Below, in pieces: positions 1 to 64,000 of a stretch of DNA of 64,000 nt. The stretch lies in assembly GCF_027942865.1 (NCBI RefSeq), contig NC_134524.1:5523036-5587035 (forward strand), in the 5' to 3' direction. Both the position numbers and the translations under genes were made by a program. The notes under the pieces are model-generated. The model saw nothing but the letters and a program-made list of their open reading frames with translations. It ran no database searches and had not been told where the DNA came from. Source of the DNA: Odontesthes bonariensis (lineage: Eukaryota > Chordata > Actinopteri > Atheriniformes > Atherinopsidae). Numbering within the stretch: the stretch's first letter is position 1; every line of letters begins with the position of its first letter.

Positions 1-521
1 GATTGTTCAACGCATATGCATACAGTAGAGATGTATGCCTGAATTATGGCGCTACAGTGAATACAAAAGGCAAGAAAGTTCATATGTAATGACTCTATGG
101 CTGCATTATACAATTAGATAGAAACAGCTCCTGAATGGACATTCTGTTCACCAGACACTGTAAACAAATAAAGTTTACATTAATTTTCTACTTATAATTC
201 GAAATGAGAATAAGTCCAAATTAGCTAAACAAGATGTCATAAAAGAGGGAGCAGATGTCAGTGTTAGATTATCAAAAATTGTAGAATTGGGATCTGAATC
301 TATAATATAATTGTCGAAGAATTTTGACTTTTGGATGTGAGGTTCCTGGATAATACAGGAGTTTTATGTCCAGAAGAGGGCAGTATTGCAACTTTTGAGA
401 TACCTGCTGCCAATAAACAACAGAAGAAGAATTCCGCGCTATGCGAGCTTCCGTAGTTTTTTTACTTATAACCGCCGCCGCTGCTGCTGCTGCATTTGCT
501 GCTACTGCTTCTTTGCATACG

Positions 522-861
522 GTAAGTACTGAGTTGTGTTGTTTTCTTTGATAATCGAATCATTTCTGCTTCTGGTCTCATGTGGTTTGCTGCTCATATA
601 TCTGCAACGCGTTACATGTTTTCCTTTGTTTATATCAGATTTGTCCGTTTATCTTCAGTTGGAATTTTGAATTCTGCCGCGCTATTGGCTGTGTTTAGCG
701 TGCCACGTGACTCATGAAGAGAAACATTTTCCTCTTTTTCCGTGTAAATCTCGTTTTTTCCCCCCTTTCTTAGTTGACGTCCTTTGTTCGGATTTTATTT
801 ACAACTTGTTTGTTTTGTATGGTCTTTTTTTTTTATTTAAATTAATTACGTTTTAAATAAC

Positions 862-894
<33 letters not shown>

Positions 895-1257
895 CCACTC
901 GCTTCACGTACTAACCTATTTTGTCCACCAGGGGGCATTGTTTCACCACTAAATGGTTCAAATGAGGTTTTTAAGCTATATTGTGCTCAACTGGTCAGAA
1001 GGAATAATTAAAACGTTTTCTTTCGGTCTCAATGACTAGTTTAGTCACTCATTTCTTTGTACTTGAAGTTTTGGAATTAAAGTCTTGAGCAGTGTTTGTT
1101 TAATTATGTATCTATGTACATGTGTACATGTGTGGTAGCAACATAAAGCTAATGAGATGCTATAAAATTTAGGTAGGTTTACTGGCATCAGTTGAACATG
1201 AGCGAATATTCGTAATGGTAAATAATTACCAGATTTTCTTTTTTTAATCCTCCTCAG
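522..1257 (+). other. 5'UTR intron of TRIM unit 1 (untranslated exon just upstream)
   Basis: A GC-rich stretch rich in CTG/CCG triplets (about 430-521) ends in a strong donor, ACG|GTAAGT. A matching acceptor, TCCTCCTCAG, ends at 1257, 113 bases before the start codon. The same donor and acceptor recur in the other three units. I infer an untranslated first exon spliced to the coding exon. A poly-T run of 30 bases (863-892) lies inside the intron and is much shorter in units 2 and 3. Exon start is not determinable from sequence alone. Confidence 0.6.
704..714 (+). promoter_or_regulatory. Overlapping E-box / AP-1-like site, conserved in all four TRIM units
   Basis: CACGTG (704-709) overlaps TGACTCA (708-714), with an inverted CCAAT (ATTGG) about 20 bases upstream. 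The same block is at 6569-6579, 12416-12426 and 19684-19694. It lies in the 5'UTR intron. Motif identity is seen directly; use as a promoter or enhancer is inference, because recent duplication alone would preserve it in units 1-3. Its retention in the diverged unit 4 is the better argument. Confidence 0.3.
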
Positions 1258-1370
1258 ATCTAATTTCCCGACTGTTGCGGACATACCTCGTTCACAACAA
1301 AAACACAGCTTGGCTTCCCCCGGAGCTCCACAACAGGAAAATTGAGTAAACGCTGCCACTCGAAAGTAAA

Positions 1371-2990
1371 ATGGCTCTAAACAATTTAAAGTTGTATCAG
1401 GAAACCTTCTCTTGTTCGATCTGTCTGGATCTGCTGAAGGATCCGGTGACTATTCCCTGTGGACACAGCTACTGTATGAACTGTATTAAAGGCCACTGGG
1501 ATGGAGAAGAGGGCAGCAGGAACCACAGCTGTCCTCAGTGCAGGAAGATGTTCAGCCCGAGGCCCGTGCTGGTGAAAAACATCATGTTGGCGGAGTTGGT
1601 GGAGGAGCTGAAGAAGACTGAACTCCAAGCTGCTCCAGCTGATCACTGCTATGCTGGAGCTGAAGATGTGGCCTGTGATGTCTGCTCTGGGAGGAAGCTG
1701 AAAGCCATCAAGTCCTGTTTAGTCTGTCTGGCCTCTTACTGTGAGAAACACCTTCAGCCTCACCGTGATGCTCCACCATTACAGAAACACAAGCTGGTCG
1801 ACCCCTCCAAGAAGCTCCAGCAGCACATCTGCCCTCGCCGTGATGAGGTGATGAAGATTTTAGCTGAGGCGTATGAAACGGCCCCAATAGCAGCAGAACG
1901 GGCTGAAAAGCAGAAGGAGCTCAAGGGGAGACGACAACAGATCCAGCAGAGAATCCAGGACGCAGAGAAAGATGTGAAGCTGCTTCAGCAGGAGGTGGAG
2001 GCCATCAATCAGTCTGCTGCTAAAACAGTGGAGCACAGCCAGAAGATCTTCACCGAATTTGTCTGTTTCATCCAGAAGAAAAGCTCTGATGTGAAGCAGC
2101 AGATCAGATCCCAGCGGAAAACCGAAGTGAGTCGAGTCAAAGAGCTTCAGAAGAAGCTGGAGCAGGAGATCACTGAGCTGAGGAGGAAAGATGCAGAGCT
2201 GATTGAGCTCTCACACACAGAGGATCACAGCCAGTTTCTGCACAAATACCCCTCAGTGTCAGCACTCAGGGGGTCTACACACTCATCCAGCATCAAGATT
2301 CGTCCTCTGAGGCACTTTGAGGATGTGACAGCAGCTGTGTCAGAGCTCAGAGATAAACTACAGGACATCCTGAGAGAGGAATGGACCAACATCTCACTGG
2401 CTGAAGTGGATGTTTTACTGTCAGATCCAGAACCAAAGAACAGAGCTGGATTCTTAAAATGTTCAAGAGAAATCACACTGGATCCAAACACAGCACACAC
2501 ACAGCTGTTATTATCTGAGGGGAACAGAAAAGTTACATTCATGGAACAACAACAGTCTTATTCTGATCATCCAGACAGATTCAGTAACTGGAAACAGGTC
2601 CTGAGCAGAGAGAGTCTGACTGGACGCTGTTACTGGGAGGTGGAGTGGGGAGGGGCAGAAGTTTATGTATCAGTCGCATACAAGAATATCAGCAGAGCAG
2701 GAGCCTTGCATGAAAGTTTTTTTGGATTCAACAAAAAATCTTGGTCATTACGTTGTAATATAAACAGTAACAGGTTTTATCACAACAAAGTCCAAACTCC
2801 AGTCCCAGGTCGTCAGACCTACAGAATAGGAGTGTATCTGGACCACAGAGCAGGTATTCTGTCCTTCTACAGCGTCTATGAAACCATGTATCTCCTCCAC
2901 AGAGTCCAGACCACGTTCACTCAGCCGCTCTATGCTGGAGTTTGTCTTTACCATCACGGAGACACAACTGAGTTCATTAAACTGAAATAA
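1371..2990 (+). CDS. TRIM16-like/finTRIM-type E3 ubiquitin ligase, copy 1
   Basis: Predicted 539-residue protein from one uninterrupted coding exon. RING finger at residues 15-57 with the full C3HC4 ligand set (C15, C18, C30, H32, C35, C38, C54, C57), so E3 ubiquitin ligase activity is expected. B-box 1 at 102-140 is complete (C102, C105, C116, C119, C124, H127, H131, H140). The B-box 2 region (154-170) is ruined: C154 remains, but CPRH has become CPRR and 16 residues with the other cysteines are missing relative to the copy at 34982. A long charged coiled coil covers about 175-280. PRY begins near 352 and SPRY ends the protein, with WEVEW (422-426) and the LDHRAG motif near 490-495. The start follows an in-frame-clear leader, and copies 2-4 use the equivalent ATG. 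Family function is ubiquitin ligation, often in antiviral or inflammatory signalling; the target here is unknown. The TAA stop was created by a MITE insertion. Confidence 0.93.
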   Translation: MALNNLKLYQETFSCSICLDLLKDPVTIPCGHSYCMNCIKGHWDGEEGSRNHSCPQCRKMFSPRPVLVKNIMLAELVEELKKTELQAAPADHCYAGAEDVACDVCSGRKLKAIKSCLVCLASYCEKHLQPHRDAPPLQKHKLVDPSKKLQQHICPRRDEVMKILAEAYETAPIAAERAEKQKELKGRRQQIQQRIQDAEKDVKLLQQEVEAINQSAAKTVEHSQKIFTEFVCFIQKKSSDVKQQIRSQRKTEVSRVKELQKKLEQEITELRRKDAELIELSHTEDHSQFLHKYPSVSALRGSTHSSSIKIRPLRHFEDVTAAVSELRDKLQDILREEWTNISLAEVDVLLSDPEPKNRAGFLKCSREITLDPNTAHTQLLLSEGNRKVTFMEQQQSYSDHPDRFSNWKQVLSRESLTGRCYWEVEWGGAEVYVSVAYKNISRAGALHESFFGFNKKSWSLRCNINSNRFYHNKVQTPVPGRQTYRIGVYLDHRAGILSFYSVYETMYLLHRVQTTFTQPLYAGVCLYHHGDTTEFIKLK

Positions 2991-3442
2991 GCCCGATTCG
3001 CACGGGACTTGTATTATCTATGGACCCCCCCGTAATTTGGAATAATTGCGGAGAATGTCTGAGTTCTTAGTCCTGTGCGAATGCGCCATGTCCGTGATTT
3101 GTGGGGTAATAATTCCCGCTGCGAATTACCTGCTGTGTTTCGGCGAAGCACAGACGTCCTGTGGTAATTTAAGTCCCGTGTGAACGCACACGTGTGTGTT
3201 TGTGAATGCAATCGCACATCTCTTGTTTTGTCCTGGAGTAAACAATGGACGGTATTGCCGAACGGGGCAAAACAGGAAGTTAAGACAATTACGGAATATC
3301 CGCTCATGATGTCTGTGATTTGAGTAAATTACAGACTTTTGCTTGTCCCGTCCGAATGCGCCACAAAAAAATACAGAGGTGTGGGGGTAGTTGCGAATTA
3401 CCAGTGATCCATAGGTAATATTTATCCCATGCAAATTGGACT
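2990..3442. mobile_element. 453 bp MITE inserted in the stop codon of TRIM copy 1
   Basis: The ends are inverted repeats of about 35 bases, AGCCCGATTCGCAC... and ...AATTGGACT. A 3-base direct repeat, ATA, flanks it (2987-2989 and 3443-3445). The empty site survives at the TRIM copy 34982-36646, where the CDS ends GAAATAGACAG. No ORF of note. A 3 bp A/T-rich target duplication fits PIF/Harbinger-type transposition, but family assignment is inference. It now forms the start of the 3'UTR. Confidence 0.8.
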
Positions 3443-4430
3443 ATAGACAGAAGTCATTTCAGGGACAGTTGGTTAAAATGTGTTTTAGTTTCCACTTTAT
3501 TTAGTCTCCATCATTGTTGAGTCATTTCTTCACTGCACAGAGATCAGCTGTCAGTCAAACTTTATGGGTGGTGTAGGAGCTATTTCTCTGTTTCTAGTTA
3601 AGTCTTAGAATTTAGATTTATTTGATATTATTTCCTTTTTTTTTTGGTTGATAATTCGTATTTTTGTTTAGGATAAATTGGTTTGTAATTCATTTGATTA
3701 ACTTTTTGTTTGGGGAAATGGGCGTTTCACACATAAATACGCAGGTTTTAGGGAGCTCTGGACGCACTTGGGTGGTCACATGGTTTTTTACCAGTTCTCA
3801 GTCAGTCAATCAGTGGGTGAACAGGTGAGGCAAGCAGGCAGAAAGAGCGGGAATCAGAGCAGGAGAGGCAGGAAGGGATCATGTGAAGCATGAACCATGT
3901 TGGTTTTACTTGCAAACTTGGAATAAATCCATGATGAACTACATTTTTTGACGTTTTGGACCTTTTTGTGATATTATGTTATGTTTATTTTTAGTTTGGT
4001 CACCTTTTAGTTCAAAGTTTTTATTATTTTCATAGACAAATAGTCACTACAGGTGGTACTTTGACCTCTGATTGGTTGGTGTTTAGTTGGTGTTGGACTT
4101 TGTTTGGGTGGCGCTCCTTCCTGTCTGTTCAGTCATGGAGGCTATCACTGCTCAGCAGGACTTTTATCCTCCTGAACTAATTACATTTACAATCACTGGT
4201 TTGTCAGACCAAATGTTGTTGTTGTTCAGATCCATGTACAGATGAGGTAAACTGTGATTATCATGATCATCATCAGTCATTATTTTATTGCTCACAGCTG
4301 ATATTCTGAGTCAAACACACTGATTGTGAGGATGAAGAGAATCTGTGCATGAAATCATTGAACAAGAGTCATTTAGCAGATTGTACTGAAATAATGTGTC
4401 ATCAAACTGAAGCTTTACATGATCAATAAA
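3443..4430 (+). other. 3' untranslated/flanking region of TRIM copy 1 with poly(A) signals
   Basis: This segment is shared with the copies at 7224 and 13069 and also follows the copy at 34982, so it is ancestral TRIM 3' sequence. AATAAA occurs in TTGGAATAAATCC near 3920 and in GATCAATAAAGAC at 4425-4430. The second sits in a context (AAGCTTTACATGAT) resembling that of the signal after the diverged copy 4 (22106-22111), which makes it the better candidate. No ORF of note. Confidence 0.5.
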
Positions 4431-4572
4431 GACAATGTTTCTTTTGAATAAACAAGATTTTTGTTCTTCATTTCAGGATCTTACATTAAGCTGATGGCGT
4501 TTTTTTTTTGTTGTTTTTTTTTAAATAAATAATATAAGAGAATAACTTACATTGTGAAAGGGGCTATAGTTA

Positions 4573-5197
4573 AGCCCTATTCGGACGTTACTAGTTCAAT
4601 GGGGGGACGTATGGTAATGTTGGTTAACCAGACGACGCCAGGGAGAAGAAATCCCTGTAATATTCATCTAACATGGGAGGAGTTTTCTTGAATATAAAGC
4701 ATTCTGCTCCAAAATTATTGTATACAAACGCAGAAGACTTTTTTGTTTGTTTACCTGAATGATAAGTATTACCAAAACGTATTGTACAGTATAACAGAAC
4801 AAGAGATTTATTCATTTTTTACCTTAATGTAAAGTACTGTCCACCAAAAGTTTTGCTCAGGATACTTATTTTACCTGAATGTAAAGTATAGTTTAAAAAA
4901 AGGATTGCACAACGAAACTTAAGTGTCATTTTCTATTTTACACCTAATTGTTTCTCTCTTTAAAAGGATGTGACGACATATTCCGTACTTATTACCGAAG
5001 GTCGCATTCGCACGGGATTAGTATTACCTATGGTAGATACTCCGGACCGTTTCACAGGAGGTAGAATTCTCGGCAAAGTTTACCGACATACTCCGCTATC
5101 TTTACTGACATGGCGCGTTCGTACGGGACTAGATTTCCCGGTTATTATTACTTTACCCCAGGTCCCCCCATTAAACTAGTCCCGTCCGAATAGGGCT
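4573..5197. mobile_element. 625 bp MITE in the 3' flank of unit 1
   Basis: Terminal inverted repeats begin AGCCCTATTCGGACG and end CGTCCGAATAGGGCT, apart from small indels. Flanks are TTA and TAA. The ends resemble those of the stop-codon MITE (AGCCC.ATTCG), so the two are probably related families. The same insertion is at 10423-11045 in unit 2. In unit 3 the corresponding point reads ATAGTTAGATTG (about 16347-16358) with no element. The 69-codon ORF inside it is chance. Confidence 0.75.
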
Positions 5198-5861
5198 TAA
5201 GATTGTTTTCAATGTTATTAATATGTGTGCTCAAACTGAAGCGTTGCATGATAAATAAAGCTGTTTTTATCTCTATAATTATATTAATCTTCCGCATTTA
5301 TTCCAACATTTAAGACAAAGGTTATTATGCAAATTTTGAATTGATTGCGGTTTAACTGAGGGAGTTTTCCTCCAAAAATTCAGCAAGGCACACTTGCCTT
5401 ACACAACAGGATCAACACAATCCACCGGATGGCAACAGAACACAAAGATTATTCCTTAAGTTTTCTTAACACAGAAGATGTGAATTTATTTAAGTAAACA
5501 CTTTCCTCCTTTTCCAGTAATATGCACTACGACTGTAAAAAATAATAATATTTTAGACTATATTTAGGTTGTTTTTAAGATCTGTTAAAACTTTCCCAGT
5601 ATGTGCACTCCAAGTAGATAGATAGATACTTACTTACTTATTTTATTAATCCCAAGGGAAATTTAAGGATGCAGTAGCTTATACAGACAGACACAGAATA
5701 CACAATACACTGATTACAAATCGGAATACAAAAAGTAGTAGAAGCTAGTGAAATAACATCACACGCGTGTAAGAAAGTACTTTTGGCTAATTACTGGAAG
5801 AATTGAGGTTATTTAGAGATGAGTCAAAAGATCCAATGACACTTCCAAGATGTGAAATTGA
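5198..5861 (+). repeat. Unit 1 distal flank with a dispersed-repeat tail
   Basis: Contains a second version of the TRIM 3' end motif (CAAACTGAAGCG...AATAAAG near 5230-5260). It also contains a short dispersed repeat at about 5638-5725, beginning TTTATTAATCCCAAGGGAAA, followed by CAGACAGACACAGAATACAC. That tail recurs at about 11486 and 18765, and the TTTAT...CCC core recurs near 22215 and 22420. It looks like a retroelement 3' end. No gene is seen. Confidence 0.45.
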
Positions 5862-6383
5862 GATTGTTCAACGCATATGCATACAGTAGAGATGTATGCC
5901 TGAATTATGGCGCTACAGTGAATACAAAAGGGAAGAAAGTTTATCGTATGTAGTGACTCTATGGCTGCATTATACAATTAGATAGAAACAGCTCCTGAAT
6001 GGACATTCTGTTCACCAGACACTGTAAACAAATAAAGTTTATAGAAATTTTCTACTTATAGTTCGAAATGAGAAGAAGTCCAAATTAGCTAAACAAGATG
6101 TCATAAAAGAGGGAGCAGATGTCAGTGTTAGATTATCAAAAACTGTAGAATTGGGATCTGAATCTATAATATAATTGTCGAAGAATTTTGACTTTTGGAT
6201 GTGAGGTTCCTGGATAATACAGGAGTTTTATGTCCAGAAGAGGGCAGTATTGCAACTTTTGAGATACCTGCTGCCAATAAACAATAGAAGAAGAATTCCG
6301 CGCTATCCGAGCTTCCGTAGTTTTTTTTCCTTATAACCCCCGCCGCTGCTGCTGCCTTTGCAGCTGCTGTTTCTTCGCAGACG

Positions 6384-7111
6384 GTAAGAAGTACTGAGTT
6401 GTGTTGTTTTCTTTGATAATCGAATCATTTCTGCTTCTGGTCTCATGTGGTTTGCTGCTCATATATCTGCAACGCGTTACGGTTTTTCCTTTGTTTATAT
6501 CAGATTTGTCCGTTTATCCTCAGTTGGAATTTTGAATTCTGCCGCGCCATTGGCTGTGTTTAGCGTGTCACGTGACTCATGAAGAGACAAACATTTCCTG
6601 CTTTTTCCGTGTAAATCTCGTTTTTTTTCCCCCCCTTTCTTAGTTGACGTCCTTCGTTCGGATTTTATTTACAACTTGTTTGTTTTGTGTGGTCTTTTTT
6701 TTATTTATATTAATTACGTTTTAAATAACGTTTTTTTTTTTAGCCACTCGCTTCACGTACTAAGTTATTTTGTCCACCAGGGGGCAGTGTTTCACCACTA
6801 AATGGTTCAAATGAGGTTTTAAGCTATATTGTGCTCAACTGGTCAGAAGGAAGAATTAAAACGTTTTCTTTCGGTCTCAATGACTAGTTTAGTCACTCAT
6901 ATCTTTGTACTTGAAGTTTTGGAATTAAAGTCTTGAGCAGTGTTTGTTTAATTATGTATCTATGTACATGTGTACATGTTTGTGTGTGGTAGCAACATAA
7001 AGCTAATGAGATGCTATAAAATTTAGGTAGGTTTACTGGCATCAGTTGAACATGAGCGAATATTCGTAATGGTAAATAATTACCAGATTTTCTTTTTTTA
7101 ATCCTCCTTAG
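6384..7111 (+). other. 5'UTR intron of TRIM unit 2
   Basis: Donor CGCAGACG|GTAAGAAG and acceptor TCCTCCTTAG, homologous to the unit 1 intron. The acceptor is CTTAG here and in unit 3, against CTCAG in units 1 and 4, one of several signs that the 5' half of unit 2 is closest to unit 3. Confidence 0.55.
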
Positions 7112-7223
7112 ATCTATTTTCCCGACTGTTGCGGACATACCTCGTTCACAACAAAAACACAGCTTGGCTTCCCCGGAGCTCAACAACAGGAAAATTGAGT
7201 AAACGCTGCCACTCGAAAGAAAA

Positions 7224-8843
7224 ATGGCTCTAAACAATTTAAAGTTGTATCAGGAAACCTTCTCTTGTTCGATCTGTCTGGATCTGCTGAAGGATCCGGT
7301 GACTATTCCCTGTGGACACAGCTACTGCATGAACTGTATTAAAGGCCACTGGGATGGAGAAGAGGGCAGCAGGAACCACAGCTGTCCTCAGTGCAGGAAG
7401 ACGTTCAGCCCGAGGCCCGTGCTGGTGAAAAACATCATGTTGGCGGAGTTGGTGGAGGAGCTGAAGAAGACTGAACTCCAAGCTGCTCCTGCTGATCACT
7501 GCTATGCTGGAGCTGAAGATGTGGCCTGTGATGTCTGCTCTGGGAGGAAGCTGAAAGCCATAAAGTCCTGTTTAGTCTGTCTGGCCTCTTACTGTGAGAA
7601 ACACCTTCAGCCTCACCGTGATGCTCCACCATTACAGAAACACAAGCTGGTCGACCCCTCCAAGAAGCTCCAGCAGCACATCTGCCCTCGCCGTGATGAG
7701 GTGATGAAGATTTTAGCTGAGGCGTATGAAACGGCCCCAATAGCAGCAGAACGGGCTGAAAAGCAGAAGGAGTTGAAGGGGAGACGACAACAGATCCAGC
7801 AGAGAATCCAGGACAGAGAGAAAGATGTGAAGCTGCTTCAGCAGGAGGTGGAGGCCATCAATCAGTCTGCTGCTAAAACAGTGGAGCACAGCCAGAAGAT
7901 CTTCACCGAATTTGTCTGTTTCATCCAGAAGAAAAGCTCTGATGTGAAGCAGCAGATCAGATCCCAGCGGAAAACCGAAGTGAGTCGAGTCAAAGAGCTT
8001 CAGAAGAAGCTGGAGCAGGAGATCACTGAGCTGAGGAGGAAAGATGCAGAGCTGATTGAGCTCTCACACACAGAGGATCACAGCCAGTTTCTGCACAAAT
8101 ACCCCTCAGTGTCAGCACTCAGGGGGTCTACACACTCATCCAGCATCAAGATCCGTCCTCTGAGGCACTTTGAGGATGTGACAGCAGCTGTGTCAGAGCT
8201 CAGAGATAAACTACAGGACATCCTGAGAGAGGAATGGACCAACATCTCACTGGCTGAAGTGGATGTTTTACTGTCAGATCCAGAACCAAAGAACAGAGCT
8301 GGGTTCTTAAAATGTTCAAGAGAAATCACACTGGATCCAAACACAGCACACACACAGCTGTTATTATCTGAGGGGAACAGAAAAGTTACATTCATGGAAC
8401 AACAACAGTCTTATTCTGATCATCCAGACAGATTCACTAACTGGAAACAGGTCCTGAGCAGAGAGAGTCTGACTGGACGCTGTTACTGGGAGGTGGAGTG
8501 GGGAGGGGGAGCAGTTCATATAGCAGTCGCATACAAGAATATCAGCAGAGCAGGAGAGTCACATGAATGTTTATTTGGATTCAACAAAAAATCTTGGTCA
8601 TTACGTTGTAATATAAACAGTAACAGGTTTTTTCACAACAAAGTCCAAACTCCAGTCCCAGGTCGTCAGACCTACAGAATAGGAGTGTATCTGGACCACA
8701 GAGCAGGTATTCTGTCCTTCTACAGCATATATGAAACCATGTATCTCCTCCACAGAGTCCAGACCACGTTCACTCAGCCGCTCTATGCTGGAGTTTGGCT
8801 TTACTATCAAGGAGACACAACTGAGTTCATTAAACTGAAATAA
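7224..8843 (+). CDS. TRIM16-like/finTRIM-type E3 ubiquitin ligase, copy 2
   Basis: Predicted 539 residues, same architecture as copy 1: C3HC4 RING (15-57), intact B-box 1 (102-140), disabled B-box 2 (CPRR, 16-residue gap), coiled coil, PRY-SPRY. By my count it differs from copy 1 at 17 residues. Only M60T and A198R lie before residue 400. The other 15 are in B30.2, nine of them between residues 429 and 450, with more at 470, 502, 525, 528 and 529. The N-terminal catalytic half is therefore almost fixed while the predicted recognition surface varies. The CDS ends in a MITE-derived TAA. One distal AATAAA is present; the earlier GGAATAAATCC has become GGAATGAATCC here. Confidence 0.93.
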   Translation: MALNNLKLYQETFSCSICLDLLKDPVTIPCGHSYCMNCIKGHWDGEEGSRNHSCPQCRKTFSPRPVLVKNIMLAELVEELKKTELQAAPADHCYAGAEDVACDVCSGRKLKAIKSCLVCLASYCEKHLQPHRDAPPLQKHKLVDPSKKLQQHICPRRDEVMKILAEAYETAPIAAERAEKQKELKGRRQQIQQRIQDREKDVKLLQQEVEAINQSAAKTVEHSQKIFTEFVCFIQKKSSDVKQQIRSQRKTEVSRVKELQKKLEQEITELRRKDAELIELSHTEDHSQFLHKYPSVSALRGSTHSSSIKIRPLRHFEDVTAAVSELRDKLQDILREEWTNISLAEVDVLLSDPEPKNRAGFLKCSREITLDPNTAHTQLLLSEGNRKVTFMEQQQSYSDHPDRFTNWKQVLSRESLTGRCYWEVEWGGGAVHIAVAYKNISRAGESHECLFGFNKKSWSLRCNINSNRFFHNKVQTPVPGRQTYRIGVYLDHRAGILSFYSIYETMYLLHRVQTTFTQPLYAGVWLYYQGDTTEFIKLK

Positions 8844-9295
8844 GCCCGATTCGCACGGGACTTGTATTATCTATGGACCCCCCCGTAATTTGGAATAATT
8901 GCGGAGAATGTCTGAGTTCTTAGTCCTGTGCGAATGCGCCATGTCCGTGATTTGTGGGGTAATAATTCCCGCTGCGAATTACCTGCTGTGTTTCGGCGAA
9001 GCACAGACGTCCTGTGGTAATTTAAGTCCCGTGTGAACGCACACGTGTGAGTTTGTGAATGCAATCGCACATCTCTTGTTTTGTCCTGGAGTAAACAATG
9101 GACGGTATTGCCGAACGGGGCAAAACAGGAAGTTAAGACAATTACGGAATATCCGCTCATGATGTCTGTGATTTGAGTAAATTACAGACTTTTGCTTGTC
9201 CCGTCCGAATGCGCCACAAAAAAATACAGAGGTGTGGGGGTAGTTGCGAATTACCAGTGATCCATAGGTAATATTTATCCCGTGCGAATTGGACT
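8843..9295. mobile_element. Stop-codon MITE, unit 2 copy
   Basis: Same 453 bp element, orientation and position as in unit 1, so it arrived before the unit was duplicated. The right terminus here keeps CCCGTGCGAATT, which pairs better with the left end than the unit 1 version (CCCATGCAAATT). Confidence 0.8.
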
Positions 9296-10422
9296 ATAGA
9301 CAGAAGTCATTTCAGGGACAGTTGGTTAAAATGTGTTTTAGTTTCCACTTTATTTAGTCTCCATCATTGTTGAGTCATTTCTTCACTGCACAGAGATCAG
9401 CTGTCAGTCACACTTTATGGGTGGTGTAGGAGCCATTTCTCTGTTTCTAGTTAAGTCTTAGAATTTAGATTTATTTGATATTATTTCCTTATTTTTTTTG
9501 GTTGATAATTCGTATTTTTGTTTAGGATAAATTGGTTTGTAATTCATTTGATTAACTTTTTGTTTGGGGGAATGGGCGTTTCACACATAAATACGCAGGT
9601 TTTAGGGAGCTCTGGACGCACTTGGGTGGTCACATGGTTTTTTACCAGTTCTCAGTCAGTCAATCAGTGGGTGAACAGGTGAGGCAAGCAGGCAGAAAGA
9701 GCGGGAATCAGAGCAGGAGAGGCAGGAAGGGATCCTGTGAAGCATGAACCATGTTGGTTTTACTTGCAAACTTGGAATGAATCCATGATGAACTACATTT
9801 TTTGACGTTTTGGACCTTTTTGTGATATTATGTTATGTTTATTTTTAGTTTGGTCACCTTTTAGTTAAAAGTTTTTATTATTTTCATAGACAAATAGTCA
9901 CTACAGGTGGTACTTTGACCTCTGATTGGTTGGTGTTTAGTTGGTGTTGGACTTTGTTTGGGTGGCGCTCCTTCCTGTCTGTTCAGTCATGGAGGCTATC
10001 ACTGCTCAGAGGGACTTTTATCCTCCTGAACTAATTACATTTACATTCACTGGTTTGTTAGACCAAATGTTGTTGTTGTTCAGATCCATGTACAGATGAG
10101 GCAAACTGTGATTATCATGATCATCATCAGTCATTATTTTATTGCTCACAGCTGATATTCTGAGTCAAACACACTGATTGTGAGGATGAAGAGAATCTGT
10201 GCATGAAATCATTGAACAAGAGTCATTTAGCAGATTGTACTGAAATAATGTGTCATCAAACTGAAGCTTTACATGATCAATAAAGACAATGTTTCTTTTG
10301 AATAAACAAGATTTTTGTTCTTTATTTCAGGATCTTACATTAAGCTGATGGCGTTTTTTTTTTTTTTATTTTTAATAAATAATATAAGAGAATAACTTAC
10401 ATTGTGAAAGGGGCTATAGTTA
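9296..10422 (+). other. 3' untranslated/flanking region of TRIM copy 2
   Basis: Homologous to 3443-4572, including the GATCAATAAAGAC poly(A) signal near 10278. No gene is seen. Confidence 0.45.
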
Positions 10423-11045
10423 AGACCTATTCGGACGTTACTAGTTCAATGGGGGGACGTATGGTAATGTTGGTTAACCAGACGACGCCAGGGAGAAGAA
10501 ATCCCTGTAATATTCATCTAACATGGGAGGAGTTTTCTTGAATATAAAGCATTCTGCTCCAAAATTATTGTATACAAACGCAGAAGACTTTTGTTTGTTT
10601 ACCTGAATGATAAGTATTACCAAAACGTATTGTACAGTATAACAGAACAGAAGATTTATTCATTTTTTACCTTAATGTAAAGTACTGTTCACCAAAAGTT
10701 TTGCTCAGGATACTTATTTTACATGAATGTAAAGTATAGTTTAAAAAAAGGATTGCACAACGAAACTTAAGTGTCATTTTCTATTTTACACCTAATTGTT
10801 TCTCTCTTTAAAAGGATGTGACGACATATTCCGTACTTATTACCGAAGGTCGCATTCGCACGGGATTAGTATTACCTATGGTAGATACTCCGGACCGTTT
10901 CACAGGAGGTAGGATTCTCGGCAAAGTTTACCGACATACTCCGCTATCTTTACTGACATGGCGCGTTCGTACGGGACTAGATTTCCCGGTTATTATTACT
11001 TTACCCCAGGTCCCCCCATTAAACTAGTCCCGTCCGAATAGGGCT
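10423..11045. mobile_element. 623 bp MITE, unit 2 copy
   Basis: Homologous to 4573-5197. Its left end has changed to AGACCTATTCGG while the right end keeps CCGAATAGGGCT. Confidence 0.72.
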
Positions 11046-11709
11046 TAAGATTGTTTTCAATGTTATTAATATGTGTGCTCAAACTGAAGCGTTGCATGAT
11101 AAATAAAGCTGTTTTTATCTCTATAATTATATTAATCTTCCGCATTTATTCCAACATTTAAGACAAAGGTTATTATGCAAATTTTGAATTGATTGCGGTT
11201 TAACTGAGGGAGTTTTCCTCCAAAAATTCAGCAAGGCACACTTGCCTTACACAACAGGATCAACACAATCCACCGGATGGCAACAGAACACAAAGATTAT
11301 TCCTTAAGTTTTCTTAACACAGAAGATGTGAATTTATTTAAGTAAACACTTTCCTCCTTTTCCAGTAATATGCACTACGACTGTAAAAAATAATAATATT
11401 TTAGACTATATTTAGGTTGTTTTTAAGATCTGTTAAAACTTTCCCAGTATGTGCACTCCAAGTAGATAGATAGATACTTACTTACTTATTTTATTAATCC
11501 CAAGGGAAATTTAAGGATGCAGTAGCTTATACAGACAGACACAGAATACACAATACACTGATTTCAAATCGGAATACAAAAAGTAGTAGAAGCTAGTGAA
11601 ATAACATCACACGCGTGTAAGAAAGTACTTTTGGCTAATTACTGGAAGAATTGAGGTTATTTAGAGATGAGTCAAAAGATCCAATGACACTTCCAAGATG
11701 TGAAATTGA
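11046..11709 (+). repeat. Unit 2 distal flank
   Basis: Homologous to 5198-5861, including the TTTATTAATCCC retroelement-like tail near 11486. No gene is seen. Confidence 0.4.
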
Positions 11710-12230
11710 GATTGTTCAACGCATATGCATACAGTAGAGATGTATGCCTGAATTATGGCGCTACAGTGAATACAAAAGGGAAGAAAGTTCATCGTATATA
11801 GTGACTCTATGGCTGCATTATACAATTAGATAGAAACAGCTCCTGAATGGACATTCTGTTCACCAGACACTGTAAACAAATAAAGTTTATAGAAATTTTC
11901 TACTTATAGTTCGAAATGAGAAGAAGTCCAAATTAGCTAAACAAGATGTCATAAAAGAGGGAGCAGATGTCAGTGTTAGATTATCAAAAACTGTAGAATT
12001 GGGATCTGAATCTATAATATAATTGTCGAAGAATTTTGACTTTTGGATGTGAGGTTCCTGGATAATACAGGAGTTTTATGTCCAGAAGAGGGCAGTATTG
12101 CAACTTTTGAGATACCTGCTGCCAATAAACAATAGAAGAAGAATTCCGCGCTATCCGAGCTTCCGTAGTTTTTTTCCTTATAACCGCCGCCGCTGCTGCT
12201 GCCTTTGCAGCTGCTGTTTCTTCGCAGACG

Positions 12231-12956
12231 GTAAGAAGTACTGAGTTGTGTTGTTTTCTTTGATAATCGAATCATTTCTGCTTCTGGTCTCATGTGGTTT
12301 GCTGCTCATATATCTGCAACGCGTTACGGTTTTTCCTTTGTTTATATCAGATTTGTCCGTTTATCCTCAGTTGGAATTTTGAATTCTGCCGCGCCATTGG
12401 CTGTGTTTAGCGTGTCACGTGACTCATGAAGAGACAAACATTTCCTGCTTTTTCCGTGTAAATCTCGTTTTTTTTCCCCCCTTTCTTAGTTGACGTCCTT
12501 TGTTCGGATTTTATTTACAACTTGTTTGTTTTGTGTGGTCTTTTTTTTATTTATATTAATTACGTTTTAAATAACGTTTTTTTTTTAGCCACTCGCTTCA
12601 CATACTAAGCTATTTTGTCCACCAGGGGGCAGTGTTTCACCACTAAATGGTTCAAATGAGGTTTTAAGCTATATTGTGCTCAACTGGTCAGAAGGAAGAA
12701 TTAAAACGTTTTCTTTCGGTCTCAATGACTAGTTTAGTCACTCATATCTTTGTACTTGAAGTTTTGGAATTAAAGTCTTGAGCAGTGTTTGTTTAATTAT
12801 GTATCTATGTACATGTGTACATGTTTGTGTGTGGTAGCAACATAAAGCTAATGAGATGCTATAAAATTTAGGTAGGTTTACTGGCATCAGTTGAACATGA
12901 GCGAATATTCGTAATGGTAAATAATTACCAGATTTTCTTTTTTTAATCCTCCTTAG
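12231..12956 (+). other. 5'UTR intron of TRIM unit 3
   Basis: Donor CGCAGACG|GTAAGAAG at 12231 and acceptor CCTCCTTAG ending at 12956, homologous to the other units. Confidence 0.55.
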
Positions 12957-13068
12957 ATCTATTTTCCCGACTGTTGCGGACATACCTCGTTCACAACAAA
13001 AACACAGCTTGGCTTCCCCGGAGCTCAACAAAAGGAAAATTGAGTAAACGCTGCCACTCGAAAGAAAA

Positions 13069-14688
13069 ATGGCTCTAAACAATTTAAAGTTGTATCAGGA
13101 AACCTTCTCTTGTTCGATCTGTCTGGATCTGCTGAAGGATCCGGTGACTATTCCCTGTGGACACAGCTACTGCATGAACTGTATTAAAGGCCACTGGGAT
13201 GGAGAAGAGGGCAGCAGGAACCACAGCTGTCCTCAGTGCAGGAAGACGTTCAGCCCGAGGCCCGTGCTGGTGAAAAACATCATGTTGGCGGAGTTGGTAG
13301 AGGAGCTGAAGAAGACTGAACTCCAAGCTGCTCCTGCTGATCACTGCTATGCTGGAGCTGAAGATGTGGCCTGTGATGTCTGCTCTGGGAGAAAGCTGAA
13401 AGCCATCAAGTCCTGTTTAGTCTGTCTGGCCTCTTACTGTGAGAAACACCTTCAGCCTCACCGTGATGCTCCACCATTACAGAAACACAAGCTGGTCGAC
13501 CCCTCCAAGAAGCTCCAGGAGAACATCTGCCCTCGCCGTGATGAGGTGATTAAGATTTTAGCTGAGGCGTATGAAACGGCCCCAATAGCAGCAGAACGGG
13601 CTGAAAAGCAGAAGGAGCTCAAGGGGAGACGACAACAGATCCAGCAGAGAATCCAGGACGCAGAGAAAGATGTGAAGCTGCTTCAGCAGGAGGTGGAGGC
13701 CATCAATCAGTCTGCTGCTAAAACAGTGGAGCACAGCCAGAAGATCTTCACCGAATTTGTCTGTTTCATCCAGAAGAAAAGCTCTGATGTGAAGCAGCAG
13801 ATCAGATCCCAGCGGAAAACCGAAGTGAGTCGAGTCAAAGAGCTTCAGAAGAAGCTGGAGCAGGAGATCACTGAGCTGAGGAGGAAAGATGCAGAGCTGA
13901 TTGAGCTCTCACACACAGAGGATCACAGCCAGTTTCTGCACAAATACCCCTCAGTGTCAGCACTCAGGGGGTCTACACACTCATCCAGCATCAAGATCCG
14001 TCCTCTGAGGCACTTTGAGGATGTGACAGCAGCTGTGTCAGAGCTCAGAGATAAACTACAGGACATCCTGAGAGAGGAATGGACCAACATCTCACTGGCT
14101 GAAGTGGATGTTTTACTGTCAGATCCAGAACCAAAGAGCAGAGCTGGATTCTTAAAATGTTCAAGAGAAATCACACTGGATCCAAACACAGCACACACAC
14201 AGCTGTTATTATCAGAGGGGAACAGAAAAGTTACATTCATGGAACAACAGCAGTCTTATTCTGATCATCCAGACAGATTCAGTACCTGGAAACAGGTCCT
14301 GAGCAGAGAGAGTCTGACTGGACGCTGTTACTGGGAGGTGGAGTGGAGAGGGGCAGAAGTTTATGTATCAGTCGCATACAAGAATATCAGCAGAGCAGGA
14401 GCCTTGCATGAAAGTTTTTTTGGATTCAACAAAAAATCTTGGTCATTACGTTGTAATATAAACAGTAACAGGTTTTATCACAACAAAGTCCAAACTCCAG
14501 TCCCAGGTCGTCAGACCTACAGAATAGGAGTGTATCTGGACCACAGAGCAGGTATTCTGTCCTTCTACAGCGTCTATGAAACCATGTATCTCCTCCACAG
14601 AGTCCAGACCACGTTCACTCAGCCGCTCTATGCTGGAGTTTGTCTTTACCATCACGGAGACACAACTGAGTTCATTAAACTGAAATAA
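13069..14688 (+). CDS. TRIM16-like/finTRIM-type E3 ubiquitin ligase, copy 3
   Basis: Predicted 539 residues: C3HC4 RING (15-57), intact B-box 1, disabled B-box 2, coiled coil, PRY-SPRY. It differs from copy 1 at about seven residues: M60T, Q151E, H152N, M161I, N357S, N406T and G427R. In B30.2 it carries the copy 1 version of the variable stretch (EVYVSVAYKN..AGALHESF), although its 5' flank is closest to copy 2. Its LQENICP segment at 149-155 is shared with copy 4 rather than with copies 1 and 2 (LQQHICP). The gene is therefore a mosaic, best explained by gene conversion or unequal crossover within the array. The stop is the MITE-derived TAA. Confidence 0.93.
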   Translation: MALNNLKLYQETFSCSICLDLLKDPVTIPCGHSYCMNCIKGHWDGEEGSRNHSCPQCRKTFSPRPVLVKNIMLAELVEELKKTELQAAPADHCYAGAEDVACDVCSGRKLKAIKSCLVCLASYCEKHLQPHRDAPPLQKHKLVDPSKKLQENICPRRDEVIKILAEAYETAPIAAERAEKQKELKGRRQQIQQRIQDAEKDVKLLQQEVEAINQSAAKTVEHSQKIFTEFVCFIQKKSSDVKQQIRSQRKTEVSRVKELQKKLEQEITELRRKDAELIELSHTEDHSQFLHKYPSVSALRGSTHSSSIKIRPLRHFEDVTAAVSELRDKLQDILREEWTNISLAEVDVLLSDPEPKSRAGFLKCSREITLDPNTAHTQLLLSEGNRKVTFMEQQQSYSDHPDRFSTWKQVLSRESLTGRCYWEVEWRGAEVYVSVAYKNISRAGALHESFFGFNKKSWSLRCNINSNRFYHNKVQTPVPGRQTYRIGVYLDHRAGILSFYSVYETMYLLHRVQTTFTQPLYAGVCLYHHGDTTEFIKLK

Positions 14689-15139
14689 GCCCGATTCGCA
14701 CGGGACTTGTATTATCTATGGACCCCCCGTAATTTGGAATAATTGCGGAGAATGTCTGAGTTCTTAGTCCTGTGCGAATGCGCCATGTCCGTGATTTGTG
14801 GGGTAATAATTCCCGCTGCGAATTACCTGCTGTGTTTCGGCAAAGCACAGACGTCCTGTGGTAATTTAAGTCCCGTGTGAACGCACACGTGTGTGTTTGT
14901 GAATGCAATCGCACATCTCTTGTGTTGTCCTGGAGTAAACAATGGACGGTATTGCCGAACGGGGCAAAACAGGAAGTTAAGACAATTACGGAATATCCGC
15001 TCATGATGTCTGTGATTTGAGTAAATTACAGACTTTTGCTTGTCCCGTCCGAATGCGCCACAAAAAAATACAGAGGTGTGGGGGTAGTTGCGAATTACCA
15101 GTGATCCATAGGTAATATTTATCCCGTGCGAATTGGACT
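14688..15139. mobile_element. Stop-codon MITE, unit 3 copy
   Basis: 452 bp, same position and orientation as in units 1 and 2, one C fewer in the GGACCCCCC run. Flanked by ATA. Confidence 0.8.
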
Positions 15140-16617
15140 ATAGACAGAAGTCATTTCAGGGACAGTTGGTTAAAATGTGTTTTAGTTTCCACTTTATTTA
15201 GTCTCCATCATTGTTGAGTCATTTCTTCACTGCACAGAGATCAGCTGTCAGTCACACTTTATGGGTGGTGTAGGAGCTATTTCTCTGTTTCTAGTTAAGT
15301 CTTAGAATTTAGATTTATTTGATATTATTTCCTTATTTTTTTTGGTTGATAATTCGTATTTTTGTTTAGGATAAATTGGTTTGTAATTCATTTGATTAAC
15401 TTTTTGTTTGGGGAAATGGGCGTTTCACACATAAATACACAGGTTTTAGGGAGCTCTGGACGCACTTGGGTGGTCACTTGTTTTTTTTACCAGTTCTCAG
15501 TCAGTCAATCAGTGGGTGAACAGGTGAGGCAAGCAGGCAGAAAGAGCGGGAATCAGAGCAGGAGAGGCAGGAAGGGATCCTGTGAAGCATGAACCATGTT
15601 GGTTTTACCTGCAAACTTGGAATAAATCCATGATGAACTACATTTTTTGATGTTTTGGACCTTTTTGTTATGTTATGTTTATTTTTAGTTTGGTCACCTT
15701 TAAGTCAAAAGTTTCTATTTTCATAGACAAATAGTTACTACAGGTGATACTTTGACCTCTGATTGGTTGGTGTTTAGTTGGTGTTGGACTTTGTTTGGGT
15801 GGCGCTCCTTCCTGTCTGTTCAGTCATGGAGGCTATCACTGCTCAGCAGGACTTTTATCCTCCTGAACTAATTACATTTACAATCACTGGTTTGTTAGAC
15901 CAAATGTTGTTGTTGTTCAGATCCATGTACAGATGAGGTAAACTGTGATTATCATGATCATCATCAGTCATTATTTTATTGCTCACAGCTGATATTCTGA
16001 GTCAAACACACTGATTGTGAGGATGAAGAGAATCTGTGCATGAAATCATTGAATGTGTCATCAAACTGAAGCTTTACATGATCAATAAAGACAATGTTTC
16101 TTTTGAATTAATAAGTTTTTTGTTCTTTATTTCAGGATCTTACATTAAGCTGATGGAGATAAAAAAAAAAATAATATAAGAGAATAACTCAGTTAGTGTT
16201 CAGTACAGAGTTTATCTTTAGAGCAAAAACACAGTTTCTATCATTTTTTTAATCATTTTTTCTTTTTTAACTTAGCTTTTCTTTATTCACATCTACATAG
16301 CAACAAAAGAAAGACCAGCAGAGCTCAGGTCATTCATGTGCACCTCATAGTTAGATTGTTCTCAACGTTATTAATATGTTTGCTCAAACTGAAGCTTTGC
16401 ATGATAAAAAAAGCAGTTTTTAGCTCTATAATTATATTAATCTTCTGCATTTATTCCAACATTTCAGACAAAGGTAATTATGCAAATTTTGAATTAATCA
16501 CAGTTTAACTGAGGGAAGTATCAACCCAATCCACTGGATGGCGACAGAACACAAAGATTATTCCTTAAGTTTTCTTAACACAGAAGATGTGAATTTATTT
16601 AAGGTAAACACAAGAAA
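15140..16617 (+). other. 3' flank of TRIM copy 3, without the second MITE
   Basis: Matches the 3' region of units 1 and 2 up to about 16185, then carries roughly 160 bases not present there. It rejoins at ATAGTTAGATTG, where units 1 and 2 hold the 0.62 kb MITE. AATAAA occurs at about 16083. Similarity to the unit consensus ends near 16617. No gene is seen. Confidence 0.45.
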
Positions 16618-16724
16618 CTTGTGTTAAAGAAAAAAAATGGACCAGACTCAGTGAATAATTCCCTTCACTCCCTATAATATAGATCAGTGAGCGGTGCTGA
16701 TCTACATGTCATTGGGGTCATCAG

Positions 16725-17540
16725 AGGTCCGTTTCACAAAGCAGGTTCAACAACTGAGTCTATTCCTGATCTGAGTTGATCTACTCTGAGATAGAAAACT
16801 CTGAGTTTTTGGTTACAGAAACGCTGATCTGAGTGAGTTTAATCAACTCTGAGTAAGTTCACCTTGAGTTTTGCGTGTGCGCCACAACTTTAAAAAGCCA
16901 GCATCATTGGAGCCCCGATTCGACGAGTCACCATGGCAACGGGGAAGAGGAGGGGCTACGTTTTTCACCAACCTCGAATTGGAAATCTTCATGCGCTCAT
17001 ATGGCGAGTTTCAATACGTTTTTAGAAATAAGTGCAACACCGCTGCAGCAGCAAAAGTGTAAGTTTAAATGTAGTCCTTTGCAATCACAATGGGCCTCAT
17101 TGCAAGAACATTTTTGTATTTTTATTCTAAATTTCTCTTACTTTTTTCGTACGAAGGACTCGTAGAGGCATAACCAACTAATGGTGACGCTGACCGTGCT
17201 AACCGTGACGATTCTTTCGCCTCTCTGCCAGCTCCAGTAGTAGCAATATTTCTTCTATTTTTAGATCGATCAGCTGCATCTCAATCAAAGTGCGCATTCG
17301 TCCAGTCGCCATTGTTGTTGAATGACCTCCGTAACCGTAACACCCACAATCTTAGCTTGTTCGTGATTGTCCCTCTTGCGTTGTGGCGTGGGATTAACAT
17401 AGCGCAGACAGCGCTTCAAAAGTAGGCATAAATCAAAAATAACTGCGTCATATCTGCGACAAGCTCACTGCGACATACTGCTGCGAGAGTATACACGGCC
17501 CTTCAGAGTTTTCACAAAACCTGCTTCGTGAAACGGACCT
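16725..17540 (+). mobile_element. Harbinger-like non-autonomous element with a Myb/SANT-type exon remnant
   Basis: Inverted ends AGGTCCGTTTCAC(A/G)AAGCAGG, flanked by the direct repeat CAG (left 16722-16724, right 17541-17543). Inside, + strand codons at about 16943-17058 read as FFTNLELEIFMRSYGEF and then FRNKCNTAAAAK, followed by GTAAG. This resembles the Myb/SANT-like DNA-binding domain encoded by Harbinger-type transposons and by MSANTD/NAIF1-related genes. No transposase is seen. Superfamily assignment rests on the domain; the TSD is only suggestive. Confidence 0.6.
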
Positions 17541-18189
17541 CAGGTGGGAACCTCCAGGAGGCTAGACAGTGATCACTGGCGTCCCAGAGTCACTCCCCTA
17601 CTGCCAGCCATCACTGCTCCTTACACCACAACAACCATCTTTTTTTCTTTTTTTTTACAACCATAATCTACCCCCGCCTCTCACCAACTGCACACCTGTC
17701 ACAGCGGGATGGGGATACAAACCCTGGTTCGGGTAGGGGGTAATGAAAGCATAGAGGGTGACAGAGGTGGAGGCAGGACAAGACACACGAGCAGATTCAG
17801 CAGACAAACTCACCTAAACAGTCCTACAGTCACTAAAAATGCCAGCAAGAACTCACTCAAAGCCGTCTCACCCAAAATGGCCGCCTGGTTTCAGAAGGCT
17901 CACACGGGCCACACCCTCCACTTAAATATCTTGAACTTCTTCTTTGCTTCATCCAGAAGTCTGTTTACCCTAAGTGCTCCCCCTGCTGGGCCCCCAGCTG
18001 CTATTGCTTCTTCTAATTCAAATCCACTGACTGGACTTTACTGGCTCATCTGACACTTCCTTCACTATTTTCCTCACACTCTGTACACTTACACCCAGCT
18101 CCCACAACAATGAGACAACAGACTTCGCACCAAATCCTCTATGAATCTGTCTTCGTCCCCACTCCTGAAGGCCTCTTCCTTATCCAACC
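17541..18189. other. Unassigned spacer between units 3 and 4
   Basis: No coding exon or familiar repeat is recognised. ORFs here are short and lack domain or splice-site support. A T-rich run lies near 17640-17655. Confidence 0.3.
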
Positions 18190-18480
18190 TTAAAGGGATA
18201 GTTCGCCTCTTTTGACATGAAGCTGTATGACATCCCATATCAGCAATATCATTTATGAACATCTTCTTACCCCCTGCTGCGTCCTGTGAGCCGAGTTCCA
18301 GCCTCGTTTTGGTGTTGATGAAGGTAGTCCGGCTAGTTGGCTGGGGTTTAAAAAATAAAGTGTTTTGCTTCTCAAAACAATATGCGTTCAAAAGAGTAAT
18401 ACATTTGCATCACAAAATCGTTGATCTAGAAAAAGTCAGACCTCACATCGCTTGGCGCTATTTTTGCCTCCCTTCATATT
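18190..18480 (+). mobile_element. TTAA foldback element, left arm only
   Basis: Begins TTAAAGGGATAGTTCGCC and runs through the arm shared with the copies at 24288, 31060 and 45397. Similarity fades near 18480, before the loop, so the right arm is missing. The open reading frames across it recur on both strands wherever the element occurs and are not genes. Confidence 0.7.
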
Positions 18481-19494
18481 TCACAACCACTGCAGACTAT
18501 AAGTTATTTAATCATTAAACTGTATGACGAGGTTGGTTACAGCCCTGAATATACAAAAAGTCTAAAAACGCCATTAAAATATCAAAATAAAGTCTTAATT
18601 AACACTCTTGAGAAGTGTTTTATTGGGCCTCCTGACATATTTTAGGCTGTGAATTTCAGAAATGTTTTTTTTTTTAAGATTTAAACTGAATAAAATAATA
18701 CTTAAGTAAACACTTTCATCCTTTTCCAGTAATATGCACTATGGCTGTAAAAACTTACTTTATTAATCCCAAGGGAAATTTAAGGATGCAGTAGCTTATG
18801 CAGACAGACACAGAATACACAATACACTGATTTCAAATCGGAATACAAAAAATTGTAGAAGCTAGTGAAATAAAATCACACGCGTGTAAGAAAGTACTTT
18901 TGGCTAATTACTGGATGAATTGAGGTTATTTAGAGATGAGTCAAAAGATCCAATGACACTTCCAAGATGTGAAATTGAGATTGTTCAACGCATATGTATA
19001 CAGTAGAGATGTATGCCTGAATTATGGCGCTACAGTGAATACAAAAGGCAAGAAAGTTCATCATATGTAGTGACTCTATGGCTGCATTATACAATTAGAT
19101 AGAAACAGCTCCTGAATGGACATTCTGTTCACCAGACACTGTAAACAAATAAAGTTTACATTAATTTTCTACTTATAATTCGAAATGAGAAGAAGTCCAA
19201 ATTAGCTAAACAAGATGTCATAAAAGAGGGAGCAGATATCAATGTTAGATTATCAAAAAACTGTAGAATTGGGATCTGAATCTATAATGTAATTGTCGAA
19301 GAATTTTGACTTTTGGATGTGAGGTTCCTGGATAATACAGGAGTTTTATGTCCAGAAGAGGGCAGTATTGCAACTTTTGAGATACCTGCTGCCAATAAAC
19401 AACAGAAGAAGAATTCCTTGCTATCCGAGCTTCCGTAGTTTTTTTCCTTTTTGCCGCCGCTGATTCTGTTGCTGCTGCTGCTTCTTCGCAGACG
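18481..19494 (+). other. Spacer and upstream flank of TRIM unit 4
   Basis: Unassigned DNA to about 18702, then unit-homologous upstream sequence, including the retroelement-like tail near 18765 and the landmark at 18979. A CTG-rich probable untranslated exon ends at 19494. Confidence 0.4.
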
Positions 19495-20207
19495 GTAAGA
19501 AGTGCTGAGTTCTGTTGTTTTCTTTGATAATCGACTCATTTCTGCTTCTGTCTCGGATCATGTGGTTTACTGCTCACATATCTGCAACGCGTTACATGTT
19601 TTCCTTTGTTTATATCAGATTTGTCCGTTTATCTTCAGTTGGAATTTTGAATTCTGCTGCGCCATTGGCTGTGTTTAGCGTGCCACGTGACTCACGAAGA
19701 GGCAAACATTTCCTGCTCTTTCCGTGTAAATCTCGTTTTTTCCCCTTTCTTAATAGTTGACGTGCTCTTCGTTCGGATTTTATTTATAAATTGTTTGTTT
19801 TTTCTGGTCTTTTAAAAAAAATATTACGTTTTAAATAACGTTTTTAGCCACTCGCTTCACGTACTAACCTATTTTGTCCACCAGGGGGCATTGTTTCACC
19901 ACTAAATGGTTCAAATTAGGTTTTAAGCTATATTGTGCTCAACTGGTCAGAAGGAAGAATTAAAACGTTTTCTTTCGGTCTCAATGACTAGTTTAGTCAC
20001 TCATTTCTTTGTACTCGAAGTCTTGGGATTAAAGTCTTGAGCAGTGTTTGTTTAATTATGTACATGTGTACATGTTTGTGTGTGGTAGCAACATAAAGCT
20101 AATGAGATGCTATAAACTTTAGGTAGGTTTACTGGCATCAGTTGAACATGAGAAAATATTCATAATGATAAACAATTACAAGATTTTCTTTGTTTCATCC
20201 TCCTCAG
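19495..20207 (+). other. 5'UTR intron of TRIM unit 4
   Basis: Donor GCAGACG|GTAAGAAG and acceptor TCCTCCTCAG, in the same position relative to the start codon as in units 1-3. Conservation in the most diverged unit is the best support that this splice is real. Confidence 0.6.
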
Positions 20208-20347
20208 ATCTAATTGCCCGACTGTTTGGCATCATATTGTGAAGCGTAGGAGCGAACATACCCCGTTCACAACAAAAACACAGCTTGGCTTCCCCCGGAG
20301 CTCCACAACAGAGGAAAATTGAGTAAACGCTGCCACTCGAAAGTAAA

Positions 20348-21976
20348 ATGTCTCTAAACAAATTAAAGTTGGATCAGGAAACCTTCTCTTGTTCGATCTG
20401 TCTGGATCTGCTGAAGGATCCGGTGACCATTCCCTGTGGACACAGCTACTGCATGAACTGTATAAAAGCCCACTGGGATGGAGAAGAGGGCAGCAGGGTC
20501 CACAGCTGTCCTCAGTGCAGGAAGACGTTCAGACCGAGGCCTGTGCTGGTGAAAAACATCATGTTGGCGGAGTTGGTGGAGGAGCTGAAGAAGACTGGAC
20601 TCCAAGCTGCTCCAGCTGATCACTGCTATGCTGGAGCTGAAGATGTGGCCTGTGATGTCTGCTCTGGGAGGAAGCTGAAAGCCATCAAGTCCTGTTTAGT
20701 CTGTCTGGCCTCTTACTGTGAGAAACACCTCCAACCTCACCGTGATGCTCCACCATTAAAGAAACACAAGCTGATCGACCCCTCCAAGAAGCTCCAGGAG
20801 AACATCTGCCCTCGCCGTGATGAGGTGATGAAGATTTTAGCTGAGGCGTATGAAACGGCCCCAATAGCAGCAGAACGGGCTGAGAAGCAGAAGGAGCTGG
20901 AGGGGAGTCGGCAACAGCTCCAGCAGAGAATCCAGGACAGAGAGAAAGATGTGAAGCTGCTTCAGCAGGAGGTGGAGGCCATCAATCAGTCTGCTGATAA
21001 AACAGTGGAGCACAACGAGAAGATCTTCACCGAATTGGTCCGTTTCATCCAGAAAAGAAGCTCTGACGTGAAGAAACAGATCAAATCCCAGCAGAAAACC
21101 GAAGTGAGTCGAGTCAAAGAGCTTCAGAAGAAGCTGGAGCAGGAGATCACTGAGCTGAAGAGGAAAGATGCTGAGCTGGAGCAGCTCTCACACACAGAGG
21201 ATCACAGCCAGTTTCTGCAGAAATACCCCTCAGTGTCAGCACTCAGGGGGGCTACACACTCATCCAGCATCAATATCCGTCCTCTGAGGTACTTTGAGGA
21301 TGTGACAGCAGCTGTGTCAGAGCTCAGAGATAAACTACAGGACATCCTGAGAGAGAACTTGACCAACATCTCACTGACGGTGAGTGATGCAGATGTTCTC
21401 CTTTCAAAACAAGAGCCAAAAACCAGAGCCGACTTCTTAAAATACTCAAGAGAAATCACGCTGGATCCGAACTCCACAAATAAAGAGCTGGTGTTGTCCG
21501 AGGGCAACAGAAGAGCAACGTTCATGAAACAAAAACAGTCGTATCCCAGTCATCCGGACAGATTCACCTACTGGTGCCAGGTCCTGAGCAGAGAGAGTCT
21601 GACCGGGCGCTGCTACTGGGAGGTGCAGTACAGAGGAGGAGCCGTTGTTGTGGCAGTCTCGTACAAGAACATCAGAAGATCGGGTTCACTCTACGAATGC
21701 TCTTTCGGATGTAATGACAAATCTTGTGCGTTATCCTGTCACAGAGAGGGTTACACAGTCTACTTCAACAGCAGCTTCATCACCGTCTCGGCCCCGCTGT
21801 GTTTCAGAATAGGAGTGTACCTGGACCACAGAGCAGGTGTTCTGTCCTTCTACAGAGTCACTGAGACCATGACTCTCCTCCACAGAGTCCAGACCACGTT
21901 CACCCAGCCGTGCCACGCCGGACTTCGCTTTTTCGACTCTGTCGGAGACTACGCTGAGTTCATTAAACTCAAGTGA
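20348..21976 (+). CDS. TRIM16-like/finTRIM-type E3 ubiquitin ligase, copy 4 (diverged)
   Basis: Predicted 542 residues. C3HC4 RING (15-57), intact B-box 1, the same disabled B-box 2 (CPRR followed by the 16-residue gap) as copies 1-3, coiled coil, PRY-SPRY. It is clearly older than the other three: changes are spread through the coiled coil and are dense in B30.2. The variable stretch reads VQYRGGAVVVAVSYKNI, and the C-terminal loop is RFFDSVGDYAEF. The CDS ends in TGA with no MITE, and the 3' flank is unrelated to the shared TRIM 3' sequence. AATAAA at 22106-22111 follows an AAGCTTTACC context like that of the other units, giving a short 3'UTR of about 150 bases. Confidence 0.92.
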   Translation: MSLNKLKLDQETFSCSICLDLLKDPVTIPCGHSYCMNCIKAHWDGEEGSRVHSCPQCRKTFRPRPVLVKNIMLAELVEELKKTGLQAAPADHCYAGAEDVACDVCSGRKLKAIKSCLVCLASYCEKHLQPHRDAPPLKKHKLIDPSKKLQENICPRRDEVMKILAEAYETAPIAAERAEKQKELEGSRQQLQQRIQDREKDVKLLQQEVEAINQSADKTVEHNEKIFTELVRFIQKRSSDVKKQIKSQQKTEVSRVKELQKKLEQEITELKRKDAELEQLSHTEDHSQFLQKYPSVSALRGATHSSSINIRPLRYFEDVTAAVSELRDKLQDILRENLTNISLTVSDADVLLSKQEPKTRADFLKYSREITLDPNSTNKELVLSEGNRRATFMKQKQSYPSHPDRFTYWCQVLSRESLTGRCYWEVQYRGGAVVVAVSYKNIRRSGSLYECSFGCNDKSCALSCHREGYTVYFNSSFITVSAPLCFRIGVYLDHRAGVLSFYRVTETMTLLHRVQTTFTQPCHAGLRFFDSVGDYAEFIKLK

Positions 21977-22105
21977 ACCCCATGTGGTATATTTGCCTCG
22001 TCGTGGTGGCTCTCGCTGAACTAAGCGGACATTTCTGCACATCTAAATGCTTCTTTGATGTTCTTTTACTTTTAATGTGTGAACAAGCTGAAGCTTTACC
22101 TTCTG

Positions 22106-22111
22106 AATAAA
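22106..22111 (+). terminator. Poly(A) signal of TRIM copy 4
   Basis: AATAAA 130 bases after the stop codon, in the context CTGAAGCTTTACCTTCTGAATAAA up to one mismatch region with the distal signals of units 1-3. Confidence 0.55.
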
Positions 22112-22195
22112 GCCGTCAAACAAAGCTGATGGAGTAAATGTTCATTTAATGAGAGTATAACTTCAGCAGAGAACCCACTTTCTGATATATAATAT

Positions 22196-23090
22196 ATATA
22201 ATAGAACAGAAAAATACTTTATTCATCCCCCAATGGGGGAAATTCAAATTAGTCAAGTAGCTCAAAAAATTATGATTATGATCCAATGATTGTATATTAA
22301 CAATAATAATACCGATTCTAATAAAAATACTAACTAATAATAAATGACTAAATTAAAAAAATATAAATGTCAGAAAATGCGTTCTATATAGCCATATATA
22401 GAATAGAATAGAAAAATACTTTATCCCCCAAAGGGGGAAATTCAAATTACTCAAGTAGCTCAAATTATTAATTTTTACAATGATAATTAATAACAACAAT
22501 AATAATACCAATTTTAATAAAAAATACTACTGCTAACTAATAATTATAATAATAAATGACTAAATAAAAAATATATATATATAATTATACATTTTATTTA
22601 TAACGCACTTTACATTTACAACAAAATCTCAAAGTGCTACAGTGGGATAAAAGACAAATATTAAGATCCAAAGCAGGGACAGTAAAATGCACACATAAAA
22701 GTAGTGAGTCTTTTAAATGCAAAAACAAAATAAAAACAGGACAGAGCATTTAAAGGGAGATCATTAAAAACATTGGGTAAAAAGAGGTTTTCAGGCCTGT
22801 TTGAAAGGCCCGGTGTGTGTATATATCTATCTATATCACCAAAACTGGTAAGATGTTTCCTTTTGGGCCCTTAAAGCATGGAGGAAACTAATATTATATT
22901 ATCCACTGTGCAGCCTCAGAGGAAAAAGGTTTGAACACTCGGTCAAATGTAAATTAATAACGGAAGATTAAATTAAATTCAGTTTTATTTATAAAGCACC
23001 AAATTACATCAAATGTCATCTCAAGGCATTTCAATAATACAGTCCAATTCAAGCCAATTGGAGTTTCAATTCATTCATAATCATTCCTGA
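22196..23090. repeat. Cluster of short retroelement tails
   Basis: Two near-identical stretches (about 22200-22265 and 22400-22465) contain AATACTTTAT...CCCC followed by GGGGGAAATTCAAATT. A third type near 22585-22720 contains CATTTTATTTATAACGC and CAAAGTGCTACAGTGGG. Another, near 22975-23085, begins TTCAGTTTTATTTATAAAGC. These are the kind of 3' tails left by truncated LINE/SINE insertions in fish. No ORF with a recognisable domain. Confidence 0.45.
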
Positions 23091-24287
23091 TAAAATGAGC
23101 TAATGTGAATTAAAATGTCTCATTTCTGCTCCGTAGCTCCATTCTGTTTGCAGTGTTTTGGGAAGTGGGGTCGTGTTTCAATCCTGGACCAATAAAAAGT
23201 TTAGATTTGGGAACTAAACCAAATCCAAACGCATGTTCTCTGGATGAAGTTACAAGAAAGAAACATTTCAGACAGCCTTTTGAGTCATGTCTGTCAGAGG
23301 GAAAACAATTTATTAGTGTACAGATCACATATATCAAATAACTTTATCGGTACATAAATAGATTTACATAAACTTACAGATATTTTCATATGAACAAACA
23401 TTTCCAGTGAGCGGAGACGGTAAATATCTCATTATTGACTTAAAATGATCATCAGATACTTAAGAAAACATGAATAAGTTATTATAAGTAATAATTATTA
23501 TAATTGGGCCAAATTTACAGAGATTCCTCAGCTTTATTAGTGAAGTTAAAGGTGCAGGATGAGAATCATAAAGGCTTTTTAAACCTCACACCAACAGATT
23601 TGATCACCTTAATTACACAAACACACTTTCTTTCATCAAGTAAGATCTTCAACATAATTGTAGACTTTTTTTTTTATGCCTCTAAAAGTTTTATTTGGCT
23701 AAAACAAACGCCGGGCTGGAAAACTTAGTTGTAAACTGCGGCATCTCAGCGCCCGGGTGCTTTAGGGCAGTTTTGTGCCTGTGTGTGAAAAACACAATTC
23801 TACTTAAAAACAAGTCAGAAGCACGTAGTTTGAGGGTTCATAAACTTCTCCAATGTTGCTTTAAGCTGCCTTTAAATTACTTGTGAATTGGCACTATGTA
23901 AATAAATTGATATGAACTGAAACGGTCTCTGCATCTCAACGCTTTCTGTCATTTTTTTGGCGTGAAACAGTCTTAAAGTCTCAATGAGAACAAATTCGGT
24001 CGTGAGGGTTCTTACTATACGTCCCTTTAATATTCAGAGAAAAAACCAAATGTGACTATTCCTACGCTTGGCCAGGATTAAAAAAAAGCTGATCAGCTGC
24101 AGGCTGAAGGAAATGTGTTAAATATGCAGAGGCAAATGCCCCCCATGTTCATGAGAAACAAAAAACAGCCTTTCCCCAAGCATTAAAGTATCATCACTTG
24201 CTGTAATGTTGGAACGCCTGCTCAACTACTCACTTAGATCTGATGTTTTCACAAGAATGTTGAATCTTCACATTCCTCCGAGGTCAT
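23091..24287. other. Intergenic DNA, nothing recognised
   Basis: AT-rich. ORFs of 60-75 codons have no domain or splice support. Confidence 0.4.
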
Positions 24288-25663
24288 TTAAAGGGACAGT
24301 TCGCCTCTTTTGACATGAAGCTGTATGACATCCCATGTTAGCAACATCATTTATGAACATTTTCTTACCCCCTGCTGCGTCCTGTGAGCAGAGTTCCAGC
24401 CGAGTTTTGGTGTTGATGAAGGTAGTCCGGCTAGTTGGCTGGGGTTTAAAAAATAAAGCGTCTTGCTACTCAAAAGAAAATGCGTTCAACAGAGTAATAC
24501 ATTTGCATCACAAAATCGTTCATCCAGAAAAAGTCAGACCTCACAATCGCTTGGCACTATTTTCTCTCCCTTCGTATCACTGCCTGCTGTGCAGACCGAG
24601 CAGCAAACACCGTAACAGGCGCGGCTGTCGGCAGCACGCAGTGATACGAAGGGAGAGAAAATAGGGCCAAGCGATTGTGAGGTCTGACTTTTTCCTGGAG
24701 AACGATTTTGTGATGCAAATGTATTACTCTTTTGTTTTCTCTTTAATTTTCAAATAGTAGACAAGATAAACATAACATGCAAACAAAGAAACATAACACT
24801 GAGTGAGCAAAACAAAAACTTCCCCCATTCACCCCTCCCATCCCCACCCGCGCCAGACAAAGAACAAACATATTACACATTATACAGCCAGACCACCATA
24901 AAAAAAAACAACAACAACAAGAGAAATAAAGTTACAGACAGTAATTATTTTGCAAAGCTGTCAGCGTCCATGTCTTCAACAAAGGTCAAAAATGGTTGCC
25001 AGATTCTGTAAAATTTCTTAGTAGCACCCTGACAGTATATCTAATATTTTCCAATTTGAGATGGCCCATGATGGCTTCTCTGATCCAGTGACTATATATA
25101 AGTGGAATAGGGTCCTTCCATTTAAACAATATTAATCTCCTGGCCAGGAGAGCAGAGAAGGTCATCATGCTGACTTCACACCAAATAAAAGGGGAATCCT
25201 CTGGAGTCACTCCAAACAATGCAATAAAAGGAGATGGTCTCACTATTCTTCCTATTTATATATATATTTCGCCAAAATGTGTGCGGCATCGGACATGTCC
25301 AAAACATGTGTAACAGAGTAGCTGGAGCCTGTCTACAGCGATCACATGTAGGATCAATGCTGGAGTTAATCTTAGAAAGTCTAACTTTCGACCAATGCAA
25401 ACGGTGAACAATTTTAAATTGGACAACTGCATGTCTGAGGCATATGGAATGTATTACTCTTTTGAACGCATATTGTTTTGAGAAGCAAAACGCTTTATTT
25501 TTTAAACCCCAGCCAACTAGCCGGACTACCTTCATCAACAACAAAACTAGGCTGGAACTCTGCTCACAGTACGCAGCAGGGGGTAAGAAGATGTTCATAA
25601 ATGATGTTGCTGATATGGGATGTCATACAGCTTCATGTCAAAAGAGGCGAACTATCCCTTTAA
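24288..25663. mobile_element. TTAA foldback element interrupted by a LINE
   Basis: Left arm starts TTAAAGGGACAGTTCGCC at 24288, the palindromic loop is near 24600, and the right arm ends GAACTATCCCTTTAA at 25663. The right arm is split at AATGTATTACTCTTTT, which appears at 24718-24733 and again at 25448-25463, around an unrelated 0.7 kb insert. TTAA at both ends is the usual target of piggyBac-type transposons; assignment to that superfamily is inference because no transposase is present. Confidence 0.75.
24734..25447 (-). mobile_element. 5'-truncated LINE with zinc-binding RT tail
   Basis: Read on the - strand, about 25430-25260 encodes HRLHWSKVRLSKIN, DPTCDRCRQAPATLLHMFW and CPMPHTFW. This matches the cysteine/histidine domain found C-terminal to the reverse transcriptase in L1-like LINEs. 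The insert is bounded by an exact 16-base target duplication (24718-24733 and 25448-25463) and lacks all upstream ORF sequence, as expected for a truncated retrotransposed copy. The exact clade cannot be named from this fragment. Confidence 0.75.
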
Positions 25664-25901
25664 GATAAAAAATATACATAATGTGGCACTTTCAGTGGTG
25701 TTGTTCTTTTAAGTTAATATGCAGAAAACACAAATTATTCAACCATTAAAAGCTTCTCAACCTCCAACTAAAAGCTTAGTGTTTCATGCTGGAATGTAGT
25801 ATCCTCCCTTTCTTGGAGTTTCTTTACTGGAAGGTATCCTCTGATCTTCACTCCAGCTCCAGCGATCCGCAGACGCCGCCCTGACTTCATATGTTCTCCT
25901 G

Positions 25902-28184
25902 TTATCTCCAGCTCGGCTTGGTGCTCTTGCCCGAGTCCCTGGATTGATTCGACTTGTCTGAGAAACTGCCGCTGTCGTTCCGGCGGTGGCCTTTAGGGGA
26001 CGCCGGCGGGTTGCGGAGCGGGGAGCGAGCGGGCGACCTGATGCTCTGAGACCTCCTCAGTGGGGACGAGGAGGGGACGGCGAGGAGATCCGGTGATTTG
26101 GAGGAAGCGGAGACTCTCAGGGACCCCGTTCGGGTAAAAGCGGAGGAGGCGGTGGTTGAAGGGGTCGAGCGGAAGGAGTCCTTGGGGGAGGATTCTGGGG
26201 AAAGAGAGGGAGCGAGGGTGGTGTTGCTTCGCCTAAAAGAAGATGAAGCAGTGCTTCGGGCAAAGCCTGGAAGAGGCGTTGCAGGGATTTTGGCTTTGTG
26301 CAGAGGAGTAGCAGGGGCACTGACGCTGCCGCCTCCTCCGCCCTGATTGAGCGCTCGCAGCTTGGAGAGGCACATTTTCTCCTCCGTTTGGGTTTTTGGT
26401 TTCGTTAGGGCCTTCCGGATGGACGGCTTCCTTTGCGAGTCCTGCTTCTGCTCTTGGACAAATCCCTGAATTCCTGGAGCCTTCTGCTCTTTCGGTTCCT
26501 TGGAGTCCGGCATCCTGTTGGTGCTGGAGCGGCGGGATGACGGGGCGGTTGCGGGCCTCGCTCCTCGTCGGAGGGAGGCGCTGTTGAGGTTGGATACCGT
26601 CGGACCGGAGGGCACCGGGGTTTTCGCCGAGCTTCTGCTTTGGGCAGAAGGCCTTTCGGTCTGTTTGTGTGTGGGCGGAGCCCCCCTGCTGGTCTTGGTG
26701 ATGGGCACCACCCGCCTCAGGTCCTGGCTCTCCGAGTTGGTGAGGGTGCGGACGGACTTGGATCTGTTTGGGGCTGACGGTTTCACTCCAGAAACTCGAG
26801 GTTTAGAGGTCAGGGAGTTCTTGGTGGATAGTCTGGATGACGGTGAAGGTTTTGCCTTTCCGTCAGAGGAAGAAACGTCTTTAGTCGTCTGATGAGAGGT
26901 AACCCGGGTTGCACCTGGGACAGGTGCCGCAGTACTCCTCTGATCGGCCTCTTCTTCTTTGCCCTGACCGGCTGGTTCTTGATCTTCCTCAGAAGCGGGC
27001 GCTCCACCGACTGATGCAGACTGGTGCATTCTGGGGGAAGACGCCGGAAGTGAGGAGTCCTTGCAGGGCACCGGCTGGCTGCTGATGGGTAAAGGTACCG
27101 ACTTCTCACTGGCCGGCTGAGGCTCTGAAGGACTTTGATTGGCCGAGGCTGTGGAGGTCTTTGGCTTTCCTCCCTGACCGTCACCCCCACACAGATCCTG
27201 GTCTGTTTGTGCACTTTCACCAGCAGCCTCGCACACACCTGTCACACACCATACAATCACCTTGTCTTCTTCTTCTTCGTTTTCCTCTCTTTGTGATGAA
27301 GATCTTGTATCGTGCACATCGGGTTTCTCCTCATTCTCAGTCTCCTGGGAGTTATTTTGCACCTTCTGCTCCTGTGATGCATCGCCTGCCCCTCCTTCCA
27401 AATCTGTGATCACCAAGTCCTGTTGGGGGTGACGGATGCATCGGACTTCTTGGTGGCTGCTCAGGGCGGTGACCTTGTCGAATGCTTTGAGCTCAGGCAC
27501 CAGTGTGCGTTTCTCTAAAACCACAGACATGTTTCCTTTCGTGGCGGTGGTGAGTTCCACCTTCTCGTCAGTGCAGCCAATCTGTGGACTGAAAACCTCC
27601 CCGGCGTTGTTCGTGCCATCGGTTTCCCTGCTCGAACCGGAATAAGTCTGAGGGTGTAATAGCGTTGCCTGGCTGCTAAAGCCCAGGCCGAGTTGAGCAT
27701 TTCCACTGTCACTGTGGTCAGCTCGCTGGTCTGAATGAGAGGTAGCTTCGACTGTAACTTTGCTTGCATTATTGAAAACGTTCATTTGAGTCTGAGCGTC
27801 ATCACTGCTGAGGTCGGCGGTTGTACGGTTTGTGTTTTCTGGGGTTTCAGGTGGTTTGGAGAGTGTCTGTTTGGATGAGGCTGGTGGGAAAGCGGCCCTT
27901 GCATCTCCACTTCCTCTCTGCCGAACAACTTTGTGGTCGGACGACATTTCCAGAAGGTTGCTCAGCTCGCGCTCCGCAGCAACAGACGGCGAGTTGGAAG
28001 GAGAGTACCGGGTTCGCTGTTGACTCCACGAGCGCCCCCGAGGACTGTGGTAGTTGTTTAGAGGCGAGCGGGGACGGGACTTTAGGACGGGGAGCTCCAC
28101 CGAAAGCCCAGCCTCGTGGCGCAGTGACATGATGGCTGACATGTCCGTCTCACTGCTGCAGCGCAGCCCAAAGGCTCCGCCCAC
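25902..28184 (-). CDS. fhdc1: fhdc1 coding exon 13 (disordered tail)
   Basis: 760 codons plus stop, acceptor TGTGTTGCAG. Begins [14 protein letters not shown], follows with acidic stretches in the middle and a Ser/Arg/Pro-rich basic end. The basic C-terminus is the segment that binds microtubules in mammalian FHDC1. Confidence 0.93.
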   Translation of the reverse strand: MGGAFGLRCSSETDMSAIMSLRHEAGLSVELPVLKSRPRSPLNNYHSPRGRSWSQQRTRYSPSNSPSVAAERELSNLLEMSSDHKVVRQRGSGDARAAFPPASSKQTLSKPPETPENTNRTTADLSSDDAQTQMNVFNNASKVTVEATSHSDQRADHSDSGNAQLGLGFSSQATLLHPQTYSGSSRETDGTNNAGEVFSPQIGCTDEKVELTTATKGNMSVVLEKRTLVPELKAFDKVTALSSHQEVRCIRHPQQDLVITDLEGGAGDASQEQKVQNNSQETENEEKPDVHDTRSSSQREENEEEEDKVIVWCVTGVCEAAGESAQTDQDLCGGDGQGGKPKTSTASANQSPSEPQPASEKSVPLPISSQPVPCKDSSLPASSPRMHQSASVGGAPASEEDQEPAGQGKEEEADQRSTAAPVPGATRVTSHQTTKDVSSSDGKAKPSPSSRLSTKNSLTSKPRVSGVKPSAPNRSKSVRTLTNSESQDLRRVVPITKTSRGAPPTHKQTERPSAQSRSSAKTPVPSGPTVSNLNSASLRRGARPATAPSSRRSSTNRMPDSKEPKEQKAPGIQGFVQEQKQDSQRKPSIRKALTKPKTQTEEKMCLSKLRALNQGGGGGSVSAPATPLHKAKIPATPLPGFARSTASSSFRRSNTTLAPSLSPESSPKDSFRSTPSTTASSAFTRTGSLRVSASSKSPDLLAVPSSSPLRRSQSIRSPARSPLRNPPASPKGHRRNDSGSFSDKSNQSRDSGKSTKPSWR

Positions 28185-31100
28185 CTGCAACACAACCATG
28201 CAGTGGAAACTCATTCGCAGCCCAGGCCTTAGTCCATGGCTGTGTTCGAAACTGTCTACTACATACTACATATTACATACTTGCAAACTGCATACTCATC
28301 GATCAGACAGTATGCAGAGCGTTTACCCACAATGCATTTCGCTCCTGAAGCGCCTGAAGCTGATTTCGGCTCGGGCTATAAACTCTGTAAATATATAACT
28401 TTAGCAACTTTTGAAACATTTTCAGGTGAGAAAGTAGTAGTTTAGATCCCCAACGTGTTGAAAACCTGACAAAATACCGACTATTTACAATTTTCTTCCC
28501 ACGAATTCGGCGCTACTAAAGCTAGCCGTAGTGAGCAACGCACTTCCGGTTATTTTCACAAAAATAAAATACACGTTGCCTTTTATCATAGGGAAAGCCA
28601 TTACGATACAATTGGTGCTTTTGTTTTGAAAACAGGAAGTGAACCTACCCTCGTTGTAGCTAGCTTGAAACTGCCGTTTTGTAAGGAAATGACGATTGGC
28701 GATGTCAAGTTACATTGCATCTTGGGTAGTTTGAGTATGACAAGTAACCTCATGATGAATACTCAACATTTGGGCTAATCTAGTCTGCATCTAGTATACA
28801 TCTGGGAACTTAAAAAAGTGTGAATAGCCGCTTTCGGACTGTAGGAACCATTGGCAGTTCTAATAACCTTTTAATCCGCGGGGCCGTTTTCTCCCGCATT
28901 CGGACATACAGGAACTCGGGGCTTTCTCCCTTAGTTCCTATAACCATTTCAGCTCCTTCTCCGAGGTCGGGTCTTTTCATGGTTCTATAGAACGCATCTG
29001 ACGGAGGTGTGTGGTGGTCGGTAGCTACGCCCCATGACATGCAATCACGGCTGAAATGTTTACTCATACAACACGGACAAAACCGGCGCGTGTTTAATAA
29101 GTTAAACTTACACGTTGTCTCCTTTGTCTGCAGCGCTCTGCTCTCCTTTCTTCCTTCATGAAATGAAAAAGTATCGTCTCCTGACTCTCTCTGTGAGCTC
29201 TTCCAGCCTCGATATTAGACGCCTGATGTGATCGTCCATGATTAATATCACCATCATGCAGACCATGAACAAGGTGGCCTCCCCGCTCTCCATATTAGCT
29301 TCTTTGTGGTGTTTTCCCGACCTGGTCCCGACTCATGTGCGAATGCAGACTGAAACAGTTCCGCTGGGGAAGGACAGTTATCAGAACGAAATTCGAGTAG
29401 GACAGTTCTGATAACTGCGTTCTTAGAACGGCTCTGTCCGAAAGCGGCTTATGAGTAGTAGGAGTAGTAGGAGAAGTATGCGGTTTCGAACACAGCCCAT
29501 GTTGGTGTTTCAGGGTGAGCGTCTGCCTACCTTCTCGCCTCCAGCCCAAGAGTGCCTCTTCTGCTCCTCCTCCTGCAGCCGCTGGCGACGAGCCGCCTCC
29601 TTCACCTCCCTTTCCGTGTTTTCCTTTAGGGCAAAAGAGTGATATAATGGTTTCTTTTAAGCACCAGCGTGATCCAACACATACCGTGCTGTGCAAAGGT
29701 CTCGAGCCAGCCCACATTTCTCTATGCATTACCAGGAAAACTGGAAAAAGATGCAGCGATTGACTGAAACATGTACAAACATACAGTATATAAGGTAAAA
29801 CGGTTTAATTCTAATGAGCTTAAAGGTCGATATCTGGTCTTACCCCTTATTTTTTATATATGTTGCCTTGAAAACTGAAAATAATTGCTGGGATTTCTTT
29901 GAACATTAATATAAAAACAGAGTTTCTTACAGTACAAATGGTTAATGCGGACATATGTAACTCCAATAGATTTAAATAGATATAATAGAAATGTACCAGA
30001 TGTATGCACAAAATGTATGGAATCCAGAGGAACTCTATTTCACTGCATTTGGCAATGCAGAAAGATCAAAACAATCTGGGAAGAGGTAAGAGCTACAGTC
30101 GAGAAGATTATTTCAAAACAAATCGTATTGGATCCTTAACTTTTTTTGTTGAGCATATACCAAGAGAAACATAACTATAGTAGGAATGAGCGGGCATTTA
30201 TAGACCTCGGATTGCTTTATGCCAAGAAATGTGTTGCATTATTGTGGAAAAAGATCTGTAGACCGAGTACTACTCAATGGATAAGACAGATGTTAGCAAG
30301 CCAATAACTTACATATTAAAGGCTAAACGGCAATTATTTGAAGACATGTGGAGCATCAGCTACATTAAGGACTTGGATTTAATAGATGAAGAAGTGGATG
30401 ACTAATCTTTGTGGGCAATGCAGATCCTGACCTTGTAAGATTTGTATGTTTTCTCTATATTTGTGTCTTATTTTGCATTTTGCATTTACTAATGTTGTTC
30501 GGTTGAATTTGTGTGTGCACCTTAACAGCTTGGGAGAATCTGGTGCAGAAGCTGTGGAAGATCCGAAAACATTCGTCCAGCCTGAACGTGTCTCTGTCCT
30601 CGCAGAAGAAGTCGATCAGCTCGCTGCCCTCCTTCTTCAGCTGCTGCCGACCGCCCTGCAGCGAGCGCAGAGACAGCGTGGCGCTCTGAGACGGAGACGC
30701 ACAGATCCGGTCAGGTTCGTGTTTCTGAGCTTTGAGGCTGCAGCAGTTTTATTTTATTTATCAGTTACTGTGTAAATGTTACCTGCAGGAAACTGTCCAG
30801 CTGCTGCAGAAGCTCTGTGTCTTTCTGGATGTTCTCCTCCACTGAGCACGTGCGAGATGTCAGCAACTGTAGATCTGCATCCAGAGTTTCCAAAGGGATC
30901 CTAACAGAAGAAAAATGCTGCTTTATTTCAGTTTAATGTAAGGCACAATATCAACAGCTGGTGCTGGTCCTCCAGGCTCTTTAGTGATGCAATACAATGA
31001 GCACATGGAGTAAAAATCAGTCAATGTTTCTGTAACCGATATGAAACCTCTGCGTTGTGTTAAAGGGATAGTTTGCCTCTTTTGACATGAAGCTGTATGA

Positions 31101-31840
31101 CATCCCATATTTGTAATATCATTTATGAACATTTTCTTACCCCCTGCTGCGTCCTGTGAGCCGAGTTCCAGCCTCGTTTTGGCGTTGACGAAGGTAGTCC
31201 GGCTAGTTGGCTGGGGTTTAAAAAATAAAGCGTTTTGCTTCTCAAAACAATATGCGTTCAAAAGAGTAATACATTTGCATCACAAAATGGTTCTCCAGGA
31301 AAAAGTCAGACCTCACAATTGCTTGGCCCTATTTTCTCTCCCTTCATATCAATACGTTCAGCCGCCTGCCGACAGCCGCACCTGTTACGGTGTTTGCTGC
31401 TCGGTCTGCACAGCAGGCAGTGATACGAAGTGAGAGAAAATAGGGCCAAGCGATTGTGAGGTCTGACTTTTTCTGGAGAACGATTTTGTGATGCAAATGT
31501 ATTACTCTGTTGAACGCATATTGTTTTGAGAAGCAAAACGCTTTATTTTTTAAACCCCAGCCAACTAGCCGGACTACCTTCGTAAATGCCAAAACGAGGC
31601 TGGAACTCTGCTCACAGGACGCAGCAGGGGGTAAGAAAATATTCATAAATGATATTGCTAATATGGGATGTCATACAACTTCATGTCAAAAGAGGCAAAC
31701 TATCCCTTTAAGGTTAGAACGAATGGAGACCACACCACTGCTCTTTCGAAGGTCTTTATTTTCCTCAACCTTTCCTTTCCTCACCAAACATGAGAAAAAA
31801 AAGGAAGAGTTTAGGCGGGACCGTGGCTGTGTTCGAAACC

Positions 31841-31875
<35 letters not shown>

Positions 31876-33072
31876 ACATACTCATCGATCAGACAGTATG
31901 CAGAGCGTTTACCCACAATGCATTTCGCTCCTGCCCGAGCCGAAATCAGTCGGCTTGAAGCTGATTTTGCTTAAGCTCTAAACTCTGTAAACTTTAGCAA
32001 CATTTGAAACATTTTCAGGCCAGAAAGTAGTCGTTTAGATCCCCAACATGTTGAAAATCTGCCTTAATACTGACTATTTACAATTCTGTTCCCACGAATT
32101 CGGCGCTACTAAAGCTAGCCGTAGTGAGCAACGCACTTCCGGTTATTTTCACAAAATAAAATACCCGTTGCCTTTTATCATAGGGAAAGCCATTACGATA
32201 CAATTGGTGCTTTTGTTTTGAAAACAGGAAGTGAACCTACCCTCGTTGTAGCTAGCTTGAAACTGCCGATTTGACAGGAAATGACGATCGGCGACGCACG
32301 TTACGTTGCATCTTGGGTAGTTTGAGTATAAGTAGTAACCTCATGATGCATACCCAACATTTCGGCCAATCTAGTATGCATCTTAAACTTAACTTTAACT
32401 TAAAAAAAGTTAAAGTTAGTATGAGTACTAGGAGTAGTAGGAGAAGTATGCGGTTTCGAACACAGCCTTCGTCTTTTGTCACAGATGTTGCTCCCCCATA
32501 AAAGAATGTACAGAAACCGAAAAAGAAAACAAAAGGTCCAACTGACTAGTCTTATAAATGTCATTAAAACAATTAAAAACAATAATTTTATGGAATTATA
32601 CACAAGCCAGATTAATCCTTGTTACACTCACCCCCCCTAGAACTACACAAAATTCTTGGCAGTATAACAAAACACATTTCGCATCACTGGCCTCAATACA
32701 ACATGAAAAATTGTACACAACAAGCAATATAAGCTTCCCATAAAAAAGGGATAGGAGATTCAGAGATCTACTCGGCACCAAGCAAAACTCAAAATACTCC
32801 ATTACCAAAATGAAGTGCCTTATATACAGCACAAACAGGCCAAACATGTGTTCACATGACAATATAGAATAAGAAATAATACGTTTATTTCCATAAGAAC
32901 ACTCAATACATATTAAGATCAATAATTTTGTGGAATTATACACAAGCCAAATTAACCCTTGTTACATTTATTCTAAAAATATGAAGTAGTGTCTGACCTG
33001 GATGCAGCCTGAACGTCACTCAGCTTGAGAGGAAACTGTAGCAGTTTCTCGTCTTTTTTCTGAGCTTCCTGA

Positions 33073-33136
<64 letters not shown>

Positions 33137-33137
33137 G

Positions 33138-33179
<42 letters not shown>

Positions 33180-36100
33180 GTACGATTTTAGTCAGATTTT
33201 GGGCGAAAAGGGTTCAAATTGACCTTTATAATGGAAAACAGCCACCAAAATGCATAAAACCACCACAAAGAGATTAAAAATGGCTGCAAACTGACCACTA
33301 AAACATAAAGGAATCACAAAAAAAATTTTGAATAATTCGTAAGATTGCGTAAAGCAACGTTAACCAAGAGAGGTGGTAAGTAAGTGCCTACAAATAAAAT
33401 TCCACAAGAATATGCAAAACTGCCCCAAACAGACACAAAACAACCACATAGAGGCATAACATGACAACTGAAAGGCGAAAAATTATAGCAAAAAGATATA
33501 AAAACAACTGCAGACTCATAAACAAACAAGAACAAATCAGCAAAAAGACATAAATTATTGGAATAGAACAGGACACAAAGTGCCAAAGAAACCTCAAACA
33601 ACCAAGAGGAACAACTAAAACTATCACGAAATACAAAGCAAAACAACAAAGTGATGCAATAAGACTACAAACTGACAACTAAGAGAATAACTTTACTTTA
33701 CAATTTGGCTGTTTGGATTCGCCATTGAGACGCACCAGCAAAAACGAAAAAATTAAGAGTCTGCCTGACCCAAACAATTTTTGTGATCTCAATCTGGCTC
33801 CCCTGTGTTGGCCTTGGCTGCCAGCTGCAACTTCTCCTGGATGCTATGTAAATAAGACGCTCTGCCCCCCTTATGTGCTCCCTCCCCTTCCTGAGGACTC
33901 CTGTGGAAACTGTTTAGGCTGGTTGATAAACTTTCCATCACATTATCAAGGACAATGGCTTCTGAGATGGTGCTTCATGGACTTACTGGCACACACTCAC
34001 ACACACACATACTCAATGATTAACATTAATTCCCACATCTCCTCACCGGTCCCAATGCTTGATGTTGTGTGTATGTGTTGCTTTTTTTTGTGCTGAGGTT
34101 TTTTGCAATCTCAAACTGTATCCTGGTAAGGGTAAAGTGTGAAATATAATTTTTTTTCTCTCCTCCTCTCACCTAATGTGGTATTTTCTCCTATCTGGCA
34201 GCGCTTATCACTGAGCTGCATGGCCACGGTCACCCGTGTCCCGCTTCTTTGTTTTTTATGTTGTCTATCTGGATGGGTCGTATTATTAAGTATTATTGAA
34301 TTGAAATTTAAATGATCAGCAGTTAGAGACTCGGGTTACTGACCAGAGCGACAAAGTGCAGCAGGTTCATGCCCGGTTTGTTGGCCTTGGTGTCAGCGAG
34401 AGACAGGAGGGATGACAACTTGAAGCCAACTGCGTTCCCTGCATAACCTCCCTGCAACACACAACACAGCAGTGAGACACAAACACAGTGCTGCACGCAC
34501 AAAAGATTCAGCAGGGGAGCAGGAGAACTCCATTTCCCATGATGCAGCTGCTCTTACTGCTGCGGTTTCCTGAAAAGAAAGAGCAAAAATAACCCGTAGG
34601 ACCTGATGTTTGTGCGTTTTGTTTAATGCGATCTAACATTAAACTACAGAAGATATTTTGTAACATCTCATATTTATTCTGCTTTCCTCAGACTGAATTT
34701 GAGTTGTTTCAGTCATTTAAATCTAAAGTCGTTTATGAGAATCTGAACATTTTCAGATTTACTCTGACGTAACAAAGAGTTAAACACACAGTCAAACTCA
34801 CAAAAGCTTCACTCTGTTCACGTATTTGCATGTTTGCCTATGGGTGTAACCGACCTGTGCTGAACGCTAAGAGCTGATTGGTTCATTTCACTGCAGAGAC
34901 GCAAGTTGTTACATCAGAGCTGAAACCTGTTTCTGTTGTAAGGAAGTAAAACTCACACAGTCAGTGTTACTGAGAGCTGAAATGGCGCAGAAAGGAGTTC
35001 AGATGGATCAGGAAACCATTTCTTGTTTGATCTGTCTGGATTTGCTGAAGGATCCGATGACTATTCCCTGTGGACACAACTACTGCATGAACTGTATTAA
35101 AGGCCACTGGGATGGAGAGGATCGGAAGGGAATCCACAGCTGTCCTCAGTGCAGGGAAACTTTCCTACCGAGGCCTGTCCTGAAGAAAAACACCATGTTA
35201 GCTGATTTAGTGGAGCAGCTGAAGAAGACTGGACTCCAAGCTGCTCCTGCTGATCACTGCTATGCTGGAGCTGAAGATGTGGCCTGTGATGTCTGCTCTG
35301 GGAGGAAGCTGAAAGCCATCAAGTCCTGTCTGGTGTGTCTGGCCTCTTACTGTGAGAAGCACCTCCAACCTCACCGTGATGCTCCACCATTACAGAAACA
35401 CAAGCTGATCAACCCCTCCAAGAAGCTCCAGCAGCACATCTGCCCTCGTCATGATGAGGTGATGAAGATTTTCTGCCGTACTGATCAGCAGAGTATCTGT
35501 TATCTCTGCTTAATGGAGGAACATAAAGGCCATGAAACAGTGACAGCTGCAGCAGAAAGGACTGAGAGGCAGAAGGAGCTGGAGGGGAGTCGGCAACAGA
35601 TCCAGCAGAGAATCCAGGACGCAGAGAAAGATGTGAAGCTGCTTCAGCAGGAGGTGGAGGCCATCCATCAGTCTGCTGATAAAACAGTGGAGCACAGCCA
35701 GAAGATCTTCACTGAGCTGATCCGTCTCCTCCAGAAAAGAAGCTCTGATGTGACGCAGCAGATCAGATCCCAGCAGGAAGCTGAAGGGAGTCGAGTCAAA
35801 GAGCTTCAGAAGAAGCTGGAGCAGGAGATCACTGAGCTGAAGAGGAAAGATGCTGAGCTGAAGCAGCTCTCACACACAGAGGATCACAGCCAGTTTCTGC
35901 ACAGCTGCCCCTCAGTGGCAGCACTCAGGGGGGCTACACACTCATCCAGCATCAAGATCCGTCCTCTGAGGTACTTTGAGGATGTGACAGCAGCTGTGTC
36001 AGAGCTCAGAGATAAACTACAGGACATCCTGAGAGAGGAATGGACCAACATCTCACTGACTGAAGTGGATGTTTTACTGTCAGAACAAGAACCAAAGAGC

Positions 36101-39100
36101 AGAGCTGGGTTCTTAAAATGTTCAAGAGAAATCACACTGGATCCAAACACAGCACACACACAGCTGTTATTATCTGAGGGGAACAGAAAAGTTACATTCA
36201 TGGAACAACAACAGTCTTTTTCTGATCATCCAGACAGATTCAGTGACTTCAGTCAGGTTCTGAGCAGAGAGAGTCTGACTGGACGCTGTTACTGGGAGGT
36301 GGAGTGGAGAGGGGGAGGAGTTTATGTAGCAGTCGCATACAAGAATATCAGCAGAGCAGGATTCTCTGAATGTTTATTTGGAAACAACAACAAATCTTGG
36401 TCATTATGTTGTGACAGAAACAGTTACAGGTTTGACCACAACTCAGTTCGAACTCCAGTCTCAGGTCCTCGGTCCTCCAGAATAGGAGTGTATCTGGACC
36501 ACAGAGCAGGTATTCTGTCCTTCTACAGCGTCTCTGAAACCATGACTCTCCTCCACAGAGTCCAGACCTCATTCACTCAGCCGCTCTGTGCTGGAGTTTG
36601 GCTTTACTATCAAGCAGTCACAGCTGAGTTCATTAAACTGAAATAGACAGAAGTCATTTCAGGGACAGTTGGTTAAAATGTGTTTTAGTTTCCACTTTAT
36701 TTAGTCTCCATCATTGTTGAGTCATTTCTTCACTGCACAGAGATCAGCTGTCAGTCACACTTTATGGGTGGTGTAGGAGCTATTTCTCTGTTCTTAGTTA
36801 AGTCTTAGAATTTAGATTTATTTTATATCATTTGCTTTGTTTTTGGTTGATAATTAGTATTTTTGTTTAACTTTAGTTGTTTAGGATAAATTGGTTTGTA
36901 ATTAATTTAATTATTTTTTGTTTAGGGAAATGGGCGTTTCACACATAAATACGTAGGTTTTAGGGAGCTCTGGACGCACTTGGGTGGTCACATGGTTTTT
37001 TACCAGTTCTCAGCCAGTCAATCAGTGGGTGAACAGGTGAGGCAAGCAGGCAGAAAGAGCGGGAATCAGAGCAGGAGAGGCAGGAAGGGATCCTGTGAAG
37101 CATGAACCATGTTGGTTTTGCCTGCAAACTTGGAATAAATCCATGAACTACATTTTTTGATGTTTTGGACCTTTTTGTACTGTTATGTTATGTTTATTTT
37201 TGGTTTGGTCACCTTTAAGTTAAAAGTTTTTATTATTTTCATAGACAAATATGCCCCTTTTCCACCGAACATTTTTGTACCAACACAGCTCTACACGGTC
37301 CCACTCTACCCTGATTCTCAGCAGTGCCGAGACAAGCTGAAGAGTGATTACCGGCAGGTAAGGGACCACAACAGCCGGAGTGGGTCAAACCGAAAGACAT
37401 GGAAGTGGTTTGACCAAATGGACAGCATTTACGGTCACCGCCCGGCGAACGAGAGTGGCGTGGATACGGCGACGTCTTTGTTGGAGGCGATGGAAAATGG
37501 TAAGTGTTGTTCTTATCCCCTTGGTGCAACGCTTATATCTTAACAAATGCATGTTTTATATCGTAACAAATACATGTTCAGTCTTTAACTTGTGTAAAGC
37601 GTTACAGGTGTCTCATGTAAATTGTTCTGAGTGAGCTAGCAAACAACGCTGTTTTGGAAGGCTAGCAGTGTCCGGCACCAACACTGGCGTCGCCTGTATC
37701 TGAGACAACTCCTGCTGTTTACTTTTGTACTGTCTTTTTTAATAAAGAGCTTGGTTTAACTAAACAATATGAACTGTCAACTGCATTCCACATTACACTC
37801 CATCGTTGTGTTAACTTTTGACTAACCACGGCGAGACACTTTGTAGTCACCTGAAACCGACGTCACGTTAGTGGTGAACGGGCCGACTCCGCCCACTTCC
37901 AGGACACAGTTTGGGTGGAAAAGGAAATGTTACTGGTGCCGTGTCGTGTGGTGTAGTGTTGGGCTATATCGAACTGAGTAGAGTAGGGCTAGCTTGGCGG
38001 TGGAAAAGGGGCAATAGTCACTACAGGTGGTACTTTGACCTCTGATTGGTTGGTGTTTAGTTGGTGTTGGACTTTGTTTGGGTGGCGCTCCTTCCTGTCT
38101 GTTCAGTCATGGAGGCTATCACTGCTCAGCATGACTTTTATCCTCCTGAACTAATTACATTTACAATCACTGGTTTGTCAGACCAAATGTTGCTGTTGTA
38201 AATTTCTTTTTTTTTTTTTTTTTAATTTTCTTAATTTTTCTTAATTATTATTTTTTATTCTTATTTTTTTATTATTTTTTTTATTTATTATTATTATGAT
38301 TATTATTATTTTTTTTTTTTTTGTACAGCACTTTGGTCAACTGATGTTGTTGTAAAGGGCTTTATAAATAAAATTGGATTGGATTGGTTGTTGTTCAGAT
38401 CCATGTACAGATGAGGTAAACTGTGATTATCATGATCATCATCAGTCATTATTTTATTGCTCACAGCTGATATTCTGAGTCATTTAGCATATTTTACTGA
38501 TTTAATGTGTCATCAAACAAAGTTTTAGTGGTTGTTTTTTCTTGTTTTTCAGTTTTATGCAACAGTAATATCAGTCTTGAATCTATCTAATCATGTTTTA
38601 AATACATAAAATGTGTTGATGCTTCTCTCTAAGTCTGTAACTGTAATCCATGTTTGCTTTAAAGGGTGAAACATTCAGAATCAAACAGCAAAAGTTTTGA
38701 AGCCACTGCTTTGGCTTCAAAACCTTTGACTCGTATTGTCGCTTCTTGGAAGAGATTTTTGACGTAGCCAAAAAGTTTGATTCAGTTTGTCTTCAGTCAC
38801 TGAAAGCAGCTTTTCTGCCATCTTAGTTTCGTGTTTTACTTAATTCAGCTTCTCACCTGTAGATTCTATTAGTACATAATAAATTACGCTCTTATTAACT
38901 TGGAACCACCTCTACCTTCCTGACACCTGTAGCTCAGAAAGTACCAACAGCCCCATGTACCATGTTCATGTTTTAACACCAGGGGATGCCATTGCACCAC
39001 ACCTGGAGCCATAAGAGGCGCACAGAAGAATAGCACTGTTCAGGGGATAATAGAAGAAGAAGAAAGCTGGAATACTGGATCATTCTCACAGTGAGCACTT

Positions 39101-42100
39101 CTGTTTTACTTTAATTTTACTTTCTTTCTCTGGTATCGCCCTGGACTGGTTCAAGTCCTACCTGGCAGACAGAACCATGTGTGTAAGCCTTGGTGCTTCT
39201 GAGTCCCGCTCTGTCATATGGGGTTCCACAGGGTTCAATTTTAGGGCCCCTGGGTTCCATCCTGAGAAAGCATGGTATCTCTTTCCATTGCTATGCTGAT
39301 GACAGCCAAATCTATGTGCCCCTAAGGAAGAAGGATGCTTTCTCTCTTAAACCACTTTTGTTATGTCTTGAATACATTAAAGCCTGGATGTCCTTAAACT
39401 TTTTAAAATTCAACGAGAAAAAGACAGAAATGATGGTGTTTGGTCCCAGTGCGAATCCCCTCCTGTTGACTTGGGCTCCTCGGTGTGGTACAGGAAGCCA
39501 ACAGTCACAAACTTGGGTTTTAAGATGGACGGTGATTTTAAATTGGACCGGCAAATTTGTGCAGTAGTGAAGTCCAGATCCGGTGCCTCAGGTCAGCTGA
39601 TCAGCTGCTCCTGGAGGCACCGAGGGGCCAAACGGAGGCTTATTGTTTATTATTGTTATTGTTTATTATTGTTTTTACATTGTTCTTATGTTTTATGCCT
39701 CATATTTCGTGTTGTTACTCATGCACAGCACTTTGTTTCAGCCACGGCTGTTTTAAAGGGCTTTATAAATAAAGTTGAGTTGAGTTTATTTCAGCCCAGG
39801 TCATCCACCTGCTTCCATCACAAGCTCCGGGCCTCATAAACACTGTAACGTGCAGCTTTTTGTTTACCCGAATCCCTGCAGCTGGGATGGAAAGTGAACA
39901 ATCAGAGTATAATAGGAGATCCACCAGCCTGGAATAAATATCTTTCAGGTCTGCTTCAGGCTGTAGCTTCTATACCCTCCCTCTGTCACCATCCATCTGT
40001 TGTTTCCTTGCCTAATTATTCATGAATGCATTTTATTTTATTTTTTTTAACTCACAGCATTGAGGATGTTTCCGGCCTGCAGCACCAAGTGGAGAACAGC
40101 ATGGAGCTCCTCACAGCACATTAACTCTGGATAAGAAAGAAATAAAGGGGGGGATATGTGTACCATCAGACAGAAAAGGAGCTTGGAATGCTTCGATGTG
40201 TTATCACTGGCAGAGAAAGCATATGGAGGGTTAGTTAACAGCTCCAGCAGTGATCACACTCTGCTAAAAATAGTCGAGGTGTTCGTCTGCAACGTGTGAC
40301 GGGAGGAGGTCGCAGGATGATGTCTCACTCCGCACCTCTGCAAGGAATGTGGAAACTTAAATTTCTGCTTTTTGATTTTTGTCATCGAAGGCACATCTGC
40401 TCTCCATCACGTGTCGGTTCGAAGTGAAGAGACATCCCACTATTTGTGAGACCTTTAATAAAAAAAAACGCCCAGCTAATGCTGTTTTTATTTAGGAAGA
40501 AGTGGGCAGGTTAAAAATTTGTCCCTCTGGAGAGACCAAGGATGGAAACAAAACTAACGGCCCTGCTGACTGGAGAAAAACCAGCCGATAATCACCACTT
40601 TAATTACTCAGTGGTATCTAAGCTCATCCCGTCACAGTAATGATAATACAGCATTAAATGGCTTGAAGAGCGTTGGCTTGACTCATGAAATGTTGTTAAA
40701 GTACCGTCTGTTGGATATTTGTTATAAAAAGTATGTTTCCTAAGCGTGGCACATTGACTGGAGAGACTGAAATGGATGTAGTTTTACTGTATAAGTGCTT
40801 CATTACAACATTTAACATGTTCTCTACATTTCACACATCGTCCAAACCATTTTGGAATTGAAAATAATTATAGAAAACTATCTATAACCATCTTTATTTA
40901 TCACTATCCGTCATTGCTGTTGGTATGAATAACCGTTTCATCTGCTACTGTTTCTCATATACACATAATCGGCCTCTTGTAAATCCATTCAACTCGTCAC
41001 ATCATGTCTTAAGAGTCGTAGAAATGGATCAAAACATAGAAAACTTTTGCTTGAACAGGGGAATCTGAAATGTGTGAGCTGCGGTTTGAGCAGCAGAATG
41101 CTGTGAAGTCGTTACCTTTGGTGGCGGAGCGAAGGATTTTGATGTCCTGTTTCATGGCCTCGCAGGCTGCATGAAACTCCTCCTTCAACAGCATGGACTC
41201 AATCCGGACTGAGTAACTGCAGACATCAGATATCAGTGCATCACAAGGCTAAACCCACCTGCTCCATATGATCTTGTATCATTGAGTTCCAGTCTCGTTT
41301 TGGCTTGACGAAAGTAGTTCCGGCTAGTTGGCTGGGGTTTAAAAAATAAAGCGTTTTGCTTCTCAAAACAATATGCGTTCAAAAGAGTAATACATTTGCA
41401 TCACAAAATCGTAAAAAGTCAGACCTCCCTTCGTATCACTGCGTGCTGCCGCCTGGCGATAGCTACTTCTGTTACGGTGTTTGCTGCTCGGTCTGCACGG
41501 TCTACACAGCAGGCAGTGATACGAAGGGAGAGAAAATAGCGCCAAGTGATTGTGAGGTCTGACTTTTTCCTGGAGAACGCTTTTGTGATGCAAATGTATT
41601 ACTCTTTTGAACGCATATTGTTTTGAGAAGCAAAACGCTTTATTTTTTAAACCCCAGCCAACTAGCCGGACTACTTTTATCAACGCCAAAACTAGGCTGG
41701 AACTCGGCTCACAGGACACAGCAGGGGGTAAGAAAATGTTCATAAATGATATTGCTAATATGGGATGTCATACAGCTTCATGTCAAAAGAGGCGAACTAT
41801 CCCTTTAAAGAGCTGTAAATGCTGCACGTGAATACCTGATTCTGGTTGAGAGTCTGCACTTAAAACCCACAGTTATCTCATAGCTGGAGCCTGAATGCGT
41901 TTTGATAAACAGCTGAAATATAAGGGTTGTGTGACTGTGACGGCTCACCTTGGCACCTGAATCAGCAGGTGCATAAAGGAATCAGCCAGGGGGAGCTTAG
42001 AGGAGTCGCCTGGGTAAGCCTTCAGCTTCTTCGCCTTCAGGAGCGCAAACAGAGGAAGCGGCTTGTGTGAGTTTCTTACAAGTGTTTGTGTTTGAGGCTT

Positions 42101-45100
42101 CAGATTTGGGTTGAAACTTGTGTTTTAAGTGTGTGTGTGTGTGTCACCTCCTCTGCCTCTGGCAGCAGCTTCAGCAGCTCTCTCAGAGGCTCCGCCCCAA
42201 AGGACACACTGTTGCCACGGTGAATATCATCTACTATCACCTGATTGGACCTGAGGGGTGAAGTTTTACATGTAATTAACAGCGATAAATTACCATCAAA
42301 ATGTGCGAAATTCACCCGTCGGTCAGTTAAAAATATTCATCACATGTTTTGATTGAAGAAATCTTCTTTTTCTTTGATTCCAGCCAAATAAAAGGGAGGA
42401 TTTTCTGCTTTTCTTCAGAGACTTTATTTCCATTTGCACATCTCTGCTCGGCTCACTGAGGCCAGTAATCATCTAAAGGAAGCATCTTGTCTTACTTCAG
42501 ACGAGTAAAAATGAAGTGATTGCTGCTCGGGAAGCTGACGGCACTTTTAACCACGTCTTACTCCTGGTTTACACTGGGTTGCTGAACATTAAAACCCTCA
42601 GATGTGTTGAATCCCGGCCTTCCACTGTTGAACATGTTGATACAGAAACAGTTCCTGTGTCTGGCTTCCTGCTTCACACGAGTCTGTGACGACAAGACGA
42701 TTCTGTCTCAAAATGACCAGCCAGCGTATTTTAGTGAGAGAAGCACAGAGACACTTTCTGGGATGCCGAGACAGAATTCCCAAGGATGCAACGGCGGGCC
42801 AGACGTTTGGAATCGTTGATTTCAAAGTGAATAAAAGGCGAGACTGTTCACGCCTGAAACTCGGCGTACGAAAGCGCACTGCGGCACATGTGGTGCAGAC
42901 ACGAGCATTAGCCAGGGTGCCGGTGATTAGCACTGATGGTGTTATTACAGCCAGAGCGCGTCACATCTGCATCTGGTGGAGTTAGAACAGTGGTAAAACT
43001 CCCGTGTAACTGATATTCATTCATCCTTTCTCCGTGTCCCTCATGCCTGTATGTCTCCTGCTGTGTTTGGTAAGCACTCAGTCTGAACATGTTGACACAG
43101 TCAATACATCATCAACACATTCAGGACACTTTGTAATTCTGCTGCCCTCTCCTCTCCGCTCCATCTGCCGCTTCTCCGGGGGTCGGGTCGCGGGGCAGCA
43201 GCTTGAGCACTGAAGCCCAGACGTCCCTGTCCCCGGCCACTTCCTCCAGCTCCTGTGGGGGGACCCCGAGGCGTTCCCAGGTCAGCCGAGAGACATCGTC
43301 ATATTTTTTGTGTTGGTCAGTGTTGCTGATATAATATATAAAAAAAATTATTTGATTTGTGTGTCCTTAGAACCACTTCAAGCTGAAGACTTCTGAGCTG
43401 AGCTTTCATTGGTAGGACCCAAGAAACTGGCCAATTGACTCGTACAGAATGATCATATATTATTTTGCTATATGTCATACAGCTTCATGTCAAAAGAGGC
43501 GAACTATCCCTTTAAGGTAGGTTTATGCTCACTCTTCTCAGCCTTGCAAACAGCAGCATGAACCAATAGTGATGTCATGGCGCACCGGATGCTTTACTGT
43601 CGTTTTTAATGGATCGACTAATTTTAGTAACCCGCTGCGTGAGAGGTACAACACAGTCTGTACAACCCAGTCTAAAACTAATAAGGGAAGATTGTTGCAA
43701 ATGTTACAACAACTTCACAAAATGCTTAAACGTAAAACATAAAAGTTGAAACTACGTGGTTTGTGTACAACTTATGTACTGGCGTGACTATTTCTGCTGC
43801 TAATCCAGCGATGTAACAGTGTTTTTACGGGATGGTTTGGGGTGAAGTCTGCAGCAGGTTGGGCACTGATATAGATGGTTGTAGTGCTGTGTTGGCGTGA
43901 CAATTAGTTTGCAAAATGGTCGACGAGTCAAGCACAATGCTGGTTCTAAAGATGTGGAAGCCATCCAGCTTGTTCTGCTTTGAGGATTTGGAAAAATAAT
44001 CCAGATGTGCCAACCTTGTAGAAGTAGTTACTGCAAAAGTGTTGATTTTATGAGGCTTAATACATGTGTAAATTTTCATGTTTGAAAATGTTTTGTACCC
44101 TCGAATGAGTAGATATGCTGTGTTGATCAAATGATGAAATTCTTTGAGGCATACAGTTTAATTCCAGGTTGTAATATTTTTACGAAGCGCTGTTTCTTAC
44201 GTCTCTTTGCAGCCACAATGTTTATCTCTTCTTGGAAACTTTGTGTCTCTTTGTAAAAATGATCCATTCTGTGGTCATTTCGTGTGTCTATAAGTTTAAG
44301 TTCCACACCATTTTAGTCATTATGTGTCCCTTTGAGTTGATTTTCTATCTCTACAGTCAAGTGTATTTCCCTTTGCACACAGTTTTTCATCTCTCTGTTG
44401 CCACATCATCTCTCTTCTTGTTGTCTCAGTATTAATAATGTGCCTCTTTGTTGTCGTTTATTGCTCTCTAAAGTCTTTTTTTACTGGTTATTTCTCACCG
44501 GGACATTTTACCCAGTGGCCTCGCCTGCAACCACAAATGTTTGACAAACATTTATCAGTCACATGTCATTAACATGCATCTTCTCTGCATTCCTGCATAA
44601 AATGGCAGCATTACCACATCTGTTTTTACCCACAACACCTCAGGATGAGGGTGAGAAGACACATCACGCGAACCCATAGGCACATCTACTCTATCAGACG
44701 ACAAACCTCGCCCATAGAGGTGTGTGTTCTGTCTATCAGCTCCTAAATCACCAGTGTGGACTCAATGACACTCTATGACTCAGCATAAACTATTGTTCAC
44801 CTTTAGGAAACAGACTTTTAATACCTTTAATGGTTTTTCTGTCTGAGTTACAGTAAAAAAAAACACTGAATGTCATCCAAAACTGGGATATCAGGCAAAC
44901 TTTTGGCCCTTTAAGACACAGATGGGCATGTGTGCTGGAGATATTTGTGAAAACTTTGAGCAGAAGGGAAAAATAATGTGTTTGTGGTCTGAGTCTCAGA
45001 ATTACCTCTTGAACTGTTTGAGGAAAATGGCAATGTTCATCGCCCGCTTTGAGTCTAGAATGGAAACCTGGTCGGGAGGCAGAGAAAAAGGTAGTGAGCA

Positions 45101-46660
45101 GGTGTGACTCAGATGTCACAGCCCAGATGGAAAACAGTCCACAAACACACTTCACCTCCTCCACACCTTCAACAAACACACACCTCCTCTTTGATTTCTC
45201 TGAACGAGGCCCTGGTCCTTCCTCCTCCGGTGGCCGAGGCGTCACCTCGACGATCGTTCTGACCAAATAACTCCTCGATTTTCTGCACGTCGATCTGGAA
45301 ATGCTGCTGCACTTGGCCCTGAGTCCAAAGGTTGGCACGTCCTTTCACCTGCAACACACATTTTACTGTTCAATGTTTGTTCTTAAACCCAAAAGATTAA
45401 AGGGATAGTTCGCCTCTTTTGACATGAAGCTGTATGACATCCCATATCAGCAATATCATTTATGAACATTTTCTTACCCCCTGCTGCGTCCTGTGAGCAG
45501 AGTTCCAGCCTCGTTTTGGTGTTGATGAAGGTAGTCCGGCTACTTGGCTGGGGTTTAACCCGTTGTGCGGTCTTAACATTGTGTTTACTCCCCTTGTCCT
45601 ATGGGTCAAAAATGAGCCGCCCTACCAAAGCCCCAAAATAAAGCAACTTAATTGAATTTTAAATCCAAAATCTATTTTGCATGATGAAACCACCTGTTAT
45701 TTATCTATTCAACTCAATTCAATACATTTTTTATCATGTATTTTTTGTTACACAATACAAAAAGACAATCACCAGTTTTCAGGATTACACTTTTTTTTTT
45801 TTTTTTACCACAAACCAACTGTCAGTTGGACCAACAGTTTTCTTGTTTTCTCAGTTTTCTTTTACATAATAAAGGTTTATTATTGCTATTATATAAATGT
45901 GAAGTAATTACTTCTGAATTAATTATATTGAAAGGGAAAAAACAGTGAATGGGAGAGAAAATAGGGCCAAGCGATTGTGAGGTCTGACTTTTTCTGGAGA
46001 ACGATTTTGAGATGCAAATGTATTACTCTTTTGAACGCATATTGTTTTGAGAAGCAAAACGCTTTATTTTTGGGACCCCAGCCAACTAGCCGGACTACCT
46101 TCGTCAACACCAAAACTCAGCTGGAACTCGGCTCACAAGACACAGCAGGGGGTAAGAAGATGTTCATAAATGATGTTGCTGATATGGGATGTCATACAGC
46201 TTCATGTCATAAGAGTCAAACTATCCCTTTAAGTGTTTAGTCATATTTGAGTCATCACTTTTCCCCATAGAGGTATTAAGTACAACTAAACATACATTCA
46301 AGTATGGGCTACATAGGTGAAACATATGTTTTATAAAGGCCAACAAAAGCATGCCTGCTACTCTACCTGCTCCACAGGTATTGTTTTCCAGAAGAAACTC
46401 CTCACCCTCCTCTTCTTCTTCAGGCCTACTGTGGGGTCTCCCAGCCCTGGAGCCAGGGGCAGCAGGGGGGGTGGAGGAGGAGGAGGAATGGGAGGAGGAG
46501 GAGGAGGGGGAGGATCAGATAGTCTTGTCTGGGTTTCTTTGATCTCAGAAAATGTTGAAGGTGAAGGTGGTAACATCGCCACGGCGATGGCTACATCCTC
46601 CTCTTGGAAGGACAATCGCTCGCTCTCGTTGGCCAGGGAGACACTCCCCATGACGTGCAT
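25902..46660 (-). CDS. fhdc1: fhdc1, FH2 domain-containing protein 1 (13 coding exons)
   Basis: Thirteen exons with GT-AG borders join in one frame of 1239 codons plus stop (human FHDC1 is about 1143). The start MHVMGSVSL resembles the mammalian N-terminus. A proline-rich FH1 segment of two proline runs precedes [15 protein letters not shown], the hallmark entry to a formin FH2 domain, which continues through exons 2-11. Recognisable FH2 pieces are [49 protein letters not shown], and [18 protein letters not shown]. Exon 13 (760 residues) is a Ser/Pro-rich, basic, disordered tail with the conserved [12 protein letters not shown] and [11 protein letters not shown] motifs. The family binds actin through FH2 and microtubules through the tail, acting in the cytoplasm on Golgi and cilium organisation. 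Untranslated 5' exon(s) and promoter were not located. Intron 7 holds a TRIM gene in the opposite orientation. Confidence 0.95.
28238..29497. mobile_element. MITE with GGCTGTGTTCGAAAC ends, itself interrupted
   Basis: Starts GGCTGTGTTCGAAAC and ends GTTTCGAACACAGCC, in fhdc1 intron 12. A second copy is at 31825-32467 and a right half at about 58505-58718. The interior of this copy is split by another element at 28825-29449. Confidence 0.7.
28825..29449. mobile_element. Nested MITE with AGCCGCTTTCGGAC ends
   Basis: Inverted termini AGCCGCTTTCGGAC and GTCCGAAAGCGGCT, sitting inside the preceding element. The uninterrupted copies at 31825 and 58505 lack this segment. Target duplication is unclear. 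Confidence 0.65.
29531..29623 (-). CDS. fhdc1: fhdc1 coding exon 12 (post-FH2 helix)
   Basis: 31 codons, acceptor GCCCTAAAG, donor AAG|GTAGGC; a charged helix ending HSWAGGEK. Confidence 0.9.
29870..30440 (+). mobile_element. LINE fragment (L1-like C-terminus)
   Basis: + strand codons near 29945-30139 read [17 protein letters not shown] and CRKIKTIW, the cysteine/histidine tail after reverse transcriptase in L1-like LINEs. Further in-frame similarity ([20 protein letters not shown]) continues past a stop near 30137. It lies in fhdc1 intron 11, opposite to the gene. Broken and inactive. Confidence 0.6.
30521..30685 (-). CDS. fhdc1: fhdc1 coding exon 11 (FH2 end)
   Basis: 55 codons, acceptor CCGTCTCAG, donor AAG|GTGCAC; encodes [20 protein letters not shown], matching the FH2 C-terminal helix region. 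Confidence 0.92.
30783..30900 (-). CDS. fhdc1: fhdc1 coding exon 10 (FH2)
   Basis: 118 bases, acceptor TTCTGTTAG, donor CTGCAG|GTAACA; encodes [12 protein letters not shown] and [18 protein letters not shown]. Confidence 0.92.
31060..31711. mobile_element. TTAA foldback element, complete copy
   Basis: 652 bp from TTAAAGGGATAGTTTGCC to CAAACTATCCCTTTAA, in fhdc1 intron 9. The two halves are inverted repeats meeting near 31385, so a transcript would fold into a long hairpin. Best complete copy in the window. Confidence 0.8.
31825..32467. mobile_element. MITE with GGCTGTGTTCGAAAC ends, uninterrupted copy
   Basis: Both inverted ends are present, with a short GCATACT tandem run at the left (31843-31880). 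It lies in fhdc1 intron 9. Confidence 0.7.
32577..32970. repeat. Pair of about 50-base direct repeats
   Basis: AATTTTATGGAATTATACAC near 32583 recurs as AATTTTGTGGAATTATACAC near 32926, each followed by AAGCC.(A/G)ATTAA.CCTTGTTACA. The 0.3 kb between them has no recognised content. Confidence 0.5.
32998..33068 (-). CDS. fhdc1: fhdc1 coding exon 9 (FH2)
   Basis: 71 bases, acceptor CTTTCTTTCAG, donor CCAG|GTCAGA; encodes [20 protein letters not shown]. The acceptor tract is a microsatellite. Confidence 0.92.
33071..33179 (-). repeat. (GAAA)n microsatellite forming the fhdc1 exon 9 acceptor tract
   Basis: About 27 GAAA units with one GAGA interruption. On the fhdc1 strand it is (TTTC)n ending CTTTCTTTCAG|GAAGCT, so the repeat is the polypyrimidine tract of intron 8. 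Confidence 0.9.
33230..33690. repeat. AC-rich degenerate minisatellite
   Basis: Loose repeats of the form ACAAANN-ACANAAAC, the same type as at about 49000-50650. ORFs on the opposite strand are low-complexity artefacts. Confidence 0.45.
34344..34451 (-). CDS. fhdc1: fhdc1 coding exon 8 (FH2 core)
   Basis: 36 codons, acceptor TGTGTTGCAG, donor CTG|GTCAGT; encodes [20 protein letters not shown] and [13 protein letters not shown], the most conserved formin block. Confidence 0.93.
34982..36646 (+). CDS. TRIM16-like/finTRIM-type E3 ubiquitin ligase, copy 5, with intact B-box 2
   Basis: Predicted 554 residues, starting [15 protein letters not shown]. An in-frame GTG codon lies six codons upstream, but ATG at 34982 is the credible start. 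Single coding exon: C3HC4 RING, complete B-box 1, and a complete B-box 2 (CPRHDEV, then [20 protein letters not shown]) that the four tandem copies have lost. Coiled coil and PRY-SPRY follow. The stop is TAG in GAAATAGACAG, the unoccupied target of the MITE found in copies 1-3. The gene sits antisense in fhdc1 intron 7. Its 5' flank is unlike that of the tandem units, while its 3' flank is homologous to theirs. A possible 3' splice site (TTTCACTGCAG) ends at 34896. It is the best proxy for the ancestral state. Confidence 0.93.
   Translation: MAQKGVQMDQETISCLICLDLLKDPMTIPCGHNYCMNCIKGHWDGEDRKGIHSCPQCRETFLPRPVLKKNTMLADLVEQLKKTGLQAAPADHCYAGAEDVACDVCSGRKLKAIKSCLVCLASYCEKHLQPHRDAPPLQKHKLINPSKKLQQHICPRHDEVMKIFCRTDQQSICYLCLMEEHKGHETVTAAAERTERQKELEGSRQQIQQRIQDAEKDVKLLQQEVEAIHQSADKTVEHSQKIFTELIRLLQKRSSDVTQQIRSQQEAEGSRVKELQKKLEQEITELKRKDAELKQLSHTEDHSQFLHSCPSVAALRGATHSSSIKIRPLRYFEDVTAAVSELRDKLQDILREEWTNISLTEVDVLLSEQEPKSRAGFLKCSREITLDPNTAHTQLLLSEGNRKVTFMEQQQSFSDHPDRFSDFSQVLSRESLTGRCYWEVEWRGGGVYVAVAYKNISRAGFSECLFGNNNKSWSLCCDRNSYRFDHNSVRTPVSGPRSSRIGVYLDHRAGILSFYSVSETMTLLHRVQTSFTQPLCAGVWLYYQAVTAEFIKLK
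37252..38013 (+). mobile_element. Harbinger-type element carrying a MADF/Myb-like exon
   Basis: 762 bp with perfect ends TGCCCCTTTTCCACCG / CGGTGGAAAAGGGGCA and a 3-base ATA duplication (37249-37251, 38014-38016). The empty site ACAAATAGTCACTAC is present in all three related TRIM 3' flanks. + strand codons near 37325-37500 read [37 protein letters not shown] and [11 protein letters not shown], followed by GTAAGT. This is the MADF/Myb-like DNA-binding protein that accompanies Harbinger transposases. No transposase exon remains. Confidence 0.75.
38196..38390 (+). mobile_element. LINE 3' tail in TRIM copy 5 flank
   Basis: T-rich low-complexity run followed by GTACAGCACTTTGGTCAACT, AAAGGGCTTTATAAATAAA and a short ATTGG repeat. 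The end is like that of the LINE at 39100-39790. Absent from the homologous positions in units 1-3. Confidence 0.6.
39100..39790 (+). mobile_element. 5'-truncated LINE reverse transcriptase fragment
   Basis: + strand reads [12 protein letters not shown], then after a frame change [11 protein letters not shown], then [14 protein letters not shown] (the YADD catalytic box of reverse transcriptase), then [16 protein letters not shown]. Frame breaks and stops disable it. It ends in AAAGGGCTTTATAAATAAAG with a GTTGA repeat, typical of L2/CR1-group LINEs of fish. It lies in fhdc1 intron 7, opposite to the gene. Confidence 0.8.
40056..40126 (-). CDS. fhdc1: fhdc1 coding exon 7 (FH2)
   Basis: 71 bases, acceptor CTTATCCAG, donor GCT|GTGAGT; encodes [20 protein letters not shown] followed by ILNA. 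Confidence 0.92.
41116..41216 (-). CDS. fhdc1: fhdc1 coding exon 6 (FH2)
   Basis: 101 bases, acceptor TGTCTGCAG, donor AAAG|GTAACG; encodes [20 protein letters not shown]. Confidence 0.9.
41285..41808. mobile_element. TTAA foldback element, left end truncated
   Basis: Starts inside the left arm (GAGTTCCAGTCTCG), passes the loop near 41480 and ends GAACTATCCCTTTAA. In fhdc1 intron 5. Confidence 0.72.
41949..42034 (-). CDS. fhdc1: fhdc1 coding exon 5 (FH2)
   Basis: 86 bases, acceptor CTCCTGAAG, donor CCAAG|GTGAGC; encodes KKLKAYPGD and [13 protein letters not shown]. Confidence 0.88.
42148..42250 (-). CDS. fhdc1: fhdc1 coding exon 4 (FH2)
   Basis: 103 bases, acceptor CCCCTCAG, donor GAG|GTGACA followed directly by a (CA)n run. 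Encodes VIVDDIHRG and [10 protein letters not shown]. Confidence 0.9.
43145..43310 (-). mobile_element. LINE C-terminal coding fragment
   Basis: Read on the - strand: [43 protein letters not shown]. This WERLG..P..EL..VA segment is a very common C-terminal piece of a fish non-LTR retrotransposon. GC-rich compared with its surroundings. Confidence 0.65.
43466..43518. mobile_element. TTAA foldback element, right-end fragment
   Basis: Only the last 50 bases (CATACAGCTTCATGTCAAAAG to TATCCCTTTAA). Confidence 0.6.
45006..45067 (-). CDS. fhdc1: fhdc1 coding exon 3 (FH2)
   Basis: 62 bases, acceptor CCCGACCAG, donor AAGAG|GTAATT; encodes [20 protein letters not shown] and leaves phase 2. Confidence 0.9.
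45184..45348 (-). CDS. fhdc1: fhdc1 coding exon 2 (FH2)
   Basis: 55 codons, acceptor TGTTGCAG, donor GAG|GTGTGT. Encodes [12 protein letters not shown] and KIEELFGQ, early FH2. Confidence 0.9.
45397..46232. mobile_element. TTAA foldback element with internal replacement
   Basis: Left end TTAAAGGGATAGTTCGCC at 45397, right end CTATCCCTTTAA at 46232, in fhdc1 intron 1. About 45555-45948 is foreign: it begins TTAACCCGTTGTGCGGTC, itself a TTAA followed by CCC like a second piggyBac-type terminus. The rest of the left arm and loop are lost. Confidence 0.65.
46367..46660 (-). CDS. fhdc1: fhdc1 coding exon 1 (start, FH1, FH2 entry)
   Basis: 98 codons from ATG at 46660 to CAG|GTAGAG. Holds two poly-proline runs (FH1, profilin-binding in formins), encoded by the GGAGG-rich tract near 46465-46515. 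A plausible acceptor (CTGCTCCCGAACACTCAG) lies eight bases upstream of the ATG, so an upstream untranslated exon is likely. Confidence 0.9.
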
Positions 46661-46924
46661 CCCAACGGCTGAGTGTTCGGGAGCAGAGAAAGGCGGCTGG
46701 AGGTTCGACAGCAGAGCGGGAAGTCACTGGGATGATGGGTAACCATAATGATCATGAATGTAGATCATCTCCCTGGAAACATTGGAGGAAGTGGATGGGT
46801 CCAAGGTCAGGTGAAGACTTAAAATGATGCTGGTCAGGGGAGAGATGGAGATAAAATCAAAATAAATCTAGGTTAGAAAAATACTTTGAAAATTTGATTT
46901 AAATCACAATCGCAATTAAATCGC

Positions 46925-47132
46925 AAAAGTGGTTTGTGACGTAGTGGGTTGAGCAGGCGCCCCATGTACAAGAAGCTATAGTCCTCGCTGCAGCTGGCCC
47001 CGGTTCGAGTCCCGCATCGGTCGGCCCTTTGCTGCATGTCGTTCCCCCTCTCTCTGCCCCCTGCTTCCTGTCTCTCTTAACTGTCCTATACATTAAAGGT
47101 ACAAAAGCCCCAAAAAATAATGAAAAAAAAAT
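46925..47132 (+). mobile_element. tRNA-derived SINE
   Basis: Polymerase III promoter boxes: TAGTGGGTTGAGCAGG (box A-like, 46942-46957) and GGTTCGAGTCC (box B, 47002-47012), 45 bases apart. These are followed by a C/T-rich body and an A-rich tail near 47106-47132. It is a retroposon, not a functional tRNA gene: no cloverleaf acceptor stem is evident. Confidence 0.7.
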
Positions 47133-47566
47133 CCCAATGTCCATCGCCTCAGGGGTTTCAAACTTAGGCAGCAGAAACCACTTGTGTTGTTGTTGGTTTA
47201 CCAACGTTTTTCATCTCAAACTGACACTTAAAAGTCACAAACATAATATAAAATATGCAAAATTCAGTTATCCTCAATGCTTTTTAAGATTGGCACTTAC
47301 TAGCCTGAGGATATGTACAAACTACTGGCCTTGCATTGCTAGTTGCTACCCTAGAGATGCTACTGACCTTAGCATCTGTTGGCTACTTGCCAACAGATGC
47401 TAATTGCAAGTCTAGTTAAGATGGTTATGAGAGTAGGAATGCTAGTGTCATATGTTTAAGCTTGTATTCTTTCATCACAAAGGTAAGACTGTGTTGAACC
47501 TGGTCAATATATCTGACATTTAGTTGTTTGGTTTAGAAAACAATCGGCGGGTGAACTGTGTGCTTT
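47133..47566. other. Unassigned DNA
   Basis: Short tandem-like GATGCTA/TTGCTAG wording near 47330-47405; otherwise nothing recognised. Confidence 0.3.
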
Positions 47567-47736
47567 GGAAGCCCATTTTCGCCATGAAAGAAAAAATAAA
47601 AGACCAACAGGAAGTCATAATCATGAGATTCAAAGTCATAATTTCGACTTTAAATCTCATAATTATGACTGAAAGTCGAAATTATGACTTCCTGTTGGTC
47701 TTTTATTTTATTTTTTCACAGCGGAAATGGGCTTCC
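47567..47736. mobile_element. Foldback MITE with GGAAGCCCATTT ends
   Basis: Near-perfect palindrome: left arm GGAAGCCCATTTTCGCC...AGACCAACAGGAAGTC, right arm its inverse ending GAAATGGGCTTCC, with the hinge near 47650. Related ends are at about 57560. Confidence 0.7.
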
Positions 47737-48355
47737 ATAGTGTTCAGTGCAGTCACAGTAAATGGGGAAAAAAACTGTTGCAGATGTGGAAAAATCCATT
47801 CAGCCTGTGTTGAACTCACACTGTCATTCATCTGCTGAGTGTTTACAAATGTGCCTCTTTCACAAATGTCTTGTAATTAAATGTAAGCCCATTAAACATT
47901 TATGTTTTGCAACCTTAAATATTTGCTTTAAAGTCATGCATGTGTTTCTGTGTTTTCTGTTGTTGAATCTTTTCCCCATTTAACTCGTGTTTGTCTTATC
48001 TGAACAGTCAAACAGCTCCAACCTGCACCTAATTCATCAAACCATCAGCAGCACTCAAAAGTTAGATTTCCACTAACAACAACTTTGTTTACTCAAATTT
48101 TACAAGAGGAGACCTGAGGCAGGAAGTCCATGTTTGGACTGCAGTCCTGCATTGGTTGATTATTCAATTCTCCAACCGGCAGAACCCCCCCGTGTGAGGT
48201 TCTGGATGCATGTCAACAAAGATATACACTTCCTTCTGATGAATTAAAGATGAAAGTGTGTGTGTAAGAGTCTTACATAACTTAATCTCACATCACCGAT
48301 CGCCTGATTTCTTCCATCAAATTTTCAGCTCAATCGTGCTAACAACCAGAACTGC

Positions 48356-48358
<3 letters not shown>
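47737..48358. other. Unassigned DNA
   Basis: No gene, exon or familiar repeat recognised. Confidence 0.3.

Positions 48359-48388
<30 letters not shown>
48359..48388. repeat. (GT)n microsatellite
   Basis: Fifteen uninterrupted GT units. Confidence 0.9.
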
Positions 48389-48390
<2 letters not shown>

Positions 48391-49020
48391 GCCACGACCA
48401 GGCCTGACAACTGTCGATTCTTTCACTTATTTATGGCGACCCAAATGTTTGAACTATTCTGGGTTTTATTTGTGACAGAAATATTCTGCTTACTCCTAAA
48501 ATCCTGAATTGAACCCTCGTGTAGCTTCTTCAGTTGAATTGACTTGGTTCAGTTTTTCTTGTTTATCAAAGTACGATTAGTTTAAAATGTTATCATTAGT
48601 TCCTAAACTTTTTTTCTGTGGTTCTGTGTGTGTGTTTTAGATTTCAGGGCTGGCCATGTGCGACCGTGGCAACGGGACAGAGAGCTACTGATGGTCGTGG
48701 CAACAGAGCGGCTTACAGACAATGACCGTTTGTTTACTTGGCAGCCAACAAAAATCAGGTCACAGCATGTGTGTGCACGACGCTATCGTCTGATGTGTTT
48801 CTCTCTGCATTCATGTTGTTTCCTCTTTCATCCGTCCGCCTTGAAAGGCTCGCACACAAAAGGTTTATAGTGATTTCTCTCAAAAGTTTTTTGGGGGGGC
48901 CAAAGGCCGAGGTAAACCCGGGTGACCACGAAATCATTCAATTACGCTACACAGAATGTAAAAATAGATCCAACTATGGTTCACATGAAGAACTGTGGCA
49001 GGACAACAAGGGAATGGGGT
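48389..49020. other. Unassigned DNA
   Basis: ORFs of 80-94 codons overlap in different frames without domain or codon-usage support; no gene is called. Confidence 0.3.
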
Positions 49021-50650
49021 AGATGAGAAGTCGGGCAACAAAAAAAAACACGAAACAAAAAGGCAACAAGGAAATATCGCACAGCTGCAGCAAAGTGTAA
49101 GTGACCACAGACGTTACACCAAATTAAAGACAAATGTAAAAAAGAACGATCCCAAAAAGATTATCCTCAATCACAATAGCCACAAAGAGAAATCAAACTG
49201 CCTCAGAGACACAAACATCCATAAAATAAGGAGATCCAACACAACTGCAGAGACACCAGTTTACTTAATAGAGACTAACAACAACCACTGAGAGAAAAAA
49301 ACAGCCAAATCAGCCATGTTTCCTGTTTAACCAGCTGCAATGGGAAACTTTGCTGTTGACAGTAGGTTAACTAGTCCTGAAAACACTTTAATATCAAAAG
49401 CAGAGGAGAAATAACAATTATCATTAACAAAACTAAAGATAACAAAAAAGGGTTTTCCCCTTCTTCTAGTTCCACCCACACAAAATAACAACACGAGGAC
49501 TAAAACCAGCTACAAAATATTCATATAGAAACACAGCCACAAAGTGGCAAAAAGCACTCATACAGAGATGAGACACAAAGAGACACTAACTTACCACAAA
49601 AAGACAAAAAAATCAGCCACAAGGAGAACAAAACCGCCTCAAATGGACCAAAAACTGCCAAGAAGAAACCCAAAGCAGCCAGTCACAAACACACTAAGAA
49701 ACCAGACGTCCACAAACGCAAAATGATACAAAGTGATGATACCCAAGAGTGACAAAGACGAAACAGAAGAAAATGACACAAATGATCCCGATACAAGCAG
49801 TAAACATAAACACTAAACATTAAAAAAGAGACATGAAAACAACCATAAAACGTCACAAGGAGACTAAACACAGAAAGGCAAGAAACACAAAAACTGTCAC
49901 ACAGAGACACAAAGCAACCACAAAGAGACAAAACCGCAATAAAGAGCTATAAAAAAGACATAAAACTGCTACAAAATATTCATAAAGAGACACAAAAATC
50001 TGCAGAGAGATGAAACACAGCCACAAAGTGGCAAAAAGCACTCATACAGAGATGAGCCACAAAGAGACACTAACTTACCACAAAAAGACAAAAAAAATCA
50101 GCCACAGAAAACAGCTGCAAAGTAATTAAAAACAGCCACAAGGAGAACAAAACCGCCTCAAATGGACCAAAAACTGCCAAGAAGAAACCCAAAGCAGCCA
50201 GTCACAAACACACAAAGAAACCAGACGTCCACAAATGCAAAATGATACAAAGTGATGATAACCAAGAGTGACAAAGACGAAACAGAAGAAAATTACACAA
50301 ATTATCCCGAAACAAGCAGCAAACATAAACACTGAGACATGAAAACAACCACAAAACGTCACAAAGAGACAAAACACAGAAAGCCAAGAGACACAAAAAC
50401 TGTCACACAGAGACACAAAGCAACCACAAAGAGACAAAACAGTCCCTAAAGTATTAAAACCGCGATAAAAGAGCTGTAAAAAAGACATAAAACAGCTATA
50501 AAAATTAAAGGCAGAGAGACACAAAACATCTAAAAGGACAGGAGACAAATTCCAGAGAACTTAAAACATCTGTGCACAAACATGAAGCCATTAAAGTCCA
50601 AACAGAGACACAAAATACTACCATCAAAAACACAACGTAAGACACCTCAG
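49021..50650. repeat. AC-rich degenerate minisatellite with a 0.48 kb tandem duplication
   Basis: Built of loose CACAAAGAGACAAAAC-like words. A longer block is duplicated: GAAACACAGCCACAAAGTGG at 49528 recurs at 50012. Order and wording are kept through CAAAGCAACCACAAAGAGAC in both, an offset of about 484 bases. ORFs on the opposite strand reflect the repeat and are not genes. Confidence 0.7.
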
Positions 50651-51639
50651 CTTCTGATGCATGCTGGGAAATCGAATCCACTCAATCAGAAAACAAACCA
50701 CCACCCCTCACTTGTTAGTTAGCCTTTCTCGTCCGACCCAGTTCTGATCCCTGCGTACATCCACCTCTCGCTCCACATTCCTGCAGCGCCGGCTCTGACC
50801 TCATTACCGAGCGAGGCTGCGGCGGCGATGATGGCGAACCGCACACAGATTGAATGAGTAACCCACAAAAAGAAATCCCTCCTCCCCGTCCTCCGATGAC
50901 TTCCCTGACGAAGCGCCCGCTGACTGGCAGCTTGGACCCACGTCGGAGCTCAGATACAAGCGGTGGTGGTAAATGATAAGCAGAGAAACGCATCACACAA
51001 ACATTAACTTCACAGGTTAGCCTGTAAAAGTCCAAACTCGCCTCCTCAGATTCAGAAAGCTTCCTGGCGAGGACAGAAGTTATGTGATGCATCAACACGG
51101 AGGAGAATCTCAGAGGAATGGCAGGCCCGACGCAGTATTATTACCCTGTTCTTAATAAAGGGCCGAGTGTTTCCGAGTGGTTGGAGAAGTATTCAGATGC
51201 TCTAATTTAGCCCAAATTCCACATCTAACTACGTAACAGAACACGCGTTTAAAATCCAACTTCAATGTGTTAAAATTGGCTTTATTAAATGTACTTTTCC
51301 ACGATGGACACGAGACATGACCTTAACTGATCCAGGAATGGGGAGACAATTATTCTGGGAAACCAGGTGCAAGGTTCACACACACATTATTTGGCTTATT
51401 CAGAGAATATGACGAAGCATGTTGAACCTACTCATTTCCAATCATATTTGGTCGACAAGGAGTCCAACCTATGTGAAATAATGAGGCGTATAAATACAAA
51501 ATGTTACCGGAAATCGAGGCTCTGTTTGACGGATTTCCTGCAAAGAGGTCTGTCATACTGGGTCCAGCGCTGATATACTCCATTTGTTACCACCAATAAA
51601 GACTTCATTTAACTTACACATTACTTTCCCTTACTTATA
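50651..51639. other. Unassigned DNA with a GC-rich patch
   Basis: About 50730-50960 is richer in CG dinucleotides than its surroundings and could be a regulatory or untranslated exon region upstream of fhdc1. No splice-supported exon is identifiable. Nothing recognised in the remainder. Confidence 0.3.
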
Positions 51640-52080
51640 CATTTGCATCACAAAATCGTTCATCCAGAAAAAGTCAGACCTCACTATCGCTTGGCCCTAT
51701 TTTCTCTCCCTTCGTATCACTGCCTGCTGCCGCCTGCCGATAGCCGCGCCTGTTACAGTGTTTGCTGCTCGGTCTGCACAGCAGGCAGTGATACGAAAGG
51801 AGAGAAAATAGGGCCAAGAGATTGTGAGGTCTGACTTTTTCCTGGTGAACGATTTTGTGATGCAAATGTATTACTCTGTTGAACGCATATTGTTTTGAGA
51901 AGCAAATCGCTTTATTTTTTAAACCCCAGCCAACTAGCCGGACTACCTTCATCAACACCAAAACGAGGCTGGAACTCTGCTCACAGGACGCAGCAGGGGG
52001 TAAGAAGATGTTCATAAATGATGTTGCTAATATGGGATGTCATACAGCTTCATGTCAAAAGAGGCGAACTATCCCTTTAA
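51640..52080. mobile_element. TTAA foldback element, left end truncated
   Basis: Starts TTTGCATCACAAAATCG within the left arm, loop near 51750, right end GAACTATCCCTTTAA at 52080. Confidence 0.75.
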
Positions 52081-54556
52081 AGCCTGATCTGACTCTTCGT
52101 GTATCTGTCAGAGACTGTGAATCTGGAGAGATCACGTGGTCAGACTGGGAAGCCAACATGGCATGGTGTACAGTAAAAAAAAAAACACACACAGAAAAGT
52201 CACTGGAAACCTGTTTAAGAAACAATACGCTGACAAATATTTGCACTACAAATTCAGCTGACCTCTTCTCCGTCACACAAGAGAAGACGCGGACATGCAA
52301 AGAAAACCAGCGTACAAATCATTAACAGATCAAACAACATGACCTGACACACGCACGCACCGGGCTGGTGATGACTCATCTGGTACAACAAGTTATTAAT
52401 ACACTTTGGGAGATGAGGAATCACCCAGCTCATCTGGAGCTAATATAAGCAGGACGGTTCTGTAAACAGTCATAATCATGAGCGGATGGCACCGTGATAT
52501 TTTCTGTAGGCGTTTCCAGCGGTTACTCCGACTCATTTGACCTCGAGCTAACAGAAGCGGCCCCCTGTGGGAGCTTTCAGAGGGCTCAGCAGTCAGCAGG
52601 CGTGTCTCAGACACGGGTGAAGGCGAGTGATGAAAGCTCAAAACAAACCGGGTTGCTTGGTGTTTTTGCAGGAGTACGTCCAGCCCAAAACGGCCCAAAA
52701 CTCTAAGTTTCTGCTCCGAGTTTTTCACAAAAATGCTACAGTTTCTCCAGGAAATGGAAGGAAAGTCCAAGTGCATTCAGGAGAAAAGTCTTTTTCTTCT
52801 GAGGACGTTTCATCAAGCGTTTCTACGTCTGCAGCAGCAGCTAGAGCGTGGAAGCTAAGCGGCGGTCAAAGGGCACATCTACGGTTTTATCATTACTTCA
52901 CATCTTGCAGCACATTTAGTTTCAGATGAAGCGAACTCTGAGATTTTTTTGGTTTCTTCCATCATGTCGTTGTTTTTCTGAAAACTGAGACCCTCAAACT
53001 CTAATTATCCTGCAACTTTTCGGGAAATAAAGTTCAGATTGTTGCTTGAGCTGCACATTTCTGAGACGGCGACCCGTTTACAAACCATGCCTTTTTAGTT
53101 ATAGGTGTTTTTTCTCAGTAAAGATAAAGAACGTGGGGGATCGGGCGTGTTTCAAGGCCGATTTCGCATATATTCAATGTGTTTCCTGACTCAGGATGGG
53201 CTTATTTTAAAAATACTGAACATTATTTCTAGATTTTTAGTTAGCTCTAAAGCAGCTTAACCTACTCCATTATAGCTACAGGTTTAGGAATTTTACAGAT
53301 GCCTTATTCCAGATGTTGCCTTATTCCTGATACGTTTGTTGCTGAGGAATAAAAGTGATTATTCAAACTAAAACGTGGATAATTAATGCTGCGCTTTGTT
53401 AAAAAAAAAAAAAAAAGGATAAATAAGCTGCTTCTGAGTGCAGCCAGTAAAGATGAGAAACGTGACGGATTATTGCCATTGAAGAGTCTGATTAACAGCT
53501 TGTCAGCATCGTGGTGAAGCTGTTGTTCTCGAGACTAAATCGGGCAGAAAAAAAACAAGAGAAGACGGTGCGATGTGAGTCATCGCGGGCGTTTAAAGCG
53601 GCTGCTTGTTGCTCAGCAGTCTGACAGATCACAGCTCCCACACTTTCTCCAGCGGCGACAGATCTCCCAACGCCTCGGTTTGAGGATTACAGCAGCAGGT
53701 CAGCAGACTGAATGTGTGACGTTCAGGCCACAGGCAGAGAGCTCAGAGGTCTCCAGGAACTACATCTCATGTAGATGAACTAATAATACAGTTACACACC
53801 CCAAAAACCTCCCTTATGCACTGGCACTCCAAACCCTGCACACTGCATGCAGACAGCAGCAAACACTGCTCAATGACCCCCTCCATGTATTCATTAAATG
53901 TTGACTTATTTTGCTTTGTTCGTCTTTTTCCTGTGGGCTACACTGAGAACACAAAGCACACTCGAGTTCCCCGTAGGTGTAAACATACTCGACCCATACT
54001 GCTCATTCTGAAAGCTGAGCCTGAGATGAGATTATTTTTGTCAAACTAAACTACTCTTTAAGGTTGGAATCCAGATGTTTGCAGGGAAAGATCCTGTTCA
54101 ACAGAAAAGATTAGCAATCTAATCTGAAAAGAGAACCATCTGAGGCTGGTTTATGACAACAACCTTGATATTACCATAACTAATGAACTAGTTAACCAAT
54201 GTCAACCTAACCAAGAAGCAACAAAAACACAATAAAAACACAATAAAAACACAATAATCCAATCAAGAGTCAACACAGGCTATTCCAGAAACCCCTCAGA
54301 AACAAACCATCCCAGAATCTGCAGATAAACAACAAATTAATATTCAAAAAACACCCAAAAACCTGATAATTACTAAACCAAAAAAGGTTTACATCAATAT
54401 TAATCAAAGAGCATCTTCCACCAATGCTGTAGTTTGTAATTTTAATAAAAATGGCCCCAATCAACTCATCATAGGTTCTTTCTTTGCCCATTCTCTAACG
54501 CTCAACTGTGTTTAATGTCATTTGGTTTTGACATTTTTGCATAAACCTATCAAATA
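52081..54556. other. Gene-free stretch, nothing recognised
   Basis: Only short ORFs in competing frames. An A-run of about 16 lies near 53400-53416. Confidence 0.35.
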
Positions 54557-54610
54557 ACATATATACATATATATATACATATACATATACATATATACAT
54601 ATACATATAC

Positions 54611-54645
<35 letters not shown>
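54557..54645. repeat. AT/ATACAT microsatellite
   Basis: Alternating ATACAT and AT units, ending in an (AT) run of about 14 units. Confidence 0.9.
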
Positions 54646-54648
<3 letters not shown>

Positions 54649-55539
54649 CCACATGGGCTTTGCTTTCAAGGAAGAATAACTCAACCAACAATCTCTCCAG
54701 AATAATAAAGAAAAACCACTAAAGATCAAACCATGAAAGGAACATATCCAATAAGATAGTAAAGAAACTATTTTGAAACAGTAACAGCAATAAATATCCA
54801 ACAATACCAACAGAAAAAAGGAGTTAACGACACTCCGTACAGCAGAGAGACACAAAGACTTGCTCCTGGTCACCCTGGAAACCCCGGTCAAACTCCCCGG
54901 GAGGAGGAGATGGGCTCTGTCTGGTTTACCGGACAAACAACAGTAAACACGTGTTGTTTGTGAAGACCACGGCGGACCCCCCACAATTCATGTGGCCCTG
55001 ACAAGCATCCAAAATGCTTGTTAAGCAGCTTCAGCGTGATGCGTTTTTGGGCTCCGTTGTGCCAAAAAAAAGTGTTAAAAGCAAGAAAATGTCTTTTCTT
55101 ACACAGGAAAAAGAGTTTTACAGCGAGGGAGGGTCAAGCAAGGCGGAGAGCTATGGCAACGGGGGCAGAAGACCCCCAAAAAGCATCCTGGACTGAAAAA
55201 AAACAACTCATAAGATTGACTTAAGAAACTCTTTGTAACTATTTGCACTCAAATGATTTAAGTAATATTTAATGCTGCAATATCAAGTAAATGTTACTTA
55301 CCATAAAACATAACAGTTTTGAAGATATTAAGTAACATTTACTTAATTACATCTAAGTTTTAAGTTATATTTATTTAAACAACATAAGTAAACTCTACTT
55401 GTTTTTCATAGGCAGGAACATCATTTTACTCAGATACTCAACATAAATTTAAGTAAATGAGTTTCAAACTTAATCACATTTTAACTACTGATTCTATCTG
55501 ATTCCATCTATTGTTCTTATTTCTTTTTTTTTTATTTAA

Positions 55540-55645
55540 AATTTAAACCATGCTTTTTATTTTTACTGTTTTAATGTATCTGTAAAGCACTTTGAATCGC
55601 CCTGTAGTTGAATTGTTCTGTACAGATAAACTTGCCTTGCCTAAA
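55540..55645 (+). mobile_element. LINE 3' tail
   Basis: GTAAAGCACTTTGAATCGCC followed by ATAAACTTGCCTTGCC, the usual tail of fish L2/CR1-group LINE insertions. The rest of 54646-56037 is AT-rich with many AAGTAAA/TTTACTT words and holds no recognised gene. Confidence 0.5.
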
Positions 55646-56037
55646 TGTTATATATCTGTAGTATTTGCTGTTATGAAGTAACTTAGTAGATTTTAACGAT
55701 ACACTTTCAGAGTAAAGTTTATGTAGTATTTCTAGGTTTATGTACATACAACTATTAAACATTTAAATTGTATGAGGAAACCTAAGTAAAACTTACTCTT
55801 CCCCCATAATTCATGTATTACGTTAATAAAATGTTTAATTTTATTTAAGAAGCTCTAGTTCTTACTCAATCTTAAAAAGTACAAGGTAGAAATTATGACG
55901 GTTACTCTAATAGAGTTTACTTCTCTTTTACACTGCAGCAACATTTATTCATCTAATCTGGTTTAATAACAAACACGATTCCAAGTGTCAGGATCTTTAA
56001 AACACAAGGATGGCAGAGTAATGCCAGATCAGTGGGA

Positions 56038-56641
56038 TAAAAAGGATCTTTTACTTCACAACAGTTGCAGAAGTTAGGAGTTTGGGTCAAGAACAAGGTT
56101 GTGAGTTAGAAAATCAACAGTTTCTGAATCAGAAAGCAGCCTCCAGGTTTTTTACAGAAAACACGTGACGACAGAGAGGTTAAAAGAGCAGGCTACGGAG
56201 GTTGTTGTGAGTTCTCACCGAATAAATATAACTCAAGGTTGCAGCTTTTATTGGGGATAGTTTTCTGAACATTAAAGCAAGTTAATTCATCAATAATTCG
56301 CTGCTTTCTTGGTTTCACGTTGTCATCATTTAAATCTAACTGAATTCAAGGCTGTTCTGGCATCTTTGGGGCACAATTCTTCACCCTATTCTGATATTTT
56401 ATGGAGCATAGATTCCCAGATTATCCAACATGGCAATCTATGAGTGAAAATGTGAAAATGTAACACTTTTTTCACATATGCATCATGTTTCAGTCCATGA
56501 AAAAGAGCCAAAAAGTACTTGAAATATCATTAAAATAATGCCGATGTAAACGTTTAGAAGGAAACAAACACACGTGGAAAAAGCCTTTAAACAAAGTGGG
56601 GATTTTTCTCTGTTTCAGGGCGTTTGATACTCAATTAATGA
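56038..56641 (+). repeat. 0.6 kb direct duplication, first copy
   Basis: From TAAAAAGGATCTTTTACTTC to TACTCAATTAATGA. Nearly identical to 60742-61352, with only scattered substitutions and small indels. No ORF with a known domain and no obvious terminal repeats. Confidence 0.85.
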
Positions 56642-57118
56642 TCTAAAAAATGTTATAATGTTTTATAAAGTGATCGTACTACAGAGGAAAAGTGTAAGTG
56701 AGCACCACAAAATGTGGAATACAGGGGCTATAAAAGGTATTCTAAGCGTTATAATAACATCATATACATATAAAAGCAATACCAGATGTGCTAAACATAA
56801 TGAGAATAAAATGACTGTTATAGAAATAGCGCAATAGATTACCTTTTATGCTTTTGTGGATAAAACCAACTAGTGGAGTGTTCCAGAAATATTATTATGT
56901 TGTGACGAGTTGCAGAAAAGCCTGAAAATGCCTGAGCTACTCAAAGCGCATTAACCACAAATAAACCTCTAAATATATCCAAATATATAGAGTTTCAGGC
57001 ATCTTAACCCTTCAAAGTCTCAGTGTTTTAACACCGCGAGATAAAACTGAGTTTAAAAACAATAAACGAACATGAGCCGGGGTGTTAACATCTGAAAGGA
57101 AAAGATAAAGAAACGTAC
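56642..57118. other. Unassigned AT-rich DNA
   Basis: No gene or known repeat seen. Confidence 0.3.
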
Positions 57119-57185
57119 CGGGGCTGTTGGCTCCTCCGGCATGAAAAACGCCCAGGAAAACACAGAAAAAGAAAAAACGCTTCAT
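57119..57185 (-). CDS. Possible first coding exon with a signal peptide (gene unidentified)
   Basis: On the - strand, ATG at 57185 opens MKRFFFFCVFLGVFHAGGAN, a good signal-peptide shape: basic start, nine-residue-plus hydrophobic core, small residues at the end. It ends in a strong donor, CCCCG|GTACGT. An in-frame ATG also lies ten codons upstream (57215). The context is a CG-rich promoter-like sequence. I could not find the next exon among lower coordinates, so the gene is unnamed. It might be the start of a small secreted or type I membrane protein gene, or a chance ORF. Confidence 0.35.
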
Positions 57186-57380
57186 TGATTCCGTTTCTCC
57201 AACGTTTGCATCCAAGACGAGACGCGCGACTGTGCTGCCTGAGGGCGTGCGCGAATGTGCTGCTGGAGGAAGGAGATGGGAACCCCAGCCAGCGTGCGCA
57301 TGCGCACATTCACTCAGGTGGAAGGGGGAAAGCGATCTCTCTCGTTCACGCCCACCTGCGCGTGTGCGGCCGAGATAAGC
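57180..57380. promoter_or_regulatory. CpG-rich promoter candidate with NRF-1-type site
   Basis: The densest CG-dinucleotide patch in the right half of the window. Contains TGCGCATGCGCA at 57295-57306, a perfect match to the NRF-1 palindrome consensus. It lies just upstream of the candidate exon on the - strand. It could also serve a + strand transcript, since such promoters are often bidirectional. It is about 10.5 kb upstream of the fhdc1 start codon, so it could alternatively be the fhdc1 promoter. Confidence 0.4.
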
Positions 57381-57559
57381 TCAACCGGCCAGAGAAAATA
57401 ACTACACTACAGACCCACACGCGCACAGTATTACATCGCATTGACCTCCAATCATTGTTTACAGCTTAACCCAAACCCTACTACTAACTTTAACTTTTAA
57501 ACCTTAACCAACACTCCTGACCTGAAGTTCTGCCTCACTGGGACCAGTTTGGTTGCTAT

Positions 57560-58504
57560 GGAAGCCCGTTTCCGCCACTTAATAAAAATAAATTTAGAAA
57601 TACTATCTCATAAATATGAGATACTAAGTCAAAATTATGAGAACAAATTCATAATTATGAGATACTAAGTCAAAATCATGAGGCAATGCAATTTTATTTA
57701 TAGAGCACAATTCGTACACAAGGCAATTCAAAGTGCTTCACAGCTACATAAAATCACAAGAAGGCAATAAAATCATTAGAAATAATAAAATAAAATAAAA
57801 TAATAATAATAAAATTAAAATTTAAAAACCTATTAAAAATAATAAATAATTAATTAATTTAAAAGTGAAGCGTGCAGATAAAATACTTTCAGGTGTCATG
57901 GTCGCTTGACCATGAAGAGACTTGTACACAAGCAGAGCTGTTTTAAAGTCTATTCTCTGAGCGACAGGAAGCCAGTGCAGAGACCTGAGCACTGGACTAA
58001 TATGGTCGTATTTCCTGGTTCTGGTCAGGACTCGAGCAGCAGCGTTCTGGATGTACTGCAGCTGTCTTACAGCCCGTTTAGAGCCCAGTGAGCAGGCCGT
58101 TACAGTAGTCTAACATGCTGGAGACAAACGCATGGATCAGTCTCTCTAAGTCTGCTTTAGACACTATTCCTTTGATTCTGGCAATGTTTTTTTTGATGGT
58201 AAAAGCTGCTGATGTTACAGATTTAATGTGGCTGTTAAAGTTCAGGTCTGAGTCCTATATTACCCCGAGATTTCTAACTTGATAGTTAGGTTTTAGAGAG
58301 AGAGTCTCAAGGTGACTGATAACACTTTCTCTTTGTTTCTGTGGGCCACAGACAATGATTTCAGTTTTGTCTGAGTTTAGCTGGAGGAAACGGTTTTATA
58401 GCCACACACTGATTTGAGATACTAATTCATAATTTCATAAGACTTAGTATCTCATAATTTTGACTTAGTATCTCATAATTTTGAGTTAGTATCTCATAAT
58501 TATG
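57560..58504. mobile_element. GGAAGCCC foldback element interrupted by a LINE
   Basis: Left part begins GGAAGCCCGTTTCCGCC at 57560 and consists of ATGAGATACTAAGTCAAAAT-type words. The same words, inverted, resume at about 58415-58504 after the LINE insert. The right end is missing and is replaced by the element starting near 58505. Confidence 0.55.
57687..58410 (-). mobile_element. 5'-truncated LINE reverse transcriptase fragment
   Basis: On the - strand: LQLNSDKTEIIVCGPQ, then NYQVRNLGVI, then KADLERLIHAFVSSMLDYCN. This is the C-terminal part of a fish L2/CR1-group reverse transcriptase. Its 3' end is GAATTGCCTTGTGTACGAAT and TATAAATAAAATTG on the - strand. Contains stops. Confidence 0.8.
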
Positions 58505-58718
58505 AGTTTGAAACTGCCGTTTTGACAGGAAATGACGATCGGCGACGTCACGTTACGTTGCATCTTGGGTAGTTTGAGTATGAGTAGTAACCTCATGATG
58601 CTTACCCAACATTTCGGAGAATCTAGTATGCATCCGGGAACTTCTCGCTTACTAAAACTCGCATACTAACTCAAAAAGTTAGTATGAGTAGTAGGAGTAG
58701 TATGCGGTTTCGAACACA
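58505..58718. mobile_element. MITE with GGCTGTGTTCGAAAC ends, right half
   Basis: Matches 32260-32467 and ends GGTTTCGAACACAGCC. The left end is absent. Confidence 0.65.
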
Positions 58719-60741
58719 GCCCATGTTTCCATTCAAAGTAGGCATTTACCCAGGGTGCATCTGGGGTGTAACTTGTTACTCCGATTTCCAAAGCTTAATT
58801 TAATTTAGACAAATCTACGCCGATCTTCTGTTTGTTTTCGTGTCCAGCCAAGATGGCTGCTGGTGCTGACCTCACTTTCTAACTTTTGTCATGTTTGCAC
58901 ATAAATCTACAGTTAAAACAGACTATATTAAGTAACAGGCTAATCTAATAGCACACAGTACTAGTTCACCTTGGTAGAAATAGTTTTGTAAACTGTGCTA
59001 CGTGGTCAAGAGTTTTAGAAGTTTTTAAAGTAAAAAATATGTGCACATAGCCTCATTCACAATGCTAGCGTTGACACATTTCAGCTTGGAACAACATAGA
59101 AAGTTCAGAAATATTCTTGAAATAAAAGAAACGGCATCATTAAAACCAAAAAGAAAGAAGATTAAAAGACATCTTTAATGATCATTCACAGTCTTGACAT
59201 CTGTTTGGGTCTTAGGATGAGCTCCTGCGAGACAAAGAAAGAACTTCTGTTTGGAGAAACTCCATTCTGGAGTTGAAACGTTTGGGAACGTAAGAACAGT
59301 ATAGGATCGAGTTTGCGTGCTGGTTGTTGCCAGGTGAATAATTGCCTCTCTTTCAAGCAATCGGAGCAACAGAACCACAAACAGAGCAGAGTATAATGCT
59401 GAAATCACCCACTGATCCGCGGCACAAAGACAGAAGCACTTCACTGCATACTAATCCACTCTGCTGTCAGCTGGCAGTGCGTTCATTTCGCTAAAAGACT
59501 CAAATAAGCTGAAATCATTAAGAAGTCCCATGTAACACCTGTTAACACACAAAAATTCAAAAGTTCATCCTTTCCCAATATAACTTTTACACAATCGTTT
59601 ACAAGCCTGAAGGTGAAAACGATCGAGGAAAGGGAGGTAAAAACCAACCCTGTGGCAGCGGAAAGCACCCAGAAACTTACCAGGAGGAAGAGTTTACACA
59701 AACCTATCATGGAGTCAGGACTCGTGGTGTTAAAAATCACGCATTAACCAGAAAGTCAGTCATTTTTTTAGACTCAACTTGTTTATTTATAACTTGAAGA
59801 TTTCCAACCAGATTAAAAACAAAAATGGTGCATTTGTGCACACTTTTATATCAACTCAAGGGCAACATTTAAATTATTTAATTTCATTCTGACAGATAGA
59901 AATGGGGCTTCATGCTCCCTTGAGACTAAATGTAGATTTGAAGTCCAATTTTGAGAGAGAATTTGTTTGTTAAAAGCAGCTGAGGAAGAGCTGACATATC
60001 ATCAGTTAATTGGAAAAAAGCCAGGGAACAAACCACAAACCCTGCCGGAAAAAAAAACAAAACCCAAACACTCCAAAACCTTAAACTGTTCTTTAACTGT
60101 AAACAGACTTAACATCGTTCAAGTAATCTAAATCTGGAAGGTTTAGCTTTGACTGTTAAATAGGGCTGTCACTTTTTCTCCAAAGTTCGAATGGGGAAAC
60201 TTCAATGAACATTTTATAATGACGTTTAAATAGAAAAATGAGTCTGAAGGCTTCAGACTACCGACTATAGACAGATGCATCAAACCATTAGAAGTAATTT
60301 GCCTTGTAATCCAGTACATGCATATACTGCAAACCCTGGTAATTTAGCAAAATAAGCTAATATTGTTTGCTTTGTTGCTTTGAACATGGAGAAAATGAGC
60401 GAGTAAAGCGGCCTTAAGAGGACAAATATGGGCACAACGTAATATCAGGAGACATTTTACAACTTTGAGCAACACATCTGTCCTATTATACAACAACAGC
60501 TGCCGGTTTGCCACCCCAGTGATGCAGAGGAGGCATCACAGAAGTGAGAGTGAGTGTTGAGTGTCGTCTGACTGCCTGCTTTCCAGCTTCTCTTCACAGA
60601 CGTTCGTAAAAACGCCATCGCTGAAGAGATTTCAAAAACTTATGATGGAATTAGAACCCGATAAAAATCCTAAATCGCACTACAGTCTCTTCACACGAGG
60701 ATAAAACGCTTGCTTATGTGAAAGTCACGGCTCTCAGTGGC
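58719..60741. other. Gene-free stretch, nothing recognised
   Basis: No ORF with domain or splice support on either strand. Confidence 0.35.
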
Positions 60742-61352
60742 TAAAAAGGATCTTTTACTTCACAACAGTTGCAGAAGTTAGGAGTTTGGGTCAAGAACAA
60801 AGGTTGTGAGTTAGAAAATCAACAGTTTCTGACTACGAAAGCAGCCTCCAGGTTTTTGTTTTTTTTACAGAAAACACGTGACAACAGAGAGGTTAAAGGA
60901 GCAGGCTACGGAGGTTGTTGTGAGTTCTCACCGAATAAATATAACTCAAGGCTGCAGCTTTTATTGGGGACAGTTTTCTGAACATTAAAGCAAGTTAATT
61001 CATCAATAATTTGCTGCTTTCTTGGTTTCACGTTGTCATCATTTCAATCTAACTGAATTCAAGGCTGTTCTGGCATCTTTGGAGCACAATTCTTCACCCT
61101 ATTCTGATATTTCATGGAGCATAGATTCCCAGATTATCCAACATGGTAATCTATGAGTGAAAATGTGAAAATGTGACACTTTTTTCACGGATGCATCATG
61201 TTTCAGTCCAAACAAAAAGCCAAAAAGTACTTGAAATGTCATTAAAATAATGCCGATGTAAACATTTAGAAGGAAACAAACACACGTGGGAAAAAAGCCT
61301 TTAAACAAAGTGGGGATTTTTCTGTTTCAGGGCGTTTGGTACTCAATTAATG
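60742..61352 (+). repeat. 0.6 kb direct duplication, second copy
   Basis: Partner of 56038-56641, same orientation, 4.7 kb away. Confidence 0.85.
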
Positions 61353-64000
61353 AGAGGACGACACACCGATGTCCACGTTGTAAAAACCAGTGGACAGGAT
61401 TTATTCATTACAACCCCTGAGGCAGATGTAACGATCGTCCTGGACAATGCTTTGAATTGTTCAAACACAATCAAAAAGTAGCGTGATTACTTCAAATTTT
61501 TTGAAGAAAGAGACAGCTTTCCTGTAAAGTCAAAGCTCTTTGTTTTGATATTTCTGGATTTAATGAAATTTCCCTTTAATGCCACAATATTTTCAAACAA
61601 GACCTTCCTCAGCTGCTGGCAGAATACACATCATATATAAATAAAAGGTTTTCACGAGGTTATGATGACACAGAAGCATCCACAGTCATTGCATAGTTGT
61701 CTTAGAGGTAAATGTACACAAACAAAAACACATTCATACATGAAAGGAGTCACTTTAATGAACATTTCATTGTAAGAGATATTTAAGGCAGATTAAGCTT
61801 TAAGTGCAAATAAAGTGAACAGAGTGGGAGGACAAATTAACGGAAGTGGTTAAAAATGTGACGCAAACACCAAACTCATTATTTAAAATGATATATTTCC
61901 ATTTTATCCGTACTTTTGACCATAAAAAAGTCAACAATTGTTTGGTCTCAATCAAACATTACAAAAGAATGAAAAAAAAAAACCCAAAACAAATCCGCAT
62001 TTTCAATCAAGCTAATTAAGACTTTTAGTCTCCACATTGTTCTTCCTGGTCTGTAGAACATATAACAGCCGACTGGTTTAAGAATGGCTCAAACAATGTT
62101 CAAATAACTGATAAATTGTTCGGTAAAACCTTAACTGATACAAACCTCTCCTCACCAACAAAACAAAGAGTAAAGACCTGCAACTCAAATAGTTTTTATT
62201 TTTCTATTTTCACAAAAAAAGTTAAAACGAATAAAGTGCAGGAAGCTATTCATCAACTGGAGTGTGTTGAAGTATCCGTCTATGCAGCTTAAAAGAAGAA
62301 AAAGCTTACATACACTGAGGGGAAAGAAGTTTTTGATGAAAGGAAGTTAATGCTAACACTTTGGAAGCTGATTAACTTGCCACAAAAGTGAGATGAATCT
62401 AACATTTCTTCACCAACAGAAAAGGCAACATTGTCGGCGTACAGTGGTAACTTTTCTGGCTCGTAGCAAATATTTGCCTTTACAGCTTTTTCTTTGTAAA
62501 TGTCATGAGCGGTGCAGCTACTCACCCCCGTGAATGAACATTCAGACATCGTCTTAATGCCAAACTTCAGCAACAAATATCATCAACATCAGTTTTTACT
62601 GGTCTCGATGAGACAAATGTTCTCCCAGGAAGCTAAAATGAGCTGAAAAACTTTGGTTTCTGATCAAATGTTGCAACATGTTTTGATTCAAAGCAAATCT
62701 TTGGTCCGTTGTCGTGTGAATGAAAAAAGAAAAAGAAAATAACCAGGATCCAACCTGAGAAAATTCATTAAAGTAATTAAACACCGAAACCCCGACTGAG
62801 GAAAAGGTGGCAGCATCCAATCAAAAAAAAAGACACCATTAGAAAACTCCCAGCAACAGTTTTTGGCTTGTAGAAAATTGTTGGTCTCAACCAGAGTCCA
62901 ACTGAAACCAAATCTGTTCCCATAAGGTTGAAAATAAATCTAAAAAGGCAACAACAAAGCTGATTACCAACAAAACAACATTGCTTACATATGAAAAACA
63001 TTTTGGCTGGATCCACATTATTGGACTCTGGATTTGTTGCATGTGATGCAAACCAAAAGAAAATGACCTGCAGCTAATTAGACGAGTTTCTCAAGCTCAA
63101 TCTATATCAGGAACGTTACATTTACAGGTCACCATTCATTCAACTTCAACTATCTGGTTTAAAAACTGTGTTTTTTTTTTTTGGTATTTCACTGATATTA
63201 AATCTACTCACAAATCTGTGTTGCAAAATACGAACCCTCGTGAATCCCTTTATGACTTGTAATTCAAAATATTTAAGAACAAACAGTTTTGTTTTTTTAC
63301 CCGGCTGCCACCTGAGAAGCGTCTTTGTTTATAAAAGAAGTGAGAAGCACGGGCCTCATTGGGAGGTTTAATCATGGAGCCTGGCTGGTTCTGAGCTGTG
63401 GCAGACTGTGGCAGCACTTATCTGCTCCACACATGGCTTCCAGCAGCGTTATTGAGGCACTTTTAGATGCTGTGAGCTTCTGACTGCAGTGGCAGCGGAT
63501 TCTTCAAGTTCAAAGAGAGGCTTAGTGCCTCACAAAGGATTAGATGGATGTTGAAGCAAGAAAACCCAGTTTGGGGGGGGCAGGCATACTGTACATTTAT
63601 GACTTTTTCTACGTCTATTCATACATTTATTTATAGGGTATAAAAACAGAATTTTTAGAATGACTTTTTATGCAGCTCCACAATAATTCGGAGACATTTT
63701 AAAGGCCTACCCCGACCTACACGAGTTAGCTCAGAACCCATTCACCATCCGAAATGAATTACTTTTCCACCAGCTCCTCTACGTCTGATGCAAACACCCA
63801 TTTTTAGGACCTTTCCAAAGGCAGGAAGTCCATCACAAACCTACAAAGTTGAGTTCCATTCTGGTATAAATTAACTACGCACCCACCGATCCAGGCGACC
63901 CCAGTTTCACCGCTATCCAAACTGATTCCCCTCAGCCCCAATCACATGGGTCCACCTGTGTTTTTTTGTTGTTTTTAATTGTTGCGTCAGCTCTCCTCCA
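61353..64000. other. Gene-free stretch to the window end
   Basis: AT-rich, no coding exon recognised. The sequence around 63360-63540 is less AT-rich and could be a conserved or untranslated segment of a neighbouring gene, but nothing proves it. Confidence 0.35.

Follow-up and report, generated by a model that had tools for sequence, protein, structure and literature searches.

Can a transposable element split a stop codon and leave the encoded protein unchanged, and what does such an insertion, when shared by neighbouring genes, record of their history? Both questions are raised by a group of TRIM genes in Odontesthes bonariensis, located in a 64,000-nucleotide stretch of DNA (C24:5523036-5587035; the window) that was analysed here together with searches of the 945-Mb genome. 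The window contains five TRIM copies (copies 1–5), and related loci outside it are designated L046, L049–L051, L056 and L127. Very probably, a single insertion of a Tourist-like MITE, at A-ATA-G, interrupted the stop codon of a TRIM gene with a copy 5-like 3′ end before tandem triplication of that gene, and the stop was rebuilt as TAA with no change to the protein.

The TRIM genes and the insertion site

Copy 1 (1371..2990, rightwards) encodes 539 amino acids with RING, coiled coil and PRY-SPRY regions and ends with CTG AAA TAA, the stop codon occupying 2988–2990. The MITE lies at 2990..3442 in the same orientation (453 bp, with ends AGCCCG…GGACT), such that its first base is also the third base of the stop codon. 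It is flanked by two copies of ATA, at 2987..2989 and 3443..3445, and the downstream copy is followed by GACAG, the first base of which is the G of the old TAG. The pre-existing 3′UTR and 3′ flank extend from 3446 to 4313 on the same strand, with an AATAAA at 3922. The same junction recurs at 8843 in copy 2 (CDS 7224..8843; MITE 8843..9295, 453 bp) and at 14688 in copy 3 (CDS 13069..14688; MITE 14688..15139, 452 bp), both rightwards. Copy 5 (34982..36646, rightwards) has an empty site with the sequence GAAATAGACAG and the stop TAG at 36644–36646. Copy 4 (20348..21976, rightwards) has the same 5′ flank as copies 1–3 and a similar 5′ part, differs from them in its SPRY region, stop codon (TGA) and 3′ flank, and is without the MITE. 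Direct reading of these junctions bears out the coordinates and letters of a first-pass annotation of the window, including the TAG end of copy 5, the junction common to copies 1–3 and ATA as the target duplication. Another MITE-like stretch, also with inverted ends (AAGCCCTATTCGGAC…), was seen by eye 3′ of copy 1, at 4575–5205.

A Pfam domain scan of copies 1, 4 and 5 identifies RING, B-box, coiled coil and PRY-SPRY in copy 5, and RING, TRIM_CC, PRY and SPRY in copies 1 and 4, where no B-box (PF00643) is matched at E 0.01 and an ANCHR-like B-box at 102–141 falls below the cut-off. Copies 1–4 are without a second B-box segment, the sequence LAEAYETAP standing in its place; the segment is present in copy 5, L049, L051 and L056. 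The frame of L050 is open for the last 235 codons only (stop counted) in the stretch read, and contains a run of Glu-Pro repeats. Compared by domains and clustering only, the genes resemble the teleost PRY-SPRY TRIM multigene families of the finTRIM type as described in PMC2657112, with RING, coiled coil and PRY-SPRY and related genes clustered, although copies 1 and 4 differ from these in having no PF00643 match.

Identity of the element

Searched against the genome, the stretch with the copy 1 insertion yields at least 56 matches (40 of 420 candidates scored, such that counts are lower bounds), and relatives are present in all 37 stretches fetched outside the window. The terminal inverted repeats of the copy 1 element have 35-nt arms that are 74% complementary, and its longest stop-to-stop frames, both on the minus strand, span 104 amino acids. 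Thirty-one non-TRIM copies could be read at both ends; 27 have AG…CT ends, and the four with other end letters were left out. Identical 3-bp flanks are found at 17 of the 27 and identical 4-bp flanks at none (exact agreement at 1, 2, 3 and 4 bp: 9, 8, 17 and 0), compared to a mean of 6.2 and a maximum of 15 for shuffled 3-bp flanks. The exact duplications are TAA (6), TTA (4), TTT (4), GAG, AAA and CAA (one each); the other 10 copies have no exact duplication. The inverted repeats, the dispersed relatives and the recurrence of these ends together with 3-bp duplications show that the stretch is no chance pattern and uphold the earlier proposal of a MITE insertion.

A sister MITE family of ~415 bp has at least 40 copies with 98–100% identity to one copy (40 of 190 candidates scored), and because they are so alike the family was probably active recently. 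Among 37 further copies fetched, 34 are readable by pattern, with exact 3-bp duplications in 22 and 4-bp agreement in none (7, 5, 22 and 0 at 1, 2, 3 and 4 bp); shuffled 3-bp flanks have a mean of 10.6 and a maximum of 20 because the targets are so similar, which makes this set weaker evidence than its counts suggest. A larger scan of 43 loci, from which three duplicates were dropped, gave 37 unique flanks; 25 have exact 3-bp duplications (TAA 11, TTA 10, TTT 3, TAT 1; TTA or TAA in 21 of 25) and 12 do not. The duplication is preceded by C in 21 of the 25 and followed by G in 22, corresponding to a target of WCTWAGW. The maize PIF 9-bp target word is centred on CTTAG; it was not found in the literature under the spelling tried.

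The element is dispersed and short and apparently carries no coding gene; with inverted ends, 3-bp duplications and, in the sister family, a palindromic target, it fits a non-autonomous PIF/Harbinger-type (Tourist-like) MITE. PIF/Harbinger elements are described as generating 3-bp target duplications (PMC9179366) and as having an extended target preference (PMC2836001). Tourist-like MITEs such as mPing and its relatives share the family-level 3-bp TWA duplication, extended palindromic target, inverted ends, dispersal and small size, but the element described here differs in its ends (AGCCC…GGGCT), in the ATA duplication of the TRIM-borne copy and in that no autonomous partner with the same ends was found among the transposase loci fetched. 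ATA is off the preferred TWA and is not represented among the exact duplications of either the sister family (0/25) or the element's own family (0/17), and only T-A-G of the five CTWAG core bases fit at the TRIM site.

The genome contains at least 150 matches to the DDE_Tnp_4 transposase (150 of 3145 candidates scored), a family that also matches in one of 14 control genomes. The end motif of the element, allowing up to four mismatches within ~1.5 kb on each side, is present in none of the 12 DDE_Tnp_4 loci fetched. The inner part of a longer form of the element (~850 bp) gives 15 matches, two of which (C25:29288506-29295334) apparently belong to a single copy whose parts lie 6.4 kb apart and overlap by 5 bases, in what looks like a nested insertion.

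Reconstitution of the stop codon and the 3′UTR

The old TAG is split after TA, and the upstream copy of the duplication, which ends in TA, forms TAA together with the terminal A of the element, as had been suggested, such that the end of the copy 1 protein is the same and is not extended. This outcome was enumerated for both real element ends at each of three positions (after base 1, 2 or 3) in TAG, TAA and TGA; a stop is kept at the same codon in all 18 combinations. Insertion after the third base leaves the stop intact anyway, and among true splits the stop is kept in 12 of 12, by T+AG (TAG), TA+A (TAA) or TG+A (TGA) according to register. Control ends in the same enumeration fail in four of nine combinations when starting with GG and in six of nine when starting with CA. 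Because both element ends begin 5′-AG, a stop is rebuilt wherever any stop codon is split, and the seamless outcome therefore depends on nothing but a hit on the stop. Given such a hit, it is certain for this AG…CT family, and the notion that so seamless an insertion is a rare coincidence is not supported.

The preferred target CTTAG includes TAG in the same register as the copy 1 split, and is found at eight of the 25 exact sites of the ~415-bp sister family, with its complement CTAAG at six. AG…CT-ended elements with CTTAG-type targets could constitute a 'stop-safe' class, able to hit any stop codon without protein change; they should then accumulate at stop codons and start new 3′UTRs at a much higher rate than differently ended elements, a generalization that is offered tentatively and is rather unlikely to hold. 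A literature search, mostly of titles and the starts of abstracts and thus weak evidence of absence, turned up no account of a stop codon split and rebuilt by a MITE. The stop-codon insertion belongs to a known class of events and works by a neat mechanism.

The element had also been credited with giving the gene a new 3′UTR, a claim that needs revision. Neither AATAAA nor ATTAAA is present in the copy 1 element or between the stop codon and 3922, where the first AATAAA lies 477 nt past the downstream duplication; one is located 489 nt past the same point in copy 5. Since the first signal is in the retained flank, the old 3′UTR is, judged at the DNA level, predicted to be kept and lengthened by 456 nt rather than replaced. 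The first polyadenylation signal in copy 2 is at 10279, and the signal at the place aligned with that of copy 1 seems to have been lost from its sequence. The pre-existing copy 1 flank is common with L049–L051 to 4313 and with copy 5 to 4225, copy 5 having ~0.8 kb of extra sequence inside. The shared 3′UTR also holds another dispersed repeat of ~410 bp (36772–37182 and the matching part of copies 1–3), which occurs at many genomic places, includes the AATAAA and is possibly a solo LTR.

Folded as RNA, the element outscores each of 100 shuffled sequences (z −5.19), and its retention could reflect regulation of these TRIM genes by a structured RNA directly after the stop codon. MITEs are known in the 3′UTRs of 1,182 rice genes, and the account of rice Ghd2 describes a MITE in a 3′UTR, upstream of the native transcript end, that represses translation (PMC5338036). 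However, such folding is expected of any inverted-repeat element, a MITE included, and the Ghd2 effect is described as depending mainly on a plant Dicer-like protein (PMC5338036); retention of the TRIM-borne element for such regulation is improbable. The Ghd2 element moreover is Stowaway-like rather than Tourist-like, and no splitting of a stop codon is described for it, the term 'stop codon' being absent from the text seen of that source (PMC5338036).

One insertion in a mosaic gene array

The three TRIM-borne elements have 3–4 differences from each other in 452–453 bases. Set against the majority base of 12 related copies at each of 420 clear columns, they have eight differences in common, and 2–3 per copy are not shared by all three. 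Copies 1–3 form a supported clade in both the SPRY part (100/100) and the 3′UTR (100/98), and their 3′UTRs differ by 1.0–2.7% among themselves and by 3.3–4.2% from those of copy 5 and L049–L051 (L127 left out); divergence from L056 is 3.8–4.6%, over 130 bases only. Independent insertions in copies 1, 2 and 3 are ruled out by the same site, the same duplication and the eight shared differences from related copies. A single insertion and subsequent tandem duplication of a ~5.85-kb unit explain the three copies, in agreement with the first-pass annotation, which had placed the insertion before the triplication.

The six further genes identified as sharing this 3′ end (copy 5, L049, L050, L051, L056 and L127; 40 of 449 candidates scored) all have an intact empty TAG site, and a diverged seventh gene, L046, also ends in TAG and differs in its downstream sequence. 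The 3′ flank of copy 4, which has the stop TGA, is without a match among the sequences compared. The element and gene flank are joined only at the three window copies among the matches scored (40 of 420 candidates). Were the insertion ancestral, TAG would be a restored state left by precise excision from copy 5 and the other empty genes, and no footprint would be expected: excision of PIF/Harbinger elements reportedly tends to be perfect (109 of 110 events in one yeast assay, a count that its authors note could be biased by selection; PMC2836001), so a missing footprint does not count against it. Several excisions would be needed, however, with six separate empty genes against one supported filled clade, and the diverged L046 ends in TAG too, such that this course of events is highly improbable. 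Insertion is much the most parsimonious reading and, with six empty genes and one filled clade, far likelier than excision.

The history of the genes that carry the insertion is less simple. In a tree of the 5′ part (L050, which does not align there, and L127 left out) copies 1–3 group with copy 4 (100/100); in the SPRY part (L127 left out) they group with copy 5 and its relatives, with an ambiguous order within the group, and copy 4 is far outside on a long branch. Informative sites in copy 1 switch from copy 4-like to copy 5-like within 2248..2379 on the forward strand, with 74 of 88 copy 4-like left of 2300 and 104 of 108 copy 5-like to the right; the last copy 4-like site, 2990, belongs to the MITE itself. 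With the genes divided where the coiled coil ends, synonymous divergence in the 5′ part is 0.256 between copies 1 and 5 and 0.075 between copies 1 and 4; in the 3′ part the values are 0.044 and 0.541, respectively. The PF00643 match is absent from the 5′ part of copies 1 and 4 and present in that of copy 5. Copies 1–3 are thus mosaics with a copy 4-like 5′ part and a copy 5-like 3′ part. Between copies 1–3 and the copy 5-type genes, dN exceeds dS in the PRY-SPRY part (0.094 and 0.044, respectively, for copies 1 and 5), which suggests possible diversifying selection there.

With a copy 5-like tract that spans the insertion site, the element could have inserted in a copy 5-type donor gene that is now lost or lies outside the searched set, and gene conversion or unequal exchange could then have carried it, along with the 3′ end, to the ancestor of copies 1–3. 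This is possible and somewhat unlikely: no copy 5-type gene with the element is present among the genome matches scored (40 of 420 candidates), where the only gene–element joins are the three in the window, and the data fit an insertion that followed the exchange just as well. Given the mosaic structure and the usually precise excision reported for PIF/Harbinger elements, the expectation that the insertion would give a clear polarity for the family is not supported as it stood.

The preferred reading remains a single insertion before triplication. The junctions, duplication and empty sites point to one insertion of a non-autonomous PIF/Harbinger-type MITE at A-ATA-G across the stop codon; the 3-bp duplication left the TA of TAG upstream, the terminal A of the element gave TAA with no change to the protein, and at the DNA level the old 3′UTR now lies 456 nt further downstream. 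Tandem triplication of the gene carrying the insertion would then account for the site shared by copies 1–3. The insertion may have been nearly neutral and simply carried along, or may have had a mild effect via a structured 3′UTR.

Because copies 1–3 are mosaics, what their shared insertion traces is the history of their 3′ segment; where the genes of an array recombine, a common insertion dates a segment rather than the gene as a whole. The locus raises the genome-wide question of whether AG-ended MITEs are over-represented at stop codons, and it shows letter by letter that the end sequence and target preference of a transposon decide whether a stop-codon hit is visible to selection.
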